A stretch of 64,000 nucleotides of DNA from Acetivibrio alkalicellulosi (GTDB lineage Bacteria; Bacillota; Clostridia; Acetivibrionales; Acetivibrionaceae): positions 2,790,843 to 2,854,842 of the forward strand of contig VLTH01000002.1 of NCBI GenBank assembly GCA_008125075.1, written 5' to 3'. Made by a program: the position numbers and the translations under genes. Shown here piece by piece: positions 1-64,000 of the stretch (the stretch's first letter is position 1; every line of letters starts with the position of its first letter). The notes beneath the pieces are model-generated. The model ran no database searches. It worked only from the letters and a program-made list of their open reading frames with translations, and was not told the DNA's origin.

Positions 1-159
1 AGGACCTTCACCTTTACAAAACAAAAAATCTACTATTTTCTCACCATCTTTAAAGCGAATTATTTCATTTATAACTCCACAGCGCAAAAGATTTCTTTGT
101 ATAAGACCCGCATGACCTTCATCATCTTCTGCAATTAGAATAACAACTTCTTTACTCAT
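1..159 (-). CDS. Response regulator receiver protein, N-terminal 53 residues (cut by window edge)
   Basis: The protein begins MSKEVVILIAEDDEGHAGL and continues toward the left edge, so only its first part is visible. The acidic pair in AEDDEGH after a hydrophobic first strand is the Mg-binding start of a CheY-like receiver domain, and the LIQRNLL helix followed by FKDGEKIVDFLF resembles the stand-alone Rcp1-type regulators that pair with bacteriophytochrome-like kinases. The start is fixed by a GGAGG at about 167-171. It lies 18 bp downstream of the histidine kinase on the same strand, so the two are almost certainly a cotranscribed kinase/regulator pair. The phosphorylated Asp and the output, if any, are outside the window. 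Confidence 0.88.
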   Translation of the reverse strand, partial: MSKEVVILIAEDDEGHAGLIQRNLLRCGVINEIIRFKDGEKIVDFLFCKGEGP

Positions 160-177
160 ACTGTCACCTCCATTATA

Positions 178-2421
178 CTATGTATTTTTGATATGTGGTA
201 ATGTTATATAAAACCTGCTTCCTTCACCAACTGTTGATTCAACTCTTATCTCACCACCTATTCTAATAAGTATCTGACGAACAATAGTTAATCCAAGACC
301 TTCTCCTTCTCTATCTCCTTTATTTAAACGATTAAATATTTCAAAAATACTATCAATATGATTTTCAGCTATACCTACACCGTTGTCTTCGACACAATAA
401 ACCACCCCATTTAACTGTATTTGTCCTGAAACTTTTACTTCTCCACTTCTATAAGGATCAAGATATTTTAAAGCATTTCCTATTACGTTTGCAAACAACT
501 GACTAACCTGAATTAAATCTCCTCTACAAGGAGGTAACTCTCCAATTTGAACTTTGACTTTATTTTGCTTAATTACATACTCAAAACTTTCACAAACATC
601 ATTAATTAAAAGTTTCATATTTAAATTGCAAATATTTAGTGCATCTCTTCCAGCACGTGATAGCTTTAATAATCCTTTAAGAAGTTCATCCATTTGATGG
701 GTGCTTTTTCTTACATGGTTTAGTGAATCTTCTATGTCACTAAATGCATCATTTAGTTTATCATTATTAAAAGAGTCTATATTAATGATTTCTTTTATGT
801 CTTTTATTGAGTATTCTAATTCTCTGCTGTAACCATCTATATTGACTAAAGGAGATCTTAAGTCATGAGATGCTACATAGATAATTTGCTCTAATTCCTT
901 ATTTTTAGCCTCAATTATTTGATGACTTTGCTTTATCTCTGTAATATCTGTTGCAACAGTTGCAAATTTATTATTTCCTAGTGATATAACTGAAATGGAA
1001 AAATATTTTGCCATGTTTGGATAATAGGTGTTAAAATGATGACTTCCTCCCATCAGAGCCGTTTTACTATATTCATTTAAATATGGAGGCTCCGATATTT
1101 TATATACTTCTGTCGCTAACTTACCAACAGCTTCTTTCTTTGTAATTCCTGTTATTTTAGTAAAGGCATAATTTACGTCTATAATACGATAATTTATTGG
1201 CTTTTCTTTTTCGTCTAAAACAAGTTGGTGCATTACAACTATGTCTGTCATTGTCTTAAATAAAGTATTAAATTTTTTATAGCTTTCTAAAAGCATTATT
1301 TCCATTTCTTTTCTCTTTGTTATGTCAACTTTATATTCGGCAACCAGCCATTCTCCATTTGCATCTTGAAATGGAACAGTATGCACTTCTACAAATCGCT
1401 CTTCTCCTTTTGTAATAATCTGTTCAGTCAGAACGGTTTTTTTACTTTCTAATGCCTTTTTAATGCCACAATTTTCACAAGGAACATTTAATCCTTTAAA
1501 ATATTCATAGCACTTCATACCAAATGGATCACCATACTTTTTTTTCCATGATAAATTGACATATTTTAAGTTGTACTCAGAATCAATTATATCTACTCCA
1601 GCTCCTGTAACATCTAATATATAATCTAATTTCTGCTTTTCCTCTTCAAGTTTTTTAGACTTTTCAATTAATGCCTTCTGAGTTATTTTATACTGGGTAA
1701 TATCTCTTGCTGCTGAATAAATTAATTTACCATAAGGTTGAGAACGCCATTCTATATATTTATATAAACCATTTTTGCATCTAAATCTATTTACAAAATT
1801 TAAAACCTGCTTTTGATCTCTTAGTTCTGAAACTGCCTTTATAGATGAATTCAAATCATCTGGATGTATGAATTCAAAAAATTTCTTTTTTGTCAGTTCT
1901 TCTAATGAATATCCTAAGACTGCTTCCCATTCTTTGTTTACTTTTATAAAATTACCTTCAACATCTGCTATGCAAAGCAAGTCTAAGTTAATCTGAAAAA
2001 AATTTTCCATTTCTTGAAACTTCATTTTTTCTTCTGTTATTTCTGAAAAGTATGTTATAAAATGATATTTTTCGGGTGAGAAAGCACTTACTCTATACCA
2101 TCTATTTAATGGTTCTGAAAACTGTTCAAATTCTTTTTTTTCTCCATTTAGTGTAATATCTCCATAAAATTTAACCCAATCAAAGTTCCCATCTCTAATA
2201 TCAGGAATAACTTTAGTGATTCTCTTTCCTATTATATTTTGAGACTTAAGACCTGTTAGTTTTTCAAATGCAGGATTTACATCAACAAACTCATAGTCAT
2301 ATGGGTTTCCCTTCTCATCACATATAATTTTGTGATATGCATATCCTGTTGGAGAATTATATATAATGCTTTTATAAAAATCTGCTTTTTCCCAATTGTT
2401 AGAATTTTGATTTATAGTCAT
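178..2421 (-). CDS. Multi-PAS sensor histidine kinase, soluble
   Basis: About 747 residues with no membrane segment, so a cytoplasmic sensor. Four PAS-like domains (roughly 15-125, 135-245, 268-368 and 380-495) precede a HisKA domain with the phosphoacceptor His in VASHDLRSP (near 518) and a HATPase_c domain with N-box NVIGNALKYL, G1 box DNGVGI and G2 box GEGLGL. The third PAS contains a CENCG cysteine pair that might bind a metal or sense redox; this is inference. A GTG three codons upstream is possible, but GGAG at 2430-2433 sits 8 nt before the ATG at 2421 and overlaps that GTG, so the ATG is preferred. Its partner is the response regulator just downstream. The signal is unknown. Confidence 0.93.
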   Translation of the reverse strand: MTINQNSNNWEKADFYKSIIYNSPTGYAYHKIICDEKGNPYDYEFVDVNPAFEKLTGLKSQNIIGKRITKVIPDIRDGNFDWVKFYGDITLNGEKKEFEQFSEPLNRWYRVSAFSPEKYHFITYFSEITEEKMKFQEMENFFQINLDLLCIADVEGNFIKVNKEWEAVLGYSLEELTKKKFFEFIHPDDLNSSIKAVSELRDQKQVLNFVNRFRCKNGLYKYIEWRSQPYGKLIYSAARDITQYKITQKALIEKSKKLEEEKQKLDYILDVTGAGVDIIDSEYNLKYVNLSWKKKYGDPFGMKCYEYFKGLNVPCENCGIKKALESKKTVLTEQIITKGEERFVEVHTVPFQDANGEWLVAEYKVDITKRKEMEIMLLESYKKFNTLFKTMTDIVVMHQLVLDEKEKPINYRIIDVNYAFTKITGITKKEAVGKLATEVYKISEPPYLNEYSKTALMGGSHHFNTYYPNMAKYFSISVISLGNNKFATVATDITEIKQSHQIIEAKNKELEQIIYVASHDLRSPLVNIDGYSRELEYSIKDIKEIINIDSFNNDKLNDAFSDIEDSLNHVRKSTHQMDELLKGLLKLSRAGRDALNICNLNMKLLINDVCESFEYVIKQNKVKVQIGELPPCRGDLIQVSQLFANVIGNALKYLDPYRSGEVKVSGQIQLNGVVYCVEDNGVGIAENHIDSIFEIFNRLNKGDREGEGLGLTIVRQILIRIGGEIRVESTVGEGSRFYITLPHIKNT

Positions 2422-2460
2422 AATACTCACTCCAATTTTGTTAATATTTAATATTTTTCA

Positions 2461-2584
2461 TTAGTTATTCCCTGTGTGTTTTTATACTCTCTTTTTATAT
2501 TTCGATATATCAAATACATTTCTTAACACTAACCTTTCAATTTATATTTTGTTATAAGTAATTCTTATGTTAAAACATAAATAA
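2461..2584 (-). repeat. Kinase upstream region homologous to the giant surface gene upstream region
   Basis: On the minus strand this leader contains a block of the form TCGA-A/C-ATATAAAA-A/T-GAGAGTATAAAA followed by CAG and AATAA. The same block recurs at 12293-12360 upstream of the giant surface protein gene. Further upstream both regions share a GTTAAAA/TACTTATA segment and then the ACATTCATGAGC hairpin arm. The conservation could mean common control of the two genes or a shared mobile repeat; the sequence alone does not decide. Confidence 0.55.
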
Positions 2585-2640
2585 ACATTCATGAGCATAA
2601 AAGCTCACCAACTGTTGGTGAGCTTTTTGCTTATGAATGT
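2585..2640 (-). terminator. Long hairpin directly after the giant surface gene
   Basis: A near-perfect inverted repeat of about 27 bp per arm (ACATTCATGAGC... to ...GCTTATGAATGT, with apical stem CACCAAC/GTTGGTG) abuts the stop codon of the giant surface protein gene. It lacks a terminal U run but has a T-rich stem. It also resembles the ends of dispersed repeats at 12494 and 59834, so it may be a repeat unit recruited as a terminator. Confidence 0.7.
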
Positions 2641-5600
2641 CTAATTGATAAACTCTATATACATTAGAGTTCTTAGAAGCATAGAAGCTGCTTCTGCACG
2701 GGTGGCATTATCTCTTGGATTTAGTTCACCTTTATCATTTCCACTTATTATTCCTGCTTGAGCAACAACTGTAACCCCTTGCTTTGCCCAGTTGTTAACT
2801 TGATTGTTGTCAATGAATCTTTCAAGCATAGCGTCTGTATCTCCTAGTTCTACCGACTTATTAATAAAGTTTAGTACATTCATTATAACTACTGTTACTT
2901 CTTCTCTGGTTATAAAATCATTAGGTCTGAACTTCCCTTCATGGCCACTAAAGATTCCTGCTTGTGCTGCAATATTAACAGCTTGAGTAAACCACTGATC
3001 TTCTACATCTGCAAACATCTCTTCATTTTTGCTACTTTCACTAATAATACCAAGTGACCGTACTATGAGTGTTGCAAATTCTGCCCTTGTTACGTTGCTT
3101 TCAGGATTATAAGTTCCATCTCCCATACCGGATATAATTAGCTTAGATGCAAGGGTTTCAACCTGTTCTTTAGCCCAGTGTCCCTTTACATCCTCAAAAG
3201 TTCTATGTGTACTTACAATAGCATATATACCGCTTTCACTGTGTTTTATTGTTGCAATAGTTTTTCCATCAACATTTGAGAATAGAGTTGGTACTGGAAC
3301 TATTTCCCTTGTGTCTGGATTGTATAATACTCCTGTTGTTTTGGCAGGATCTACTTGTCTATCTAGGGTAATATTTCGAGGAATATATTGATTATTTCCC
3401 TTAAAATCTAACCTTGTTCCCTCTTGTGTTTCAACTTCTAACCTTATCTCTATAGGTTCTGTCAAAATATCAATTTCCAATTTCTTCACTAACTTTTCCA
3501 TACTATCCTTTACTTCCAGGCGGTTTGTACTTGAAATTATTATTTCGTACCCCTCCTCTGTCACTACTCCCGTACGCTGTAAAACATATTCAATTTCTGT
3601 CTTCTCAGTTTGTTCCCCACTCTCATCTGTTACAGGATGTACTGTTTCCTGCTCTGGAACAGCAATCGGTCTTGGTCTCGGACTTGGCGTTGGTGTTGGT
3701 GTTGGCTCTGGACTTGGACTAAGATCCTCTATAGTTGTAAAGCTAAATGTGTAATTCTCCAATAAATGAGCTTCACTTAAGTTTACAACTGAACCCTGTG
3801 GTATAGTCAAAGTATACCGTGTTTCACTCATTAGAGAAGATGGAGTTATTATTAAATGATTGTCTTCAATAACTGTATTTATATTTATTAAATCATTACC
3901 AGGGCCAACTAGCTGAATTTGTCCAAAGTTAGGACCTGCTTTAATTGTTTCACTAAAGATAACATTAATATCATCAGTTCTTGAAGCTCCAATCATTCCA
4001 TCTGTGGGGTACGTGAAGGTAATAACGGGGTTTGTTCTATGCTCATGAGTCGTAAAAGCAAGTGTAAAGTCTTGGCTAAGATCACTACCATTTACACTTG
4101 TTATGTTCCCCGAATTAATCATTAAGGTGTATGCCTTATTATAATCAAATACTTCTTCAGGGTAAACAGTCAAAGTGTTTCTATTAATAACGCTATTAAA
4201 GGACACAACATTACCTTCTTCATCCATTAGCAGCATTTCCGAGAATGTCCTACCCTCTTGAATATCCATACTGAACTGAATTTGGATATCCTGCTCTGGG
4301 GACACTTCCCATACGTTTTCACCTGGTGTAAATGACTCAACCAATAAAGGTGCCCTTACTAAATCAAATACAAATACACTGTTTTCTTCAGTATATTGTA
4401 CTATTTCAGGAGGTGTAGCAGCTATTATTGCCAGTTCATACCTGTCGTTAATAAACTCTTTATCTGTCGAATCCCATAGGAAGAATAACTGAGTTTGCTC
4501 TCCACTTCTTAGTTCACCAATATCTTCTGTCAATGATAATACTCCATTATACCCCTCAAAAAGCTGAAGTTCAGACGATAGTACATCAATATTACCAATA
4601 TTAGCAACATCAACTATGATTATATACTTAGTGCTGTTTATTGGATAATATTCAACGTTTACAATTTCTAAATCTGGTGCAACAATATCTAATTTTGCAA
4701 TATTGTTAGTTCTATCTATATCCTGTATCTTTTCATCAGGGTCAACTACAACGTAAATTGCACGTGCTGTGTTAGTTTGAGGTACTACCCATTCAACAGA
4801 TACTTTTCCAGACATTCTAGGTAATATAGATTCAGAAATTACTTGTGTTGTTCCTATCTTCTCTCCTCCTGAAAGTGGGTTTCCATCATAAAAGCTAACC
4901 TCTATATTTCTTTCAGAAAACTCACCTTCATTATTTATAACAGCACTAATGGTTATGGTACTTCCTGGTACAGGATTTTCTTGAGACACTAAAATATTTT
5001 CTGCCAAGATAGATAGATCTCGTTTGGGATACAAAGTCACCATAGCAAAATCTGTACGACCGATATCAGGGAACTCTTCTCCTTCAGATACACTTGTAGT
5101 CCTCTCTAGCATGGTATAGGAAACCATTAAATTACCTTCACTATCGAATGATGAGTTTAAAGGTTGGCTTAGTATCTGATTATCTGTAAGTCTGATTTTT
5201 CCACTCCATTTATCAAGTTCAGCATCATAAATAAATGCAAATATATCTGTTCCTTCTCCTGTATGCTCGGAATATACTATCGCAGCACGGCCTTCGTCTT
5301 TAACTAATATATAATCCTTATTTCCATTTTCTGTTCCTTCAATACTAATAGGATTTTCCTGCAAATCTCCCCTTGTATAAACTAGTCTATCTTCCTGGAA
5401 CCAAACCATTATAGGTTCATTTTCAATATATCCTATTTGTGGGGTTGAATTCTGTACATTATTTGAAGTTATCTGAACAGGATTACTCCACTGACCATCC
5501 TCATAAGTCATGATATACAGTTCATGGTCATTTTCTGTTTCTAGATCATCATCAGTATCTAGAACATATGCAAGTATTCCTTTGTCTCCATTATATGCTG

Positions 5601-8600
5601 TGGCTATACTGATTACTGCTCCTAAGTCACTTGCTATAGTTTGTGGTATGCTCCAGTTAGAACCATTCCACTTGCTATATACAATTTCATCAGATTCTGA
5701 TAGAGAACCTACTGGTAAATTAGATCTGTTTTTTATCCATGTTAGTATTGCTGTATCATCTGCTGCAGCAACACTTGGAGAGTGATCTAGGTATTCATCA
5801 CTAGTAAGCACTTGGTATCCACTCCATTGATTTGTGGAAGGATCAAACCATGCAACAGCAATTTCACTTGACTGATCCATATCTTCTGGAGTTGCATCTT
5901 CACCAAACAGCTTGTTCATGCTTTCCCAGGATAATAATACTCTATCACTAGTATTTGACATTACAGGGTTAAAGTCTGAAGTATGACTTAAATCCATAAA
6001 TCGAGGCATTTCCCATGTAACGCCATTAAATAGAGAATATTTTAACTCTGTATGGTTCATGTCGGGACGTGATGGATTGTCATCTACCCAAACCATTACT
6101 ACTTGACTACCTATATTGATTAAAGCAGGTTCAGGATATGGGTATATTCCCTGCTGTAGTACCTGATTATCTACATCAGCAGTAAGTTCAGTTGGCGATG
6201 ACATGGTAATTAGAGGATAAAGTTCAGGTACACTCATAATTCCTACATTTCCGCCGCTAAGCCATCCTGATTGATTATTTAAATATGTTCGTGGTAACAT
6301 CTCGTACTGGGTTGAGTCAAACAAGAAATCCATATCATCAATTAGATTCATCGAAGAAAAAGTTCGTGTTGTATTCCATCTATATCTTAGTAATCTGTAG
6401 TTTACTGTCCAGAATCTACTCATTCTGGCTCTAACTCCTCCTGTTATTTCAGCACTTAAATCCAACTCCTTGTCTGGATATGTAAAAGCTACACCAAGTT
6501 CACCACCCAAATAGCCTTCTACCGATTTAAGCCATCGTACCCCTGCACCTACTGCTATTTCTACACGAGGTTTAAGAGCTACAGAACCTGAAACATCAAT
6601 CTTTCTATTTTCAAGGGTCATGCCTAATCCTCCTTCAAGAGTTAAGCCTATTGTCCCTGAAAGATAACAAGGAACTACAACTATCTTAAATGGCACAGTA
6701 ACGGTGGCTGCACCATCTGCATAGACGTATATTGTACCCCCATGAAACCTCCATTCTTTTTTCTTATCGTTATATTTAAACTCCATTTCTGCAGACATAG
6801 CTCCATTTATTTCAACTGCTCCAATATTAAATTCCAGTTGTTTTGCCTTGGTTCGGGCTATATCTTTGCTCTTTTGCCCACCAAATGTAAATCTAAGTAT
6901 GGGATCCCTCTCATCTAGTTCCGCATGTAAGGAGAAAGCGTCTGAGTCAAAACCTATAGCATGGCCAGAAAAGAGCGGGAATGTACTAGGTGCCCTAGGC
7001 GAGTTACCTCCAGGAAGCATTGCAGCAAGACTTAAATTATATTTTCCATTTACAAACTTGTAATTTACCAATGGAGGCTTTGCTACAACATTAATTTTAG
7101 TGTCTAATGCTGATGATGATACTCCAAATGCACTTACAGCTTGTGCAGTAATTCTACCAAAGGCTAGTGCCCCCATATTTAAACGTATTGAACCAGATAC
7201 TTCCTTATGTTCTCCATTAGGAGTTGTAAATAATATATATCCTGGTTTGTGACCTTTCCAGTCTACTTCTGCTCTTAATGTTATAAATGCATTAACTCCT
7301 TGAAAAAACATCTTATCCCATTTATTTCTAGAATTTGTGTATTCAGATGTTACCCACCTAATAACAGGCTTTGTACTAAGTTCCTCAGGCGACATCTCTA
7401 CATTTTTTACATGCTGCTTTCTAATAAAGTTTTCTGTAAATGTTTTTTGTTGATAGTATGGTGCAGTAAAGGTTAATGTCTGCTCTCCCATTGGTATATT
7501 GTTTATGGTATAAACAGAACCCCTTTGAGAATAGTTAATAGTTTCATCATTTAATCTGACTGTCAGTCCTTCTACGTCTTCTAATATAACTACATAATTT
7601 GAGTATGTTCCCTCATACATGTTAATAGTTGTACTTATACGCTGATTACCAAAACGAAATGTAAAGAGATTTCTGCCATAGTCTAGATCTGATCTTCTTA
7701 TAGTAAGTCTTGCTCTTCCATCTACATCGGTAGTTAATTGAGCTCCGTTAGATACAGTTATGGTTCTGCCTCTTAAAGGAATGTCACTTGCGCTAATATA
7801 CACTTCATAAGTAGCCATTATATCATTTTGCCTTGTTCTATTTGTAGTATAGACATTTTGTACCCCTTGAGGAGATACTGTCATTTTTATATTTCTTAAG
7901 GGCATAATTGTTACATCCTGGCTTTGTGTATACCTTTGCCCTTTGTTGTCTGTCACTGTTAGCGTAACTTGATAAGTACCTAGGCTGGTATAGGTATGCT
8001 GAGGATTATTACCTGTTACAATACTTCCATCACCCATATCCCATTGGAATTCCTCAATATGCCTGTTATGTCTTCTATATATTCCTCGGAATATATAGTC
8101 GGCCTCAAAGTCTATTGAATCACCTACTACCTGAATCAAAGGGAAAAACTGAAAATCCATTGGATTATCCTGAATTTCCCTCGCAGTAGTAAAAGAGAAT
8201 ATAAAGTCTCCATTTGGCTGGCCCATATCATTTACAACTGCTCCATTTGGAATTCTAACAATGTATCTAGTATTAAAGTTTAAATCTGAAGATGTATTAA
8301 TTGTAAGTACATTGTTATTTATATCTACTGAGATAGGAACAGCAAAATCTTCAGAATCTACCAATAAGATGTCTCCAAAGTTTGCAGCCTGTAATACTGA
8401 ACTATTGAAAACTATTGTAGGAGAAACATTTACTGCAACATCTGATGTATTATTTTGAGGAGTAGATGTGATAGATGCTGTCCCTGTAGTAAACTCAAAA
8501 CTGAGTTCTGAATTTAATCCTATATTAGATGAATTTTTAATAGAATTAACCGGTATAACGACTACATATCGAGTATTCCCACTTAAAGTAAATGTAGGTT

Positions 8601-11600
8601 TTATTGATAATATATTCCCATCTATACTTACACTAGATTCAATAATACTACCTGAATTATCTCTTAGCTGAATGTTTGAATAGTCACTTCCTGGATGTAT
8701 TCTTTCATTAAACTCTATATTTACTTCTGGGTTAAGGGTAATGTTTTCTGCATTGTTAGAAGGAAATAGTCTTTCCACAGAAGGAGGCATCCATGTCAAT
8801 TGAGTTTTAAATCTGTAAAGTATTAAACGTCTCATTTGTCCATTATACCTAACCATTGGTGCCTCAAAAGTATTATCTGATATATCTATAACAACTCCAT
8901 CAGGAATAACAATATCATAGTTAGTATTGCTATCCAATGTCTCCATAGGAATTATGGTTATTGTATCCCCGCTGACAAATGTAGTTATATTAATAGGAGC
9001 TCCATTAACTTCAATAACTTGTATTTCGTTAAATGATGGTCCAGCTAGGATTGGTTTAGTAAATCTAATAGTAATTGTTGGATTTCTGTCAATGTTTGTA
9101 GCATTTCTTGCAGGATTTACAGCTTCAATTGCAGGTGGTATTAAATCTGCTAAAACAGTTACTGTAAAGGATTTTGAAGATGAATATGTTCCTCTAGATA
9201 TTATTGCAGTTAATGTAACTATCTGATCTCCTGCCGAACGTGATGGTCTTGTAACCACACCAGCATTGCTAATATATGCAGATATATTAGATGTCCAGTT
9301 TATTGTAGTGTTATTTTCACCATGCTGTGGAAGGATAATATCCTTCGTTATTCCAGAAGCTGAATCAGGGGAAGTAAATATGAGTTCTAGGGAGGATTTT
9401 TGTGCTTGTACAGCTTCCTCGTCGCTCATAGGGAGACTTTTTATTATTACATTAAAAACTCTTGTATCTATAGCAGCTCCTTTTGATATTGTTGCCGTTA
9501 ATGTAATAGCAATATCCCCTTCACTATATTGAGGTCTTCTTACTATACCATTATTAGATAGTATATGTGTATTACTAGATGACCAGGATATGCTGCTGCC
9601 ATTTAGTCCTTGAGACACAAGGCTAAGGTTTCCTATAATTTCACTTAAAGAGATATTCCCATTTAGTATCACTTCAGATGTAATCGCAGTCTTGTCCAAT
9701 TCCACTGCTTCTTCATCTGTTTGCTCTAATTCTTTTATGATTAAGTTAAATACCTTGGTATCACTTGCCAATCCCTTACTTATTGTTGCTGTCAGGGTTA
9801 CTTCCTTATCTCCTTTTCCATATTCAGCACGATTTACTGTCTGACCATCGTGACTTAATATTTCAGGATGGCTTGATTCCCATTCTATAACTGTTCCATT
9901 TATGCCACTAAGAGGAAGTCCCAGAGATTGTGTAACACTACTGACACTGTCTCCTACTTCATAGGTTATTTCTAACTCAGCTTTGGTTTTTTCAACATTT
10001 TGGATCTCCCAAATATTCCAATCAATTTCGTAAACACCATCTATGTTTTCAAATATTGGTATATTTGATACTAGGTTAAGCATTGGTCGTACTCCATTAT
10101 TTGTAGTACCACGGGTGGTAGCAAATGAACCACTATTCTCCACAAGACGAACCCCTTCAATAACTGTGTTATGTGAAGAACGTGTGACGTATCTTTGATT
10201 TAACTCACCTAGTTTAGCGATTCTATCTTCATTTTCTGCACCATCAAAATACTCTAAAACACTACCTATTACAAAGGTATTTGCTTCACCTCCATTTAGC
10301 TCTGTTTGAGAAGGTATAAAAACCTTATCTAAAGTACTATAGAATTCACCTGTACCCCATTCCTTGTTAGAGACATGTGTGCTTAGTACAGATTTCTTAA
10401 AATAATCCGAAAAAGAGTAGTAAAAACCATTACCTGTATAAGCATATCCTTCAGCTTTATTAAGACTATTCAAAAAAGGACGAAGTCCATGAGTAGCATT
10501 GGGTGTACCACTTTCTCCCCAATGACCGTAACCATATTCTTCATGTCCCCTGTTACTACTGTTATCAAAAGGATATATTGCTATTAATTCTTCAGAAAGA
10601 AGAGTCACATGGGAATATTCTGCCTCCACATCATAGTGGTCTTTTGCCACTACAATCCAGCTTACAGGCTTTATCTCACCTGTTCCACTATAATTGCCCT
10701 CTGTTCTAAATTCCCACTCCCAAGAGGTATCCACAACTTTGTCACCTATTGATAGTTCACCGACTGTAGAAGGAACCAACTGGTATTCAGCTTTTTTTAC
10801 AGTTACGAAGAATTCTTTAACAACATTTTCAAGGTTTTTAGTTATAATAGCGGTAAGAATCACCACTGCATCCTCTTCTAAAAAAGGTGGTCTTGTAACT
10901 GTTCCATCTGAAGCTATAATGTCTGAGTTGTTTGTTTCCCACTCTATTATACTTCCATGAGGACCTGAGTGTATAAGGTTTAGATTGTCTGTTACTTCTT
11001 CTAACGAAGCATTTCCATTTAATATTATTGAATCTGTTAGCTCATATTTATCTAAAGCTGCTAAGTCAATATCTTCAACTACTCCATTAAATCTCTTGGT
11101 AACTATTGTTCCATGATCCCCTACTACTACAAGCATGGTATCAGAAGTAGCCAATCTTCTCAAAGAATTATTAGTTCTAGATTCTACAGTATTAAAATTC
11201 ATACCATCTAATGATTCCATAATCATACCCGACACACCTATAGCAAAGTAGGTATTATCGGCATAAGCAAAATTAGTTACGGTATGTTCTCCGTCTGAAC
11301 TAGCCAAAGTCCAATTAGTGCCATTATGTGATGTATTTATCATCCCCTCTGTTCCACCTAAGTAGAACTTATCATGTAGAAATCTAACAATTGTTCCACC
11401 GTTAGTACTAATTATATCTACACTTCCGCCATTATTCTGAGATGTTAATACACGTGTTGCATCTGCAGATAATACATATACACCATTACCGTATGCATGA
11501 CTATGTATCACTCCGTTATACCCCGAATTTCTCCTATGATTCCATGTACTTGCCGAACTATCATTGGAGAAGTAAACGTTCCCATAATTACCTGACAAAA

Positions 11601-12189
11601 CAAACTTATTATTCAAATACGACGCTTCCCCTATAGAAATCCACGGCATACTTCCATAATGTGCTATATACCCGGAGTGAAGTTCCCAAGAAATAGCATT
11701 ATTTGATCTAAGAATATTTATGGGATTAGGATCAGATGCACCCGAAATCACATATGTACCATCCCCATATGCAATAGTCCTTAAATTTGCAGATATTGGC
11801 GATGTTCTTTTTATCCATTCAATACCATTTTGCGAGGTGAGTATTGTACCACTACTTCCTACAATAACATAATTTGTTCCTGAGTATATTACTCTGTTTA
11901 AAGTGTTTGTAGTATTTGATTCTCTTTGAGTCCATGAAACTCCATCAGAAGATGTGAGTATAGCTCCCTCATTTCCCACAGCAACAAAAAGATTGTCCCC
12001 ATATACAATATCTCTTAAATTATTAATTGTACCTGAATCCCTTGGTATCCAATTTGAATTTATCCCCTCACTTTCAGCATATACTATGTTGTCTTTTGAA
12101 TTTCCTCTTGATATCCCATTCAAACTAAAATTAGTAAAAAGGATTGCAATTATCAAACCCATAGAAAAACATCTTTTAAATAATTTCAC
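2641..12189 (-). CDS. Giant SLH-anchored multi-domain surface protein
   Basis: About 3182 residues and secreted: a basic start, a hydrophobic segment (MGLIIAILF) and a possible cleavage after VYA. Modules in order, approximate residues: beta-propeller-like repeats with SSDGVSWT-type motifs (40-375); one atrophied bacterial Ig-like domain (380-465); a DUF6273-like domain (475-725); three more such Ig domains (735-1015); three Big_5-type Ig domains (1015-1340); a PKD domain with WDMGDGS (1350-1430); a long beta-rich region; BNR/sialidase-like repeats (2015-2370); two CARDB-like domains (2390-2620); two Big_5 (2615-2820); a Pro/Thr linker; and three SLH domains (2995-3182) for binding secondary cell wall polymer. 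The GTG at 12189 is chosen because AGAGGT lies 7 nt upstream; an ATG at 12243 has no good RBS. Domain names are from motif recall; the function is probably adhesive or structural. Confidence 0.9.
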   Translation of the reverse strand: MKLFKRCFSMGLIIAILFTNFSLNGISRGNSKDNIVYAESEGINSNWIPRDSGTINNLRDIVYGDNLFVAVGNEGAILTSSDGVSWTQRESNTTNTLNRVIYSGTNYVIVGSSGTILTSQNGIEWIKRTSPISANLRTIAYGDGTYVISGASDPNPINILRSNNAISWELHSGYIAHYGSMPWISIGEASYLNNKFVLSGNYGNVYFSNDSSASTWNHRRNSGYNGVIHSHAYGNGVYVLSADATRVLTSQNNGGSVDIISTNGGTIVRFLHDKFYLGGTEGMINTSHNGTNWTLASSDGEHTVTNFAYADNTYFAIGVSGMIMESLDGMNFNTVESRTNNSLRRLATSDTMLVVVGDHGTIVTKRFNGVVEDIDLAALDKYELTDSIILNGNASLEEVTDNLNLIHSGPHGSIIEWETNNSDIIASDGTVTRPPFLEEDAVVILTAIITKNLENVVKEFFVTVKKAEYQLVPSTVGELSIGDKVVDTSWEWEFRTEGNYSGTGEIKPVSWIVVAKDHYDVEAEYSHVTLLSEELIAIYPFDNSSNRGHEEYGYGHWGESGTPNATHGLRPFLNSLNKAEGYAYTGNGFYYSFSDYFKKSVLSTHVSNKEWGTGEFYSTLDKVFIPSQTELNGGEANTFVIGSVLEYFDGAENEDRIAKLGELNQRYVTRSSHNTVIEGVRLVENSGSFATTRGTTNNGVRPMLNLVSNIPIFENIDGVYEIDWNIWEIQNVEKTKAELEITYEVGDSVSSVTQSLGLPLSGINGTVIEWESSHPEILSHDGQTVNRAEYGKGDKEVTLTATISKGLASDTKVFNLIIKELEQTDEEAVELDKTAITSEVILNGNISLSEIIGNLSLVSQGLNGSSISWSSSNTHILSNNGIVRRPQYSEGDIAITLTATISKGAAIDTRVFNVIIKSLPMSDEEAVQAQKSSLELIFTSPDSASGITKDIILPQHGENNTTINWTSNISAYISNAGVVTRPSRSAGDQIVTLTAIISRGTYSSSKSFTVTVLADLIPPAIEAVNPARNATNIDRNPTITIRFTKPILAGPSFNEIQVIEVNGAPINITTFVSGDTITIIPMETLDSNTNYDIVIPDGVVIDISDNTFEAPMVRYNGQMRRLILYRFKTQLTWMPPSVERLFPSNNAENITLNPEVNIEFNERIHPGSDYSNIQLRDNSGSIIESSVSIDGNILSIKPTFTLSGNTRYVVVIPVNSIKNSSNIGLNSELSFEFTTGTASITSTPQNNTSDVAVNVSPTIVFNSSVLQAANFGDILLVDSEDFAVPISVDINNNVLTINTSSDLNFNTRYIVRIPNGAVVNDMGQPNGDFIFSFTTAREIQDNPMDFQFFPLIQVVGDSIDFEADYIFRGIYRRHNRHIEEFQWDMGDGSIVTGNNPQHTYTSLGTYQVTLTVTDNKGQRYTQSQDVTIMPLRNIKMTVSPQGVQNVYTTNRTRQNDIMATYEVYISASDIPLRGRTITVSNGAQLTTDVDGRARLTIRRSDLDYGRNLFTFRFGNQRISTTINMYEGTYSNYVVILEDVEGLTVRLNDETINYSQRGSVYTINNIPMGEQTLTFTAPYYQQKTFTENFIRKQHVKNVEMSPEELSTKPVIRWVTSEYTNSRNKWDKMFFQGVNAFITLRAEVDWKGHKPGYILFTTPNGEHKEVSGSIRLNMGALAFGRITAQAVSAFGVSSSALDTKINVVAKPPLVNYKFVNGKYNLSLAAMLPGGNSPRAPSTFPLFSGHAIGFDSDAFSLHAELDERDPILRFTFGGQKSKDIARTKAKQLEFNIGAVEINGAMSAEMEFKYNDKKKEWRFHGGTIYVYADGAATVTVPFKIVVVPCYLSGTIGLTLEGGLGMTLENRKIDVSGSVALKPRVEIAVGAGVRWLKSVEGYLGGELGVAFTYPDKELDLSAEITGGVRARMSRFWTVNYRLLRYRWNTTRTFSSMNLIDDMDFLFDSTQYEMLPRTYLNNQSGWLSGGNVGIMSVPELYPLITMSSPTELTADVDNQVLQQGIYPYPEPALINIGSQVVMVWVDDNPSRPDMNHTELKYSLFNGVTWEMPRFMDLSHTSDFNPVMSNTSDRVLLSWESMNKLFGEDATPEDMDQSSEIAVAWFDPSTNQWSGYQVLTSDEYLDHSPSVAAADDTAILTWIKNRSNLPVGSLSESDEIVYSKWNGSNWSIPQTIASDLGAVISIATAYNGDKGILAYVLDTDDDLETENDHELYIMTYEDGQWSNPVQITSNNVQNSTPQIGYIENEPIMVWFQEDRLVYTRGDLQENPISIEGTENGNKDYILVKDEGRAAIVYSEHTGEGTDIFAFIYDAELDKWSGKIRLTDNQILSQPLNSSFDSEGNLMVSYTMLERTTSVSEGEEFPDIGRTDFAMVTLYPKRDLSILAENILVSQENPVPGSTITISAVINNEGEFSERNIEVSFYDGNPLSGGEKIGTTQVISESILPRMSGKVSVEWVVPQTNTARAIYVVVDPDEKIQDIDRTNNIAKLDIVAPDLEIVNVEYYPINSTKYIIIVDVANIGNIDVLSSELQLFEGYNGVLSLTEDIGELRSGEQTQLFFLWDSTDKEFINDRYELAIIAATPPEIVQYTEENSVFVFDLVRAPLLVESFTPGENVWEVSPEQDIQIQFSMDIQEGRTFSEMLLMDEEGNVVSFNSVINRNTLTVYPEEVFDYNKAYTLMINSGNITSVNGSDLSQDFTLAFTTHEHRTNPVITFTYPTDGMIGASRTDDINVIFSETIKAGPNFGQIQLVGPGNDLININTVIEDNHLIITPSSLMSETRYTLTIPQGSVVNLSEAHLLENYTFSFTTIEDLSPSPEPTPTPTPSPRPRPIAVPEQETVHPVTDESGEQTEKTEIEYVLQRTGVVTEEGYEIIISSTNRLEVKDSMEKLVKKLEIDILTEPIEIRLEVETQEGTRLDFKGNNQYIPRNITLDRQVDPAKTTGVLYNPDTREIVPVPTLFSNVDGKTIATIKHSESGIYAIVSTHRTFEDVKGHWAKEQVETLASKLIISGMGDGTYNPESNVTRAEFATLIVRSLGIISESSKNEEMFADVEDQWFTQAVNIAAQAGIFSGHEGKFRPNDFITREEVTVVIMNVLNFINKSVELGDTDAMLERFIDNNQVNNWAKQGVTVVAQAGIISGNDKGELNPRDNATRAEAASMLLRTLMYIEFIN

Positions 12190-12292
12190 GCCATTACCTC
12201 TTTTCCTTATATTATTTAGCTTCATAAACTCATGTGTGTGCATATTATCTTAAGTGAAGAAAGTTTTAGCGTCTGTCTATTATATTTCATTT

Positions 12293-12530
12293 ATTTTCTG
12301 AGCCCTTTTATACTCTCATTTTATATGTCGAGATATTAAGTACAATCCTTAATAATATTCCTTCAAAAGTTTCCCGTTTGCATTTTTTTCACTTTTAAGT
12401 TGTTTTTTCTAATTTCAACTTTAGCATCAGACATTACTTTATTCTAATAAATAATATTTATAGATATAAGTAATTCTGTGTTAAAATATAAATAGACATT
12501 CATGAGCACAAAAGCTCACCAACATAAGAT
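12293..12530 (-). repeat. Second copy of the shared upstream block
   Basis: It shares with 2461-2584 the TATACTCTC-TTTTATAT-TCGA-ATAT block near the gene and the ATATAAGTAATTCT / TTAAAATATAAATA / ACATTCATGAGC segments farther out. The copies differ by an insertion of roughly 100 bp in the middle. The TGTCGAG in this copy is close to a Spo0A box (TGTCGAA), but the other copy has TTTCGAT, so a Spo0A role is weakly supported. Confidence 0.5.
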
Positions 12531-12614
12531 AAAAAGTATAATGGAAGTGAATGTCTTTAGGCATGTGTATGTTTGGGACAGGTAACAAATGACACTTGCA
12601 TTAAATCAAAGGGT

Positions 12615-12643
12615 TCTATTCTGAAAAGTATTTTCAGAATAGA
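12615..12643. promoter_or_regulatory. Perfect palindrome upstream of the 568-residue gene
   Basis: TCTATTCTGAAAA, a 3-nt GTA centre, then TTTTCAGAATAGA: 13-bp perfect arms ending 47 bp before the ATG at 12691. It could be an operator or a transcription-attenuating hairpin. One arm (TTTTTCAGAATAGACA) recurs at 32172-32188 in a dispersed repeat, so it may instead be part of a repeat family. Confidence 0.6.
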
Positions 12644-12690
12644 CATTGGTGTTGCAGTATAAATATTTTATATGCTATGGAGGTTTATAA

Positions 12691-14397
12691 ATGAAATACA
12701 GAAATTTTGATACTGCTATTTATTTCACAGTTAATGATCTTTTGAACGCAAAAGACATCTCTAAAGTTGAAGAGTTTTTTGATTTTGTTACTAGACACAT
12801 TAATGTTAGCAAAGTATATTTAGAAACCTTTAGATGTAGCCAAAGTATAGATAAAGAGAAATTAGACTTATTTAAAGATTTTTTTTGCAGAACAGGAATT
12901 GCAACATCTGGAGGAATTACGGCATCTGTCAAAAGTGCCCATCCATGGGAGTTTAAGTCTTTATGTTATACTAACCCAAAGCATCTTGAACAACTAGAAA
13001 ACGTGGTTAGATTTACTGCTCAAATGTTTGACGAAATTATTCTTGATGACTTTTATTTTACAAACTGTAAATGTCACTTGTGTACTTCATCTAAAGGTAG
13101 CCATAGTTGGTCTGATTTTAGAACAGAACTTATGAAAACAGTCTCTGAAAACACTGTTTTAAAAACAGCAAAAGAAGTAAACCCTAAAATTAATATGATA
13201 ATTAAGTATCCTAACTGGTATGATCATTATCAAGGTACTGGATACAATTTAAAAGATCAACCCAATCAGTTTGACAATCTATATACAGGAACCGAAACAC
13301 GTAACCCTTCCTTCACTCAACAGGCACTTCAAAGGTATACAAGCTATTTTCTAATGAGATACCTTGAGAATGTAAAACCTGACAGTAATCTAGGAGGATG
13401 GTTTGATGGATTTGACTGCTTGTATAACATAGGATCATATATTGAACAGGCTTATCTAACATTGTTTGGAAAGGCTAAGGAAGTTACCCTTTTTTGTGCA
13501 GGAACACTAATGTCACAACACAAAATATTAATACCTCTTGTTGGACATGCTTTTGATGAACTTGATAAATTTCTTGGAAAGTTAGGAACTCCAATGGGGC
13601 TGTCCTGCTACAAACCTTTTAATTCATCTGGCGAAGATTACATTCACGGTTATTTAGGTATGTTAGGAATACCACTAGAACCTTCGGGACAGTTTGATAC
13701 AAAGGCATCAACAATTCTCCTTACTGAAAGTGCAAAAAAAGATGAGAAAATAGTTGATAAAATCAAATCCAGCCTAAATGAAGGCAACACAGTTATTATT
13801 ACCTCTGGATTACTTAAAGAACTTTCACAAAGGGGTATTAATGATATTGTAGAACTAAATTTTACTGACAAAAAATCTTTAGTGAGTCAGTTTGCCTGTG
13901 ATATGAAGGAATGTTCTTTTAAAAACTACTATAGATCTTTTACAGAAATACTTATGCCTCAGATTGAGTTTAATACTAATGACTGCTGGCAAGTAATAGT
14001 AGGAATATACCAAAACAAAAATCTTCCTCTGTTACTAGAGTCTAAATATGGGAAAGGTAAACTCTACGTACTTACTGTGCCTGATAATTATGGAGACTTT
14101 TATAACCTTCCTTTTGAAGTGCTAAATAAAATACGTGAAGTTTTACTGTCTGAATTCTATGTCAAAATTGAAGGCCCTTCAAATATAGGATTATTTGTAT
14201 ATGACAATAACACATTTATTGTGGAATCATTTTTACCATACAATAGTGATTTGAAAATTATTGTAAACAAAGAAAATGCAACTTTAGTTGATTTTTCTAA
14301 TGGTAAAGAATTATCAGGTGTAAACAAAGATGGAAATAGTATTTTTACCATTAATGTGGAACCTACATCTTACAAAGTTTTTATAGTTAAAACTTAG
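12691..14397 (+). CDS. Unrecognised 568-residue protein, possibly glycoside-hydrolase-like
   Basis: No signal peptide or membrane segment is seen, so it is probably cytoplasmic. The first half (1-350) has alternating strand/helix character with acidic and aromatic motifs at strand ends, such as ETFRCS, DEIILDDFYFTNCKC, KYPNWYDHY and GGWFDGFD, resembling the TIM barrels of carbohydrate-active enzymes. A CKCHLC cysteine pair lies near residue 130. The second half (350-480) looks like a Rossmann-type, glutaminase-like domain (TVIITSGLL; GKGKLYVLTVPDN), as in beta-galactosidase trimerisation domains, and the end (500-568) is a beta-sandwich. The start is supported by GGAGG 7 nt upstream. I do not recognise a characterised member; a glycosidase role is inference. 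It stands alone between two structured repeats. Confidence 0.8.
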   Translation: MKYRNFDTAIYFTVNDLLNAKDISKVEEFFDFVTRHINVSKVYLETFRCSQSIDKEKLDLFKDFFCRTGIATSGGITASVKSAHPWEFKSLCYTNPKHLEQLENVVRFTAQMFDEIILDDFYFTNCKCHLCTSSKGSHSWSDFRTELMKTVSENTVLKTAKEVNPKINMIIKYPNWYDHYQGTGYNLKDQPNQFDNLYTGTETRNPSFTQQALQRYTSYFLMRYLENVKPDSNLGGWFDGFDCLYNIGSYIEQAYLTLFGKAKEVTLFCAGTLMSQHKILIPLVGHAFDELDKFLGKLGTPMGLSCYKPFNSSGEDYIHGYLGMLGIPLEPSGQFDTKASTILLTESAKKDEKIVDKIKSSLNEGNTVIITSGLLKELSQRGINDIVELNFTDKKSLVSQFACDMKECSFKNYYRSFTEILMPQIEFNTNDCWQVIVGIYQNKNLPLLLESKYGKGKLYVLTVPDNYGDFYNLPFEVLNKIREVLLSEFYVKIEGPSNIGLFVYDNNTFIVESFLPYNSDLKIIVNKENATLVDFSNGKELSGVNKDGNSIFTINVEPTSYKVFIVKT

Positions 14398-14403
14398 ATA
14401 ATA

Positions 14404-14431
14404 TTCAGGTGGAGTTGAGTCTCCACCTGAA
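14404..14431 (+). terminator. Hairpin after the 568-residue gene
   Basis: An 11-bp perfect stem TTCAGGTGGAG/CTCCACCTGAA with a 6-nt loop lies 7 bp after the stop codon. No U tract follows. Its reverse complement closely matches the 28-nt hairpin at 35050-35077, so it is a dispersed hairpin unit that may act in termination or mRNA stability. Confidence 0.65.
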
Positions 14432-14437
14432 GCCCCC

Positions 14438-14505
14438 ATGTTTAACTTTAGCTAACCGAGCTTTAGACTGCGTAACTTAAGTTTCTGGTGTATTTTTTTT
14501 ACATT
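14438..14505. repeat. Dispersed intergenic repeat (ATGTTTA-CTTTAG type)
   Basis: The stretch around ATGTTTAACTTTAGCTAA aligns with 32290-32325 (ATGTTTAGCTTTAGTTAA). Its far part, read on the minus strand as CCAGAAACTTAAGTTACGCAG, matches the interior of the 204-bp element at 45314-45334. It therefore looks like a chimera of repeat fragments. Confidence 0.55.
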
Positions 14506-14527
14506 TGATATATGCTAGTTTTGATAG

Positions 14528-15295
14528 TTAAAATTTGCGTCCTCCGCCCCCGTGCATCCTTCCACTACTACCCCTATGAGTACTACTTCCTCCTCCAGAA
14601 GATTCGCTATGTATTCGTGTTCTAACTGTAGACTCTCTGATGTAATCATCTTTTCTTTGAGTAAGTGCAAAAGAATTCGTCTCTTCATAAGTCATAAAAC
14701 TTGTAGTAGTCTTACCTTTACTGGTGCGAGAAACATAAAATGTTAGAGCAACTGAAATAACTAAAGCTACAATATATACTGGAAAAGATTTAGCCATATT
14801 AGATACTCTCTTAGAATAGGACTGACCTTCAGTATAATTTATCACATCGTCAATAAACACATTACACGCTTCATAATAATTTCCTTTTGAAAGCTGATGA
14901 GTTATATTGTCAAGCATGTAGGAAATCCTTCTATCTGTAAAAATATCAATAGCTTTACCTGTTGTTGATATCCACACTTCTCTAATTTCCATATTTATCA
15001 GCATTAAAAGGCCAGAATGCCTGCTACCTACACCATATCCATTATAGTCATAATAGTCATCAGCAAAATCTCTTGATCTTTTGCCTTCTGTATTATCAGT
15101 GATAACAATAACAACATCAAGACCATGATTACTTCTTATACTATTTATATTCTTTTGAAGATTCCTAGCTTCTTGTTCTGTAAGATAATTTAAATAGTCT
15201 TTAACATTATTTGTATTATCAGCATATGAATAAAATATCATAGTAAAGTTAACTGCAATAACAACTAAAAATAAAATACTTATCTTTTTATACAA
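14528..15295 (-). CDS. Membrane-anchored TPM-domain protein with Gly/Ser-rich tail
   Basis: About 255 residues. An N-terminal hydrophobic signal or anchor (ISILFLVVIAVNFTMIF) is followed by a TPM-fold domain of the YgcG/TPM_phosphatase type (about 30-165, with DVVIVITDN and GLLMLINMEIREVWIST), one membrane helix (about 178-200), and a basic, Gly/Ser-rich end (SSGGGSS, MHGGGGRKF) like other TPM proteins. The TTG at 15295 is preferred over a GTG at 15316 because GGAGG within the end of the upstream gene lies 8 nt before it. It overlaps the stop of the zinc-ribbon gene by 8 nt, so translational coupling is likely. An envelope stress or membrane maintenance role is inferred from family context. 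Confidence 0.85.
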   Translation of the reverse strand: MYKKISILFLVVIAVNFTMIFYSYADNTNNVKDYLNYLTEQEARNLQKNINSIRSNHGLDVVIVITDNTEGKRSRDFADDYYDYNGYGVGSRHSGLLMLINMEIREVWISTTGKAIDIFTDRRISYMLDNITHQLSKGNYYEACNVFIDDVINYTEGQSYSKRVSNMAKSFPVYIVALVISVALTFYVSRTSKGKTTTSFMTYEETNSFALTQRKDDYIRESTVRTRIHSESSGGGSSTHRGSSGRMHGGGGRKF

Positions 15296-16316
15296 ACAAA
15301 GCACCTCCAAACACACCTATTATCCACACAATAACAAATACAATCACTGCAAATAAAAATTGTTTTATAGGACTTATGGGCATATCTCCAACAACTTTGC
15401 CAGTCTGACCATTTACTATAAACACATGATCCTTTCCCCTATATTTATTTATCATAAGATATATGGGAAGCATAGAATATGATGGCTCAATGTCTGCTAA
15501 TGATACTTGTCGACTTCTAATGTTATATGTAGAATATCCTTGCACAGTGCTTCTAAGTCTTGATTCAATATACTCTTCCACTCTTTTTTTCATAACTTTT
15601 TGTGCGTCAGGTGAACCTACGTCGTATTTTTCTGCCATAAATCCTGACATATACTTCATAGAAAAATCTGTCACATCAGAATAGTTAAACGGCTCAATCA
15701 TATGCATAAACTTATCATCTAGTTTGGTTGATGCATCTACAGGAATTTTTTTATATCGAGCATTACCTTTTCGAGAAATATAAAAATATTTAGTCTGAGT
15801 ATATTTATAATCGCCTCTTCTCCATGTCTTAATAATAGTTGCTTCTCCTGCAATATCTCCATTAGCCTTACAATCAAAAAGCCAAAAAGGTGCATATATT
15901 CCTGTTACCTTTTCTATTTCTTCTTTTCTCTTAAACTCATTGGGCGCAAGAATACATTTTTTTATCATATTTTCATAAATATTAACCGCTTGTTCCTTTG
16001 TCAACCTAAAGGGTATAACACTTTTAGGCCTGAATTGACCTGAAAATCTTGTTTTTATTATGGTAGGGCTTTTGCAGTATAAACAAAAAGTAGCAGAAGT
16101 AGTGCTATCTGCAATTAATTCTGCTCCACAGTTTTTACAACTGTATGAGTCTAATTCATCCATATTTTTATGGGAATCTTCACTTGTGTCACATGTTCCA
16201 AAATGCTCTTTTTCATGCTCAGTCAAGCAATAATTACATTTCCAGTTCTGAGTTGCAGGCTGAAATTCTAATGGGGCACCACAAGAAGGACACTTATATG
16301 CGTTTACCGAATTCAT
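15288..16316 (-). CDS. TFIIB-type zinc-ribbon membrane protein
   Basis: 342 residues. Two zinc ribbons at the N-terminus (CPSCGAP...CNYC near 9-30 and CKNCGAEL...CLYC near 60-85) are followed by a conserved soluble region with an aromatic core (GIYAPFWLFDCKANGDIAGE) and a single C-terminal membrane helix (about 318-338). Similar proteins are annotated as TFIIB-type zinc-ribbon proteins of unknown function in Firmicutes. The start has GGAG 8 nt upstream. It is cotranscribed with the TPM protein through an 8-nt overlap; such pairs suggest a joint role at the membrane, but no activity can be read from the sequence. Confidence 0.85.
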   Translation of the reverse strand: MNSVNAYKCPSCGAPLEFQPATQNWKCNYCLTEHEKEHFGTCDTSEDSHKNMDELDSYSCKNCGAELIADSTTSATFCLYCKSPTIIKTRFSGQFRPKSVIPFRLTKEQAVNIYENMIKKCILAPNEFKRKEEIEKVTGIYAPFWLFDCKANGDIAGEATIIKTWRRGDYKYTQTKYFYISRKGNARYKKIPVDASTKLDDKFMHMIEPFNYSDVTDFSMKYMSGFMAEKYDVGSPDAQKVMKKRVEEYIESRLRSTVQGYSTYNIRSRQVSLADIEPSYSMLPIYLMINKYRGKDHVFIVNGQTGKVVGDMPISPIKQFLFAVIVFVIVWIIGVFGGALFV

Positions 16317-16504
16317 CTTATAATCTCCTTGTTTAATTAATATAATACATCTAATAAGCTATAAATTTCTGTCTTTATTATCTATTATATTAAACTTTAA
16401 TGTATGTTTCAAATATAAGTCTTTAACAATTTAAACTAAATACCTTTAATTAACACAAAAGCTAAATTGTCTAAGTATTCACTTGATTTCTCACAAGGTT
16501 TGAT

Positions 16505-16534
16505 CTAAGTTACTCTAAGTTACTCTAAGTTACT
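16505..16534. repeat. Three perfect tandem copies of CTAAGTTACT
   Basis: Three adjacent identical decamers, immediately followed by TAAAGC. The 10-bp period equals about one helical turn, so a DNA-binding array is possible. Too few units for CRISPR. Confidence 0.9.
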
Positions 16535-16541
16535 TAAAGCA

Positions 16542-16570
16542 AAAAAGTTTGTATCTCTAACAAACTTTTT
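16542..16570 (-). terminator. Terminator of the ABC exporter operon
   Basis: AAAAAGTTTG, a 9-nt loop, then CAAACTTTTT: a stem with flanking A and T tracts that can work in either direction, located 55 bp after the ATPase gene. The stem core AAAAGTTTG/CAAACTTTT recurs at 49813 and 52190. Confidence 0.75.
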
Positions 16571-16625
16571 AGATTAATTGCATATATAATTTATGTAAAA
16601 ATCCCAACGCTTAAGTAGTTATAAA

Positions 16626-17273
16626 TTAAACTATTTTTAATTGTGTTAAAATACCTCCATCCATTTCACATACGGTATCACATAGTAGCTTAATGTCCTC
16701 AGAGTTATGGGAGGCTAATAAAATAGTTACACCATCATTCTTCAATTTGAGAAATAAATTCCTCATATCTTCTACACCATGCTTATCAAGGCCATTCATA
16801 GGCTCATCAAGAATTAGAATATCAGGCTGTTCCATGATGGCTTGTGCTATACCAAGACGTTGACGCATGCCCATAGAGTATTTTCCTACATGTTTTTTAC
16901 TAGCAGGGTCAAGTCCCACCATTTTTATTGTATTTCGAATCTGTTCATCATTAATTTTCCGATGGACCATTGCCAAAAGCTTAAGATTTTTAAAACCACT
17001 CATTGATGGCAAAAAACCTGGTTCATTAATAATAATACCAACATTATCTAACATTTTATTCAAATTTACTTTCTTTTCTCTAACGGTAATTTCTCCTGAC
17101 GTAAGAGACATAAAACCACATATGCACTTAAAAAGAACTGTTTTCCCTGAACCGTTACGCCCTATTATTCCATGAATTTTACCTTTTTCAAAATCTATCG
17201 ACACATTATTTAATGCAGTAGTCTCTTTGAATTTTTTTAAAGCATTATTGACCTTAATTATGTATTCCCCCAT
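16626..17273 (-). CDS. ABC transporter ATP-binding protein of a small-protein/lipoprotein-linked exporter
   Basis: 215 residues, a compact exporter-type ATPase. Visible motifs: Walker A GRNGSGKT, Q-loop region GIIINEPGF (Gln replaced), signature YSMGMRQR, Walker B ILILDEP, D-loop MNGLD and H-loop ASHN. The start at 17273 is taken because AGGGG lies 8 nt upstream; an in-frame ATG at 17297 would overlap the permease end without an RBS. It is the last gene of a four- or five-gene operon: lipoprotein, two permeases, ATPase, with a small secreted protein gene upstream. It would energise export or extraction by the two membrane partners. Confidence 0.9.
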   Translation of the reverse strand: MGEYIIKVNNALKKFKETTALNNVSIDFEKGKIHGIIGRNGSGKTVLFKCICGFMSLTSGEITVREKKVNLNKMLDNVGIIINEPGFLPSMSGFKNLKLLAMVHRKINDEQIRNTIKMVGLDPASKKHVGKYSMGMRQRLGIAQAIMEQPDILILDEPMNGLDKHGVEDMRNLFLKLKNDGVTILLASHNSEDIKLLCDTVCEMDGGILTQLKIV

Positions 17274-17274
17274 A

Positions 17275-18147
17275 TCAATAGCCCCTTTCCTGTACATTTA
17301 TATCTTTTTTACATAAAACTATTAGCGAAACTATGCTCATTAGAAGTATTGCCCCTACAAGAAATAAAACTGCATAAGTTGGTGAAGGAAAACTCCCAGT
17401 ATAGTTCCAATCCAAATATGAAATGCTGCTCCAACTCAGAGGTGAAAAATAATATATCCCAACACCAAAAAGTAATGAACCTAAGTAAACTGAAAAATAT
17501 GAGATAAAAACTAACATGCTCGCAGCTACCAAACCGCTCATTTTTCTTATAACACCATTAAAACAAAATATAAGTACCCCAACAAATACCGATACTAACC
17601 AAAATAGCCCTAGACTAATAAATAAAGCTTTTAATGGAGAAAACATTCTTATGATATTTTCATTAACAAATACCATAACACGATAATCAAATGCAGCTTC
17701 TGGATTTATTGAAAGGGTTTTTAAAATTGTTCCCCACTCAAGAGAAAAGTTTAAATTTGGTATTAGTGCAATAAGAGACACAACAAAAAAGAGCATTGTA
17801 AATATTAAGCCTGATAAAATAATATACATAAGCTGTCCCAACACCCAGTTTAATCTTCCCGATCGGATAACAACAAAAGGCATATATTTATCTATAAAAG
17901 GAGCATCACAAAATAACAGAATTACAAAACAGCCATAGGTCATAATTACAGTAGGATTTGAAAGTATGTGCGGAAAAACCCAAGGAGTTATAAAAACACC
18001 AACAGTAGAAACATACTGAGATAGCCCCGATAAAAGCCACAGCAAAAAAGTAATGATTAAAGCTGCAAGAGTATAAATTCTAGCATTAGAAGACCACTTA
18101 CGAAAATTTATCCCCATACAAAACAGTATAACTTTAAGATTAATCAA
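17275..18147 (-). CDS. ABC transporter permease (second of pair)
   Basis: About 290 residues with six likely membrane helices (for example ITFLLWLLSGL, YGCFVILLFC, VSVFVGVLIFCF, VLFLVGAILLM) and a large loop between helices 3 and 4. The TTG at 18147 overlaps the stop of the preceding permease (TTGA) and has AGGAGG 8 nt upstream inside that gene, so it is preferred over a start 18 codons earlier. It ends 1 bp before the ATPase start. The overlap arrangement implies a stoichiometric complex with the other permease and the ATPase. The substrate is unknown. Confidence 0.83.
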   Translation of the reverse strand: MINLKVILFCMGINFRKWSSNARIYTLAALIITFLLWLLSGLSQYVSTVGVFITPWVFPHILSNPTVIMTYGCFVILLFCDAPFIDKYMPFVVIRSGRLNWVLGQLMYIILSGLIFTMLFFVVSLIALIPNLNFSLEWGTILKTLSINPEAAFDYRVMVFVNENIIRMFSPLKALFISLGLFWLVSVFVGVLIFCFNGVIRKMSGLVAASMLVFISYFSVYLGSLLFGVGIYYFSPLSWSSISYLDWNYTGSFPSPTYAVLFLVGAILLMSIVSLIVLCKKDINVQERGY

Positions 18148-18911
18148 GCCCAAGCCCTCCTTCTTATTTGCCTGAATGCCCCAAAACCCATTATCAAACA
18201 TAAAACTGCAACCGTCACCATCTTTACTATTAATGATGTGGCAGGGGTACCTGCATTATATACACCCTGAACAATTGTAGTTATTGTCAAGTACTGAGGA
18301 ATATCTACTATAGTTGTAATCAACTGAGCCACAAAACTCAATACTAGAGGTGCTGCAACTGCTACAAATTTGTTTGGAATAAATGTTGAAACCCATAATG
18401 CTGTCACAGCAAACAGTGCTCCAGTAAATGAATAGTGAGCAATAAAGTAAAATAGATATTTTACAGGCGCCCCTTCTAGCAATAAAGCTTCATAAGCATT
18501 ACCAGTTGTGCTATGAGTAAATAGTGGAACATTTATAAGCATAATAAGTATAAATAGTAACAATCCAATAGCTACCGTCAAAAAACCAGCCAAAGCAGTG
18601 GATAGAGTTTTACACAATGAGTAATTTCTTATACCAGTGCGCACTATCCAAAAACTAGTAGCTTGTTCTTCCCATTCTGTAGCATATACAGTACCATAGG
18701 GAAATATAGGTAAAATACACACTATTAAAATCAAACTACCACTTCCACCTATACCCACTCCTAAAAGATTGAGCAAATCAGAAGGATTTGATAAAAATTT
18801 AAAAGTAGTTAAAAACATTACAAGTGCCACTCCAAATACACTAAGAAAAAAACGTAATGAAAATATAGATCGATATAAATCAACAGACAAAAGAGAAGAT
18901 AAGAGTTTCAT
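18144..18911 (-). CDS. ABC transporter permease (first of pair)
   Basis: About 255 residues, six predicted membrane helices (such as FFLSVFGVALVMFL, LILIVCILPIFPYG, LLLFILIMLINVPLF, VAAPLVLSFVAQ, VTVAVLCLIMGFGA). The motif EWEEQATSFWIVRTG between helices 2 and 3 is the cytoplasmic coupling-helix position seen in ABC-2 type permeases. The ATG at 18911 has GAGG 8 nt upstream; a GTG at 18920 overlapping the lipoprotein stop is an alternative. It probably forms a heterodimer with the next gene product. Confidence 0.85.
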   Translation of the reverse strand: MKLLSSLLSVDLYRSIFSLRFFLSVFGVALVMFLTTFKFLSNPSDLLNLLGVGIGGSGSLILIVCILPIFPYGTVYATEWEEQATSFWIVRTGIRNYSLCKTLSTALAGFLTVAIGLLLFILIMLINVPLFTHSTTGNAYEALLLEGAPVKYLFYFIAHYSFTGALFAVTALWVSTFIPNKFVAVAAPLVLSFVAQLITTIVDIPQYLTITTIVQGVYNAGTPATSLIVKMVTVAVLCLIMGFGAFRQIRRRAWA

Positions 18912-18916
18912 ATAAA

Positions 18917-20065
18917 TCACCTCGCATTCAATATTCTTTCACCTGTAATGGCATTTATTACATAATAACTATATGAATTATATAAAACATTAAATTCATC
19001 ATCTTCATTTTGCTCTGCAACGCAAATTACCCATGCAGGAGTTAAATTGTAATTATTATTTGATACAGTTCCAACATAATTTAGTTCCATTGATAGAATT
19101 CTTGTTGGGTTTTTTAAAATTACATTAGAGTATTGATCAATTACAGTATTTAAAGCATTAGCTCCACCTATTAGTTTTTTATTTTCTCCCCCTTCAATAG
19201 TTTCATAAATCCCTCTAGCGAAAATACTTATTAATCCGTCCTTTGAGTAAAAAAGTACAGTTTCAGTCTCAGTTACTTCACCAGCCCCTCTTGTTCCCTG
19301 CTGCCAATTAATACTTACAAGTGGAATATTATCTATTGTCTGACGAAGAACAAACATATAGCACTCAGCTTCTTTTGAAAAGGAATAATCATTTGTTTGT
19401 ATATCGAGAGCTTTAAGATAGAGTTCATAATTTTTAACCATGATATCTAATTCCAAGGAATATGCTTCTGACACTTCAAACTCTGGAAAATCAATTGAAT
19501 TTAATATTTTCTTTACTTCACTAAGAGCGTCTTTATAGGTCATGAAAGATAAGTCTTTAAATGAAGTATAGTTACTTTTTAATTGATAGCTATTTATTTG
19601 ATCTGACATGTGGGGAGGTCCAGAAGCAAATGCTATAACATGGGACAATTTATGTAAATAATCTACTACAAATGAATAAGTAAATCCCCCCTCAACACCA
19701 GAATTAGTACCAAAGCTTTTTCCACCATCATAAACAGTTAAGTATTCTTTTACATTATCACTTAAGGCTTCAAACCATGGTCCTTGTGCATATATTTTGG
19801 TAGATACTATTTCCCCTCGAATGAGTTCTTCAATTAACTTATCTTTGTCAAACTCAATAAATTTACCTTTATATGTTTTAGCAGTCTCTACAGATTTTAT
19901 TTTTGTCGGATCAAAATCAATAGTAAAATTATCAGGAAGTTCTACAGTTTCTAGATAAGTTAACAAATCTAAATGATTTTCTAAATGATCTCTTTTCTGA
20001 CTGGTACATCCTAAAAGAGAAACAAATAATATTAGGCAAATTAGAAATGTCAGTTTTTTTTTCAC
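18917..20065 (-). CDS. Lipoprotein of the ABC exporter operon, unknown function
   Basis: 382 residues with a lipoprotein signal (FLICLILFVSLLGC, lipobox LLGC), so it should be anchored outside the membrane. The rest is a soluble alpha/beta protein. Its C-terminal part (LTPAWVICVAEQ ... YYVINAITGERI) resembles the strand pattern ending many YycH/YycI- or PepSY-like periplasmic domains, a fold-level guess only. The GTG start has AGGGGGA upstream. It precedes the permeases with a 5-bp gap or a GTGA overlap, indicating one operon. It may capture, process or protect against the exported substrate, which could be the small secreted protein encoded just upstream. Confidence 0.82.
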   Translation of the reverse strand: MKKKLTFLICLILFVSLLGCTSQKRDHLENHLDLLTYLETVELPDNFTIDFDPTKIKSVETAKTYKGKFIEFDKDKLIEELIRGEIVSTKIYAQGPWFEALSDNVKEYLTVYDGGKSFGTNSGVEGGFTYSFVVDYLHKLSHVIAFASGPPHMSDQINSYQLKSNYTSFKDLSFMTYKDALSEVKKILNSIDFPEFEVSEAYSLELDIMVKNYELYLKALDIQTNDYSFSKEAECYMFVLRQTIDNIPLVSINWQQGTRGAGEVTETETVLFYSKDGLISIFARGIYETIEGGENKKLIGGANALNTVIDQYSNVILKNPTRILSMELNYVGTVSNNNYNLTPAWVICVAEQNEDDEFNVLYNSYSYYVINAITGERILNAR

Positions 20066-20146
20066 AAAAATCCCCCTATTTCTAGTTATTTATATAAATA
20101 TATATCAGTGTTATTTATTTGTCAATACGCAAAACTTTTCTAAACA

Positions 20147-20188
20147 TGTTAAAAACGCAGGTGGCGAGTACACCTTCGTTTTTTAACA
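20147..20188 (-). terminator. Hairpin between the small secreted protein gene and the lipoprotein gene
   Basis: Stem TGTTAAAAACG-C-AGGTG / CACCT-T-CGTTTTTTAACA with a 7-nt loop. On the minus strand it follows the small secreted protein gene by 16 bp and precedes the lipoprotein gene. It may be a partial terminator giving high expression of the small protein and low read-through into the exporter genes, an arrangement familiar from bacteriocin operons. Confidence 0.75.
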
Positions 20189-20204
20189 CTATTATAATAA
20201 GATG

Positions 20205-20606
20205 TTACGGAGACCATGTTCCTCTTGTTGTATAAGCATCAAAGTTCCAGTTAGCAGGATACGCAGATAAGCAATACCTGTTTCCTATTCCTTCATAACC
20301 ACTAAAGTATGTAAACCATCGTTTGCCTGGTGTAGATATATTTTCAATTACCTCTGTTGCCTGTATTCTAGACCCTGGTTCAGGAGACAAAAAATAATTA
20401 GTTGGAACTTGCGAAAGTGCAGGATTCACAAATGCATTATTCAAATAATCTACTCTTTGTCTCGAGGTTGACTGCATACTCCCAGGAAATGGAGGTCTAA
20501 TCACTAACCTAAATTCATGGTTATTAGCAAATGAAGTAATAGATACCATGAAAAATACACATAATACAAGCACAAAAGCAACAACTCGTTTTTTATAATT
20601 TAACAT
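20205..20606 (-). CDS. Small secreted protein, candidate exporter substrate
   Basis: 133 residues with a clear Sec signal peptide (KKRVVAFVLVLCVFFMVSITSFANN, described by parts: basic KKR, hydrophobic VVAFVLVLCVFF, cleavage after SFA). The mature part of about 105 residues is aromatic- and Pro-rich, with the conserved-looking end KRWFTYFSGYEGIGNRYC then RGTWSP. This is reminiscent of small secreted DUF2712-type proteins, but I cannot confirm it. It has a single mature Cys. GGAGGAG lies 7 nt before the ATG, an excellent RBS. It is followed by a hairpin and then the lipoprotein/ABC genes on the same strand. A secreted peptide or bacteriocin-like role is inference from layout. Confidence 0.8.
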   Translation of the reverse strand: MLNYKKRVVAFVLVLCVFFMVSITSFANNHEFRLVIRPPFPGSMQSTSRQRVDYLNNAFVNPALSQVPTNYFLSPEPGSRIQATEVIENISTPGKRWFTYFSGYEGIGNRYCLSAYPANWNFDAYTTRGTWSP

Positions 20607-21210
20607 ACTATAACTCCTCCTTTGTATTGTATATTATATATTACTCACTTTTGCCTTAACTTTAACTCGCATAGTTAAGACAAAATATACATACATCAAA
20701 TATGAGTATATCCATCTCATGCAAAAACTAATTTATCCTCTTGATAAAAATCATGTTGCAATTTGAAAATACAAGAAACTATTACATATTTACAACTATT
20801 TTTATCTAATGTTATAATCATCTTAATATAGGTATATATGTTTAGAAATATAATTCCATTATATATATATATATATATATAATGTCAATGATTTTTTTAT
20901 AATTTTAAATACTTTTTTCTTTATTATGCATTTAAATACATGAGAATTTAAATTTACCTTATATAAAATATATGTACAAATTTTATACATAAATATAAAT
21001 TCAAATCTTTTAAATTTGATGCAAAAAGAAGAAAAAGAAATATTTATTCTGACAATTGTTAAAACAATAACTATGTCATAGATTATGATTACTAGTTACA
21101 TATAATCTATGCATTTTTGTATTAATACTTAGATTGACCACAAAAGTGTTTTATAATATAATTTATTATAAAATATTATCCTCAATATGTTGAAGAAAGG
21201 ATAGTCACTA
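20607..21210. other. Long AT-rich divergent intergenic region with an (AT)10 tract
   Basis: This 604-bp gap between divergent genes contains no convincing coding frame. It is extremely AT-rich and includes a perfect (AT)10 run at 20861-20880 framed by CATT and AATG. It must hold the promoters of the secreted small protein (minus) and the potassium channel (plus). Several TATAAT-like hexamers occur, but none with an unambiguous partner -35 box. Confidence 0.65.
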
Positions 21211-22026
21211 TTGGAATCTTTAAAAAAGTTTAAGGATAAATTACATGATATTATATTTGAAACTAATACTCCAGCTGGTAAATTATTTGATATTCTGCTT
21301 ATAGTCACCATTTTAGGTAATAGTATTTTAATTATCTTAGAAAGTGTCGACGTTATAAAAAATTCATATGGGATAGTTTTAAATTTGTTTGGTTGGATTT
21401 TTTTAGTTATCTTCTCTATAGAATATATCCTTAGGATTTTTGTTGTAAAAAACAAGTTGGCGTATGTGTTTAGTTTTTTTGGTTTAATAGATTTATTTGC
21501 CGTTTTACCTGTCTACTTTGGAATATTATTCCCACAACTAAGGTTTTTGGTTATAATACGTGTTTTTAGGCTTTTAAGATTATTTAGTATTTTTAAAATG
21601 GGGCGTTATATAGAAGAATCAAGTCACTTAATTCGTGCACTAAAGTCTAGTAAACCTAAGATACTTGTATTTCTTTTTACAATTCTATTTATTATTATTA
21701 TAGTTGGGTCAATGATGTATATTATTGAAGGGCCCGAAAATGGTTTTACAAATATACCTGAATCAATGTATTGGGCAATTGTTACAATTTCAACTGTTGG
21801 ATATGGAGATATTTCACCACAAACTTCAGTTGGGAAGCTACTTTCAAGTTTGCTTATGATTACTGCCTATGGAATTATAGCTGTACCTACAGGAATTATA
21901 TCTCACGAGCTTGCCATTACATCTAAAAATGATGAAATAGCAAAAACCTGTCCTGATTGTCAAACTAGGCCTCATAGCAAAGATGATGTTTACTGTTCAA
22001 AATGTGGTTGTCTACTGGATTCATAA
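21211..22026 (+). CDS. Voltage-gated potassium channel with C-terminal zinc ribbon
   Basis: 271 residues with the six-helix Kv layout. S4 carries regularly spaced arginines (IIRVFRLLRLF), and the pore loop has the selectivity filter TVGYGD (near 195-200). The cytoplasmic tail ends in a zinc ribbon, CPDCQTRP...YCSKCGC, which is unusual compared with classic KvAP-type channels and may aid tetramerisation or sensing. The start is TTG, with AAAGGA about 9 nt upstream; no nearer ATG exists in frame. It stands alone, transcribed away from the small secreted protein gene, and lies 77 bp before an AraC-type gene. It should conduct K+ across the cytoplasmic membrane. Confidence 0.93.
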   Translation: MESLKKFKDKLHDIIFETNTPAGKLFDILLIVTILGNSILIILESVDVIKNSYGIVLNLFGWIFLVIFSIEYILRIFVVKNKLAYVFSFFGLIDLFAVLPVYFGILFPQLRFLVIIRVFRLLRLFSIFKMGRYIEESSHLIRALKSSKPKILVFLFTILFIIIIVGSMMYIIEGPENGFTNIPESMYWAIVTISTVGYGDISPQTSVGKLLSSLLMITAYGIIAVPTGIISHELAITSKNDEIAKTCPDCQTRPHSKDDVYCSKCGCLLDS

Positions 22027-22102
22027 TTTTTATTTAAGCAAAAAACATCAATTTTTTATGAAGTTTCAATGATAAAATATGTCCTTAAAGGGGGGTAATT
22101 CT

Positions 22103-22777
22103 ATGAGTTACTATTGCAGAATTCAAGATGCAATTGATTATATTGACGATAACCTTAACCAGGACATAACTTTAGATGAACTTGCAAAAGTGTCCTGTTT
22201 GTCAAAGTATTATTTTCACAGGATGTTCTCAGCAATGGTAGGAGAATCGGTTATGTCCTATATTAGAAAGAGAAGACTTGGAAGAGTTGTCAAACAGTTA
22301 AATAATACCTCCTTAAGAATAATTGATATTGCATTAGATAATAAGTTTGAATCTCAAGAGGTATTTATACGAGCTTTTGTTAAACATTTTGGCATAACTC
22401 CTGCAAAGTATCGAAAACTACAGTCAAAAATTCAAATATCTGATAAAATTAGTCTTTTAGGCATGAACAATGCTACCGCTAGAAGTGGGGTACAGCCTAA
22501 GATTGTAGTACATGAAGCAAAAAAAGCAGTTGGTATAAAATTTTTCACAACAAATAAAGAAAATTTTGAAAAATCAACAGTTGAAAAATTTCATGTAGAA
22601 GTGTTTAATAAGAGAATAGGTGAAATCCATGGAAAAGTAAATGCCAATATCATTTATGGTATCTGTGAAAATGGCTATGAAGATGAAGCTATTTTCGGTC
22701 CAATAGCTTTTGGTTATCCATCAAAAGGATTTCCAGAAGTGCCTGTAAAAAAAGATATAGTTGCCCACTGGGTATAA
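22103..22777 (+). CDS. AraC-family regulator with a shortened GyrI-like effector domain
   Basis: About 224 residues. The N-terminal 105 residues are a standard AraC/XylS DNA-binding domain with two helix-turn-helix motifs (LDELAKVSCLSKYYFHRMF and IIDIALDNKFESQEVFIRAF). The remainder begins like a GyrI/Rob-type effector-binding domain (VQPKIVVHEAKKAVGIKFF) but stops at KKDIVAHWV, where the family usually continues another 50 or so residues after a Pro-x-x-x-Tyr motif. The coding region is therefore probably 3' truncated. It may still bind DNA. GGGGGG lies 7 nt before the ATG; an earlier ATG at 22079 lacks an RBS. A hairpin follows. Confidence 0.85.
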   Translation: MSYYCRIQDAIDYIDDNLNQDITLDELAKVSCLSKYYFHRMFSAMVGESVMSYIRKRRLGRVVKQLNNTSLRIIDIALDNKFESQEVFIRAFVKHFGITPAKYRKLQSKIQISDKISLLGMNNATARSGVQPKIVVHEAKKAVGIKFFTTNKENFEKSTVEKFHVEVFNKRIGEIHGKVNANIIYGICENGYEDEAIFGPIAFGYPSKGFPEVPVKKDIVAHWV

Positions 22778-22792
22778 AGATGTTTTAATTTC

Positions 22793-22812
22793 AGGTGGGC
22801 TAACCCCCACCT
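22793..22812 (+). terminator. Hairpin after the shortened AraC gene
   Basis: AGGTGGG, a 6-nt loop, CCCACCT: a 7-bp GC-rich stem just after the stop codon. The left flank TTTCAGGTGG resembles the dispersed hairpins at 14404 and 35050. No strong U run follows. Confidence 0.6.
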
Positions 22813-22830
22813 CCTCCACTTATTCAATAA

Positions 22831-22856
22831 AGGGGTGTATTAAATAATATGCACCT
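22831..22856. repeat. Short palindromic repeat of the GGTGCAT family
   Basis: AGGGGTGTATTAAATAATATGCACCT is an imperfect palindrome made of the terminal motif of the 204-bp element (GGTGCAT/ATGCACC). It sits in the convergent gap before fbpC and is a minimal form of the family. Confidence 0.6.
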
Positions 22857-22871
22857 GTAACAAAGAGAAGT

Positions 22872-23927
22872 TTAATGATACTTTATTATAGAGACATACT
22901 GAGATAATATATTAAAGTTTAAGCTATCTCCTACCTTAACTACTTCTTCTGGGGGAATATGAGCTATTAAATGCTGACAAGTTCCATTTCCTAAAGTTAC
23001 CTCTACTACTATATCAAAAAACTCTCCTGAATAAGTTAACTCTTTAATAAGCCCATTCATTTGACCGTTTCTATCTATTTCTAAGCTTCCTGGTCTGATT
23101 GAAATATATACTTTTTCTCCTGCTTTGTAGTTATAGGCACTATAGCTTGGTATTATTCCTAGATCTGTTAATACTGATTTGTTATCTTCATTTATTTTTC
23201 CTTCTAATATGTTGGACTGACCTACAAAACTAGCCACAAACTTATTACTAGGACTTTGGTAAATTTCTTTAGGAGTTCCCTGTTGCTCAATAACACCTTT
23301 ATTCATAACTACTATTTTATCAGAAATAGCTAAAGCATCCCTTTGATCATGAGATACAAAAATAGCTGTTGCCCCAGCTTCAGAAATGATACGCTTAACT
23401 TCAAAGCGCATATGAACTCGCAAATCTGCATCTAAGTTGCTAAAGGGCTCATCTAAAAGAACAACAACAGGCCTTCGGGTCAAAGCACGTGCTAATGCAA
23501 CTCTCTGCTGCTGTCCACCAGATAATTCATGAGGATAACGTTTTTCATAGCCTTTTAGATTAACAAGTCTAATAACTTCCATAACCCTTTCAGCTCTGTC
23601 TTTTCCCTTGTAACCAAATCCCACATTTTTAAATACATTGAGATGGGGAAACAAAGCATAATCTTGAAAAACCATTCCCACTCCTCGTTTTTCAGGAGGT
23701 ATCCATATGTTTTTATCACTCACAGTTTTCCCAGCAAGTTCTATGCTTCCTTCCTCAGCCCTTTCAAACCCGGCTATAAGACGAAGAGTTGTTGATTTAC
23801 CACAGCCACTTGGTCCGAGCAAAGTAACAATTGAACCTTTTTTTACTGTAAGAGAGAGATTCTTAACAGCTGATTCCTCTGATCCAGAATAAGTTTTTGT
23901 AATATTTTTTAATTCTATATCAAACAT
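22872..23927 (-). CDS. fbpC: Ferric iron ABC transporter ATP-binding protein
   Basis: 351 residues. Walker A GPSGCGKST, Q-loop FQDYALFPHL, signature LSGGQQQR, Walker B VVLLDEPFSNLD and H-loop SHDQRDAL are intact. The C-terminal extension (about 240-351) is a TOBE-type domain, as in importers of the CysA/FbpC/PotA class. It is the last gene of an operon with the permease (14-bp gap) and the binding protein, so it powers uptake of ferric iron or a similar anion or chelate. Fe specificity is inferred from the binding protein type. A GGCGGTG lies upstream of the ATG. Confidence 0.92.
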   Translation of the reverse strand: MFDIELKNITKTYSGSEESAVKNLSLTVKKGSIVTLLGPSGCGKSTTLRLIAGFERAEEGSIELAGKTVSDKNIWIPPEKRGVGMVFQDYALFPHLNVFKNVGFGYKGKDRAERVMEVIRLVNLKGYEKRYPHELSGGQQQRVALARALTRRPVVVLLDEPFSNLDADLRVHMRFEVKRIISEAGATAIFVSHDQRDALAISDKIVVMNKGVIEQQGTPKEIYQSPSNKFVASFVGQSNILEGKINEDNKSVLTDLGIIPSYSAYNYKAGEKVYISIRPGSLEIDRNGQMNGLIKELTYSGEFFDIVVEVTLGNGTCQHLIAHIPPEEVVKVGDSLNFNILSQYVSIIKYH

Positions 23928-23941
23928 TTATTTCACCGCCT

Positions 23942-25621
23942 TTAATATTTCTTTAGCATATATCTTAATGGAATAATGGACATTAAAATAATCAGTAATG
24001 CAGATGGTGCTGCCAAATGATAAATTCTTTCATGAGCTTCAAAGTAAACCCGAATTGCCAAAGTATCAAATCCTGGTGATCTTAACATAAGAGTTGCCGG
24101 AAGTTCTTTAATTGAACTTACAAAAGCAAGAGAACCTCCTGCCATAATCCCAGGCAGCATATTAGGCATTATTACCTTAAACATAACCTTCCATGGTGGA
24201 TATCCAAGACTTCTGGCCGCTTCATCAATTCTTGGAGAAATAAGTCTCATTGATGAATCTCCTGCCTGCATAGTCTGGGGAAGAAAACGAACAACAAAAG
24301 CCAGATACAACATATGAAATGTACCATAAATTGAAGGAATATGATTATTGAAAATAAAAATAAATCCTAAAGCAACAATAATTCCAGGAAGGGCATACCC
24401 TGAATAACTTAGTCTTTCAATAGCACTTGAAATAACAGAAGGATAGCGAGACCTAAGGTAAATAATAGGCATAGCAAATAACATACAAATAAAAGCTGCA
24501 ATACCTGAAACCTTCAAACTGTTAAATGCAAAGCCAAAAAATCTTTCATCAAGGGCACCCATTCTGATACCAATATTAGACCAATAAACTAGTACAATAA
24601 TGGGTATCAAAACTGATACTAAAAACACCATGCTTACATAAAAAAATGTAACTAGCTTCCATTTTCCCAACCTCAATGTCAATGGCTTTCTATAAGTGTT
24701 TGTTGTTTGGTAATACTTGTTTTTCTTTTTAGACAGGGATTCTAGCCATAATATAGCTATTGTAAGCAAAACAAGCACTAAACTTAGCACAGCAGCTGAA
24801 GAAATATCCATACCCTGTCTTTGGAAGTATATAGCAGCAGTAAATGTTACATATCTTAACATTGAAATGGCTCCAAAATCAGACAGTACATAAAGAGAAA
24901 CAAGAACAGCTCCCGAACCAATGGCTGGACGAAGCATGGGCAAGTTTACTTTCCAAAAAATTTGCAGAGGAGTGCTTCCCAAAGAACTAGCTGCTTCTTC
25001 AAAATTATGGTTCATCTTTCTAAGAGACGCATTGGCAATTATATATACGTATGGGTATGTAAACATAGTAAGCACAAAAAAAACTCCCCCAAATGAATAG
25101 ATATTTATCGAATACTCTCCAAATAAATCTACAATCAATGGGCTATTGTTCCAAATATCACGAGCCCATCCACTAGGACCAAACACAATAATATATGTTA
25201 CAGCACCTACATAAGGAGGTATAACCAAAGGAAGTGCCAAAACCCACTGCCAAATTTTTCTACCAGGTATGTCTGTTCTAGTAACAATCCATGCTAACGA
25301 GACACCTATTATTACAGCACACACCGTTACAGCTAAATTGAGAGACAAAGTGTTCCAAAGCAATTGAGGAATTCTCTCATCAAGAAGACGTTTCCAACGA
25401 TCTCCACCTGCAAAAAAGGACCTCCATATTACATAAAAAATAGGAATTGACATTAGCAGAGATGTAAAGAAAGTAAATAGAATCAATACTAAACCTGGTG
25501 GATTTCCCTTCCAAATACTCAACCACTTCCTATTAACGTATTGAAGAATGTTTGAGGGCATTTTTTTTCCCTGTTTTATTTTTTTAGTTTTATCAAATTG
25601 ACTTATATGAACCTGCCCCAT
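23942..25621 (-). CDS. fbpB: Ferric iron ABC transporter permease, fused two-domain type
   Basis: 559 residues with about twelve membrane helices forming two BPD_transp_1 units. Each unit carries the EAA loop: EEAASSLGSTPLQIFWKVNLP in the first (Glu-Ala-Ala-x3-Gly) and DEAARSLGYPPWKVMFKVIMP in the second. Internal duplication of this kind is the FbpB/SfuB form. GGAGG sits 8 nt before the ATG. It lies 37 bp after fbpA and 14 bp before fbpC on the same strand. It forms the membrane channel of the importer. Confidence 0.93.
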   Translation of the reverse strand: MGQVHISQFDKTKKIKQGKKMPSNILQYVNRKWLSIWKGNPPGLVLILFTFFTSLLMSIPIFYVIWRSFFAGGDRWKRLLDERIPQLLWNTLSLNLAVTVCAVIIGVSLAWIVTRTDIPGRKIWQWVLALPLVIPPYVGAVTYIIVFGPSGWARDIWNNSPLIVDLFGEYSINIYSFGGVFFVLTMFTYPYVYIIANASLRKMNHNFEEAASSLGSTPLQIFWKVNLPMLRPAIGSGAVLVSLYVLSDFGAISMLRYVTFTAAIYFQRQGMDISSAAVLSLVLVLLTIAILWLESLSKKKNKYYQTTNTYRKPLTLRLGKWKLVTFFYVSMVFLVSVLIPIIVLVYWSNIGIRMGALDERFFGFAFNSLKVSGIAAFICMLFAMPIIYLRSRYPSVISSAIERLSYSGYALPGIIVALGFIFIFNNHIPSIYGTFHMLYLAFVVRFLPQTMQAGDSSMRLISPRIDEAARSLGYPPWKVMFKVIMPNMLPGIMAGGSLAFVSSIKELPATLMLRSPGFDTLAIRVYFEAHERIYHLAAPSALLIILMSIIPLRYMLKKY

Positions 25622-25658
25622 AAATCATTCCTCCTAACCCAATAGACTATAGTTTAAT

Positions 25659-26783
25659 CTACCTTAAATCTAGATCCAAACCTGATTTCTCAATAAGTTC
25701 TTTTGTATCTTCGAAAAAGTTACCTAGTTCTTTAACAGGCATATTTTGTGCTTTTATTTCATTAAACCCTACAATATAAGGCTCAACTTCTGGTGGATAA
25801 ACAGCACCAAAGTGTGAATTTATTAAAAGCTCTAATGATTGTCCAACAAAGGCAACCTGATTTTCAGGCAATAATAGCCACTCTAAAAATTTGATTGCAT
25901 TTGCTTCATTAGGTCCTCCTTTAACAAGACCTACACCAGCTGCGTTAACAACAACGCCCATTTGATCTTCTTCTTGATCTATATAAATGAATCCTACATT
26001 ATTATCCCTTGGCTCTAAAAGCTGTTGATGGTAGTAGTAGTTGTTTACCAAGCCAAATGCATGCTCTCCAGCACCTACAGCTCTTCTAATATCTCCGTGC
26101 CCTTGGTAAATACCTGCTGCATTTTCTCTAATTACAGCTATCCATTCACTAGTTTTTTCATCACCCCATTCATAACGCAGTGCTGAAACATGACCAATCA
26201 TGCCACCATTACCTCCACGAGTAACTGCATATCCATTTTTAACTTGAGCCCATTTTGCATGAAACAAGTCTTCGATACTTTTTGGCATTTCTTCTTCACT
26301 TATGAGATCTTTATTGTAAATAAAGCCTCTAGACCTTGCAGATATTGCAAAATAAGCATTATCATCAGACCTAAACTCTTCTGGAATTGTGTCTATTCCT
26401 TTTGGATTTGATCCTAGTAATAATCCATTCATATGCAAATACCCTAGAGCACCAAGGTCATTTGAGATATAAACGTCTGCCTGAACATTATTTGCTTCTT
26501 CCACAACTCTTAAAGGAGATGCCTCGTGCAATGGTATTGCCCTAATTCCCGTGTCTTGAGTAAACTTGTCAAGCAAGGCCTGTACAAATCTTTCATTTCG
26601 GGCTGAATATACAACTAACTCACCGGAATTTGCTTCTAGTTTACTTGTAGCACCTGTAGATTCATCTGTTTCATTTGATTGTTGCAATTTATTATCAGTA
26701 TTGGTGCATCCATATACTACTAAGTTTATAGCTGATAATAATATAAACATCAATACCACCCTGATTACTTTAACTTCATTCAT
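25659..26783 (-). CDS. fbpA: Ferric iron substrate-binding lipoprotein
   Basis: 374 residues. A lipoprotein signal ends in the lipobox VVYGC, followed by a Ser/Thr/Glu-rich linker and a class-II periplasmic-type binding domain starting GELVVYSARNERF, the typical first strand of the FbpA/FutA group. The tandem tyrosines in NNYYYHQQL and the ALP-like RAVGAGEHAFG loop match positions used to hold Fe(III) in this family. GGAGG lies 7 nt upstream. It is the first gene of the fbpABC operon, behind the promoter at 26848-26876. Iron is the likely ligand, although closely related proteins bind other anions. Confidence 0.92.
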   Translation of the reverse strand: MNEVKVIRVVLMFILLSAINLVVYGCTNTDNKLQQSNETDESTGATSKLEANSGELVVYSARNERFVQALLDKFTQDTGIRAIPLHEASPLRVVEEANNVQADVYISNDLGALGYLHMNGLLLGSNPKGIDTIPEEFRSDDNAYFAISARSRGFIYNKDLISEEEMPKSIEDLFHAKWAQVKNGYAVTRGGNGGMIGHVSALRYEWGDEKTSEWIAVIRENAAGIYQGHGDIRRAVGAGEHAFGLVNNYYYHQQLLEPRDNNVGFIYIDQEEDQMGVVVNAAGVGLVKGGPNEANAIKFLEWLLLPENQVAFVGQSLELLINSHFGAVYPPEVEPYIVGFNEIKAQNMPVKELGNFFEDTKELIEKSGLDLDLR

Positions 26784-26847
26784 TCTTTATCCTCCTCGTA
26801 TTTTTAACCATTAATCATTGTTGACTAATCCTATAGATTTAATATGG

Positions 26848-26876
26848 ATTATATCATAAATGATATTAATTTTCAA
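26848..26876 (-). promoter_or_regulatory. fbpABC promoter with a palindrome in the spacer
   Basis: On the minus strand: -35 TTGAAA (26871-26876), a 17-bp spacer and -10 TATAAT (26848-26853). The spacer contains the perfect palindrome ATATCAT-AA-ATGATAT (26851-26866) overlapping the -10. A repressor bound there would exclude RNA polymerase. The sequence resembles Fur-type boxes in composition (ATGATAT arms) but is not a canonical Fur box. Confidence 0.82.
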
Positions 26877-26986
26877 TACCTTTTAATTTTTATTTTGGTT
26901 TAATTGCTCATAGCTGCTCAGAAAGCAATATTAGAAAGCAATATTAGAAAGCAGTTTTGTATCTATATAAAAAATCAATTAAATGG

Positions 26987-27013
26987 TAATATAAAATCAA
27001 ATTTTGCCGATAT
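26987..27013 (+). promoter_or_regulatory. Sigma-28 (SigD-like) promoter for the FIST gene
   Basis: TAAT (26987-26990), a 15-bp spacer, then GCCGATAT (27006-27013). The -10 element is identical to the motility sigma factor consensus GCCGATAA/T, and the -35 differs from TAAA at one base. The start codon lies 36 bp downstream. This would place the FIST sensor in the motility/chemotaxis regulon. Confidence 0.72.
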
Positions 27014-27048
27014 ATAATTTAACAATTATATATCGGGAGGAATTAAAT

Positions 27049-28176
27049 ATGTTAAACATTAAAAATTTTTCTTCAGACAACTTAGATTTAGACAATGCAA
27101 TAAATGAAATAGTTGAAAATATTAAGCTTGAAAATACCAAATTAGTGCTTTTTTATGTTAGTCCCAACAAATACGACTTTTTAAAAGCTGCAAAATTAAT
27201 GAAAGAAAAATTCCCAAATTGTGATGTAGCAGGATGTACATCAGCAGGTGAACTAGGACACAAGGGGTTGGTAAATAATCATATTAGTGCAATGAGCTTC
27301 TCATCAGATAGTTTTGAAGCTTCGTCATGCCTTATTAAAGATGTAAAAACAAAAGCTCTTTTAGGCAAAAGCCTACTAATTAAAGCAGCAGAAAAAATAG
27401 GGATTACTCCTGAAAATGAGGAAAATGCCGTTGCCATTATGCACATTGATGGATTGTCGGCTTCAGAAGAAAAAGTGTTGTCTGTTTTTGGAGGTATATT
27501 TAAAACATTGCCTTTAGTAGGCGGAAGTGCTGGTGATGACTTAACTTTTGATACTTCTAAAAATATGGTAGCTATCAATGGAGAAGTATCAACTAATGCT
27601 GCAGTAATTACTTTTATTAAAACATCCCATAAGTTTTTAACGCTTAAAGAAGATATTTACAAGCCTACAGACCATAAGTTTTTAGTTACTAAAGCTGATG
27701 TTGCTACAAGAACAGTACATGAAATAGATGGCAAACCTGCTGCTCAAGTTTATGCTGACGCAATTGGTGTATCAATCGAAGAACTTCCAAAGAATTTTAC
27801 CCATCATCCTATGGGACGAATTTTCCAAGGAAATACATTTATTACATCACCATCAAGCACTGATGGAAAATCCGTTTCTTTTTACTGTACTGTTTTGCCA
27901 AATACCCCCATATCTTTACTTCAATGGGTTGATCCATTGACCGAGATTGATAAAACTCTTGAGATGCTTCAGGAAAAACTTCCAGATTGCAGAGGAATTT
28001 TTATGTCTAATTGTATTTTTAGATATACACAATTTAAAAATGAGGACATAGTAAGTTCAGTTTCTGATAGATATTTAAAATTAAATATTCCAATATGCGG
28101 TTTCAATACCTATGGAGAGCAATTAGGAAGACAGCACTTAAATCAATCCCTTACTCTCATTGCTTTTGGAAATTAG
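27049..28176 (+). CDS. FIST-domain sensory protein
   Basis: About 375 residues, soluble. It has a FIST_N domain (about 20-210; motifs FPNCDVAGCTSAGELG and FKTLPLVGGSAGDD) and a FIST_C domain (about 215-360; DGKPAAQVYADAIG, GIFMSNCIFRY, GFNTYGEQL). FIST domains are proposed ligand sensors, possibly for amino acids, and are usually linked to chemotaxis or cyclic-nucleotide signalling. The ATG at 27049 follows GGGAGG; an earlier ATG at 27004 overlaps the promoter -10. Just downstream lies a soluble MCP-like gene, and the promoter is sigma-28-like, so a role in taxis is likely. Confidence 0.92.
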   Translation: MLNIKNFSSDNLDLDNAINEIVENIKLENTKLVLFYVSPNKYDFLKAAKLMKEKFPNCDVAGCTSAGELGHKGLVNNHISAMSFSSDSFEASSCLIKDVKTKALLGKSLLIKAAEKIGITPENEENAVAIMHIDGLSASEEKVLSVFGGIFKTLPLVGGSAGDDLTFDTSKNMVAINGEVSTNAAVITFIKTSHKFLTLKEDIYKPTDHKFLVTKADVATRTVHEIDGKPAAQVYADAIGVSIEELPKNFTHHPMGRIFQGNTFITSPSSTDGKSVSFYCTVLPNTPISLLQWVDPLTEIDKTLEMLQEKLPDCRGIFMSNCIFRYTQFKNEDIVSSVSDRYLKLNIPICGFNTYGEQLGRQHLNQSLTLIAFGN

Positions 28177-28190
28177 ATAGCTCCTCAGAG

Positions 28191-28340
28191 GCGCATTTAA
28201 TAAAAGGGTTCAAAAAAATATGCACCCACTCACCAGCAAAGAATAAAAAGTATACTGGAAATGAATGTAGCCGAAATATGTGCATGTTTGCAAGCAAAAT
28301 AAATTGCTCGCATATTAAATCAAAGGTTATATTGTGAAAA
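28191..28340 (+). repeat. Dispersed repeat between FIST and MCP-like genes
   Basis: It begins with a short palindromic form of the 204-bp element (GCGCATTTAATAAAAG ... AATATGCACCCA, 28191-28228) and continues with a unit seen elsewhere: AAAAAGTATACTGGAAATGAATGT, ATGTTTGCAAGCAAA and ATTAAATCAAAGG. Related units lie at 12494-12612, 32105-32190 (opposite strand) and 59834-59960. Confidence 0.6.
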
Positions 28341-28369
28341 ATGAAATGGCTAATACAATATATATAGTG

Positions 28370-28400
28370 CTTCATGTAGGGCTCTCCCCTGCATGAAGCT
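28370..28400 (+). terminator. Hairpin in the FIST to MCP gap
   Basis: GCTTCATGTAGGG, loop CTCTC, CCCTGCATGAAGC: a 13-bp stem with one G-T pair. No U run follows, so it may stabilise mRNA ends or weakly terminate the FIST transcript. Confidence 0.55.
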
Positions 28401-28512
28401 AAAATCATCATCACCAATTATATATCAACCTGTTAACATTCGAAGAGCTTTCATTAATAACTACTAATAAATAATAATACAATTTTTATCCATTATTTAC
28501 AGGAGGCCTCTT

Positions 28513-29598
28513 ATGCTTATTAAATATTTAAAAAAACATAAAAAAACTTCAGCTAATAATACTAAAATTTTTATAGATAGGTCTGAATATGAAAATTTAC
28601 TCAAAGAAAAAGAAGAAAACTCTACATTAAAGCTTAAATGCGCAGAACTTGAAAACATACTTGAGGAAAGAAATTCTTCTCATCTAGAATCAGTTTCAAA
28701 ATTAGATGAATATAAAACTTATTTTGAAATTTTAGAAGAAGAGGTAAATAATCAGCAAAATGAAATCATTTCCTTCGACAACCAGATTTACAACATAGTC
28801 ACAAGAGTCACTGAGGTATCCCATAATGCAAAAAATGAAAACATAGTAGTTGAGGAAACATATTCAATACTTTGTGAAACTACAAAGAATATTCAGTATA
28901 TTTCAAATTCAATAAACAGCATGTTTGAAAATATATCCTCATTATCAGAATTCGTAAAAGATGGAACTACGAAAGTTAACCAATTTAAAAATCAAATTGA
29001 CATTATATGTAGCTCTCTAAATAATTTTAAGGAAAGCTACAATATTTTAAAAAAAGAAATATCAAACTTGTCTTATAATAACAAGCAAATTAAATCTATA
29101 TCTTCACAGACAAAACTTGTAGCTATGAACGCATTAATTCATTCAGCAAAAGCAAATGTAACAGAATATGCCGGACAACAAGTAATTAATAGAGAGCTTC
29201 AAAAATTATCACAATCTGCTCTAGTCACATCAAAAAATACAGATACAACTACCTCTAAAATAAATATTGAAATTTTGAAATTTTCTAATGACATAGAGAA
29301 ACTTTTTTCAGTAATTTACACATCTTTTGATCTAATAACATCAAGCCTTAAAGTATTTAGTCAATTAGAACTGTCAAATAATAATTTAATCAAAAGTGCA
29401 GATGTAGTAAAAAACTCTCTTAAAAATACAAATGATGGTGTTAATAAAATGATTTCTTCTATTGAGAAAATGAAGGATACTGTAGAAAAAAATTACATAA
29501 ATGCTATTGAAGTATCTAAGTTAACAGAACAACAAACAGGAGCTACCACTAATATGACAGCTATATGTCAAAATATGATAGGATTAATAAAACAATGA
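28513..29598 (+). CDS. Soluble methyl-accepting-chemotaxis-like protein with divergent signalling tip
   Basis: 361 residues, no membrane segment, almost entirely helical and coiled coil (about 20-90 and 110-355). Around residues 195-240 the stretch ISSQTKLVAMNALIHSAKAN aligns with the MCP hairpin tip, whose consensus has QTNLLALNAAIEAARAGE. Key positions differ: the Glu of IEAARAGE is His/Ser here, and GRGFAVVA is replaced by EYAGQQVIN. It may still contact CheA/CheW, or may have become an unlinked adaptor. AGGAGG precedes the ATG. Its FIST neighbour has no output domain, and this protein has no input domain, so the two could act together. This is inference. Confidence 0.82.
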   Translation: MLIKYLKKHKKTSANNTKIFIDRSEYENLLKEKEENSTLKLKCAELENILEERNSSHLESVSKLDEYKTYFEILEEEVNNQQNEIISFDNQIYNIVTRVTEVSHNAKNENIVVEETYSILCETTKNIQYISNSINSMFENISSLSEFVKDGTTKVNQFKNQIDIICSSLNNFKESYNILKKEISNLSYNNKQIKSISSQTKLVAMNALIHSAKANVTEYAGQQVINRELQKLSQSALVTSKNTDTTTSKINIEILKFSNDIEKLFSVIYTSFDLITSSLKVFSQLELSNNNLIKSADVVKNSLKNTNDGVNKMISSIEKMKDTVEKNYINAIEVSKLTEQQTGATTNMTAICQNMIGLIKQ

Positions 29599-29672
29599 AA
29601 TTTTTTTATAGAAACTCAAAGTATCAAACACATACACCCCCGTCTTTTATTTTGTTTTTAGATTTCAAAATT

Positions 29673-29705
29673 AAAAGGCATGGTTATAAACTAACCATAC
29701 CTTTT
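29673..29705. terminator. Bidirectional terminator between convergent genes
   Basis: AAAAGGCATGGTTA / TAACCATACCTTTT with a short loop and A/T tracts on both sides, located between the MCP-like gene (plus) and the Nudix gene (minus). One mismatch pair in the stem. Confidence 0.85.
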
Positions 29706-29717
29706 ACATATCTTAAT

Positions 29718-30617
29718 TTATTCTCCAAGTAATTGGGGATTAAACTTAAATAGCTTTGATGGTCTATGACCTGCATCCTTTGTATACTCATTTGTCTCAA
29801 TCACCATATCAGAAATTTTTCTTCTAAAATTGGCCTTTAACAATTCCTTATCAAGAATCACTTCATATACCTGTTGAAGCTCTGTTAAAGTAAATAATTC
29901 AGACATTAAATTAAATGCTATATCTGTATATCCAATTTTATTTCTCAGTCTTTCAATTGCATACTGTATAATTTTTGCATGATCAAAAGCTATTCCATTA
30001 GATTCAATAATCTCTCTTTGAATTTTAGTTATTTTTCCCTCAACACTTTTTACTATCTTAACAACTGCTGAAATTTCATCTTCCTGATTTGACAATGAAA
30101 GTTTATATAGTCTTTCAAATATATACCCTTTTTCAGTTACAGTTTTATGTTCCTGATATAATTTACAAGAGACTGTAAACCACTTTGCGTCATCTGCATC
30201 GTCACTTGCTTTAACATCTAATGAAGAACTGTCAACCAATGACATGTAAGAAGTACTGATTATCCTGGTTCTAAGATCTCTGTCTACATCCCCCCATGAG
30301 TATAACTGCTCCATATATATATTGTCAATATTTGTCTCTTCTTTTAACTCTCTTAGTGCCGCTTCATCCAAACTTTCATCAATTTCAACAAAACCACCAG
30401 GTAAAGCCCACTGTCCAATACATGGATGATCTCCTCTTTTTATCATTAACAATCTTAAAACTTTTTCAGGTAACTTTCTATAGTTTTTCTTTTCTTCATT
30501 AGTAACTGTAAATATAAGCATATCTACCGTCACCGATGGCCTATCATATTTACTTGCATCATATGCTGCTAAAAATTGTTCTTCATTGAGCCCTTGTTTA
30601 TTAATCATTTTATCCAC
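29718..30617 (-). CDS. Nudix hydrolase / NrtR-like regulator with C-terminal winged helix
   Basis: 299 residues. Residues 25-165 are a Nudix domain with the box G-FVEID-E-SLDEAAL-RELKEETNI; the usual Gly near the end is Asn, but the metal-binding REL-x-EE core is intact. Residues 190-299 form a winged-helix region like that of NrtR regulators of NAD metabolism, which sense ADP-ribose with the Nudix fold. The GTG start is supported by GAGGG 7 nt upstream. A palindrome just downstream of its promoter -10 fits autoregulation. No NAD biosynthesis gene is adjacent, so the regulon is unknown. It could also be a working ADP-ribose or sugar-nucleotide pyrophosphatase. Confidence 0.9.
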   Translation of the reverse strand: MDKMINKQGLNEEQFLAAYDASKYDRPSVTVDMLIFTVTNEEKKNYRKLPEKVLRLLMIKRGDHPCIGQWALPGGFVEIDESLDEAALRELKEETNIDNIYMEQLYSWGDVDRDLRTRIISTSYMSLVDSSSLDVKASDDADDAKWFTVSCKLYQEHKTVTEKGYIFERLYKLSLSNQEDEISAVVKIVKSVEGKITKIQREIIESNGIAFDHAKIIQYAIERLRNKIGYTDIAFNLMSELFTLTELQQVYEVILDKELLKANFRRKISDMVIETNEYTKDAGHRPSKLFKFNPQLLGE

Positions 30618-30632
30618 TATATCACCCTCGTT

Positions 30633-30657
30633 TGATATTATTAATTTGTTAGTATCA
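30633..30657. promoter_or_regulatory. Operator-like palindrome of the Nudix regulator gene
   Basis: TGATATTA, 9 nt, TAGTATCA: arms pair at 7 of 8 positions. It lies between the promoter -10 box and the RBS of the Nudix gene, the expected place for an autorepressor site. Its length is similar to known NrtR sites, but the sequence is not a recalled consensus. Confidence 0.55.
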
Positions 30658-30686
30658 TTGTATTACTTTCCTCTCTATCTTGTCAA
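30657..30686 (-). promoter_or_regulatory. Sigma-A promoter of the Nudix regulator gene
   Basis: On the minus strand: TTGACA (30681-30686), an 18-bp spacer, TACAAT (30657-30662). A near-consensus housekeeping promoter about 40 bp upstream of the GTG start. Confidence 0.75.
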
Positions 30687-30756
30687 TATATTTTAAAAAT
30701 AAGCAGGATTTATTTATAAATTTGGAGAATCAAGTGATTTAAATATATTATTATGA

Positions 30757-30783
30757 GTGTAGATATTATTATCTAATCTACAC
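30757..30783 (+). promoter_or_regulatory. Inverted repeat in the capA-like gene leader
   Basis: GTGTAGAT, 11 nt, ATCTACAC: perfect 8-bp arms ending 28 bp before the start codon. It could be an operator or a leader hairpin that affects translation. Confidence 0.6.
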
Positions 30784-30811
30784 CTAAAAATTCAAATATG
30801 AGGAGTAGTCC

Positions 30812-32086
30812 ATGAGAAAATATTACAAATTTATTGCCATAGCCACTGTAATTCTATTCATTATTAATCTATTTGGATGTGATTCCATAGACCAACCTGA
30901 TTATATGGAAACTTTTTCAGAGGTTGAAAATCAAAATCCTGAAGAGGTTGAAAGCCAAAGCTCCAAAGAGGAAGATAAAGAAAATATTGCCCAGAATCAG
31001 GAAGAAAAAATTGTTCTGATAGATAAGCCACAGACTATAACAATAGCCGCCGTAGGAGATATTATGTGTCATAATTCAAATCTTGAAAGTGCATTTGACC
31101 CTGATACAGGCAAATATGATTTTACTAAAGTTTTTGAATATGTTAGAGAATACATAGATGATGCAGATTTGGCCATTGCAAACCTTGAGACCGTTACTGC
31201 AGGTGAAGAAGCAAAATACACAAGCTTTCCTTATTTCAACACCCCCGACTCCATATTAGAGGCATTAAGATATGCAGGATTTCATGTTCTTGTTACTGCA
31301 AACAACCATGCCTTAGATAGAAAAAAAGAAGGGGTTTTAAGAACTATAGAGAAGATAAATGAAAATGGTATGATACATGTAGGAACCTTAGCAAAACCAG
31401 AAGATGATAGGTTTATAACAATTGACGTTGAAGGTTTTAAAATTAGCATTATTGCATATTCATATAGCTGCAATGGAAATTTGCCTTTTCTTAATGAACA
31501 TGAACGCACGTATATGCTAAATTTAATAGATGAAGAAAAAATTAAAGAAGATATAAAAAGTGCCAAGGAAAGTGATTCCGATATCATAATTGCCTATATG
31601 CACTGGGGCAATGAGTACCATAGAACTCCAAGTATCCATCAAGAGACATTAGCAACCAAAATGTTCGATTGGGGCGCTGACATTATATTAGGTACCCACC
31701 CACACGTTATCCAAAAATCAGAGGTGCTAGAGGTAGAGGGCAAAAACAGATATATAATATATTCAATGGGCAATTTTATATCAAATTTTCGCAGGGAGGA
31801 TCAGGGAGACAGAATAAACAAGATCTATACCGAAGATGGAGTTATTGTACATATTACTTTGGAAAAATATAATAACCAAACTATAGTAAAAAGTGTAAAT
31901 CATGTTCCCACATGGGTTGATAAGTATTTTGAAAATGGTAGACCAGTTCATAAAATTCTTCCGGTTTTAGATGAAAATATGAAAAAAAGCTTCATTAACG
32001 ATAATAACAGGGAAAAGGCTTTGGCCTCATACAATCATACAATGGAACTAATGATGGATTACCAATATAACAAAGACACTCAATGA
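30812..32086 (+). CDS. CapA-family (PgsA-like) metallophosphatase lipoprotein
   Basis: 424 residues. A lipoprotein signal ends in NLFGC, followed by a Glu/Gln-rich linker (about 30-75). The CapA domain (about 78-335) shows the calcineurin-like metal motifs AAVGDIMCHNSN, ANLETV, TANNHALDR, YMHWGNEY and GTHPHVIQ, and ends with YSMGNFISN. CapA/PgsA proteins take part in poly-gamma-glutamate capsule synthesis or in polymer hydrolysis, but no capB/capC genes are adjacent, so a solo cell-envelope phosphoesterase or ligase accessory role is equally possible. GAGGAG lies 6 nt upstream. It is monocistronic, with repeats on both sides. Confidence 0.92.
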   Translation: MRKYYKFIAIATVILFIINLFGCDSIDQPDYMETFSEVENQNPEEVESQSSKEEDKENIAQNQEEKIVLIDKPQTITIAAVGDIMCHNSNLESAFDPDTGKYDFTKVFEYVREYIDDADLAIANLETVTAGEEAKYTSFPYFNTPDSILEALRYAGFHVLVTANNHALDRKKEGVLRTIEKINENGMIHVGTLAKPEDDRFITIDVEGFKISIIAYSYSCNGNLPFLNEHERTYMLNLIDEEKIKEDIKSAKESDSDIIIAYMHWGNEYHRTPSIHQETLATKMFDWGADIILGTHPHVIQKSEVLEVEGKNRYIIYSMGNFISNFRREDQGDRINKIYTEDGVIVHITLEKYNNQTIVKSVNHVPTWVDKYFENGRPVHKILPVLDENMKKSFINDNNREKALASYNHTMELMMDYQYNKDTQ

Positions 32087-32104
32087 GTTATCAACTGCTC
32101 TTAT

Positions 32105-32190
32105 ACCTTTGATTTAATGGGTGTGCAATTTGTTTGCTGAAACAAACATTTATACATTTATTGCCATTATACTTTTTCAGAATAGACACT
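32105..32190 (-). repeat. Dispersed repeat, inverted copy
   Basis: Read on the minus strand it contains TCTATTCTGAAAAAGTATAATGG, described in parts: TCTATTCTGAAAA, then AGTATAATGG, then ATGTTTGTTTCAGCAAACA and ATTAAATCAAAGG. These segments match the repeats at 12494-12643 and 28240-28330. Confidence 0.55.
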
Positions 32191-32210
32191 TATGTTATTT
32201 TAAAATTGAA

Positions 32211-32243
32211 GAGATGATGTCTTAACTGACACCATCTCTTTTA
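32211..32243 (+). terminator. Rho-independent terminator after the capA-like gene
   Basis: GAGATGATGTC, a 6-nt loop, GACACCATCTC followed by TTTT. Stem of 11 bp with one wobble pair. Located about 125 bp after the stop codon. Confidence 0.8.
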
Positions 32244-32324
32244 TATATCAATGTATTATCCAATAACTCCATTTTCTATAAAAGCCCTTATGTTTAGCTT
32301 TAGTTAAGGCTCGGCTAAAGAATT

Positions 32325-32397
32325 ACTTCCTCTTTTTCGCGTAACGCGTGTGATAACGAAAGCTTTGGAAGTGAAAACTTAGAGGAAGTTTTTTTTA
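32325..32397 (+). ncRNA. Structured element ending in a U tract (possible small RNA or terminator)
   Basis: Outer stem ACTTCCTCT/AGAGGAAGT (32325-32333 and 32381-32389), an inner hairpin CGCG-TAA-CGCG near 32338-32350, and a run of eight T directly after the outer stem. It looks like a terminated structured RNA. It could be a terminator with an elaborate stem-loop or the 3' end of a small RNA. No promoter is clearly visible, so the RNA call is tentative. Confidence 0.35.
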
Positions 32398-32404
32398 ACG
32401 ATGC

Positions 32405-33298
32405 CTAAGCAAGATTAACATTTGCCTGTACAGAATTTTCTCCCCATTCTTTAATAGAATCAAATTCTTTCTTGTCTATAATAAGATTTTCTATAATTTG
32501 TGTCGCTTTTGTTTTATCTTCCCCTTTAGAATCTTTTGTGTTTTCTATGGAAGTAACCGACAAAAGGAAAAAATTACTACACTCATTGCATCCTGATAGC
32601 TGCACTGACGTGAAGAAGGCACTGTTATCTGCTTCCTTTAGTTCTGATAATACTGAAAAGTTTCCTTGCTCAAGCATGTTTCTTAAGAACTCATGATTAG
32701 TTGAGTGTTGTAAAGGCGGAAGTACATATGTATATTTTGCCCATGAATTACAATCCTCACAAAAGGCAACACCACTTAAAAAACTCCTTGCACCAAACAC
32801 AGATGCACCTATAATAACTATCGCTTCTAATAGCCAGATTGCATATAAGAATAATCCAGTAGGTACAAAACCAAACATTTCCCATGCACCTTCAATGGCG
32901 AGAAACTCAATTGCCGATATAATATGCAAAGGATTAAATAAAAGTAATTCCCGCTCAAACAATACAAACAACCATATAACCCATGAAGAGTACAGGACAA
33001 AAATTCCAAATATTAAACTCAACAACGTAAGAATCGTTGTATTTCTTAATTTGCCTATTTTTGCACCAAAACCAATTAATGAACCTGTACCAAAACCAAG
33101 ACCTGCCGTTAATAAGAAATTTATGTATATAAAAGGGATATACAAAGAAGCAAAGCCATAAATAGTACTTAAAATACTTGTTCCAATTAAACCAGTTACT
33201 AATATAATCATAATTCCTATAGGGCTAAAAGCACCTGAGTGCTTATAGTAAAAATGTTTCGAGCCGGTATTTGGAATGCCGTTTTCCATATGTTCCAA
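32405..33298 (-). CDS. Membrane protein of unknown function with C-terminal Cys pairs
   Basis: 297 residues. After about 25 polar residues come four likely membrane helices (IGIMIILVTGLIGTSIL, YIPFIYINFLLTAGLG, ILTLLSLIFGIFVLYSSWVIW, FLYAIWLLEAIVIIGASVFG, described by their cores), then a soluble tail of about 120 residues with CEDC and CNEC pairs separated by about 60 residues that could form a split zinc site. The start is taken as the TTG at 33298, with GGAG about 10 nt upstream; the ATG three codons later is a possible alternative. I do not recognise the family. It is monocistronic. Confidence 0.72.
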   Translation of the reverse strand: MEHMENGIPNTGSKHFYYKHSGAFSPIGIMIILVTGLIGTSILSTIYGFASLYIPFIYINFLLTAGLGFGTGSLIGFGAKIGKLRNTTILTLLSLIFGIFVLYSSWVIWLFVLFERELLLFNPLHIISAIEFLAIEGAWEMFGFVPTGLFLYAIWLLEAIVIIGASVFGARSFLSGVAFCEDCNSWAKYTYVLPPLQHSTNHEFLRNMLEQGNFSVLSELKEADNSAFFTSVQLSGCNECSNFFLLSVTSIENTKDSKGEDKTKATQIIENLIIDKKEFDSIKEWGENSVQANVNLA

Positions 33299-33409
33299 AA
33301 TGCATCATCTCCAATTTAATATTTTATGTAAATATTCTATAAAAACTAACTTATTCCTTCATTTTAGGTATATAAATTTTAAAATCATGTTAGGAACGTT
33401 GAAAACATC

Positions 33410-34807
33410 TTAATGCATAGCTAAGGAAGGCGTTTTCTCATCATCTTTTGATTTTACTATTGCTTTACTTTGCCAAGCTTTTGACCGCCAGCGTTTTAGC
33501 ATAATAATTCCCCTTACCCATTCATCACTTGCAAAAGCAATCCATACTCCTATAAGTCCTAATCCAAAATATGCTCCCAATATAAGTGTAACTAAAACTG
33601 CAATTCCCCACATTGATATAACTCCTAAATAGAGAGTAAACTTTGCATCTCCAGTACCTTTAAGAGAATTCCCAAGTACTATATTAAAAGCTCTGCCAGG
33701 TTCTAAAAATATAGCTATAAAAAATAAAATTCTTCCCATTGACAATATCTCTTTATCATTAGTAAATAAGCTTAGTAAATTCTCACTAAATAATGCAAAA
33801 ACAATAGCAATTGAAAATGAAATAATTATACATATTTTAAGGCTTCTAATACAAGTCTTATAAGCTTCTTCTATTTTCCCTGCTCCAACCATATGTCCCA
33901 CAAGTATCTGAGTTGCCTGACCTATAGCCAAAGAAAAAAGCATTATATATAACATAAGATTAAAAACATAAAATCTTGATGCTAAAGCTAGAGTTCCCAT
34001 GTACTTTGTTATTATACCAGTAATTACTATTTGCGAAGTATTGTACGATAGCATTTCTCCTGCTGATGGACCTCCAATTTTATATATCTCCATTAATATT
34101 GCTAAAAGCTTCTCCTTACCAATAGAAAGTATATGTTTAATACTAAAATTTACATTTAAATTTTTTATCATTACAATAAAAATTAGAATTAAAGCAACCA
34201 ACTGACTTCCCACTGTAGATATGGCTACACCTCTTACACCAAGTGCAGGTAGTCCAAATCTACCAGTTATAAGAATATAGTTTCCAATTACATTTAATAA
34301 ATTTGCACCCATATTTATAAACATGGGATGTTTCATATAACCATAACTTCTTAAATTAGCAGTAATAGTACTGGTTAATGCCTGAATAAAGCAGAACGAG
34401 CCAACGATTGTTAGAAAATCTACGGCATAATTCATAACATCTTGTTCAAAACTCATAAGTCCTAATATACTGCCTGTAAACAGAAATAAAACTCCACTTA
34501 TTAATATTCCTAGTAATAGGTTGAGAAAAACTGAAACTAAAACAACATCTAAAGCATTTTTATATTTCTTAGCTCCTAAATATTGCGACACAACAATGCC
34601 AGAACCTGATGCAACAACTTGAAATAGTATAATAACAAAAAATACATATTGGTTAGCAGCTCCCACAGCTGCTACAGCTTTGTCTGAATATCCACTTAGC
34701 ATAAATGTATCAACACTTCCAAAAAGTAATCTTAGAAATGTTTCAACTAAAATTGGCCACGTAAGAGCAAATAAACTGATTCTTTTGGATATATTATCAA
34801 TAGTCAT
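33410..34807 (-). CDS. MATE family multidrug/cation efflux transporter
   Basis: 465 residues with about twelve membrane helices in two homologous halves (ALTWPILVETFLRLLFGSVDTFML at the start is a MATE signature region; the second half begins near PSAGEMLSYNTSQ). Motifs such as GANLLNVIGNYILI and GALGVRG-like ALGVRGVAIST are typical of NorM/DinF-type MATE proteins, which expel drugs or organic cations in exchange for Na+ or H+. AGGAGG lies 7 nt upstream of the ATG. It is monocistronic, with no adjacent regulator on the same strand. Substrate unknown. Confidence 0.93.
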   Translation of the reverse strand: MTIDNISKRISLFALTWPILVETFLRLLFGSVDTFMLSGYSDKAVAAVGAANQYVFFVIILFQVVASGSGIVVSQYLGAKKYKNALDVVLVSVFLNLLLGILISGVLFLFTGSILGLMSFEQDVMNYAVDFLTIVGSFCFIQALTSTITANLRSYGYMKHPMFINMGANLLNVIGNYILITGRFGLPALGVRGVAISTVGSQLVALILIFIVMIKNLNVNFSIKHILSIGKEKLLAILMEIYKIGGPSAGEMLSYNTSQIVITGIITKYMGTLALASRFYVFNLMLYIMLFSLAIGQATQILVGHMVGAGKIEEAYKTCIRSLKICIIISFSIAIVFALFSENLLSLFTNDKEILSMGRILFFIAIFLEPGRAFNIVLGNSLKGTGDAKFTLYLGVISMWGIAVLVTLILGAYFGLGLIGVWIAFASDEWVRGIIMLKRWRSKAWQSKAIVKSKDDEKTPSLAMH

Positions 34808-34912
34808 ATATTACCTCCTGGTACCATTTTTCTTGGCAATTTGCTTTCTTACCTCCAAACACTTTCAATATATAATTATATTATCTATGAAAAATAGCCA
34901 TTTAGCAATTCA

Positions 34913-35024
34913 ATATTTTATTTATTCTTTCAAAATCTTATGACGAAAGCAGAAACAGTAATTTCAATATATCCCTAAGAGGAGTATTTATATTATGAAG
35001 ATTAAACCAAACACAGTGAACTAG
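34913..35024 (+). pseudogene. Remnant 5' end of an AraC-type gene
   Basis: About 105 bp align closely with the leader and first codons of the intact AraC gene at 36170-36275: the same TATTTTATTTATTCTTTCAAA start, the same GAGGAGTATTTATATTATGAAG with RBS and start, then MKIKPNTVN followed by TAG, where the intact gene reads MKVKPNTINVLDE. It is a partial duplicate that lost the rest of the gene. Both copies point the same way, 1.26 kb apart. Confidence 0.85.
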
Positions 35025-35049
35025 TTTAGCTAAATCTAAACATTCAGGT

Positions 35050-35077
35050 TTCAGGTGAATACTCAACTCATCCTGAA
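35050..35077. repeat. Dispersed 28-nt hairpin, second copy
   Basis: TTCAGGTGAATACTCAACTC then ATCCTGAA: nearly the same as the reverse complement of the hairpin at 14404-14431 (TTCAGGTGGAGACTCAACTC then CACCTGAA). Here the stem has decayed to the outer TTCAGG/CCTGAA pairs. Confidence 0.7.
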
Positions 35078-35091
35078 GATTAATAAGAGGA

Positions 35092-35125
35092 GGGCTGTTA
35101 CACTAAGAAATTAGTGTAACAGCCC
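35092..35125 (-). terminator. Perfect 15-bp hairpin with GAAA/TTTC loop
   Basis: GGGCTGTTACACTAA, loop GAAA, TTAGTGTAACAGCCC. It lies about 50 bp after the minus-strand membrane protein gene. The GGGCTGT...ACAGCCC ends recur in the terminator at 39401-39446. No U tract directly follows, so it may be a repeat-type hairpin acting as an mRNA end. Confidence 0.75.
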
Positions 35126-35174
35126 CTTAGGATAAGATAAAATGTTTACAAGAAAAGAAACTTTTACTTCTCAT

Positions 35175-35897
35175 CTAAACTGGTAAAACCGATATAATAT
35201 AACCACCTGCAATTAAACTAATTAAATTTGCTATAAGGACATAAATCAAGATGCGGAACTTTTTATGCTCCTTAATAAAAATGGGGAACGAGATTATTTC
35301 AGCAACAAATACGAAAAACTCTCCTATAATTAAACTGATAATTAAATAGCTTGGCATTAGTGCATTCCCTCTATTTAACCAAATATTTAAAGTTCCCTGA
35401 GTTAATATGTTGATAGCAAGAAATATTATCCAGCTTTTCTTTTCCTTAAACCTAAAAAGCCAAAAAATTAAGCCTTCAAGTAAAAGTGTTAGTAGTAACC
35501 GTATTGATATCAAAATCACAGATCTAAATGGATACTTACCAGGTATAAGTTCCCGCCTGGCTAAGTCTAAGGTAAACACGTTGTTATATCTTAGCAATGG
35601 AGCATCTATTGTTAATTCGAAGCTCTCGTCATTTGAGATAACCTTAAAAGTATATTCACTATCACCCTGGATATCTGGTGAGTAAAAAGCGTAATATCCT
35701 TCCCATGCAACTTGTTGCACCCTTGCTTCTGGTTGTTTATCATTAGATAACAATACAATAGAAAGGTCTTTGGGAGGATTGTTTATGAGTATAACAACTG
35801 AAGGCGGCTCAGCAGCATTTGACCAAACTGTTATAGGAATCATTAGTATTATCAACATAAATAACATTAGTATTAATATTTTACAACTTTTTTTCAT
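35175..35897 (-). CDS. Membrane protein with extracellular N-terminal domain, unknown
   Basis: 240 residues. A signal peptide (ILILMLFMLIILMIPITVW, cleavage near SNA-AEPP) leads an extracellular beta-rich domain of about 90 residues (SVVILINNPPKDLSIVLLSN ... VAWEGYYAFYSPDI), followed by four membrane helices (about 125-238). The NPP motif and WEGYYAFY suggest a conserved family found in Clostridia, but I cannot name it. GGGAG lies 7 nt before the ATG. It is monocistronic, ends at a hairpin, and sits between the AraC remnant and the intact AraC gene, so it may have arrived between duplicated copies. Confidence 0.8.
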   Translation of the reverse strand: MKKSCKILILMLFMLIILMIPITVWSNAAEPPSVVILINNPPKDLSIVLLSNDKQPEARVQQVAWEGYYAFYSPDIQGDSEYTFKVISNDESFELTIDAPLLRYNNVFTLDLARRELIPGKYPFRSVILISIRLLLTLLLEGLIFWLFRFKEKKSWIIFLAINILTQGTLNIWLNRGNALMPSYLIISLIIGEFFVFVAEIISFPIFIKEHKKFRILIYVLIANLISLIAGGYIISVLPV

Positions 35898-36251
35898 TTT
35901 AAAACTCCCACTAATCCCTATTATTATTTCAAAAGGTGACGATGGTATTAAAGATTATTATGTATTTATATTATACTACTTCTATGGAATTGCTTTTTAT
36001 ATTCAATCCCCTTTCTCATATAATTTTATATTAAGTTCAAACTTTTGGCAATGGATATGGAATCATTTGTATCATTTCATTATTTCATAAGTAATTCCAG
36101 ATGAAAATATATATGCTATTTAAGCTAGGAAAAACATGCAAAAAGCATTGCGAAGCAAGTTTTAAATTAAGTATTTTATTTATTCTTTCAAAGTCTCATG
36201 ATAAAATAAAAACAATAGTTTCAATACATCGCTAAGAGGAGTATTTATATT
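35898..36251. other. Divergent gap before the intact AraC gene
   Basis: This 354-bp gap holds the promoters of the minus-strand membrane protein and the plus-strand AraC gene, a fragment of the 204-bp element (36121-36163) and the leader duplicated at 34913. An open frame at 35770-36090 is an overlap with the membrane protein gene and has no coding character. Confidence 0.65.
36121..36163 (-). repeat. Fragment of the 204-bp palindromic element
   Basis: On the minus strand it reads AACTTGCTTCGCAATGC, TTTTTGCATGTTTTTC, CTAGCTTA, which matches the right-hand interior and end of the element at 45437-45477 (AACTTGCTTCACAATGT, CATGTTTTTC, CACTTAG). The terminal GGTGCAT motif is missing. Confidence 0.6.
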
Positions 36252-37142
36252 ATGAAGGTTAAACCAAACACAATAAATGTCTTAGATGAAAATTTATCTC
36301 CAAGACTATTAAAATCCTTTTTGTTTTCTCAAGGAAAAACCTTACCACAAGGTTACCGTCTAAAAGAAAGACATGTATTTGATTATGAATTTGAATTAAT
36401 CACATACAGTAAAGGCACAATGATAATTAATGATACTCAATATGTGATTAATGAAGGAGATATTATTTTTAGAAAACCTGGTCAATTTACTCAAGGAATT
36501 ATGCCCTATAGTTGTTATTTTGTATGCATTGATATGTTGGGAAATACACATAAAGACCCTTTAACCTATGATTTTTATATTGACCAAGAATATCAGAATT
36601 ATTGCATAAATCCTATTCTTGAGTCTCTTCCCCCTGTTTTACATCCATCACGGAATGAAAAATATCACTTTTTATTTGATTCTATCCTAAAAGAATTTAT
36701 TAATCCAACTGAGGGTTCTTATATAATACTTAAGTCCTACATTTTAAACTTGATTTATCAACTTTTTCATGATGCTAACGATCCCTTAATAAAAAATTCA
36801 GTTCCGTTATCTTCTCACTATAATATAATTAAAAGGGTTATTAATTATATTGATAAAAACATTGATCATAAAATATCATTAAGTGATATTTCAAAGCTTT
36901 CTGATCTAAGTCCTAATCACTTTCATAGAATATTTACTCAAACAATGGGTTTAACACCAAATGTATTTATTACTAAAATGAGAATAGAAAAAGCAAAAGA
37001 TCTTCTAATTAGAACTAATCATACAATATCAGAAATATCTATTATGTGTGGTTTTGAAAATATACCATATTTTAGCTACCTTTTTAAAAGACATATCCAT
37101 CTATCTCCAGGAGAATTTCGAAAAAGACACAGCTATTTTTAG
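36252..37142 (+). CDS. AraC-family transcriptional regulator with cupin-type sensor domain
   Basis: 296 residues. The N-terminal 110 residues form an AraC-type cupin with the characteristic HVFDYEFELITYSKGTMII and INEGDIIFRKPGQ strands, which binds sugars or related small molecules in characterised relatives. The C-terminal 100 residues contain the two HTH motifs (SLSDISKLSDLSPNHFHRIF and ISEISIMCGFENIPYFSYLF) and the PGEFRKRH end. GAGGAG is about 10 nt before the ATG. Its leader is duplicated upstream. No obvious sugar operon is adjacent, so its target is unknown; the divergent membrane protein gene is a candidate. Confidence 0.92.
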   Translation: MKVKPNTINVLDENLSPRLLKSFLFSQGKTLPQGYRLKERHVFDYEFELITYSKGTMIINDTQYVINEGDIIFRKPGQFTQGIMPYSCYFVCIDMLGNTHKDPLTYDFYIDQEYQNYCINPILESLPPVLHPSRNEKYHFLFDSILKEFINPTEGSYIILKSYILNLIYQLFHDANDPLIKNSVPLSSHYNIIKRVINYIDKNIDHKISLSDISKLSDLSPNHFHRIFTQTMGLTPNVFITKMRIEKAKDLLIRTNHTISEISIMCGFENIPYFSYLFKRHIHLSPGEFRKRHSYF

Positions 37143-37325
37143 TGTTGCCAAAAAAACAGACTCTAGAATGTTATCCTTTGTAGATATGTCATCAAATTCT
37201 TATTCCTTAGCTATACCTATCTTGAAAAATCTAAGTTCAGCAGATTTCTTCAAACGAATTATATAGACCAGGGAACATTTGAGTTAAAAAACATCTTTTG
37301 TTCTATCTTATGCGTCATCTTTTTC

Positions 37326-37354
37326 TTGACAAAAAACTTCTTTTGTTGTATAGT
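37326..37354 (+). promoter_or_regulatory. Sigma-A promoter of the GntR-ABC operon
   Basis: TTGACA (37326-37331), a 17-bp spacer, TATAGT (37349-37354), 45 bp before the GntR start codon. Near consensus. Confidence 0.88.
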
Positions 37355-37370
37355 TAATTATATAAGTGAC

Positions 37371-37380
37371 TAACCAGTTA
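37371..37380. promoter_or_regulatory. Operator-like palindrome for the GntR repressor
   Basis: TAAC-CA-GTTA, within GACTAACCAGTTAACC, lies between the -10 box and the RBS. YtrA-type GntR repressors bind palindromes in this position and repress their own ABC operon, so autorepression is the likely logic. Confidence 0.6.
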
Positions 37381-37399
37381 ACCAAGGAGGTGAATTATT

Positions 37400-37762
37400 A
37401 TGTTTTTGGATTTCAACAGTGAAATTCCAATCTACCTTCAAATAGCACAAAGTGTAGAGGATGACATTATTAAAGGAATTTTTAAAGAAGAAACACAAAT
37501 ACCATCTACTACAGAAATATCTGTGAGTTATAAGGTCAATCCTGCAACTGTGGCAAAAGGATTTAATATACTTGTTGAAGAGGGAATTGTATATAAAAAG
37601 AGGGGTGTTGGTATGTTTGTAAAAGAAGGTGCTAGAAATAAACTTAAAGAAAAACGCAAGGAGAATTTTTATATCACCTATATAGAAAGACTATTGGAAG
37701 AAGCTAAAAAACTTGATATATCAGTTGGAGAAATAATAAAAATGATCGAAAGGAGTAGTTAA
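37400..37762 (+). CDS. GntR-family repressor, YtrA subfamily
   Basis: 120 residues: an N-terminal winged helix-turn-helix (EIPIYLQIAQSVEDDIIKG, STTEISVSYKVNPATVAKGF, EGIVYKKRGVGMFV) with only a short helical C-terminal tail of about 45 residues. This is the YtrA layout, which lacks a large effector domain and dimerises through the tail. GGAGG lies 8 nt upstream of the ATG. It is the first gene of a three-gene operon with an ABC ATPase (1-bp gap) and permease. YtrA-type regulators often respond to cell-wall active antibiotics; that role here is inference. Confidence 0.92.
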   Translation: MFLDFNSEIPIYLQIAQSVEDDIIKGIFKEETQIPSTTEISVSYKVNPATVAKGFNILVEEGIVYKKRGVGMFVKEGARNKLKEKRKENFYITYIERLLEEAKKLDISVGEIIKMIERSS

Positions 37763-37763
37763 T

Positions 37764-38639
37764 ATGAGTGTTATTGAAGTTAAAAATATAAGCAAGTATT
37801 ACGGTAAAGTGTGTGCTTTAGATAATATTTCTGTAAAATTTGAATCAAATAAAATATATGGATTGCTTGGTAGAAACGGAGCAGGTAAAACAACACTTTT
37901 AAACCTTATTACAAATCGTTTATTTCCTACAGAAGGTGAGATTACTATAGATGGTGACACAGTTATTGAAAATGATAAGGCAATAGAAAAGGTTTTTTAT
38001 ATGACTGAGAAAAACCTTTACGATGAGGGACATACAGTAAAAGAAATATTTAAATGGACAAATGAGTTTTATCAAAGTTTTGATTTAGATTATGCATTTT
38101 CACTATGTGATAAATTTGATTTAAAACCAAGCAAAAAAATAAAGTCCCTTTCAACAGGCTATAACTCAATTTCAAAACTTATAACCACTCTTGCATCAAA
38201 TGCAGAAATTTTAATTTTTGACGAGCCTATTTTAGGTTTAGACGCTTATCACAGGGATTTATTTTACAAAGAACTTTTGGCAAACTTTATTAAAAAACCA
38301 AAAACAATAATATTATCAACACACATTATTGAAGAAATATCTGATATTTTAGAAAAAGTAGTTGTTATAAATGATAGAAAAATAGCAATAGATGATAGCG
38401 TTGAAAAAATACTCGGCAATGCTTATTGTGTTTCTGGTTCATCAGAGAACATAGACCAATTTATAAAAGGTAGAAATCCAGTAAATATTGAGCAAATGGC
38501 TGCATTTAAGTCGGCTACTATAACTGGGCAATTAAATGATAACGACAGAGAGGCTGCAAAAAAATTAAACTTACAGTTTTCAAAAGTGGAACTACAAAAA
38601 CTGTTCATATATCTTACAAAAGGGGGTAGGCAACAATGA
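37764..38639 (+). CDS. ABC transporter ATP-binding protein
   Basis: 291 residues. Walker A GRNGAGKTT and Walker B ILIFDEPILGLD are clear. The signature is degenerate: STGYNSIS replaces LSGGQ, a variation common in the YtrB/YhcG-type ATPases that pair with GntR repressors. H-loop STHI is present. The C-terminal 90 residues form an accessory domain. GAAAGGAG overlaps the end of the repressor gene, and its stop overlaps the permease start by 4 nt, so the three are coupled. It likely drives an envelope or antibiotic-related exporter. Confidence 0.9.
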   Translation: MSVIEVKNISKYYGKVCALDNISVKFESNKIYGLLGRNGAGKTTLLNLITNRLFPTEGEITIDGDTVIENDKAIEKVFYMTEKNLYDEGHTVKEIFKWTNEFYQSFDLDYAFSLCDKFDLKPSKKIKSLSTGYNSISKLITTLASNAEILIFDEPILGLDAYHRDLFYKELLANFIKKPKTIILSTHIIEEISDILEKVVVINDRKIAIDDSVEKILGNAYCVSGSSENIDQFIKGRNPVNIEQMAAFKSATITGQLNDNDREAAKKLNLQFSKVELQKLFIYLTKGGRQQ

Positions 38640-39388
38640 AATGGTTAAAATTTGCCAAATATCAAATAGCAGAAATATTACCATCAGTAAGAAACTTTTA
38701 TTTAATATTCTTAGCAATAATTATTTTCATAACAATTATTAGTAGATCAAATAGTAATTTTTCCGGGATTGATTTTGCATCTGTAGTATTTATATTTATA
38801 GCAGGGCTAAATTCTTTTAGAAGTAGCTTTAATTTTGCTTTAGCTAATAATATTTCAAGAAAAGTATTCTTAAAAGGCATGATAGTAGCTATTTTTCCAA
38901 TAACAATAACTATGTCCTTAATAGATTTGATTATTAATAGAGTGAGTAATATTTTTGTTCCAAATCCGAATAATTTCGACATGATATATGGAGCATATAG
39001 AGATATAGACAAAAGAAACATAATACGATCACTTGATTGGATGCCACAAAATGATGTTACTACACTTTTAGGAACAATACTCTGGCAATTTGCCCTATAC
39101 TCTACAGTGTTTTTATTGGGAGTATTAATTACACTAATTTACTATAGAATCAGCAAACCTTTTAAAATTTTAGTTTCAGTATCTCCAGTAATTTTAATAG
39201 TATTAAATATTTCCATTAAAGGCATGTTACCAGAATCTTTTGGAAAAGGCTTAAGCAACTTTGCAGTAGCTGCCTTTGGATTTGAAACTCAAAACCCATT
39301 TATAGCAGTATTGAGCTTTGGAGTTATAGGATTAGTATTTTCTACATTTATATATTTATTAACTAGAAGAGCTGTTATAAAGGAGTAA
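38636..39388 (+). CDS. ABC-2 type transporter permease
   Basis: 250 residues with six predicted membrane helices (such as FYLIFLAIIIFITII, FASVVFIFIAGLN, FPITITMSLIDLII, FALYSTVFLLGVLITLIYY, ILVSVSPVILIVLNI, VLSFGVIGLVFSTFIYLL). The cytoplasmic ISRKVFLKG between helices 2 and 3 is typical of ABC-2 permeases. The ATG overlaps the ATPase stop (ATGA), with GGGGG just upstream. It probably homodimerises and works with the preceding ATPase. A strong terminator follows. Confidence 0.88.
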   Translation: MKWLKFAKYQIAEILPSVRNFYLIFLAIIIFITIISRSNSNFSGIDFASVVFIFIAGLNSFRSSFNFALANNISRKVFLKGMIVAIFPITITMSLIDLIINRVSNIFVPNPNNFDMIYGAYRDIDKRNIIRSLDWMPQNDVTTLLGTILWQFALYSTVFLLGVLITLIYYRISKPFKILVSVSPVILIVLNISIKGMLPESFGKGLSNFAVAAFGFETQNPFIAVLSFGVIGLVFSTFIYLLTRRAVIKE

Positions 39389-39395
39389 TATAACT

Positions 39396-39450
39396 AAAAA
39401 AGGGGCTGTCGCAATCAGTTTTAAAACTGCTATTGTGACAGCCCCTTTTT
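39396..39450. terminator. Strong bidirectional terminator
   Basis: AAAAAAGGGGCTGTCGCAAT and ATTGTGACAGCCCCTTTTT flank an inner CAGTTTTAAAACTG stem, with A and T tracts on both sides. It serves the convergent ABC operon (plus) and dockerin gene (minus, stop at 39454). Confidence 0.92.
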
Positions 39451-39453
39451 GTA

Positions 39454-40920
39454 TTAATTTGATTGATTAACTGGAAACTCTTTAATTATACCTAATACAA
39501 AACGCTTTAAGGTAAAGTAGTCTAAAGAGTCTATTTTGCCATCTCCATTTAGGTCAGCAGTCTCTAACCCCGCAGGTATATCATCTATAATTTCTAATAT
39601 ATATCTTCTTAATAGTACAAGATCTGCTGAGTTTATTTTTTTATCTCCATTTAAGTCTCCTTCTTTTAATTGATTCCAAAATGGGTCGGATAAAAATACG
39701 TATCCGGTTTCAAGTTCCTTTGTTAACTCAAGTATGTTGAAGTTTACAATTTCCGGGTTACTAAACTTAACATATTGTACATCATTTCCACTTAATATGA
39801 CTTTATGGGTTTCTGACCCTTTAAAACTTGACAATGTAGATTTTTGAAAAAAATCTCCTTGTAACTCAAAAATCCCCCCACTTAATTGGTCATTATCAAA
39901 AATTGTTTCAAGTAAAAAGTCTCCTTCTATCAATACATAGTCTTCTTCATTTGTCATTTTAAGAATAGAATTTTCATATAATTTAAAATTACCTTCTACT
40001 ATTAGTGAACCTCCATTTATGTCTACTATAGAATTATCATAATGATAACCTTCTACTTTCAAACCCCCTTCTACTTTCAACATATTTCCATTTAGATCAA
40101 TTAATGATTTCTTAAAGTTTACTGAGTTTCTAATTGTTAAATCCTCATTTAATACCAATTTTGTTCTTTCTATGTTTAATTCAGATGTAAAACAACCATT
40201 TGATTTAAGTTCATTAGATCCAAAAAAAACACCAATATGTATACCTTCTTCAGAAGTATTTTTAAATTCAAGTATATTAAATTTTATTGGAAATACGCTA
40301 ATAGTTTGCTTTTCATCACCACTTAATAAAAACTTATGAGTGCCCGACGCCTCAATAATCCAATAATCCCATAATACGAAATGACTGGATCCTTTTAAGT
40401 TGCCTTTTAATTCAAAAACTCCCGCATCTAATTGTTGCTTGACCCTGCTTATGCGAAATAAAAAGTCTCCTTCTATCAATACATAGTCATCTTTATTTGT
40501 CATTTTAAGAATGACATCACCATATAATTCAAAATTACCTTCTACTATTAGTGAACCTCCATTTATATCTACTATACAAACTTCATCTCGACTAGATACA
40601 TTCAAAATTCCTTCTACTTTTAATGTTCCTGAGTTTAAGTCAATACTTCCATCTTCTAAAGATAAATTTCCTTTAACAACAATGTTATAACCATTTAGCA
40701 CAATGCATTGATTCACTTCAATATTTGAGTTTACAGTAAGGTCACTTTTTAAATAGTATTTGCCACCTTCAAATTCAAAATAGTGTTCAATTTCTGAAAA
40801 TGTCACCATGCTTTCAGCTGAAATTCCTGATATATTCAACAGGAAAAAAACTGAAATAATTGATACAAAAATAAAGACCTTCGGTTTCTTTACAACTTCT
40901 TTTAAACATTTTTTCATCAT
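39454..40920 (-). CDS. Secreted dockerin protein with duplicated beta-rich domain
   Basis: 488 residues. A signal peptide (FIFVSIISVFFLLNISGISA, cleavage near ISA-ES) leads a beta-rich region of about 390 residues made of two homologous halves; for instance NGGSLIVEGNF and DDYVLIEGDFL recur as NGGSLIVEGNFKLY and EDYVLIEGDFLLET. The pattern suggests right-handed beta-helix or polymorphic repeats rather than a known glycosidase. The end (about 425-488) is a type-I-like dockerin: DLNGDKKINSADLVLLRRYI and DLNGDGKIDSLDYFTLKRFV, each with full Ca-binding loops. It should attach to a cohesin. The catalytic role is unknown. The start lacks a close RBS and follows a leader hairpin at 40931-40950. Confidence 0.9.
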   Translation of the reverse strand: MMKKCLKEVVKKPKVFIFVSIISVFFLLNISGISAESMVTFSEIEHYFEFEGGKYYLKSDLTVNSNIEVNQCIVLNGYNIVVKGNLSLEDGSIDLNSGTLKVEGILNVSSRDEVCIVDINGGSLIVEGNFELYGDVILKMTNKDDYVLIEGDFLFRISRVKQQLDAGVFELKGNLKGSSHFVLWDYWIIEASGTHKFLLSGDEKQTISVFPIKFNILEFKNTSEEGIHIGVFFGSNELKSNGCFTSELNIERTKLVLNEDLTIRNSVNFKKSLIDLNGNMLKVEGGLKVEGYHYDNSIVDINGGSLIVEGNFKLYENSILKMTNEEDYVLIEGDFLLETIFDNDQLSGGIFELQGDFFQKSTLSSFKGSETHKVILSGNDVQYVKFSNPEIVNFNILELTKELETGYVFLSDPFWNQLKEGDLNGDKKINSADLVLLRRYILEIIDDIPAGLETADLNGDGKIDSLDYFTLKRFVLGIIKEFPVNQSN

Positions 40921-40930
40921 AATAATTTCA

Positions 40931-40950
40931 GCAAGAACTTTAATTCTTGC
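40931..40950 (-). promoter_or_regulatory. Leader hairpin just upstream of the dockerin gene start
   Basis: GCAAGAA, 6 nt, TTCTTGC. On the minus strand it lies between a G-rich, RBS-like GGGGGGTAAAAGG (near 40950-40962) and the ATG at 40920. Folding would bring the G-rich site closer to the start or block it, so it may tune translation. Confidence 0.5.
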
Positions 40951-41142
40951 CTTTTACCCCCCTTGTTTTTATTTATTTTTAATAATACTACCTGTTATAA
41001 TTATATCCTTTAGAATGATTTACTACAATACTTTAATGTGAAATTTATTGTTACTAAAGGCATTTTTTCCAGTATTAAAACATTATGAATTATAAAAATA
41101 TGCTCGATATATATATTGATTATTAAAACAGGGTGGGTTATT

Positions 41143-44100
41143 ATGTTTTGTTTTAACTGCGGTATTAGTCTTCATAATGGAAAAAATAAAGAATGTCAGC
41201 TTTGTGGTGTAAAATTTGCCAAGACATGTTCTATGTGTCATTATCCTAACCCTTCTTTTGGTAAATATTGCTTTAACTGCGGATCAAAACTCAATATAAT
41301 TGATACTCAGAGCTCTGTATTAAATTTTAACAAGCTTTCTGAAAATCGTAAAAATGTTGCTGTTATATTTGCAGATGTTTCAGGATTTACTGCCCTTTCA
41401 GAAAAAATGGATCCTGAAGAAATAAGGGAAATAATTAATGAATGTTTTAATTATATAACAAGGCCTGTTTATGAATTGGAAGGTACAATAGATAAATATA
41501 TTGGTGACTGTATAATGATCCTTTTTGGTGCAAAATACATTCACAGTGACGATGCTAAACGCGCTGTAATGTGTGCTTTAAATATGATGGATCTGGTTAA
41601 AGAATTTTCAGAAGAAAAATTATCAAAAAAGGATTTGTCCCTAACTCTATCAATAGGTATAAATTATGGTCTTGTTGTAACAGGAAGCGTGGGAAACACA
41701 TTTGACAAAGATTATACTGTAATGGGCGACATTGTAAATACCACTCAAAGACTTCAATCTAATGCCAAAAGTGGTTCTATTCTTGTGTCTGAGTCGGTAT
41801 ATACCGATACAAAAGACATTATTCACTATTCAGATCCTATGAATATAAAAGTAAAAAACAAAGAAAAACCCATAAGATGTTATTCTCCAGTAAAATTATG
41901 TATTAATTATTTAAATCAAAATGATACTGTTTTTATTGGAAGAGAAAAAGAGTTAAATCATCTTGCATATGTATATAATAGTTCTGTAAATACAGACACT
42001 AAATATGTAAATGTCGTAGGTGAGGCTGGTATTGGAAAGACAAGGCTTTTAAAAGAGTTTTCCTCTAAACTTGGTAATGAAGTAAAAAGAGTATGGATAG
42101 ATTTGAGCTCTCAATATCAAAACAGAGTTTATTATACAATATCAAATGTACTTATGAAAGTAATGAACATTAATTCTGATGATAATATTAGTGTAAAGCA
42201 GAGAAGATTAATGTCCTTTCTAGACTATATACTAAGAGGTTTGAATGAAGATGAAATTAAACGAAATTATGATTTCATTGGCCTTTTATTAGGCTTAGAT
42301 CGAGACAATGAATTTCAAAACATACTTAATTCTATGAGTTTTGACAGTATCAGTAAAGAAATAATTAAGCAATTATCTCTTTTCTTTACAAATTTAGCTA
42401 AAAAGCAGCAACTTATATTAATAATTGATGATATTCATTGGGCAGATACTAATTCTCTACATATATTAAAGAAATTAATCCAAACCCTTAACTATGTTGA
42501 CATAACTTTTATATTTTCTTCAAGATCAGAAGTTGAAGAATTTAAATCTATAGATAATAAAATTCACATCTTAAACATTGGCAAGTTGGGCAAGAAAAGC
42601 ATAAATAAAATGTCTTGTAAACTTCTTCAAGTAAAAAAGATTGACAATGCATTTCTAAATATAATAAATAAGTTTACAAATGGGAATCCTCTTTACGTCC
42701 GCGAGTTTATTTATAACATAATAAAGTCTGATGGTTTTATTGTTAAAAATGATTTTGCCTATATGAAGGAAAATGAGATAAAAGAACTTCCTTCAAATAT
42801 CCAAGGTCTCATTCTTGCTAAATTCTCTGAACTAAAAGAACCTATTCGTAACTTTCTACAAATTGCTTCGGTGGCCGGTAAAGAGTTTAATTTTTCAATT
42901 ATGAGAGAAATTCTTGAATTAAGTAGTGATGAGATAAACGATTTATTAAAAGAGCCTATTCATATGAATATAATTTCATTAAAAACTGCATACACTACTG
43001 CTGGCACAGTAGATAAAATATATGTATTTAACCAGGACACAGAAAGAGAAGTTATTTATGATAGCATTTTAAATACAAATAAAAGAGATATTCACAAAAG
43101 AATAGGTGAAATAATAGAAAAAAGATATAGTTTAGAAATAGAAAATTTTTATGAAATACTTTTTGTTCATTTTATAAGTTCAGGATTAAATAAAAAGGCC
43201 GCCGAGTACAGTTTTAAAACTGCCCTTAAAAATAAATCGGTATACAACTTTTCCAGCGCACTTTATTACTATAATAAATACTTAACATTAATAGATGATG
43301 ACTCAAAAATATTTAATGCATATAAGGATATGGGCCACATTAATTTTATTATGGCCAACTATGAAAATTCCTTAGAAAACCTTAACAAAGCCCTCAATTA
43401 TGCAAGGTTCAACGATGATATATATTCGGTTAATATAATGATTGCAGAAGTATTTAAGGAGCAGGATAATTATGAAAAGGCACTTAAAATACTAAATCAA
43501 CTCCAACCAAAAATAAAACAGGAGAACAATCTTTATGGAAAGTTGATGCAAATGAAATGTAGTATTTTAAGAATTATTGGAAACCCAGAAGCTTTAAGTA
43601 TTGCAAAAAAATCTGAGCAGTTAATGATTAAGTTAATGGACTATGAAAATCTCTCTGAAACTATGAATCAAGCTGGGATTATATATTATGGGAAAGGTGA
43701 CATTTCAAATTCTTTGCTTTATTTAGATAAGTCTTTTAAATATGCCGAAAAAATAAATAATCTGGCTATTATGGCAAAAGTATCAGGAAACCTTGGTGCT
43801 ATTTATCATGCTACAGGAATGATATCTAAAGCACAGGATTTTTTTAGTAAGTCAATTGAAATATCAAAAAAAATATCTGATCAACAAGGTTACATAGCGG
43901 CATCAATAAACCTTGGAATACTGTACATGGACAAAGGCTTATTTGAAAGTGCACACGAATTGCTTGATGATGCAATAAAAAATTCTCAAGAAATATCTTC
44001 AAAACTAAACGAGTGTATTGCATTAACAAATGTTGGTGATATTATGTATGAGCAAGGTTTTTATGAAAAGGCATTAAAATACTATAATAATTCACTTGAA

Positions 44101-44544
44101 ATAGCTAAGGAGATAAATGTCCCCATAGGAGAGGGAATTAACTATTTAAGCATTGCCAAACTTTTTATTAAAACTGATGAAAACAGTAAAGTTCCTCAAT
44201 TACTTGAAGTGGCTTTTAAAATCTTTAGTGAGTCAGAAGAAAAACCATATTTAAGTGACTATTATAGGTACAAGGCACAATACGAGTATAAAAAAGGAAA
44301 TATAAATAGCGCAATAAAGAATTGTCAAAAGGCTATTGAAATTTCTATTGAAGTTGAAAGCGATATTCGAAAACTTAAGGCTCTACGTCTACAAGCTGAA
44401 ATCTGCTGCTTTCTTGGAAATTTTCAAGAATCACTTGAAATTTGTACACAATCCATAAACATTTCTTTGCAATTAGAATCAGAATATGAGGCTTCTAAAG
44501 GATATAGTCTTATAAATAAAATTAAAGAAGCACAAAAGATATAG
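41143..44544 (+). CDS. Zinc-ribbon / class III cyclase / STAND ATPase / TPR signalling protein
   Basis: About 1133 residues, soluble. Residues 1-55 hold two zinc ribbons (CFNCG...CQLCG and CSMC...CFNCG). Residues 70-255 form a class III nucleotidyl cyclase domain: metal-binding FADVSGFT and GDCIMILFG, base-binding Lys in DKYIGD, Thr of DYTVMGD, and transition-state Asn/Arg in VNTTQRL, all intact and of the IIIb (Thr) type. Residues 265-560 form an AAA/STAND ATPase (Walker A GEAGIGKT, Walker B LIIDDIHWAD). Residues 690-1130 are TPR repeats (for example MAKVSGNLGAIYHATGMISK). Such proteins turn ligand or partner binding at the TPRs into cAMP synthesis; that output is inference. A TTG at 41116 is an alternative start. 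Confidence 0.93.
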   Translation: MFCFNCGISLHNGKNKECQLCGVKFAKTCSMCHYPNPSFGKYCFNCGSKLNIIDTQSSVLNFNKLSENRKNVAVIFADVSGFTALSEKMDPEEIREIINECFNYITRPVYELEGTIDKYIGDCIMILFGAKYIHSDDAKRAVMCALNMMDLVKEFSEEKLSKKDLSLTLSIGINYGLVVTGSVGNTFDKDYTVMGDIVNTTQRLQSNAKSGSILVSESVYTDTKDIIHYSDPMNIKVKNKEKPIRCYSPVKLCINYLNQNDTVFIGREKELNHLAYVYNSSVNTDTKYVNVVGEAGIGKTRLLKEFSSKLGNEVKRVWIDLSSQYQNRVYYTISNVLMKVMNINSDDNISVKQRRLMSFLDYILRGLNEDEIKRNYDFIGLLLGLDRDNEFQNILNSMSFDSISKEIIKQLSLFFTNLAKKQQLILIIDDIHWADTNSLHILKKLIQTLNYVDITFIFSSRSEVEEFKSIDNKIHILNIGKLGKKSINKMSCKLLQVKKIDNAFLNIINKFTNGNPLYVREFIYNIIKSDGFIVKNDFAYMKENEIKELPSNIQGLILAKFSELKEPIRNFLQIASVAGKEFNFSIMREILELSSDEINDLLKEPIHMNIISLKTAYTTAGTVDKIYVFNQDTEREVIYDSILNTNKRDIHKRIGEIIEKRYSLEIENFYEILFVHFISSGLNKKAAEYSFKTALKNKSVYNFSSALYYYNKYLTLIDDDSKIFNAYKDMGHINFIMANYENSLENLNKALNYARFNDDIYSVNIMIAEVFKEQDNYEKALKILNQLQPKIKQENNLYGKLMQMKCSILRIIGNPEALSIAKKSEQLMIKLMDYENLSETMNQAGIIYYGKGDISNSLLYLDKSFKYAEKINNLAIMAKVSGNLGAIYHATGMISKAQDFFSKSIEISKKISDQQGYIAASINLGILYMDKGLFESAHELLDDAIKNSQEISSKLNECIALTNVGDIMYEQGFYEKALKYYNNSLEIAKEINVPIGEGINYLSIAKLFIKTDENSKVPQLLEVAFKIFSESEEKPYLSDYYRYKAQYEYKKGNINSAIKNCQKAIEISIEVESDIRKLKALRLQAEICCFLGNFQESLEICTQSINISLQLESEYEASKGYSLINKIKEAQKI

Positions 44545-44631
44545 CTATAAATTACAAAATCAACATTACTGAAATAGACAAGCAACATATTCTTTTATAC
44601 TTGTCAATTTTCGCTGCGCCCTTGCGCCCTT

Positions 44632-44668
44632 GTGTGCATGTAACAAATGTGAAGAAAAATATGCACCC
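44632..44668. repeat. Short palindromic form of the 204-bp element
   Basis: GTGTGCATGTAACAAATGTG, then AAGAAAAATATGCACCC. The left end of the 204-bp element is joined directly to its right terminal motif, leaving about 37 bp. It is preceded by two tandem GCGCCCTT octamers (44615-44630). Confidence 0.7.
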
Positions 44669-44753
44669 CCCTTGCACCCTTTCCCTTGTTCCTAAATATA
44701 ATTTTTGTTAATATAATTATATAGAAAGATTTAATCATGAGGGGAGTAGTAAT

Positions 44754-45200
44754 ATGTTAAATATTATTTTAGGAATCTTTTTTGGCTTTTTACCAACAAT
44801 GGTAGCTTACGGAAGAGAAAAAGAAAGTAGCGGTATAATATTTGCATTAAATTTATTATTAGGATTATCAATATTTATTATTGGTCCTTTTGTACTTTTA
44901 GGATGGATATTCCTTTTAATTTGGGCTTTTAGTGTAGATTCATCAAAGGCTAATTCATGGGATACCAGTCAGTATAAAAGCACTTTAAGATATGATCATC
45001 CTAAAAAAGAGTGTCCAAGATGCAAGAGTTCCATTGATTCTGACTGTACATCCTGCCCAAAATGCGGAGAAAGATTTAGCAATGCATCTAATAGTAAACT
45101 TAATTTAGATAAAAATCAAGAAAAATGGAGATGCAAAAAGTGCGGTTCTCATAATCCCGTGGGCAAGGTATTCTGTGGTGATTGTAATAGCTATAAGTGA
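44754..45200 (+). CDS. Small membrane protein with two zinc ribbons
   Basis: 148 residues. Two membrane helices (about 2-20 and 27-58, for instance FALNLLLGLSIFIIGPFVLLGWIF in parts) are followed by a polar linker and two zinc ribbons: CPRCKSSIDSDCTSCPKCGE and CKKCGSHNPVGKVFCGDC. The double-helix part resembles superinfection-immunity-like small membrane domains. GGGG lies upstream of the ATG. It follows the zinc-ribbon cyclase gene by about 210 bp on the same strand but with a repeat between. Function unknown. Confidence 0.82.
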   Translation: MLNIILGIFFGFLPTMVAYGREKESSGIIFALNLLLGLSIFIIGPFVLLGWIFLLIWAFSVDSSKANSWDTSQYKSTLRYDHPKKECPRCKSSIDSDCTSCPKCGERFSNASNSKLNLDKNQEKWRCKKCGSHNPVGKVFCGDCNSYK

Positions 45201-45289
45201 GTTATTTTCTGATACAGTCCCATTTCATCTTATAGAAAGTGAAGTGTTAGATTTAAGATGCACCTTTACTAGGATTTTTTGCACATAGT

Positions 45290-45493
45290 GTGGGTGCATG
45301 TAATAAATGTGAAGAAAAACATTCCAGAAACTTAAGTTACGCAGCCTAGTGCCTGTAAATGCTCCTCGGGGTCGAGCAAAACTCGCTATCGCTCAAACAA
45401 TGCTCTCCCTTTCCTCGTCGCATTAACAGGCTCTAAAACTTGCTTCACAATGTTTCTTCCATGTTTTTCTTCACTTAGAAAATATGCACCCAC
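45290..45493. mobile_element. 204-bp MITE-like palindromic element, copy A
   Basis: The ends are a two-block inverted repeat: GTGGGTGCAT, 9 nt, GTGAAGAAAAACAT on the left, and its exact counterpart ATGTTTTTCTTCAC, 9 nt, ATGCACCCAC on the right. The interior has further imperfect pairing (GCCTGTAAATGC with GCATTAACAGGC). ATAGT is repeated directly outside both ends (45285-45289 and 45494-45498), a probable 5-bp target duplication. It contains no gene. Its right end provides the stop codon of the KaiC-like/PEP-binding gene. Copy B lies at 56407-56610 in the same orientation and has the same length. Confidence 0.88.
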
Positions 45494-48056
45494 ATAGTGT
45501 TTTGCCCGTGATAATGTCGGAAGCTACAAACATATTGCTATTTGAAACATTGTATACCTTTATGACATCCTGTATATCCTGACTGTTTGGTAATATATCT
45601 TGTAGAATATTTTTTTCATTTTTAAAAAAGTTATCTTTATAGTTTAAGGTGCTCTCATCTTTATATATAGCGGCATAATATATATTTGCTTCAACAAGAT
45701 CCTGGAAAAAGTGACTTCCAAAAGATAATTCTGGCATATACCCAGCCTCCTTATATGATACTTCACAAATAACTTTTATGTTGCTTATTTCAGCAAATCT
45801 AACTGGCACTCCAAGCTCTGGAGATGTTGTCCCAATTCTTCCAGGCGCAAGAAGCATTATTGATTTACTGCTATCTTTGTAATACTGGTTTATTTCACCT
45901 ATTGCCCTCGCAATATTATGCTTTTTGTTGTAGGGATATTCATAATAACCTTTTGGATCAATATGTATAATTGCATCTAGTGGCTCGTTATAAGATCCTC
46001 CCATTGTGCCACCTGAAAGCTCAAAAAATATGTTTTCTTCTGATACTTGTGGCATTCCTACTTTGCCGTCAGTTCCTATAATCTCTAATGGTCTGCATTG
46101 CAATATATTTATCATAAACTCTCCGTGCTTAGAAAAATTCACTGTAAATTCAATATCTACAGGATATTTATATTGAATTTGCAATTCATTTAGTATTTTT
46201 CTTAATATATCTATAAGTTCTTTGTTATCAATTAACCCTTTACAACTAGTAAATAGTATTTCTCTTTTTTGTCCCCTGTCACGATAAATTGCTTCTGTTT
46301 CATAGTCGTGTTCTAAAGTAAGCTTTTTATACCACTCAGGCAGTTTTGGTATAAGTTCATATAAATCCATTGTCATAAAATCATTTTTACCCAAATCAAG
46401 TACATCCATTTTATGCTGAGAGTACTGATGACTTTCCGAAGACCCTCTTATAGGTGTAAGATGAGGCTTGTCTAAACTAACTATTCTTGGATAGTCTCCA
46501 TCTGTTCTATCAACTGCTCTTGTTCCAAGTCCCATTACCAACCTTATCATCCCTGCTGTAGGATCAATGTCTTTATGCCATTTATATGAGTTGTATGAAT
46601 ATCCCACTCCTGCAGCTGACGGCATAAAAACATCATCTAAAAGAGATCCTGAAACCCTTTGCACAAGTATAGCCATCTGCTCATCACTCTTGCTAAGACC
46701 TCGCTGCAATCTATACTCTAGTGCAGCCTCATCCATTGTACTTGCATAAACTTTTTTTACTGCCTTCTCAAAGGATATAAGCCTATCCTCTAGGCTTCCC
46801 ACATTAACACAGAAAAAAGATTCATATTTACCTGCAAATGCATTTCCAAAACTATCTTCTAAAAGACTACTAGACCTTACGATAATAGGACTTTGCCCAA
46901 AATACTCAAGCATCCTTCTAAATTGTTCTCTTATTGTATCTGGGAAACTCCCCTCAAGTATTTTACTCTTTAAGTCTTTAGCTGCTGTAAAATATCCCTC
47001 TTCACTTTTTTGTAATAGTCTTATCTTCCACCATCCATTTTGAACAATATAAGTATAAAAAACATCAGATCCAATATAAAAAGAGTCATGTTCCTCTATT
47101 CTTTCATGTACATCAGGCAAGTTATTTTCTATTATTTTTCTAGCTAAAAGCATTCCCCAAGCTTTCCCACCTATTTTACCCGAGCCTGTCATTCTCTCCT
47201 TAATTAAAATTAAATCATCTGCACTAAAATTTTCAATTAAGAGATTATTGAGCTTATCTTCTTTCCCGGCAAGCCTTTCACAGATATCTTTTAAATCCAC
47301 ACTATTTCCTTCACCATTATCAAGTTTCATTTTTACATATAGAAAAAATCTTTCCCAACTGTCAAGATTTTGATCATTGTGAAGCTTAGTTTTATGAGAA
47401 ACAAGAGAATAAAACTTACTGACACTTACACTATCAGTTACAGCTTCAAAGCCTTCAGGGTGATTGTTTAAAAACCTGTGAGGCAAAAACATGTTAGGAG
47501 AGTATCTTTGCCATACCTTTAAGGGATGGATATAGGTCTCATTATTCTGTGAATAAACATCAAGAAAAAGCTGGGTAGTTTCGCGTATTCTTGCTATTGT
47601 GTCAAATGAATGCCTATAGCGTATTATGCAAAAAAATGCAACTGTATCAAGCTCAAATAGATAGGGGCAAGTTACTACAAAAAAATTACCCATCATAAGA
47701 TCTGCTGACCATGCCGTTTGTAGTTCGGAAAGGCTGTCAAAAACATAAAAAGTCTCCTTACCCTCTCTTTCAATTATTTCATGAACCTGAACAGTAAAAT
47801 TTTCAAATCCTTCTTGGGGATTAAGTTCATATATTTTCAGACCATCCTGTGGCTCTAATATTGGTTTGTGATTTGCAAATCTTATGTATACAAGTCTCCG
47901 CTTATCTTTAATAGCTTGTTTTGCAAAAGACTGTGCAAATAAAAAGTATTCTTCAATGTTTGATATCTGCCATACAACATTGTCCCCAAGCCTAATATTT
48001 TCCAAGGCTTTATCAAGACCTTCCAGTCCTGACTTTATTTTTTCAAAAGCACCCAT
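45471..48056 (-). CDS. KaiC-like / PEP-synthase N-terminal (ATP-grasp) fusion protein, 3' end altered
   Basis: 861 residues. Residues 1-190 resemble a KaiC/RecA fold (GLDKALENIRLGDNVVWQ; FYVFDSLSELQ) but lack a Walker A motif, so that domain is probably not an ATPase. Residues 290-680 match the PEP synthase/PPDK N-terminal nucleotide-binding domain (KIGGKAWGMLLAR; IIVRSSSLLEDSFGNAFAGK; MINILQCRP). The phosphohistidine swivel domain and PEP-binding barrel of true PEP synthase are absent, so it cannot be one. A C-terminal region of about 180 residues is unassigned. The last seven codons, CGCIFSK, and the stop come from the 204-bp element; without it the frame would continue as CAKNPSKGAS to a stop at 45253. 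GAGG lies 7 nt before the ATG. It forms an operon with the nucleoid-associated gene (14-bp gap). Confidence 0.88.
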   Translation of the reverse strand: MGAFEKIKSGLEGLDKALENIRLGDNVVWQISNIEEYFLFAQSFAKQAIKDKRRLVYIRFANHKPILEPQDGLKIYELNPQEGFENFTVQVHEIIEREGKETFYVFDSLSELQTAWSADLMMGNFFVVTCPYLFELDTVAFFCIIRYRHSFDTIARIRETTQLFLDVYSQNNETYIHPLKVWQRYSPNMFLPHRFLNNHPEGFEAVTDSVSVSKFYSLVSHKTKLHNDQNLDSWERFFLYVKMKLDNGEGNSVDLKDICERLAGKEDKLNNLLIENFSADDLILIKERMTGSGKIGGKAWGMLLARKIIENNLPDVHERIEEHDSFYIGSDVFYTYIVQNGWWKIRLLQKSEEGYFTAAKDLKSKILEGSFPDTIREQFRRMLEYFGQSPIIVRSSSLLEDSFGNAFAGKYESFFCVNVGSLEDRLISFEKAVKKVYASTMDEAALEYRLQRGLSKSDEQMAILVQRVSGSLLDDVFMPSAAGVGYSYNSYKWHKDIDPTAGMIRLVMGLGTRAVDRTDGDYPRIVSLDKPHLTPIRGSSESHQYSQHKMDVLDLGKNDFMTMDLYELIPKLPEWYKKLTLEHDYETEAIYRDRGQKREILFTSCKGLIDNKELIDILRKILNELQIQYKYPVDIEFTVNFSKHGEFMINILQCRPLEIIGTDGKVGMPQVSEENIFFELSGGTMGGSYNEPLDAIIHIDPKGYYEYPYNKKHNIARAIGEINQYYKDSSKSIMLLAPGRIGTTSPELGVPVRFAEISNIKVICEVSYKEAGYMPELSFGSHFFQDLVEANIYYAAIYKDESTLNYKDNFFKNEKNILQDILPNSQDIQDVIKVYNVSNSNMFVASDIITGKTLCGCIFSK

Positions 48057-48070
48057 AATAATCCTCGCCT

Positions 48071-49078
48071 TTATCTATTTATAATTTTCTCTACGTTTTT
48101 AATAAGAATAGATATTGTCCCATCTGGGTTGTTTATAAATTCTATTTTGTCACTTCTGTCTGCGTACTCTAATGGAAAATTTACTTCAATACCTGTATCT
48201 GTCTTTATTTTTTGAACACTAAACTTTTTTTCAACTATTTTTTCAGGTATAACAATCTCTTTTTCTTGTAGTCCTGCTTTTGATATTTCTTCAACATACT
48301 CATTTCTTATATCTATGTTTTTATCATAAACTTTTTGTGCAATATTATCAATTTGAATTACTTCATTTTCTTCTAGACACTCAGTTACTGCCTTTTTTAT
48401 TTGTATAGCTTTTTCAAAATCTTCGTCAAAATATTTTTTATTTATGTCTTTTGACACCTTATCTAAAATTTTTAGTTTTGCATTAGTTGATAACTGGCTC
48501 TTGCACTTAAGATAATACTGACTTAGGTAAAACTCCTTTTCACCATTTATCTCATACTTTTTCTCAAGTATTCTCAAACCATAGTCTGAAAGGTCTATTA
48601 AGGCACATTCATCTATCCTCTGACCTTCTAGTGGCAATAATGTTTTATGACGAATTATAGTATTTATATTTCCTTCTTCTGAGTTATCAACCCAGTGTGT
48701 AAATGCAGACTTATAATTCATCTTCAAAATTCCAAGGTAGTCTCTTCCAGCCTCTTCAAAAATACAGCACAACATATCTGCTGAGGGAATGTCTACATGT
48801 TTTAACATTAGTTCAAACAAATTGTTTGCCATATTTGAAGTCATTGTAAGAAAGTTTTCTTCACTAAGAGCTTCTACCAATATATACATAGGATTTTCAC
48901 TCTCAATAAATTGTGCCTTTTTTGTATTTGGATCTTCTATTACTTTTCTTATATGCTTTGATATATACTCTGACAATTCTTCTGTTATTTCAATATCCCC
49001 TTTTGACAAAAGAGGCATGGTTGAACCAATGTCTAAAACATGTAAAACAGCTCTTTTTATTATAATTTCATCACTCAT
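48071..49078 (-). CDS. Nucleoid-associated protein, YejK/NdpA family
   Basis: About 335 residues. The start IIIKRAVLHVLDIG, the EEAGRDYLGILKMNYK segment and the long helical second half match the 37-kDa nucleoid-associated protein family (PF04245), known as NdpA/YejK in Proteobacteria and spread through Firmicutes, often in accessory islands. The ATG at 49078 has GAGG 9 nt upstream; an ATG five codons earlier is less well placed. Its stop is 14 bp before the KaiC-like/PEP-binding gene, so they are cotranscribed. It probably binds DNA or RNA; its partner's role is unknown. Confidence 0.88.
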   Translation of the reverse strand: MSDEIIIKRAVLHVLDIGSTMPLLSKGDIEITEELSEYISKHIRKVIEDPNTKKAQFIESENPMYILVEALSEENFLTMTSNMANNLFELMLKHVDIPSADMLCCIFEEAGRDYLGILKMNYKSAFTHWVDNSEEGNINTIIRHKTLLPLEGQRIDECALIDLSDYGLRILEKKYEINGEKEFYLSQYYLKCKSQLSTNAKLKILDKVSKDINKKYFDEDFEKAIQIKKAVTECLEENEVIQIDNIAQKVYDKNIDIRNEYVEEISKAGLQEKEIVIPEKIVEKKFSVQKIKTDTGIEVNFPLEYADRSDKIEFINNPDGTISILIKNVEKIINR

Positions 49079-49136
49079 CTGTCTCATCCTCACAAAATAT
49101 ATTTAGGATTACTGGAAGTAATATTTCAGCTAATCC

Positions 49137-49679
49137 TTACACAATCATAGCTTGTCTTAATTTATTTGAAAGCCCTTTTCCCTTTAATACCTCAACTAAC
49201 AAAAGTGAGAACTCTAAAGCTGTACCTGGACCTCTAGATGTAATAATATATCCATCCTGAACAACTCTTTCTTCACTAAATTGAGCTCCTTCAAGATAGC
49301 TTTTATAACTAGGATAGCAGGTAGCCTTTTTCCCCTTTAGTATTCCAAGTTTGCCCAAAACCATTGGTGCAGCGCAAATAGCACTAATCCATTTATTTTT
49401 TTCATGGTAATTTTTTAACAAATCTGCCAACAGAATACTATCTTCAAGATTCTTTGTTCCTGGCATGCCTCCAGGTAATATAAGCATTTGAGCATCCATT
49501 AATTTATCTTTTTCAAAGGTAATATCAGCCTTTAAGGTAATATTTCTAGAACCCTTTACTTCTAAATCTCCAGTAATAGAAACTGTTTTAATATCAACTT
49601 CTGCTCTTCTTAAGGTATCTGTTACAGTTACAGCTTCAATTTCTTCAAAACCCTCTGCTAAAAAAATATACGCCTTCAT
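49137..49679 (-). CDS. DJ-1/PfpI (YajL-like) family protein
   Basis: 180 residues, the usual DJ-1 length. The conserved acidic motif AEGFEEIEA at the start and the nucleophile elbow ISAICAAPM, with Cys102, are intact, as are PGGMPG and the SRGPGTALEF segment. DJ-1 proteins handle glyoxal damage or act as stress chaperones or hydrolases. GGAG lies 8 nt upstream. It precedes the nucleoid-associated gene by 58 bp on the same strand and may be part of the same transcript. Confidence 0.93.
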   Translation of the reverse strand: MKAYIFLAEGFEEIEAVTVTDTLRRAEVDIKTVSITGDLEVKGSRNITLKADITFEKDKLMDAQMLILPGGMPGTKNLEDSILLADLLKNYHEKNKWISAICAAPMVLGKLGILKGKKATCYPSYKSYLEGAQFSEERVVQDGYIITSRGPGTALEFSLLLVEVLKGKGLSNKLRQAMIV

Positions 49680-49719
49680 TTAAAGCTCTCCTTTGTAAAT
49701 ATATTGTAACAATTAAATA

Positions 49720-49782
49720 ACTTCCGCTTTTTCACTTAAGGTTTCATTTATTTCAACTAGCCTTAGGTGAAAAATCGGAAGT
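49720..49782. repeat. Long inverted repeat between DJ-1 and dockerin genes
   Basis: ACTTCCGCTTTTTCACTTAAGG and CCTTAGGTGAAAAATCGGAAGT, given here as arms 49720-49741 and 49761-49782, pair at 20 of 22 positions around a 19-nt loop. It sits between minus-strand genes. It could be the terminator or an end structure of the dockerin transcript, or a solo palindromic repeat. Confidence 0.75.
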
Positions 49783-49800
49783 AATATTTCATTTATATAT

Positions 49801-49848
49801 TATTCTTCTCAAAAAGTTTGTATTTTTAGCAAACTCTTATGTTGAAAG
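49801..49848. repeat. Hairpin repeat of the TATTCTTCTC-AAAAGTTTG type, copy 1
   Basis: TATTCTTCTC, AAAAAGTTTG, loop, CAAACTCTTAT, TTGAAAG. The same order of segments occurs at 52179-52223 with a better stem. It follows the dockerin gene and may act as its terminator. Confidence 0.65.
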
Positions 49849-49912
49849 TCTTCTAGCGTAAGCGTTGCAAGGTACTTTTCGAGAAGATTTGCAACTTCTC
49901 CTGCTATATGAG

Positions 49913-50686
49913 TTAATCAAAATTTATGTCTCCATTACTAATATGTATCTCATAATCTTTTTCATTTAAATTTCCAAAGTCTAATACAACTCTAACTAAT
50001 GCATCTTCCTTACCTAAATCTAAAGGCCATGAAGGATTAGGAATTGGACCATCAACACTTCTCTCTGCATTATTAATCTTTAATTCGGCAAAAACATCCT
50101 GTGAATCTTCTGCATTTTCCAATACTAATTTATAATTGGTATCAGTCCTCTTACCCTCTAACGAATAACTTGGATATAAGAAATTCATTATCCATAAGGA
50201 TGTATATCTGTTTTTAACTTCAAAAACCTCATTATAAACTAATTTTATATCATTTCCTGATGAGCCATTGTTGATTATTTTTAGTTTTACTATGTTAGCC
50301 TCCTCATCAAACTCTCCTATCACATCTGTATCGGTAGTGCTATAAAGAGTCCATTTGCCTAATGTTTTAACATAATAGTTCGAATCAGCATCTACTTCCA
50401 CAGGAAATGCACTAATTACTTCTAATATGTATCTTCTTATTAAAACTAAGTCTATAGAATTTATTTTTCCATCTCCATTAACATCAGCTGCTTTTAACTG
50501 CATGCTATCTGTTATATTCTTCATTCCTAAAACATGTCTTTTTAATAACTGATAATCATTAGATGTAACCTGTCCATCCCCATCTAAATCTCCATAAGAA
50601 AATGAAGCCTCTCCATCTGCGTACACACTAGAAATCATCATAGTTATTATCATCATTATAACTATTGAAAACACACCTTTTTTCAT
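49913..50686 (-). CDS. Secreted protein with N-terminal dockerin and C-terminal beta-sandwich
   Basis: 257 residues. A signal peptide (FSIVIMMIITMMISSVYA) is followed at once by a dockerin (about 30-97) with DLDGDGQVTSNDYQLLKRHV and DVNGDGKINSIDLVLIRRYI, both with complete Ca-loop residues. An N-terminal dockerin is less common than a C-terminal one. The remaining 155 residues are beta-rich with aromatic patches (KWTLYSTTDTDVIGEFD; SLWIMNFLYPSYS), compatible with a carbohydrate-binding-like module; no catalytic motif is visible. GGGGAGG lies 7 nt upstream of the ATG. It might bring a binding function into a cohesin-based complex. Confidence 0.9.
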   Translation of the reverse strand: MKKGVFSIVIMMIITMMISSVYADGEASFSYGDLDGDGQVTSNDYQLLKRHVLGMKNITDSMQLKAADVNGDGKINSIDLVLIRRYILEVISAFPVEVDADSNYYVKTLGKWTLYSTTDTDVIGEFDEEANIVKLKIINNGSSGNDIKLVYNEVFEVKNRYTSLWIMNFLYPSYSLEGKRTDTNYKLVLENAEDSQDVFAELKINNAERSVDGPIPNPSWPLDLGKEDALVRVVLDFGNLNEKDYEIHISNGDINFD

Positions 50687-50764
50687 ACTTATTCCTCCCC
50701 TAATGAATATATATTGTTTAAATTAATTATATCATTATAAATGTAGAAAGGCTACATCTTTAGT

Positions 50765-51301
50765 CTAAACATTGAGATTATTAGGAGTTTTTCTTTTGCG
50801 CAAATAAAAGAATAAAAATATAGCATCAATTATATCAAATACAAATATTAGTTGAAGTATTACGTGTATAACAACTTCAACTTTATTTAATTCCTTTGTC
50901 CTTCCATATAATATTATTGCTGGTATAGAAAACAAGGATGTTGCTAATAAAATTAAAAAAGTTAAAAAAACTAGGATTGGAGTGCTAAAAAACGTCAAAA
51001 CAGTAGTTTTTGGAAATAAAGCAATTATAACGGTCCCTAGCGCCAAAATTAAAAAGTTTGAAACAAAAAACGGAATAACCATAAGTTTTACAAATAGCAT
51101 TACTTTTCTCATTTCATTGCTCACTTTATATAGATCATTTGAAGTTGTCACATAAAATATTGAAAATATAAAATTTACAACACTTAGAAATATTAATGCG
51201 AGCATAGACACTATAACCAAAGTTCCATCTGCTAATAAATATATGGATATTCCAAAAAAATATAACGTTACCAAAAACAATGAACTAATGAACCATTTCA
51301 T
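50765..51301 (-). CDS. Membrane protein partner of YhfC-like protease
   Basis: About 178 residues with five likely membrane helices (for example FISSLFLVTLYFFGISIYLL, TLVIVSMLALIFLSVVNFIF, VPFFVSNFLILALGTVIIALF, ILVFLTFLILLATSLFSIPAI, IFVFDIIDAIFLFFYL by their cores) and a basic end (LRKRKTPNN). The ATG at 51301 follows GGAGG by 4-8 nt; a start at 51343 would overlap the upstream gene. It lies 31 bp after the YhfC-like gene on the same strand, so the two are probably cotranscribed. Family not recognised. Confidence 0.75.
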   Translation of the reverse strand: MKWFISSLFLVTLYFFGISIYLLADGTLVIVSMLALIFLSVVNFIFSIFYVTTSNDLYKVSNEMRKVMLFVKLMVIPFFVSNFLILALGTVIIALFPKTTVLTFFSTPILVFLTFLILLATSLFSIPAIILYGRTKELNKVEVVIHVILQLIFVFDIIDAIFLFFYLRKRKTPNNLNV

Positions 51302-51332
51302 AAGATCCTCCCTAACTTTGAAGATTAACCTT

Positions 51333-52160
51333 TTAATAACCATCTTCTATTGCCTTCTTTGCCTCATCAACATATTCAATCTTCGAGCCAAATCTTTTCT
51401 TTGACTTAATAACATTTAGTATTGCTAATGCTGCCACTAGTGCAATAAACAGCTCAACAAGCCATATATTTACCTTTTTATAATAAAGATAAGAAGATAC
51501 ATAGTTTATCCCTGAATGAAAGATAACAGCTAAAAAATAAAACATTAATTTTTGTTTTCTAACAATACCCTCCAGTATCATTACAGACAAAGCTATGTGT
51601 ATGAGAATTACCATTGTTCTTTCAATACCTGCTGCAAGAAAAGTTTGAAAAGGAGTCTCCATAAGAGCAACATAAATCTGTTCTATAGCTTCATTGTCAA
51701 GCTTATCTTGAAGGAATGAATGAAAGTTTCCCGTATTAATCATAACAGATAAAACAATGTTGTTTACATATGTCATACCTACTAACAAAATAGCCTCAAT
51801 TCCACCATGACCTATACCAAAAGCGATACCACATTTCCATACCTGCCTTTCTTTTAGTAATAGGGTAAAGGCAAGAAATCTAGCTGTTTCCTCAAACAAA
51901 GCTGCGGATAATGCCATAAAAAGAATTAATAGTAATGGAATTTCTTGTAATTTCGAGAACCATGTAAGATTTGGAAGGACAGCTTGAATGAGAGGAAGTC
52001 TTATAATCATTTGTGATATATAAAATGCAATAGCTCCCGCAACAACAGCACCAGTTATATTTCTACTATTTTTTCTCAGCACTATGTATAAAAACACAGG
52101 AAAAAGAAAACACATCAGCAATGAAATTATCATTGCAATAAATGAAGCATAAGATATCAT
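51333..52160 (-). CDS. YhfC-family putative intramembrane metalloprotease
   Basis: 275 residues with about eight membrane helices. Within helices lie the conserved motifs FEETARF (EExxR), GIGHGGIEA, ERTMVILIHIALS and FHSGIN, which match the YhfC family and resemble CAAX-protease/RseP-type metal sites in which Glu and His residues bind zinc. These proteins are presumed membrane-embedded proteases or prenyl-protein processing enzymes. GGAG lies 6 nt before the ATG. It is followed by a small membrane protein gene. Confidence 0.9.
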   Translation of the reverse strand: MISYASFIAMIISLLMCFLFPVFLYIVLRKNSRNITGAVVAGAIAFYISQMIIRLPLIQAVLPNLTWFSKLQEIPLLLILFMALSAALFEETARFLAFTLLLKERQVWKCGIAFGIGHGGIEAILLVGMTYVNNIVLSVMINTGNFHSFLQDKLDNEAIEQIYVALMETPFQTFLAAGIERTMVILIHIALSVMILEGIVRKQKLMFYFLAVIFHSGINYVSSYLYYKKVNIWLVELFIALVAALAILNVIKSKKRFGSKIEYVDEAKKAIEDGY

Positions 52161-52178
52161 AATTCACTCCGTATATAC

Positions 52179-52223
52179 TATTCTTCTCTAAAAGTTTGCT
52201 TTTAAGCAAACTTTTATATTGAA
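52179..52223. terminator. Hairpin repeat of the TATTCTTCTC-AAAAGTTTG type, copy 2
   Basis: The stem AAAAGTTTGCTT/AAGCAAACTTTT (52190-52215) has a 2-nt centre and A/T tracts, so it can terminate either way. It lies between the YbjQ gene and the YhfC-like gene. The flanking segments match copy 1 at 49801. Confidence 0.7.
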
Positions 52224-52302
52224 AGACTTATACTCTAAAGGTTATAATACTATTTTTAAATATATAGTTCCTCTGTTTGTGCCAGCGAAACTTAAAGGTT
52301 TG

Positions 52303-52322
52303 ATTGCAGCTTTCGCTGCAAT
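52303..52322. terminator. Perfect 8-bp hairpin after the YbjQ gene
   Basis: ATTGCAGC, TTTC, GCTGCAAT, 3 bp beyond the YbjQ stop. GC-rich stem and tetraloop, no U run. Confidence 0.65.
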
Positions 52323-52325
52323 ATG

Positions 52326-52637
52326 TTATTTATACTTTACTGCTGTTCCATATACCAATATTTCAGCTGCTCCCTGCATAACATTGCTGGTAGAATATCT
52401 AATATTTATAATAGCGTCAGCCCCAAGCTTTTCTGCTTCTTCAACCATTCTTTTTGTTGAAATTGCCCGAGCTTCGTTTATCATTTCTACATAAGCATGA
52501 AGCTCTCCTCCAACCAATGTTTTAAGTCCACTCATAATATCTTTACCAACATGCTTTGCCTGAATAGTAGAGCCTTTTACAAGAGCGATGGTTTCAAGTT
52601 CTTTACCACTGATAAAATTAGTATTTACCATTAACAT
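52326..52637 (-). CDS. YbjQ family (DUF74) putative heavy-metal-binding protein
   Basis: About 103 residues, the family's usual size. It contains the conserved stretches ALVKGSTIQAKHVGKDI, GLKTLVGGELHAYVEM, and LGADAIINIRYSTS typical of YbjQ/UPF0145. The fold is a pentameric alpha/beta barrel in solved relatives; function is not established. The ATG at 52637 has GGAGG 8 nt upstream; a longer frame starts at 52676 without an RBS. Monocistronic, with a hairpin right after its stop. Confidence 0.92.
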   Translation of the reverse strand: MLMVNTNFISGKELETIALVKGSTIQAKHVGKDIMSGLKTLVGGELHAYVEMINEARAISTKRMVEEAEKLGADAIINIRYSTSNVMQGAAEILVYGTAVKYK

Positions 52638-52676
52638 ACAACATTCCTCCATCTTTTTTTCTTTTAGTATATGCAA

Positions 52677-53047
52677 TTTACAAAAATATTCAATAGTTGA
52701 TTTTTAAACTTTACTTTAACCTAAATATTAACTGTGGCCTATTTGGCATCAATAAAAACCTCGGAGTATTGAGAGCCGAACCTCTTAAGTCTTTCACTTT
52801 GTTCTAAGACTTCTAATAAGGTCTATAGTGGAATAGTTGTTCAAGTTATATTTTCAGCGTTCCTAATTGTATATTATACATAAATAGTATATAATAAAAA
52901 TATACAATTTGACTTTAAATATCTTTGCAATAACTAAGACAATCATTGGCATTATACTTATTCATCCTATGCTTGAGATCTTTACGCTCATGGATGTCTA
53001 ATAGTCAATAATTTATTTAATTTTATTTTTATCTGGGAGTTGATTTT
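52677..53047. other. Divergent gap before the cohesin-dockerin gene
   Basis: This 371-bp gap carries promoters for YbjQ (minus) and the scaffoldin-like gene (plus). Around 52868-52903 there is an AT-rich inverted repeat (TATATTATAC ... GTATATAATA). No coding frame or known riboswitch was recognised. Confidence 0.6.
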
Positions 53048-54214
53048 ATGCTAAAAAAGACAAAACAACTTGTTTATATTTTAATAATAGTATATACTTT
53101 AATTTATTTCATTAGTGTTCCTATTTTTGCCTCTGATTTTGATGCGGGCGAACTGGAATTAATTGTAGAAATTGGAACATCAGAAGGCTCTATATGGGAT
53201 CAAGTAGAAATACCTTTAACTATCTCAGGGGTTCCTGAATCAGGAATTAACTACATTGAGTTTGTTTTGAATTATGATTCTTCAGATTTAGACATCATTA
53301 CTATAATCCCAGGAGAAATACTAACAAATCCTCTAGAAACTTTTGCTATAGGTATTGATTACAATAGCATTGTAATTATGTTTATTAATGATACTGGTAT
53401 TGACAGTATAAAAGACGACGGAGTATTGTTAAAGATTGTTGCAACAATAAGAAATGAACACAAACTAGATTTAAGTGAAATATCTCTTAAATCCTTTGGC
53501 ACAATAATATTATCAGAACCGTCTTTTGTTAATCCAGTTTTTTCAATCGGCGGAGTGCATATAATAGAATCTGCACCCTCAGATGAAAATACTGTGTTTC
53601 TTCAAAAAGAAAGAGTTTTAGGCGAAGTTGGAGATATTGTTGAAATTCCAATAAACCTCACAGATGTTTCACCTAACGGAGTAAGTCACTTAGACTTTTT
53701 ATTAGATTATAATCCATCAAGTTTAAAAATAATCTCTTTAATCCCAGGTGAAATAGTTCCAGATCCCAATTTTACTTTTGCTTGGTCTTTAAATGAAAAT
53801 AATGGACATATTTCTGTTATGTTTTGTGATAACATAATATTAGAAGATGGTGAATTTGTTAAAATTACCGCAGAAATACTACATAACTCACAAGCTAAAT
53901 TAAACGAAATAACTCTCTGGTCGTATACTTCAAATCAAGTTTCTCTTTCCAACTGTTCAGCATTTATTACTGGAGGAATAATAATCGACAAAGTATTCGA
54001 TCATATTCTAGGTGATTTAAATGGAGATGGAATTATTAATTCAATTGATTATGTTTTGATGAAGAGATACATTTTAGAAATTGATACAGATATTCCTGCT
54101 GGCAATAGCTCTGCTGATTTAAATGGAGATGGTCAAATAAATTCAAGTGACTATATATTACTAAGAAGATATATTCTTAATATAATAAGCGAAATCCCAA
54201 AGATTCAGCATTAA
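53048..54214 (+). CDS. Small scaffoldin-like protein: cohesin-cohesin-dockerin
   Basis: 388 residues. After a signal peptide (YILIIVYTLIYFISVPIFA) come two cohesin-like modules (about 33-178 and 180-320). Each shows the type-I cohesin pattern: GDIVEIPINLTDVSPNGVSH, LDFLLDYNPSSLKIISLIPG, a PNF/TFA strand, then DGEFVKITAEI. The first is more diverged (GSIWDQVEIPLTISGVPESG). A C-terminal dockerin (about 322-385) has DLNGDGIINSIDYVLMKRYI and DLNGDGQINSSDYILLRRYI. It has no CBM, SLH or sortase motif, so it is neither primary nor anchoring scaffoldin; it would plug into another cohesin and carry two dockerin partners, as adaptor scaffoldins do. GGGAG lies 8 nt before the ATG. Monocistronic. Confidence 0.92.
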   Translation: MLKKTKQLVYILIIVYTLIYFISVPIFASDFDAGELELIVEIGTSEGSIWDQVEIPLTISGVPESGINYIEFVLNYDSSDLDIITIIPGEILTNPLETFAIGIDYNSIVIMFINDTGIDSIKDDGVLLKIVATIRNEHKLDLSEISLKSFGTIILSEPSFVNPVFSIGGVHIIESAPSDENTVFLQKERVLGEVGDIVEIPINLTDVSPNGVSHLDFLLDYNPSSLKIISLIPGEIVPDPNFTFAWSLNENNGHISVMFCDNIILEDGEFVKITAEILHNSQAKLNEITLWSYTSNQVSLSNCSAFITGGIIIDKVFDHILGDLNGDGIINSIDYVLMKRYILEIDTDIPAGNSSADLNGDGQINSSDYILLRRYILNIISEIPKIQH

Positions 54215-54405
54215 GTAAACTAGCTAATGTCAAACCAAAATATAAGTTCTTTATAGGGAGACTCTAAAAAGCAGCTCCATTTAATAGCAACAACCTAATG
54301 TGATAGGGTTCTTGAATTTATATATACTAATAATAGTCTCATATCATATAATAGTATCTAAAATAGTTTACATTATTAGTTATTTTTTTATGTGTAAAAT
54401 TAACT

Positions 54406-56298
54406 TTACTCAAGTATTATTGCATTGATGTAATCATCAATGCTAGTTCCCTTTACCATTATGTCCGGTTTTATATATTTGTCATATACATTATTTTCTC
54501 TAACGTTCCAGTATGAATTAACCAGATAAATAACATATTTCTTTTTTTTATTGTCGAATAAATCTTGTGTTACTCTCTTGCCAGAAGTGTTACTTCCAAT
54601 TATCGTTACATTGTCAAGGTATGTTCTCAAACTTAATGCCATAGTTTCTGCACAGCTTGCTGTATATTCACTTACAAGTATAAAAATATGTTTAAATTTA
54701 AAATGCAACTCAGTAGATTCAAGGGCATATAAATATCCCTGTCTGTCTATAGTATAAAAGCTTATGCACTGAGGTAGCAATAGATCCAACATATCTCTAG
54801 CACTACTCAAATGACCTCCCCCATTATATCTTAAGTCTAGAATCAAATAATTTTCATCATTTGAAGGTATGTCTTGAAGTATTTGTTTGAAATTATTAGA
54901 AACACCTGGAGTAAAGATATCAAAATATACATAATGTATATTTTCTTCTACTTGCAGATATTCAACATCTTCCCATAGGTTACTTTCTTCATATTCTTCG
55001 TACTCACTTGAGTGAAAATAATAAGTAAAAAAATCATCCTCTACTCGTATTGAATCTATAAAATTCTCAATATCGTCATAATCAATTTCACTCTTAGATA
55101 ATAAAACATCTGCCTTTATATCAAAATCCTCTACTTGATCTAAATACAAATAGTTCTCCCTTACAAAATTAACAATTCTTTCAGGCTCAGGAAGATTAGC
55201 AATTTCAAGTTCATGTGAAAGGCTTTGAGCTGAAAAGTCATAGGAATTTACATCCAAAGCTTTATTTGCGTATATTAATGCTTTATCATATTCCTGTAAT
55301 TGAAAATAGGACCATCCAATATCCACAAAAGCAAATTGATTATCATCATCTATTTCATTTGCTTTTGTATAATACTCAATAGCAGTTTCATATTCACCCA
55401 TAACATAATAACACTCACCTATATAGTATGGGATATATGCTAATTTCGGAAACTCATCTATTATACTTTCAGAAAATTCAATACACTCTTGAAGGCTGTT
55501 TTGAATAAAAAGAGCATAAATTATATTGGTATGGGCATCTTCATATACGTCATAGTCATCCCAATGGGAGTTTATAGCTTTTTGGAAATATTTAATAGCA
55601 TCATCATATTTTTCTTGATATAAATATGCTTTTCCCTTAAGATTATATCCTTCTAAGTTATTATCATTTATAGCTAAATAATTGTCAGCCGTCTCAATTG
55701 CTTTATCATATTCATATAACTCTAGTAAAGTATAGCCCTTCCAAACATGAGCTTCTAAATTTTTTGGATCAATTCCAATAACTTCATCATAGTATTTTAA
55801 TGATTCATAATATTCGCTAAGAAAATGATAAGCGTAACCTAATTCATTTAAAATAAAAACATCTCTTGGATACCTCTCATTAGCTAAAAGGAAAATCTCA
55901 ATTGCTTCTTGATAATTCATAAGATTTCTATGAGAGACACCTTTATATGTTAATGCTTCGTAATTATATTCATCTCTCCTAAGAATTTTCTGACAATACT
56001 CTATTGTTTTTTCGTATTCTCCATTTTCAAAAGAATTATAAACCTTATACATTGATGGATATGGATATATAATCGCAAATAAGATAAAACACACCAGAAG
56101 AACTACATACCACCTATGTAAAGTAAACGCTAATACTTTTTTAATCTTACCATGAGAAGAATCTGAACCTAAAAAACTATTTTTAAAATAGGTATTTGAA
56201 AAAGCTCCTTTTTCTTGCTTTTCCTTTTCCAGCAAATCTTTTTCAAGAATTTTCATTTCTCGCTTAAAATTTTTTTGAACATTATTTTTAAAAAACAT
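54406..56298 (-). CDS. Membrane-anchored TPR protein with extracellular S41 peptidase domain
   Basis: 630 residues. A highly charged cytoplasmic start (about 1-62) precedes one membrane helix (WYVVLLVCFILFAIIYPYP) and about eight TPR units (about 88-360; for example ALTYKGVSHRNLMNYQEAIE). The end (about 440-630) is an S41/CtpA-type serine peptidase domain: YLILDLRYNGGGHL, nucleophile Ser in YTASCAETM, and general-base Lys in NTSGKRVTQ. No PDZ domain is seen; the TPRs may replace it for substrate choice. AGAGG lies 6 nt upstream. With the helix near the N-terminus, both TPR and protease should face outside. Substrates are unknown. Confidence 0.88.
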   Translation of the reverse strand: MFFKNNVQKNFKREMKILEKDLLEKEKQEKGAFSNTYFKNSFLGSDSSHGKIKKVLAFTLHRWYVVLLVCFILFAIIYPYPSMYKVYNSFENGEYEKTIEYCQKILRRDEYNYEALTYKGVSHRNLMNYQEAIEIFLLANERYPRDVFILNELGYAYHFLSEYYESLKYYDEVIGIDPKNLEAHVWKGYTLLELYEYDKAIETADNYLAINDNNLEGYNLKGKAYLYQEKYDDAIKYFQKAINSHWDDYDVYEDAHTNIIYALFIQNSLQECIEFSESIIDEFPKLAYIPYYIGECYYVMGEYETAIEYYTKANEIDDDNQFAFVDIGWSYFQLQEYDKALIYANKALDVNSYDFSAQSLSHELEIANLPEPERIVNFVRENYLYLDQVEDFDIKADVLLSKSEIDYDDIENFIDSIRVEDDFFTYYFHSSEYEEYEESNLWEDVEYLQVEENIHYVYFDIFTPGVSNNFKQILQDIPSNDENYLILDLRYNGGGHLSSARDMLDLLLPQCISFYTIDRQGYLYALESTELHFKFKHIFILVSEYTASCAETMALSLRTYLDNVTIIGSNTSGKRVTQDLFDNKKKKYVIYLVNSYWNVRENNVYDKYIKPDIMVKGTSIDDYINAIILE

Positions 56299-56713
56299 TT
56301 TTTACCTCTAAAAATACATCTAACAAATACATAAAGTATCATCAGAAATTAATTAAACCAATTATATCACATTTTTTGTCATAATTCAATGTAATTTGTC
56401 ACATAATGGGTGCATTTAATAAAAGTGCTCAAAAATACTCCAGAAACTTAAGTTTTCCAGTTTAGATACTGTAAATTCTCCTTGGAACTTTGCAAAACCC
56501 GCTTCGCGAAAAAAAAGGATGATCTCCTTTTCCTCATGGCATTAACAGGCTCTACCACATGCTTCACAATGTTCTCCCTTGTTTTTCTTCAGGTTGACTA
56601 AATACACCCATATATTATGCGTAAATATTTTAAGATTCTCTTTTATCATACTCTTTTGATCTTTTGCTGGAATTTAATTTTTTTAATTTACAGGAAATTT
56701 TTGCTCATAAATT
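56299..56713. other. Gap dominated by copy B of the 204-bp element
   Basis: This 415-bp gap contains the second 204-bp element (56407-56610). The flanks are AT-rich and show no gene. Confidence 0.75.
56407..56610. mobile_element. 204-bp MITE-like palindromic element, copy B
   Basis: Starts TGGGTGCATTTAATAAAAG and ends AAATACACCCA. It aligns with copy A along its length: TCCAGAAACTTAAGTT, CTGTAAAT-CTCCT, GGCATTAACAGGCTCTA, TGCTTCACAATGTT and GTTTTTCTTCA are shared. The ends have diverged (ATACACCCA instead of ATGCACCCA), and no clear target duplication remains, so it is probably an older insertion than copy A. Confidence 0.85.
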
Positions 56714-57061
56714 TTATCTTACAATTAATAAGAATACAACTATATAAAGGACTATTAATGGCACACTAAGAATTACAGAGTTTTTTATAATAGAAAGATT
56801 CTTACTTTTCCTATAGCTTAATATGTTTAGTACATTTAATAAAACAACAAAATACAAAATTACAAAAGTAAATACTACAAATTTTATGTTTATATCTTCA
56901 ATAAATAAGAAGCCTAATGCAAATAAAACAAAAAGAAATCTCTTATTTTTAAGGCTGAAAAAATCTTCAGTAATTTTGCCTCCCTGTTTATACTCATCTA
57001 TTGTAATTTTCCCAATATAGATTGTCATAAATAACAGTACAAGACTAAGAATAATATCCAT
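56714..57061 (-). CDS. Small membrane protein, unknown
   Basis: 115 residues with four hydrophobic segments (ILSLVLLFMTIYIG, FLFVLFALGFLF, FVVFTFVILYFVVLLNVL, SVILSVPLIVLYIVVFLLI) joined by short polar loops. No recognisable motif. GGAGGGG lies 4-8 nt before the ATG, which supports real translation. It sits alone between the 204-bp element and the BlaR1-like gene, on the same strand. Confidence 0.7.
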   Translation of the reverse strand: MDIILSLVLLFMTIYIGKITIDEYKQGGKITEDFFSLKNKRFLFVLFALGFLFIEDINIKFVVFTFVILYFVVLLNVLNILSYRKSKNLSIIKNSVILSVPLIVLYIVVFLLIVR

Positions 57062-57269
57062 TTTACCCCTCCAAAGAATTATATTATTTAACCAGCTTAT
57101 TATGCAGTTATCATTATTGTATTACCTTTCTGATTTTTTTGTCAATGTAGTAAATTAACAAATTAACAAGGGGTGTATTTATGTTTTGATATGTATTTAA
57201 TAACTTTATAATACTCTAGTTAAAGCTTTGCTCCAATAATTCTAATAAGATGATTAAACCTTTCAGATT

Positions 57270-59102
57270 TTATAAACTTTCATTATATTCTAGTATTACA
57301 TATCTTATATTTCCATCTTGCACAACTTTCTTTAATTTTGCAGAAAAATATCCTAGCTTTTCTATTTCATCAACATTTGGCCACTTGCTCTTTTCTCTGT
57401 AAAAATAACTGCTATCACCAGAGTGAAGAAGATACAACTCACCGGTAACTTCTATAAATTCATCACCAACATTTTTAATATTCAATATTTGCGCAATTCT
57501 TAGCCCATGGGGATTACCCAAAGGCATATCATAATATCCACCATTATAAATTATATCAAAGCCTTCTGAAACATTAACTGTTCTGTGTTGGATTCCAAGC
57601 TGTAAATACTCTTCATTTATACTTTCTACATAATCTTTACTAATTCGTACTCCATTCTTATAAGTATCAGATATTTTAAAGTAATTATGTGTGCCCTTCT
57701 GATAGGACTCCCATGTTTCCTGATTTTTAGTTAAATCTTCATATAGACCGTAAAACAGTGCAAAACAAATTCTAGAATCATTTGTTAATTCAGGCTTGCT
57801 ATCATCATAACTAATTAAATCGTCCCCAATTAAATACCAGCTAGAAAATATACTTAATAGTCTATTAAGGCTTTCTTTTTCGTTGAGCTCATATTCACTC
57901 CATACTTCAGTATCTTTATCTATAGCTTCAGATTTTTTAAAGTTGTCATCAGTAGCTATAGATTCTTCATTTGAAGCTATAACATCATCATATGTAGGTA
58001 CAAACTCTTGATTTGTTATAGAATCATTTTTAGTTACTTTTTCTGCTTCATCGCTATATATATCATTGTTTGTTAGTAAAAATACAACTAGCAAAATCAA
58101 TGCAACAACCGTTCCAACTCCAACTAAAAAACCTGATTTTTTATATTTCCCAATCACCTTTATTCGGCTTTTTATATTGCTCTCACCAAATGCAAGTAAT
58201 CCACCATTCATTAGTATATCCTGCTTAACTGCTAAATTTAAAATAGATGATGCATATTCAACACGAATATCTTTTTCAGATACAGAAATCACCTTTTCAT
58301 CACAGGATATCTCCATATCTTTTTGGAAAAGAATATAACATATCCATATGACAGGATTAAACCAATGTATACAAAGAGCAAGCAGCCATAATGGTTTTAA
58401 AACATAGTCAATTCTTTTTATGTGGACAAGCTCATGTAAAATAACATGTTCTATAGTTTTTGTGTCACAATTTTTAGTCAATTTTAAAGGCAATATAATA
58501 CGAGGAGTTATAATACCACAAACTAATGGTGTATTTATTCTATCTGATGTAAATAACCTTATTTTTTTCTTAATCTTTAATTTTTTACTGCATTTTGAAA
58601 TTAAAACTTCATTTTTGTATATAACAGATGTTTTAAGCCTATTATATATTTTAAAATATGTAACTATACAGTAGGTTAAAAAAATTACAAAACCTAAAAA
58701 CCATATTACCGATGCAATTAGCATCATTATATGAGTGGAATTATTATGGCTAATTAAATTTGATTCAGGCGTTAAGTTATGATAATTTTCATTTATATTA
58801 GTAAACTCAGGATTTTGAAAGTTTTCAGTGTTATATGAAATATATGTTATTGATGATATGGCATTTGATGTTTGTGTAGCAGGTGTTGACAATGAAGCTG
58901 GTATAATGCTAAATATACTAAATGCAAATGAAATAGAGACGGGAACTAATATTCTTATAAGAACTATTATCCAAATAGAATAACAAAAAATCTTTGGAAA
59001 TTTATCTTTTAACATAAGTCTTATTAATATAATAACAGTTGCAACAATTGCAGCTGTAATACTCATATTAATGACTGAATTAAAAATATTCAAAAAAAAC
59101 AT
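57270..59102 (-). CDS. BlaR1/MecR1-type M56 peptidase signal transducer
   Basis: 610 residues. Four membrane helices in the first 320 residues surround the M56 zinc protease: HELVH (about 223-227) with the downstream EISCDE Glu ligand. After a final helix (about 325-345) comes an extracellular part of about 260 residues. Unlike BlaR1 of staphylococci, it shows no penicillin-binding SxxK/SDN/KTG domain; its acidic linker is followed by a beta-rich sensor (VRISKDYVESINEEY; FIEVTGELYLLH). The inducer is therefore probably not a beta-lactam. It follows the BlaI-type repressor by 15 bp, with GGGGAG upstream of its ATG. It would cleave or trigger loss of that repressor. Confidence 0.9.
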   Translation of the reverse strand: MFFLNIFNSVINMSITAAIVATVIILIRLMLKDKFPKIFCYSIWIIVLIRILVPVSISFAFSIFSIIPASLSTPATQTSNAISSITYISYNTENFQNPEFTNINENYHNLTPESNLISHNNSTHIMMLIASVIWFLGFVIFLTYCIVTYFKIYNRLKTSVIYKNEVLISKCSKKLKIKKKIRLFTSDRINTPLVCGIITPRIILPLKLTKNCDTKTIEHVILHELVHIKRIDYVLKPLWLLALCIHWFNPVIWICYILFQKDMEISCDEKVISVSEKDIRVEYASSILNLAVKQDILMNGGLLAFGESNIKSRIKVIGKYKKSGFLVGVGTVVALILLVVFLLTNNDIYSDEAEKVTKNDSITNQEFVPTYDDVIASNEESIATDDNFKKSEAIDKDTEVWSEYELNEKESLNRLLSIFSSWYLIGDDLISYDDSKPELTNDSRICFALFYGLYEDLTKNQETWESYQKGTHNYFKISDTYKNGVRISKDYVESINEEYLQLGIQHRTVNVSEGFDIIYNGGYYDMPLGNPHGLRIAQILNIKNVGDEFIEVTGELYLLHSGDSSYFYREKSKWPNVDEIEKLGYFSAKLKKVVQDGNIRYVILEYNESL

Positions 59103-59117
59103 ATCCTCTCCCCATTT

Positions 59118-59474
59118 CTATTTGTATTTCTTAATAATTTTTTCAAGTTCTTCAACTTCATCTTTTCCAAGTTTTTCATTTTGTAGAAAAGTTGCAAAAA
59201 ACATTTTTAATGATCCATTGTATATTTTATCAATATGCTCCTCTGTCTCAAGTTGCATAACATGATCTCTGTCAACTAAAGCTGTAACTATTGTATTTTC
59301 ATTTTTAAGAATCCCACGTTCACAAAGCCTGCGTATCACTGTATAGGTAGTTGACTTTTTCCATCCTAACTCATCATCTGCAAGTTTAACAAGCTCTGAA
59401 CTCTTTACGGGTGAATTTTCCCAAATTATATTCATAAATCTATACTCAGCATCAAATATTTTTTTACTCCCCAT
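59118..59474 (-). CDS. BlaI/MecI/CopY-family repressor
   Basis: About 118 residues. A winged helix (DAEYRFMNIIWENSPVKSSE; GWKKSTTYTVIRRLCERGIL) with the family recognition helix STTYTVIRRL, then a helical dimerisation tail. The ATG at 59474 has AAGGGA about 10 nt upstream; an earlier GTG at 59492 lacks an RBS. It is the first gene of a two-gene operon with the M56 peptidase and lies behind a promoter overlapped by a palindrome (59526-59544), consistent with autorepression. The usual Asn-Phe cleavage site is not obvious. Confidence 0.93.
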   Translation of the reverse strand: MGSKKIFDAEYRFMNIIWENSPVKSSELVKLADDELGWKKSTTYTVIRRLCERGILKNENTIVTALVDRDHVMQLETEEHIDKIYNGSLKMFFATFLQNEKLGKDEVEELEKIIKKYK

Positions 59475-59525
59475 CTTTACACTTCCCTTCACTTATTTCT
59501 AGTCTAACATATTAAACCTAATAAT

Positions 59526-59544
59526 TTTAGTTTACTGAATTAAA
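59526..59544. promoter_or_regulatory. Operator-like palindrome for the BlaI-type repressor
   Basis: On the minus strand TTTAATTCAGTAAACTAAA, a 19-bp imperfect palindrome (TTTA-TT-A / T-AA-TAAA) that covers the promoter -10 and part of the spacer. The position fits repression. It lacks the TACA/TGTA core of classical bla operators. Confidence 0.6.
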
Positions 59545-59557
59545 CCTCCTTTGTCAA
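59529..59557 (-). promoter_or_regulatory. Sigma-A promoter of the blaI-blaR1-like operon
   Basis: On the minus strand: TTGACA (59552-59557), a 17-bp spacer, TAAACT (59529-59534), 55 bp before the start codon. Confidence 0.78.
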
Positions 59558-59579
59558 TAGGTTTTTAGCTAAGTAATGG

Positions 59580-59664
59580 CTAAGAAATAACATCCAATTC
59601 TCATCGTCCAAAACCCGTAAAAACATCGAGATTTTGTACTTGAGAATATAAAGTTATTTCTAAG
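59580..59664. repeat. Imperfect long inverted repeat
   Basis: Arms 59580-59603 (CTAAGAAATAACATCCAATT then CTCA) and 59641-59664 (TGAGAATATAAAGTTATTTC then TAAG) pair at most positions around a 37-nt loop. It lies in the divergent gap between the BlaI-like gene and the beta-lactamase-fold gene. A solo MITE relic or a structured RNA is possible. Confidence 0.6.
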
Positions 59665-60040
59665 GCATTCCTAAGTAAGTTAAATTCTTTCTTAGCAACA
59701 TTCAAAATATAAAAAAGTTTGTTGTATTAATTTACTTTTGAAGGAATTTATAAGGTAAGTAGAGAAACTAAAGATTTAAATATCTTCTTACATTAACATC
59801 TTGTTATTAATAAACTACTAATATTCTTATATAGGCATTCATCATAAAACCTCACCTGCATAGGGTGAAGAAAAACATGCACTTCCAACAAGTATGAATA
59901 ATATGATTGAAATGAATGCCTTCTATGTTTGCGAAGCAAACAAAATAAATAATAAATATATACATTGATTTAAAACTATTTTATAATATGTTAAAATATT
60001 TATATTGTATTACATAACTAAAAAAGGGGGCTATAAGTCA
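59665..60040. other. Remainder of the divergent gap before the beta-lactamase-fold gene
   Basis: The 548-bp gap from 59493 to 60040 holds the BlaI promoter and operator, the inverted repeat at 59580-59664 and a dispersed repeat at 59834-59960. No second copy of the BlaI-type palindrome is seen near the hydrolase gene. No gene found. Confidence 0.6.
59834..59960. repeat. Dispersed repeat with GGCATTCAT/ATGAATGCC ends
   Basis: GGCATTCAT at 59834 and ATGAATGCC at 59912 bound a unit containing GGGTGAAGAAAAACATGCA, which is like the end of the 204-bp element. It is followed by ATGTTTGCGAAGCAAACAAAA. Related units occur at 2585, 12494, 28240 and, inverted, 32105. Confidence 0.6.
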
Positions 60041-61183
60041 ATGGCTAAGAAAAAAGACATATCCATTCACAATAAAAATCTAAAATACCGACCAGAAGAT
60101 GTAGGTTACATACCTCAAAGACTTGAGCAAATAAATGCTCACTTAGCAAACCTTATAGAAAATAGACGTATCCAGTCAGCAGCTTACATTATATCAAAAG
60201 ACGATAAAATTTTTACACATTGCTCCATGGGTAAGCTGTTATACAACAATGACCAAAAAGAATTTATGCCTGACTCCATAAGAAGAATTGCATCAATAAC
60301 AAAATTATTTGTAGCTGTTTGTATTCTTCAACTAGTTGAGGATGGAAAGATCCGTTTAGATCAACAAGTATCAGAAATAATTAAAGAGTTTGATAATGAT
60401 ATGTTTCAAAGAATTACTATTTTTCATCTTCTTACACATACTTCAGGCATTAGACCTGATCCTGGAACATTTTTAGAACCCTATCCGTTAGAATGGAAAT
60501 GGTTAGGTGAAAAAGAATGGATAAAAGAATCCTTAAGAGATTCCCTCTTAATAGAGCCAGGAAAGGAATGGAGGTACTCATCAACAGGTTTTACCATACT
60601 TGCAGAAATTGTCTCGAGGGTATCCGGTATACACTTTGAAAAATATGTAATGAAAAAAATAACTAAACCTTTAGGAATGAATACTACTTTTTTTGATATT
60701 CCAAATGAACTTGTTGATAAGATATGTTTTTCAAGTGAGTTTGAAATGGACTGGTTTAAAAAAAGAACGGATCGTAAAAAATGGTCTGCACCAAGAGGTG
60801 GCGGTGGCTTATTCTCTACCTTAGAAGATTTACAAAAATTCGGACAAATGTTGATAAATAAAGGAACCCTTAAAAATACAAGAATACTCTCTAGAAAAAC
60901 AATTGAAGCTATGACAAGAAATCATACCAAAGGAGTAGTAAATTATTGCTGGAATGCAGGTGGAATTGAAATGGAATATGGTCTGGGCATGAATGTTTAC
61001 TCAAATAACACATTCCTTTCTCCAGGATCATTTTCACATGAAGGAGCAGGCCTTTGTGGTCTATATATGGATCCAGTGGAAAATGTAGTTTTTGCATATA
61101 TGTGTTCTTTAGTTGACGACATAGTATGGGAACCTGAAGCAGTTATAAACCTTCGAAATATAGTATGGTCAGGTATTGTGTAG
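60041..61183 (+). CDS. Class C beta-lactamase-fold serine hydrolase
   Basis: About 380 residues. The catalytic set of the penicillin-binding/esterase fold is visible: Ser85-x-x-Lys88 (IASITKLF), Tyr179 in RYSSTGF, and HEGAG near residue 325 at the place of the KTG box. It has no signal peptide, so it is probably cytoplasmic, like many esterase or D-aminopeptidase-type members rather than true beta-lactamases. The ATG at 60041 follows AGGGGG by 10 nt. It lies divergent to the BlaI-BlaR1-like pair, but I see no shared operator at its own start. A terminator follows. Confidence 0.92.
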   Translation: MAKKKDISIHNKNLKYRPEDVGYIPQRLEQINAHLANLIENRRIQSAAYIISKDDKIFTHCSMGKLLYNNDQKEFMPDSIRRIASITKLFVAVCILQLVEDGKIRLDQQVSEIIKEFDNDMFQRITIFHLLTHTSGIRPDPGTFLEPYPLEWKWLGEKEWIKESLRDSLLIEPGKEWRYSSTGFTILAEIVSRVSGIHFEKYVMKKITKPLGMNTTFFDIPNELVDKICFSSEFEMDWFKKRTDRKKWSAPRGGGGLFSTLEDLQKFGQMLINKGTLKNTRILSRKTIEAMTRNHTKGVVNYCWNAGGIEMEYGLGMNVYSNNTFLSPGSFSHEGAGLCGLYMDPVENVVFAYMCSLVDDIVWEPEAVINLRNIVWSGIV

Positions 61184-61194
61184 ATGTTTCTAGT

Positions 61195-61217
61195 GGGGCG
61201 TCAAGCCCCTTTCTTTT
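61195..61217 (+). terminator. Terminator of the beta-lactamase-fold gene
   Basis: GGGGC, GTCAA, GCCCC followed by TTTCTTTTG. A short GC stem with a U tract, 12 bp after the stop, in the convergent gap. Confidence 0.85.
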
Positions 61218-61233
61218 GTTAATCTTCAACATC

Positions 61234-62214
61234 TTATTCCTTTCTAGAGCTGTATAAATCTTTTATAACCCCTTCTATTGGAAGTTCCTGAACTGACATA
61301 TCACTTAAAGAACTCTTTTTGTTAACATAATCAATAAACTTATTTATTTCCATTGTACTAACATCAAGCTCAAGCTCTGCATCATACGCAGACATTTTAC
61401 TTTTAACCAACACCCCAGGTATTTCCAGCGAAGGCAATGGTTCATGAGTGGATATTGATACAAGTTTTTTTGTTCCTAAATGACTTCTTAAAGCATCAAT
61501 TGAGTTATCAAAAACTGTTTCACCATGATTTACTACTATCACTCTTTTTGCAAGTCTTTCTACATCTCCTAAGTCATGTGTAGTGAGAATAAATGTCACA
61601 CCCTTTTTGTTCATTTCAAGAATAAACTCTCTAATCCTGTCTTTTGCAATTACATCAAGACCTATTGTTGGCTCATCAAGAAATACTATCTTAGGGTTAT
61701 GAAGCATAGCCATAATAAACTCACATTTCATTCTTTCACCTAGCGATAGAAGCCTTGTAGGTTTCTTTATCAAATTTTGAACAGATAAAAGCTCTACCAT
61801 GTAGTCTAAGTTCTTTTTAAAGCTTTTGTCATCAATTGAATATATAGCCTTATTTAGATAAAATGCATCAACAGGAGGTATATCCCATAGTAGCTGTGAC
61901 TTTTGACCAAATACAGCTCCTATATTAGATACATACTTTTTCCTTTCCTTCCAGGGCGTATACCCCATAATGTCAACCTTTCCATCTGTCGGAAAGAGAA
62001 TTCCAGTCAACACTTTTAAGGTTGTTGATTTTCCCGCCCCATTAGGACCTAAAAATCCCACCAATTCACCTTTATCAATGCTAAATGAAATTCCTTTTAA
62101 TGCTTCAACATATTTAATCTTACGCCTAAAAAGACTTACAACTGTTTCCTTAAATGTGTTTCCACGCTCGTAAGACTTGTATGTTTTGACTAAATTCTCT
62201 ACTTTAATAATCAT
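61234..62214 (-). CDS. ABC-2 exporter ATP-binding protein
   Basis: About 326 residues. Walker A GPNGAGKST, Q-loop GAVFGQKSQL, signature LSLGERMK, Walker B IVFLDEPTIGLD, H-loop TTHD. The C-terminal 100 residues form an accessory domain (LVSISTHEPLPSLEIPGVLV). It belongs to the NatA-like ATPases that pair with two ABC2_membrane_6 permeases. The ATG at 62214 follows GGTGG by 8 nt. It is the last gene of a three-gene operon, 4 bp after the second permease. Substrate unknown. Confidence 0.92.
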   Translation of the reverse strand: MIIKVENLVKTYKSYERGNTFKETVVSLFRRKIKYVEALKGISFSIDKGELVGFLGPNGAGKSTTLKVLTGILFPTDGKVDIMGYTPWKERKKYVSNIGAVFGQKSQLLWDIPPVDAFYLNKAIYSIDDKSFKKNLDYMVELLSVQNLIKKPTRLLSLGERMKCEFIMAMLHNPKIVFLDEPTIGLDVIAKDRIREFILEMNKKGVTFILTTHDLGDVERLAKRVIVVNHGETVFDNSIDALRSHLGTKKLVSISTHEPLPSLEIPGVLVKSKMSAYDAELELDVSTMEINKFIDYVNKKSSLSDMSVQELPIEGVIKDLYSSRKE

Positions 62215-62218
62215 ATAA

Positions 62219-63001
62219 TCAACCACCCGCACTAGTATATCTTTTCAACATTGTCTTCCAAAATAATAAACATATACTTAAAAATACAAAACTTATAATT
62301 ACTGAAAAAAAAGTGCCCTCTGCTGGCCTTCCTAACATTGCACTAGCAGGTATAAATCCAAGCATAGCAATAGGCAATATTGAAGTAATTATTGTCTGAA
62401 TAGACTTAGAAAAAATAGATGCCGGATACATACCAAAATTAGTTACAGAAAAAAATATTTCATACACTCTGTAATTTCCAATCCAAACAATACCTAAACC
62501 TGACAATATCAATGCAAATCCAAACATAACTATCAAAGATACACAAAACAAAGCTAAAAATGTAACCCATTCAAGCAACCCTGGAAATGGAACATTAACT
62601 ATTGAAACAATAAACAAAATCGCACCTCCAAAGAACTTCCCTACATCTTCTGCATCAAATCCTGTTACAATAGCCATATGAAGAACTGATCTAGGTTTTA
62701 TTAGAATAAGGTCAAAAGTACCTTCCCTGACCCTTTCAATTGTATTCCATACCATGCCAAAGAAAAAAGGAAATGCTATTCCTCTTGATAGAAGAAATAT
62801 AGCTTGAACCATAAGTACTTCATACATATCCCATCCAGGAAATGAAGCTCCGTTTGCATATATCAAATAAGTCACTAAGGGAACTAAAAATTCAACAATG
62901 AGCATGATAAAGGTGCTCATAAAAAAATCTCCACGGTAGGCCATTCTCTCCGCAAGTGCTGTCTTTATTCCCTGCAAATGTATGTACATTGCCGTTATCA
63001 T
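62219..63001 (-). CDS. ABC-2 family permease (second)
   Basis: About 260 residues with six membrane helices. The stretch NTIERVREGTFDLILIKPRS after helix 2 is the diagnostic cytoplasmic motif of this permease family (REGxxDxxLxxP). The ATG overlaps the stop of the first permease (ATGA), with GGGTGGGAG upstream. It probably forms a heterodimer with the preceding gene product. Confidence 0.9.
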   Translation of the reverse strand: MITAMYIHLQGIKTALAERMAYRGDFFMSTFIMLIVEFLVPLVTYLIYANGASFPGWDMYEVLMVQAIFLLSRGIAFPFFFGMVWNTIERVREGTFDLILIKPRSVLHMAIVTGFDAEDVGKFFGGAILFIVSIVNVPFPGLLEWVTFLALFCVSLIVMFGFALILSGLGIVWIGNYRVYEIFFSVTNFGMYPASIFSKSIQTIITSILPIAMLGFIPASAMLGRPAEGTFFSVIISFVFLSICLLFWKTMLKRYTSAGG

Positions 63002-63819
63002 GCTCCCACCCCCGTAAATCTCTTTACGCCTAAATACCATAAAATTTTATAGACAAAAAACATTACTATTACAGCTAGTGCCTGCATTCCTACTATTTCA
63101 GGAATAGAAAGCTCTATCCCCGCTAATTCATATGTTCCAATAAAAACTCTGATAGGTACATATGTTATATACTGAAAAGGAAGAAAGAATAAAATCCTTT
63201 GCATGAATCCCGGAAAAAGAGTCAAGGGCACCAGTGTTCCTGCACACAAATCACGCATAACTAAAAATGCACGCCTTAGACCTTCTGTCTTTGTAAGCCA
63301 AAAGCCAGTAATACCTATACAATAATTTGTTAGAAACACAAGAATAAAACTCAAACTAATTGAAACTAATGCCCAAAAAGCATTTGCAGGCAACATATTT
63401 ATCTTAAAAACAAATGTAAACAAAAGATACACCGGGATAAATTCTAGCCATAGCGCCAAAAGCCTGTGTCCAAGTTTCTGACATAATGCAAAATAGCAAT
63501 GCGAAACAGGCCTTAGCATAAACGTAATAAACTTGCCTGTTCGAATAAGCATTTGTAAATTCCAGTCGCAGGAGTCATATATCAGATAATTAATAATTGA
63601 AGCAATTCCATAGTACAAAATCATTTGTTCTAAATTAAAACCCACTACCGTGCTCTGTGTTGAGTAAACTGCACTCCATATAAACACTTGCACAAGAAAA
63701 AAAACAGGGCCCACAAAAAGAGATACTGCCATATGACTTCTATATGCTGCCCATTCCTTATATGTAGCAAATGCTGTTGCTTTTAGAACTTCGATGTGCC
63801 TGACTTTGCCTCCAACCAT
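62998..63819 (-). CDS. ABC-2 family permease (first)
   Basis: About 273 residues with six membrane helices. The motif MLIRTGKFITFMLRPVSHCY (residues about 90-110) is the homologue of the RxGxxDxxLxRP coupling motif in the partner. The ATG at 63819 has GGTGG 7 nt upstream; an ATG at 63834 is a possible alternative. It is the first gene of the three-gene exporter operon. The promoter should lie in 63820-63898, which is AT-rich with TATAAT-like hexamers. Confidence 0.88.
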   Translation of the reverse strand: MVGGKVRHIEVLKATAFATYKEWAAYRSHMAVSLFVGPVFFLVQVFIWSAVYSTQSTVVGFNLEQMILYYGIASIINYLIYDSCDWNLQMLIRTGKFITFMLRPVSHCYFALCQKLGHRLLALWLEFIPVYLLFTFVFKINMLPANAFWALVSISLSFILVFLTNYCIGITGFWLTKTEGLRRAFLVMRDLCAGTLVPLTLFPGFMQRILFFLPFQYITYVPIRVFIGTYELAGIELSIPEIVGMQALAVIVMFFVYKILWYLGVKRFTGVGA

Positions 63820-63898
63820 TACATAACCACCCATAATTTAAAGATATAAAAAAATTATATGCATTTTTGTTTCTACTGTCAACAGCACCTTGTTCATA

Positions 63899-63933
63899 GG
63901 GTGTATGTAATAAATGTGAAGAAAAACATTCCA
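63899..63933. repeat. Left end of another 204-bp-type element
   Basis: GGGTGTATGTAATAAATGTG, AAGAAAAACATTCCA: nearly the same as the left 36 bp of copy A (GGGTGCATGTAATAAATGTG, AAGAAAAACATTCCA). The sequence then drifts away before the window edge, so a full element may continue beyond 64000 or only this end may remain. Confidence 0.72.
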
Positions 63934-64000
63934 AAGACATAATAGTTACTTCTTTATTTTATAAGTGTACAAGTCAGATTTATTGAAAAGAGTAAATTCT

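Follow-up and report, generated by a model that had tools for sequence, protein, structure and literature searches.

The minus-strand gene at positions 45471-48056 of the window (the whole 64,000-nucleotide stretch of Acetivibrio alkalicellulosi DNA analyzed here) raises the question of whether a mobile element has displaced its original 3′ end and, if so, what moved that element. Inspection of the sequence revealed a near-palindromic insert straddling the 3′ end of the gene, bearing out a claim of the first-pass annotation, which had been made from the sequence alone. The borders of the insert (copy A) and the adjoining features are as follows.

45253-45282, minus strand: displaced former 3′ end of the gene; together with the adjoining duplicated bases it encodes AKNPSKGAS followed by TAA
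45283-45291, no strand: target duplication ACATAGTGT, left copy, 9 bp
45292-45491, plus strand: MITE copy A, 200 bp, delimited by alignment of sibling copies and by the 9-bp duplications
45292-45299, plus strand: left terminal inverted repeat GGGTGCAT; the likeness to the end of the helper IS extends to approximately 25 nt
45484-45491, minus strand: right terminal inverted repeat, reading ATGCACCC on the plus strand
45492-45500, no strand: target duplication ACATAGTGT, right copy, 9 bp
45471-48056, minus strand: gene of 861 aa with a PPDK_N domain at residues 294-663; its final six codons and TGA lie inside copy A

The ends of copy A are GGGTGCAT...ATGCACCC, the reading frames inside it are interrupted by stops, and it encodes no transposase. 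Excision of 209 bp, comprising the element and one repeat, yields a frame ending in ...DIITGKTLCAKNPSKGAS* in which GKTLC continues into AKNPSKGAS and a TAA at 45253-45255, the same reconstruction that had been proposed earlier. The gene presently ends with GKTLC followed by GCIFSK from copy A, and its TGA (45471-45473) lies within the insert, so the element does supply the stop codon as claimed. The residues CGCIFSK had been ascribed to the element; GCIFSK indeed derives from it, but the preceding C (TGT) belongs to the target duplication, host sequence outside copy A. The element is 200 bp rather than the 204 bp first given, the earlier border having been drawn 2 bases too far out on each side. 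Likewise, the ATAGT direct repeats reported before are the inner part of the real repeat, but the duplication is the 9-bp ACATAGTGT and not ATAGT alone. Thus, the central proposal of an insertion with a readable pre-insertion state stands on the 9-bp duplication, the duplications of sibling copies and an IS with the same ends, although its borders and duplication length were wrong.

The sibling copies define a numerous family. At least 42 sites in the same genome are within three mismatches of a 30-nt piece of the core, compared with none for the reversed control; at least 50 matching pieces were counted (40 of 289 candidates scored), and a structure model gave at least 55 core matches. Both ends were present in 27 of 40 copies examined, the other 13 being without an end. 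Of the 27 two-ended copies, 19 are flanked by a 9-bp repeat having no more than one mismatch, compared with 0 of 702 mispaired flanks, while other repeat lengths from 3 to 14 fit 0-4 of the 27 at each length; eight of the 27 are without a 9-bp repeat at the predicted border. In another genome of the same genus (G002), six of nine copies are two-ended, with an 8-bp repeat fitting three of the six and a 9-bp repeat fitting one. BLAST at E≤0.001 revealed a match in at least 16 of 40 genomes, its own included, several of the matches being short and near the limit; at most 20 matches per genome were scored, making the copy numbers lower bounds. No match to the element was found in plasmid and phage collections. 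Among 30 copies from its own genome the best pairs are 99% identical, and copy A is 96% identical to its nearest sibling; the earlier suggestion of recent mobility is therefore fair for the family, but copy A itself has no sibling closer than this. The window contains a second, more diverged copy.

56408-56609, plus strand: second MITE copy, with a core match at G000:C2:2847293-2847412

The element is a MITE: it is short, encodes no transposase, has terminal inverted repeats, occurs in multiple copies with duplications and shares its ends with an IS. Locus L015 was found in 13 of 13 relatives with the joined flanks as query, and none of the 13 has a 200-bp insert there. The query gave one continuous match in eight relatives and two matches in five, with a gap at most ~80 bp over that of the query; the exact target bases of these empty sites were not alignable (three of seven relatives shown). 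For the copy A site no empty allele was seen, the best orthologue found being 66% identical. In literature searches at the level of listed titles and abstracts, neither this MITE nor its core was mentioned by name.

Smaller relatives of the element were also observed in the window. These comprise a 37-bp, near-coreless relative at 44632-44668 (GTGTGCATGTAACAAATGTGAAGAAAAATATGCACCC) that is barely more than two ends, a similar short hairpin occurring at L182; an inverted 37-nt piece at 14464-14500; and a partial relative at the end of the window (63899-63942, 91% over 44 nt). Other repeats are direct copies of 53 and 75 nt at 34896-35020 and 36154-36277 (79% and 87% alike, ~1.26 kb apart) and a 45-nt direct repeat (2568-2612 and 12479-12523, 93%) flanking a reading frame of 3200 aa. 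The product of positions 53048-54214 carries cohesin and dockerin domains and is a component of the cellulosome type.

An IS of 1641 bp in the same genome terminates in GGGTGCAT/ATGCACCC and is flanked by a 9-bp duplication, AAAAACATC. Its frame of 456 codons scored 300.7 bits against the ISKra4 model NF033572 (cut-off 205). The IS end GGGTGCATTTAATTTATGTGAAGAA differs from the left end of the MITE at 3 of 25 positions, as counted by eye, and a deleted IS copy of 1229 bp has identical ends and a perfect duplication. The match is limited to the ends, the MITE interior not being seen in the IS. Broken relatives of the IS with 90-93% identity are present in G002, and an ISKra4 IS with GGGTGCAT at both ends and a duplication with one mismatch was found in another genus (G009). 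A transposase over the ISKra4 cut-off was detected in 2 of 14 searched genomes with core copies, and G029, which has GGGTGCAT at one locus, gave no ISKra4 match at all. In G007, 18 weak matches to the ISKra4 model (~20 bits), mostly frames of 426 codons, reveal a multi-copy, distantly related transposase. UPF0236/ISLre2 was considered as the helper family and rejected: PF06782 found the transposase (38.7 bits), but NCBIfam assigns it to ISKra4 and its ISLre2 score of 95.6 bits is below the cut-off of 200. The six orphan ends at L178-L183 were likewise rejected as additional autonomous elements: at none of them do both exact ends enclose a reading frame, and one, L182, is a short hairpin with hardly any core. 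The shared ends, the family assignment, the 9-bp duplication within the 8-9 bp of the ISKra4 group and the insertion upstream of sigma-A promoters indicate that the ISKra4-family IS is the likely helper of the MITE.

According to PMC3942029, ISKra4-group elements have repeats of 8 or 9 bp and several members insert upstream of sigma-A promoters, a figure legend giving 13-17 bp to the repeat. In the present family, 16 of 27 copies lie beside a promoter with no more than three mismatches in total, the −35 box of which starts 16-18 nt from one end; by comparison, each of the remaining 14 offset bins accounts for 0-5 of the 27. None of 1000 shuffles reached 16; these preserve base composition only, and the offset was first noticed in the same copies after the published range of 13-17 bp was known. 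Counted by flank at a different threshold, the promoter occurs on the left alone in 11 of 35 and on the right in 4 of 29. The IS itself sits beside TTGAAT-18-TACAAT, with identical spacing. At copy A the corresponding sequence is weak.

45508-45536, plus strand: promoter-like GTGATA-17-CATATT, antisense in the gene, 16 nt from the right end of copy A; it has four mismatches and may be chance

Copy A fits the targeting rule only weakly, and a promoter-like site present by chance may explain why it inserted into a coding 3′ end.

The first-pass annotation had named comparison with relatives as the check on the former C-terminus. Among 88 orthologous loci, one a record of Acetivibrio mesophilus (L109), the tail beyond the position corresponding to cysteine 855 could be measured in 81 and ranges from 1 to 23 residues with a median of 5; seven loci were skipped, and some of the 88 overlap or may share a species. 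Since the tails are short and variable, orthologue C-termini cannot decide the former tail. The former nine residues and the new six are both of ordinary length among the orthologues, and therefore the swap is probably neutral and the enzyme probably left intact. The same kind of event is seen at another copy (L014), where the joined flanks end in SISNG* and the present frame in SISNGGCM*. In a simple scan of 30 copies, nine overlap or abut a frame of at least 90 codons and 21 do not.

The interior of the element is structured.

45335-45451, minus strand: hairpin core as modelled (R1; L001:1546-1662 minus, 136 bits), with covariation

The minus strand of the element is predicted to fold into one long hairpin of −80.7 kcal/mol (z −8.8). 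In an alignment of 37 cores (A1), chosen from 64 after five of 69 had been dropped earlier, 95.9% of cells are standard pairs (shuffled mean 94.0), with two-sided changes in 11 of 30 pairs (0 of 500 shuffles). At E≤0.001 a covariance model of the core matched 16 of 58 genomes of the order, counting its own. These comprise 10 of 14 genomes of the family and 6 of the 44 from outside it, with one of the latter matching only at 8.7e-4. At E≤0.01 at least 25 core matches were found in G057 and at least 15 in G049, both of other families; these counts are lower bounds, with at most 64 matches per genome considered in the E≤0.001 search and 150 in the E≤0.01 search. A wider alignment of 37 matches (A2), which was fitted to the model, has 90.7% of cells paired and two-sided changes in 24 of 30 pairs. 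Such changes occupy 170 cells, compared with a mean of 53.2 after shuffling, a comparison inflated by related copies; partners slid by 1-3 columns were 31-45% paired. These 37 matches derive from 34 chosen loci (among them 21 of the 30 distant loci) and include a reverse-strand match of a palindrome at L174 and a weaker second match at L225. The covariation points to a constraint on base pairing.

Some stronger claims for the core were rejected. Strict covariation of the apical loop fails since every one of the four possible combinations of its two arm variants was observed (22, 6, 6 and 3 of 37). Cells with G-U outnumber those with A-C by 51 to 5 in A1 and by 47 to 41 in A2, or 38 to 12 when three pairs less than 70% paired are left out; this excess is suggestive only, and strand bias was not accepted as proof of RNA since it would not discriminate between RNA and single-stranded DNA. 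Rfam gave no match at the element (window positions 45000-45800, E≤5) or at the core of 12 distant loci (E≤1), and a scan found no terminator. In G005, a TwoAYGGAY RNA (RF01731, 47.8 bits, cut-off 43) at L263:1158-1307 is separated from a core copy by ~190 nt. The core may be an RNA with a function, a hairpin that transposition requires, or a palindrome whose complementarity is maintained by replication errors.

The core recurs with different ends in other genomes. In G057, seven of nine loci shown begin exactly with GGGTGCAT or GGGCGCAT on the first-read side, one of the nine has a perfect 9-bp duplication, and no matching ends were found at the two loci inspected for them; in G029, one of four loci starts with GGGTGCAT. 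Both G024 loci have a TTGTTGTGCTAG-like end, with variants in several G049 loci, and four loci in g2 have another, GTGCAA-like end. Most copies in g3 are without GGGTGCAT, their core being 87-92% like that of copy A for many. A script found an exact 8- or 9-bp repeat beside matching ends at only two of the 30 distant loci. In g3, the core is in opposite orientation between two species at two syntenic sites (L224/L226 and L221/L232), with 96% identity in the core against 87-90% in the flanks at one site and 89% against 82% at the other. A possible cause is inversion between the hairpin's own arms, and the opposite orientations argue against a role tied to one strand. The pair L225/L237 was set aside, as it fails to delimit the unit of insertion in g3.

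Copy A is a genuine insertion, a MITE event with unusually complete evidence in its ends, its duplication, the same-ended IS and the targeting rule. The best explanation in full, considered very probable, has an ISKra4-family transposase (Mutator-type DDE) mobilizing copy A in trans as a non-autonomous MITE. This enzyme would act on GGGTGCAT...GTGAAGAA ends, make a 9-bp stagger at insertion and favor a site ~16 nt upstream of a sigma-A −35 box. For copy A it would have used the weak promoter-like sequence located within the 3′-terminal part of the PPDK_N-domain gene; the insertion swapped the last nine codons and TAA for six element codons and TGA, and placed a long hairpin downstream of the new stop. 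The mover would be the transposase of the IS or a close relative, with the protein still working and the message carrying the hairpin. It is highly improbable that the palindrome and its flanking repeats instead arose in place in a gene that always ended there. No empty allele speaks against that reading and variable orthologue tails do not exclude it, but the core sites of the genome (at least 42), the perfect 9-bp repeats, and the former reading frame and stop intact beyond the element do. Movement by a Tn3-like system with 5-bp duplications deserves as little credence: ATAGT does flank a 204-bp stretch at copy A, but no 5-bp repeat with at most one mismatch was found at the 200-bp borders of any of the 27 copies, compared with 19 of 27 at 9 bp, a result by which the 5-bp duplication was rejected, and the ends match those of the ISKra4-family IS.

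A less probable alternative to the ISKra4-type MITE as the conserved unit is the structured core, a hairpin module of RNA or single-stranded DNA with a role of its own for which ISKra4-type ends were only the vehicle in copy A. It draws on the model matches in 16 of 58 genomes, the two-sided changes in 24 of 30 pairs, the different ends in G049/G024, g2 and g3, and the likeness of the g3 core to that of copy A mostly without GGGTGCAT. Against it, the unit that moved in A. alkalicellulosi is bounded by ISKra4-type ends, the core is in opposite orientations at two syntenic g3 sites, no terminator was found, and the wide alignment was fitted to the model. A tentative extension, about as probable, would make the core a distinct, undescribed structured module, either a nucleic-acid parasite or a small RNA, that has no ends of its own, spread through an order of Clostridia via terminal repeats recognized by different transposases and persisting without them in some genera, the ISKra4-type MITE being one vehicle. 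Under the preferred explanation, ISKra4-mediated movement of a MITE, one interrupted gene end leads to a numerous family, and since a likely helper and a targeting rule are both readable from sequence the mechanism is directly testable. Insertion just upstream of promoters can alter gene regulation. A core covarying across several families with differing ends makes it testable, as a general question, whether MITE interiors are simply carried along or are conserved for a role of their own.

Among known systems, the closest are the ISKra4 IS with prokaryotic Mutator-like p-MULT 4 transposases, which as described in PMC3942029 are alike in the GGGTGCAT ends, the duplication (9 bp here, 8 or 9 in that paper) and the sigma-A placement; copy A differs in having no transposase and an interior unrelated to the IS found. 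The transposases of ISLre2/UPF0236 are of a related superfamily, with PF06782 finding the helper, which is below the ISLre2 cut-off. QMITE2 of Coxiella, according to the review PMC10969869, is likewise small and mostly intergenic, with a predicted stable stem-loop transcript and duplications of 7-9 bp; in the present family a same-ended IS and a targeting rule were identified, and the core structure is conserved across families of the order. The enterobacterial repeat units RU-1 and RU-2 inside genes, as presented in PMC2759123, are alike in that a small mobile sequence displaces the stop and gives a new C-terminus beyond the conserved domain; they belong to a different element family, and here the target duplication makes the former C-terminus readable. 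The feature of this MITE that is out of the ordinary is its structured interior, recurring with different ends.
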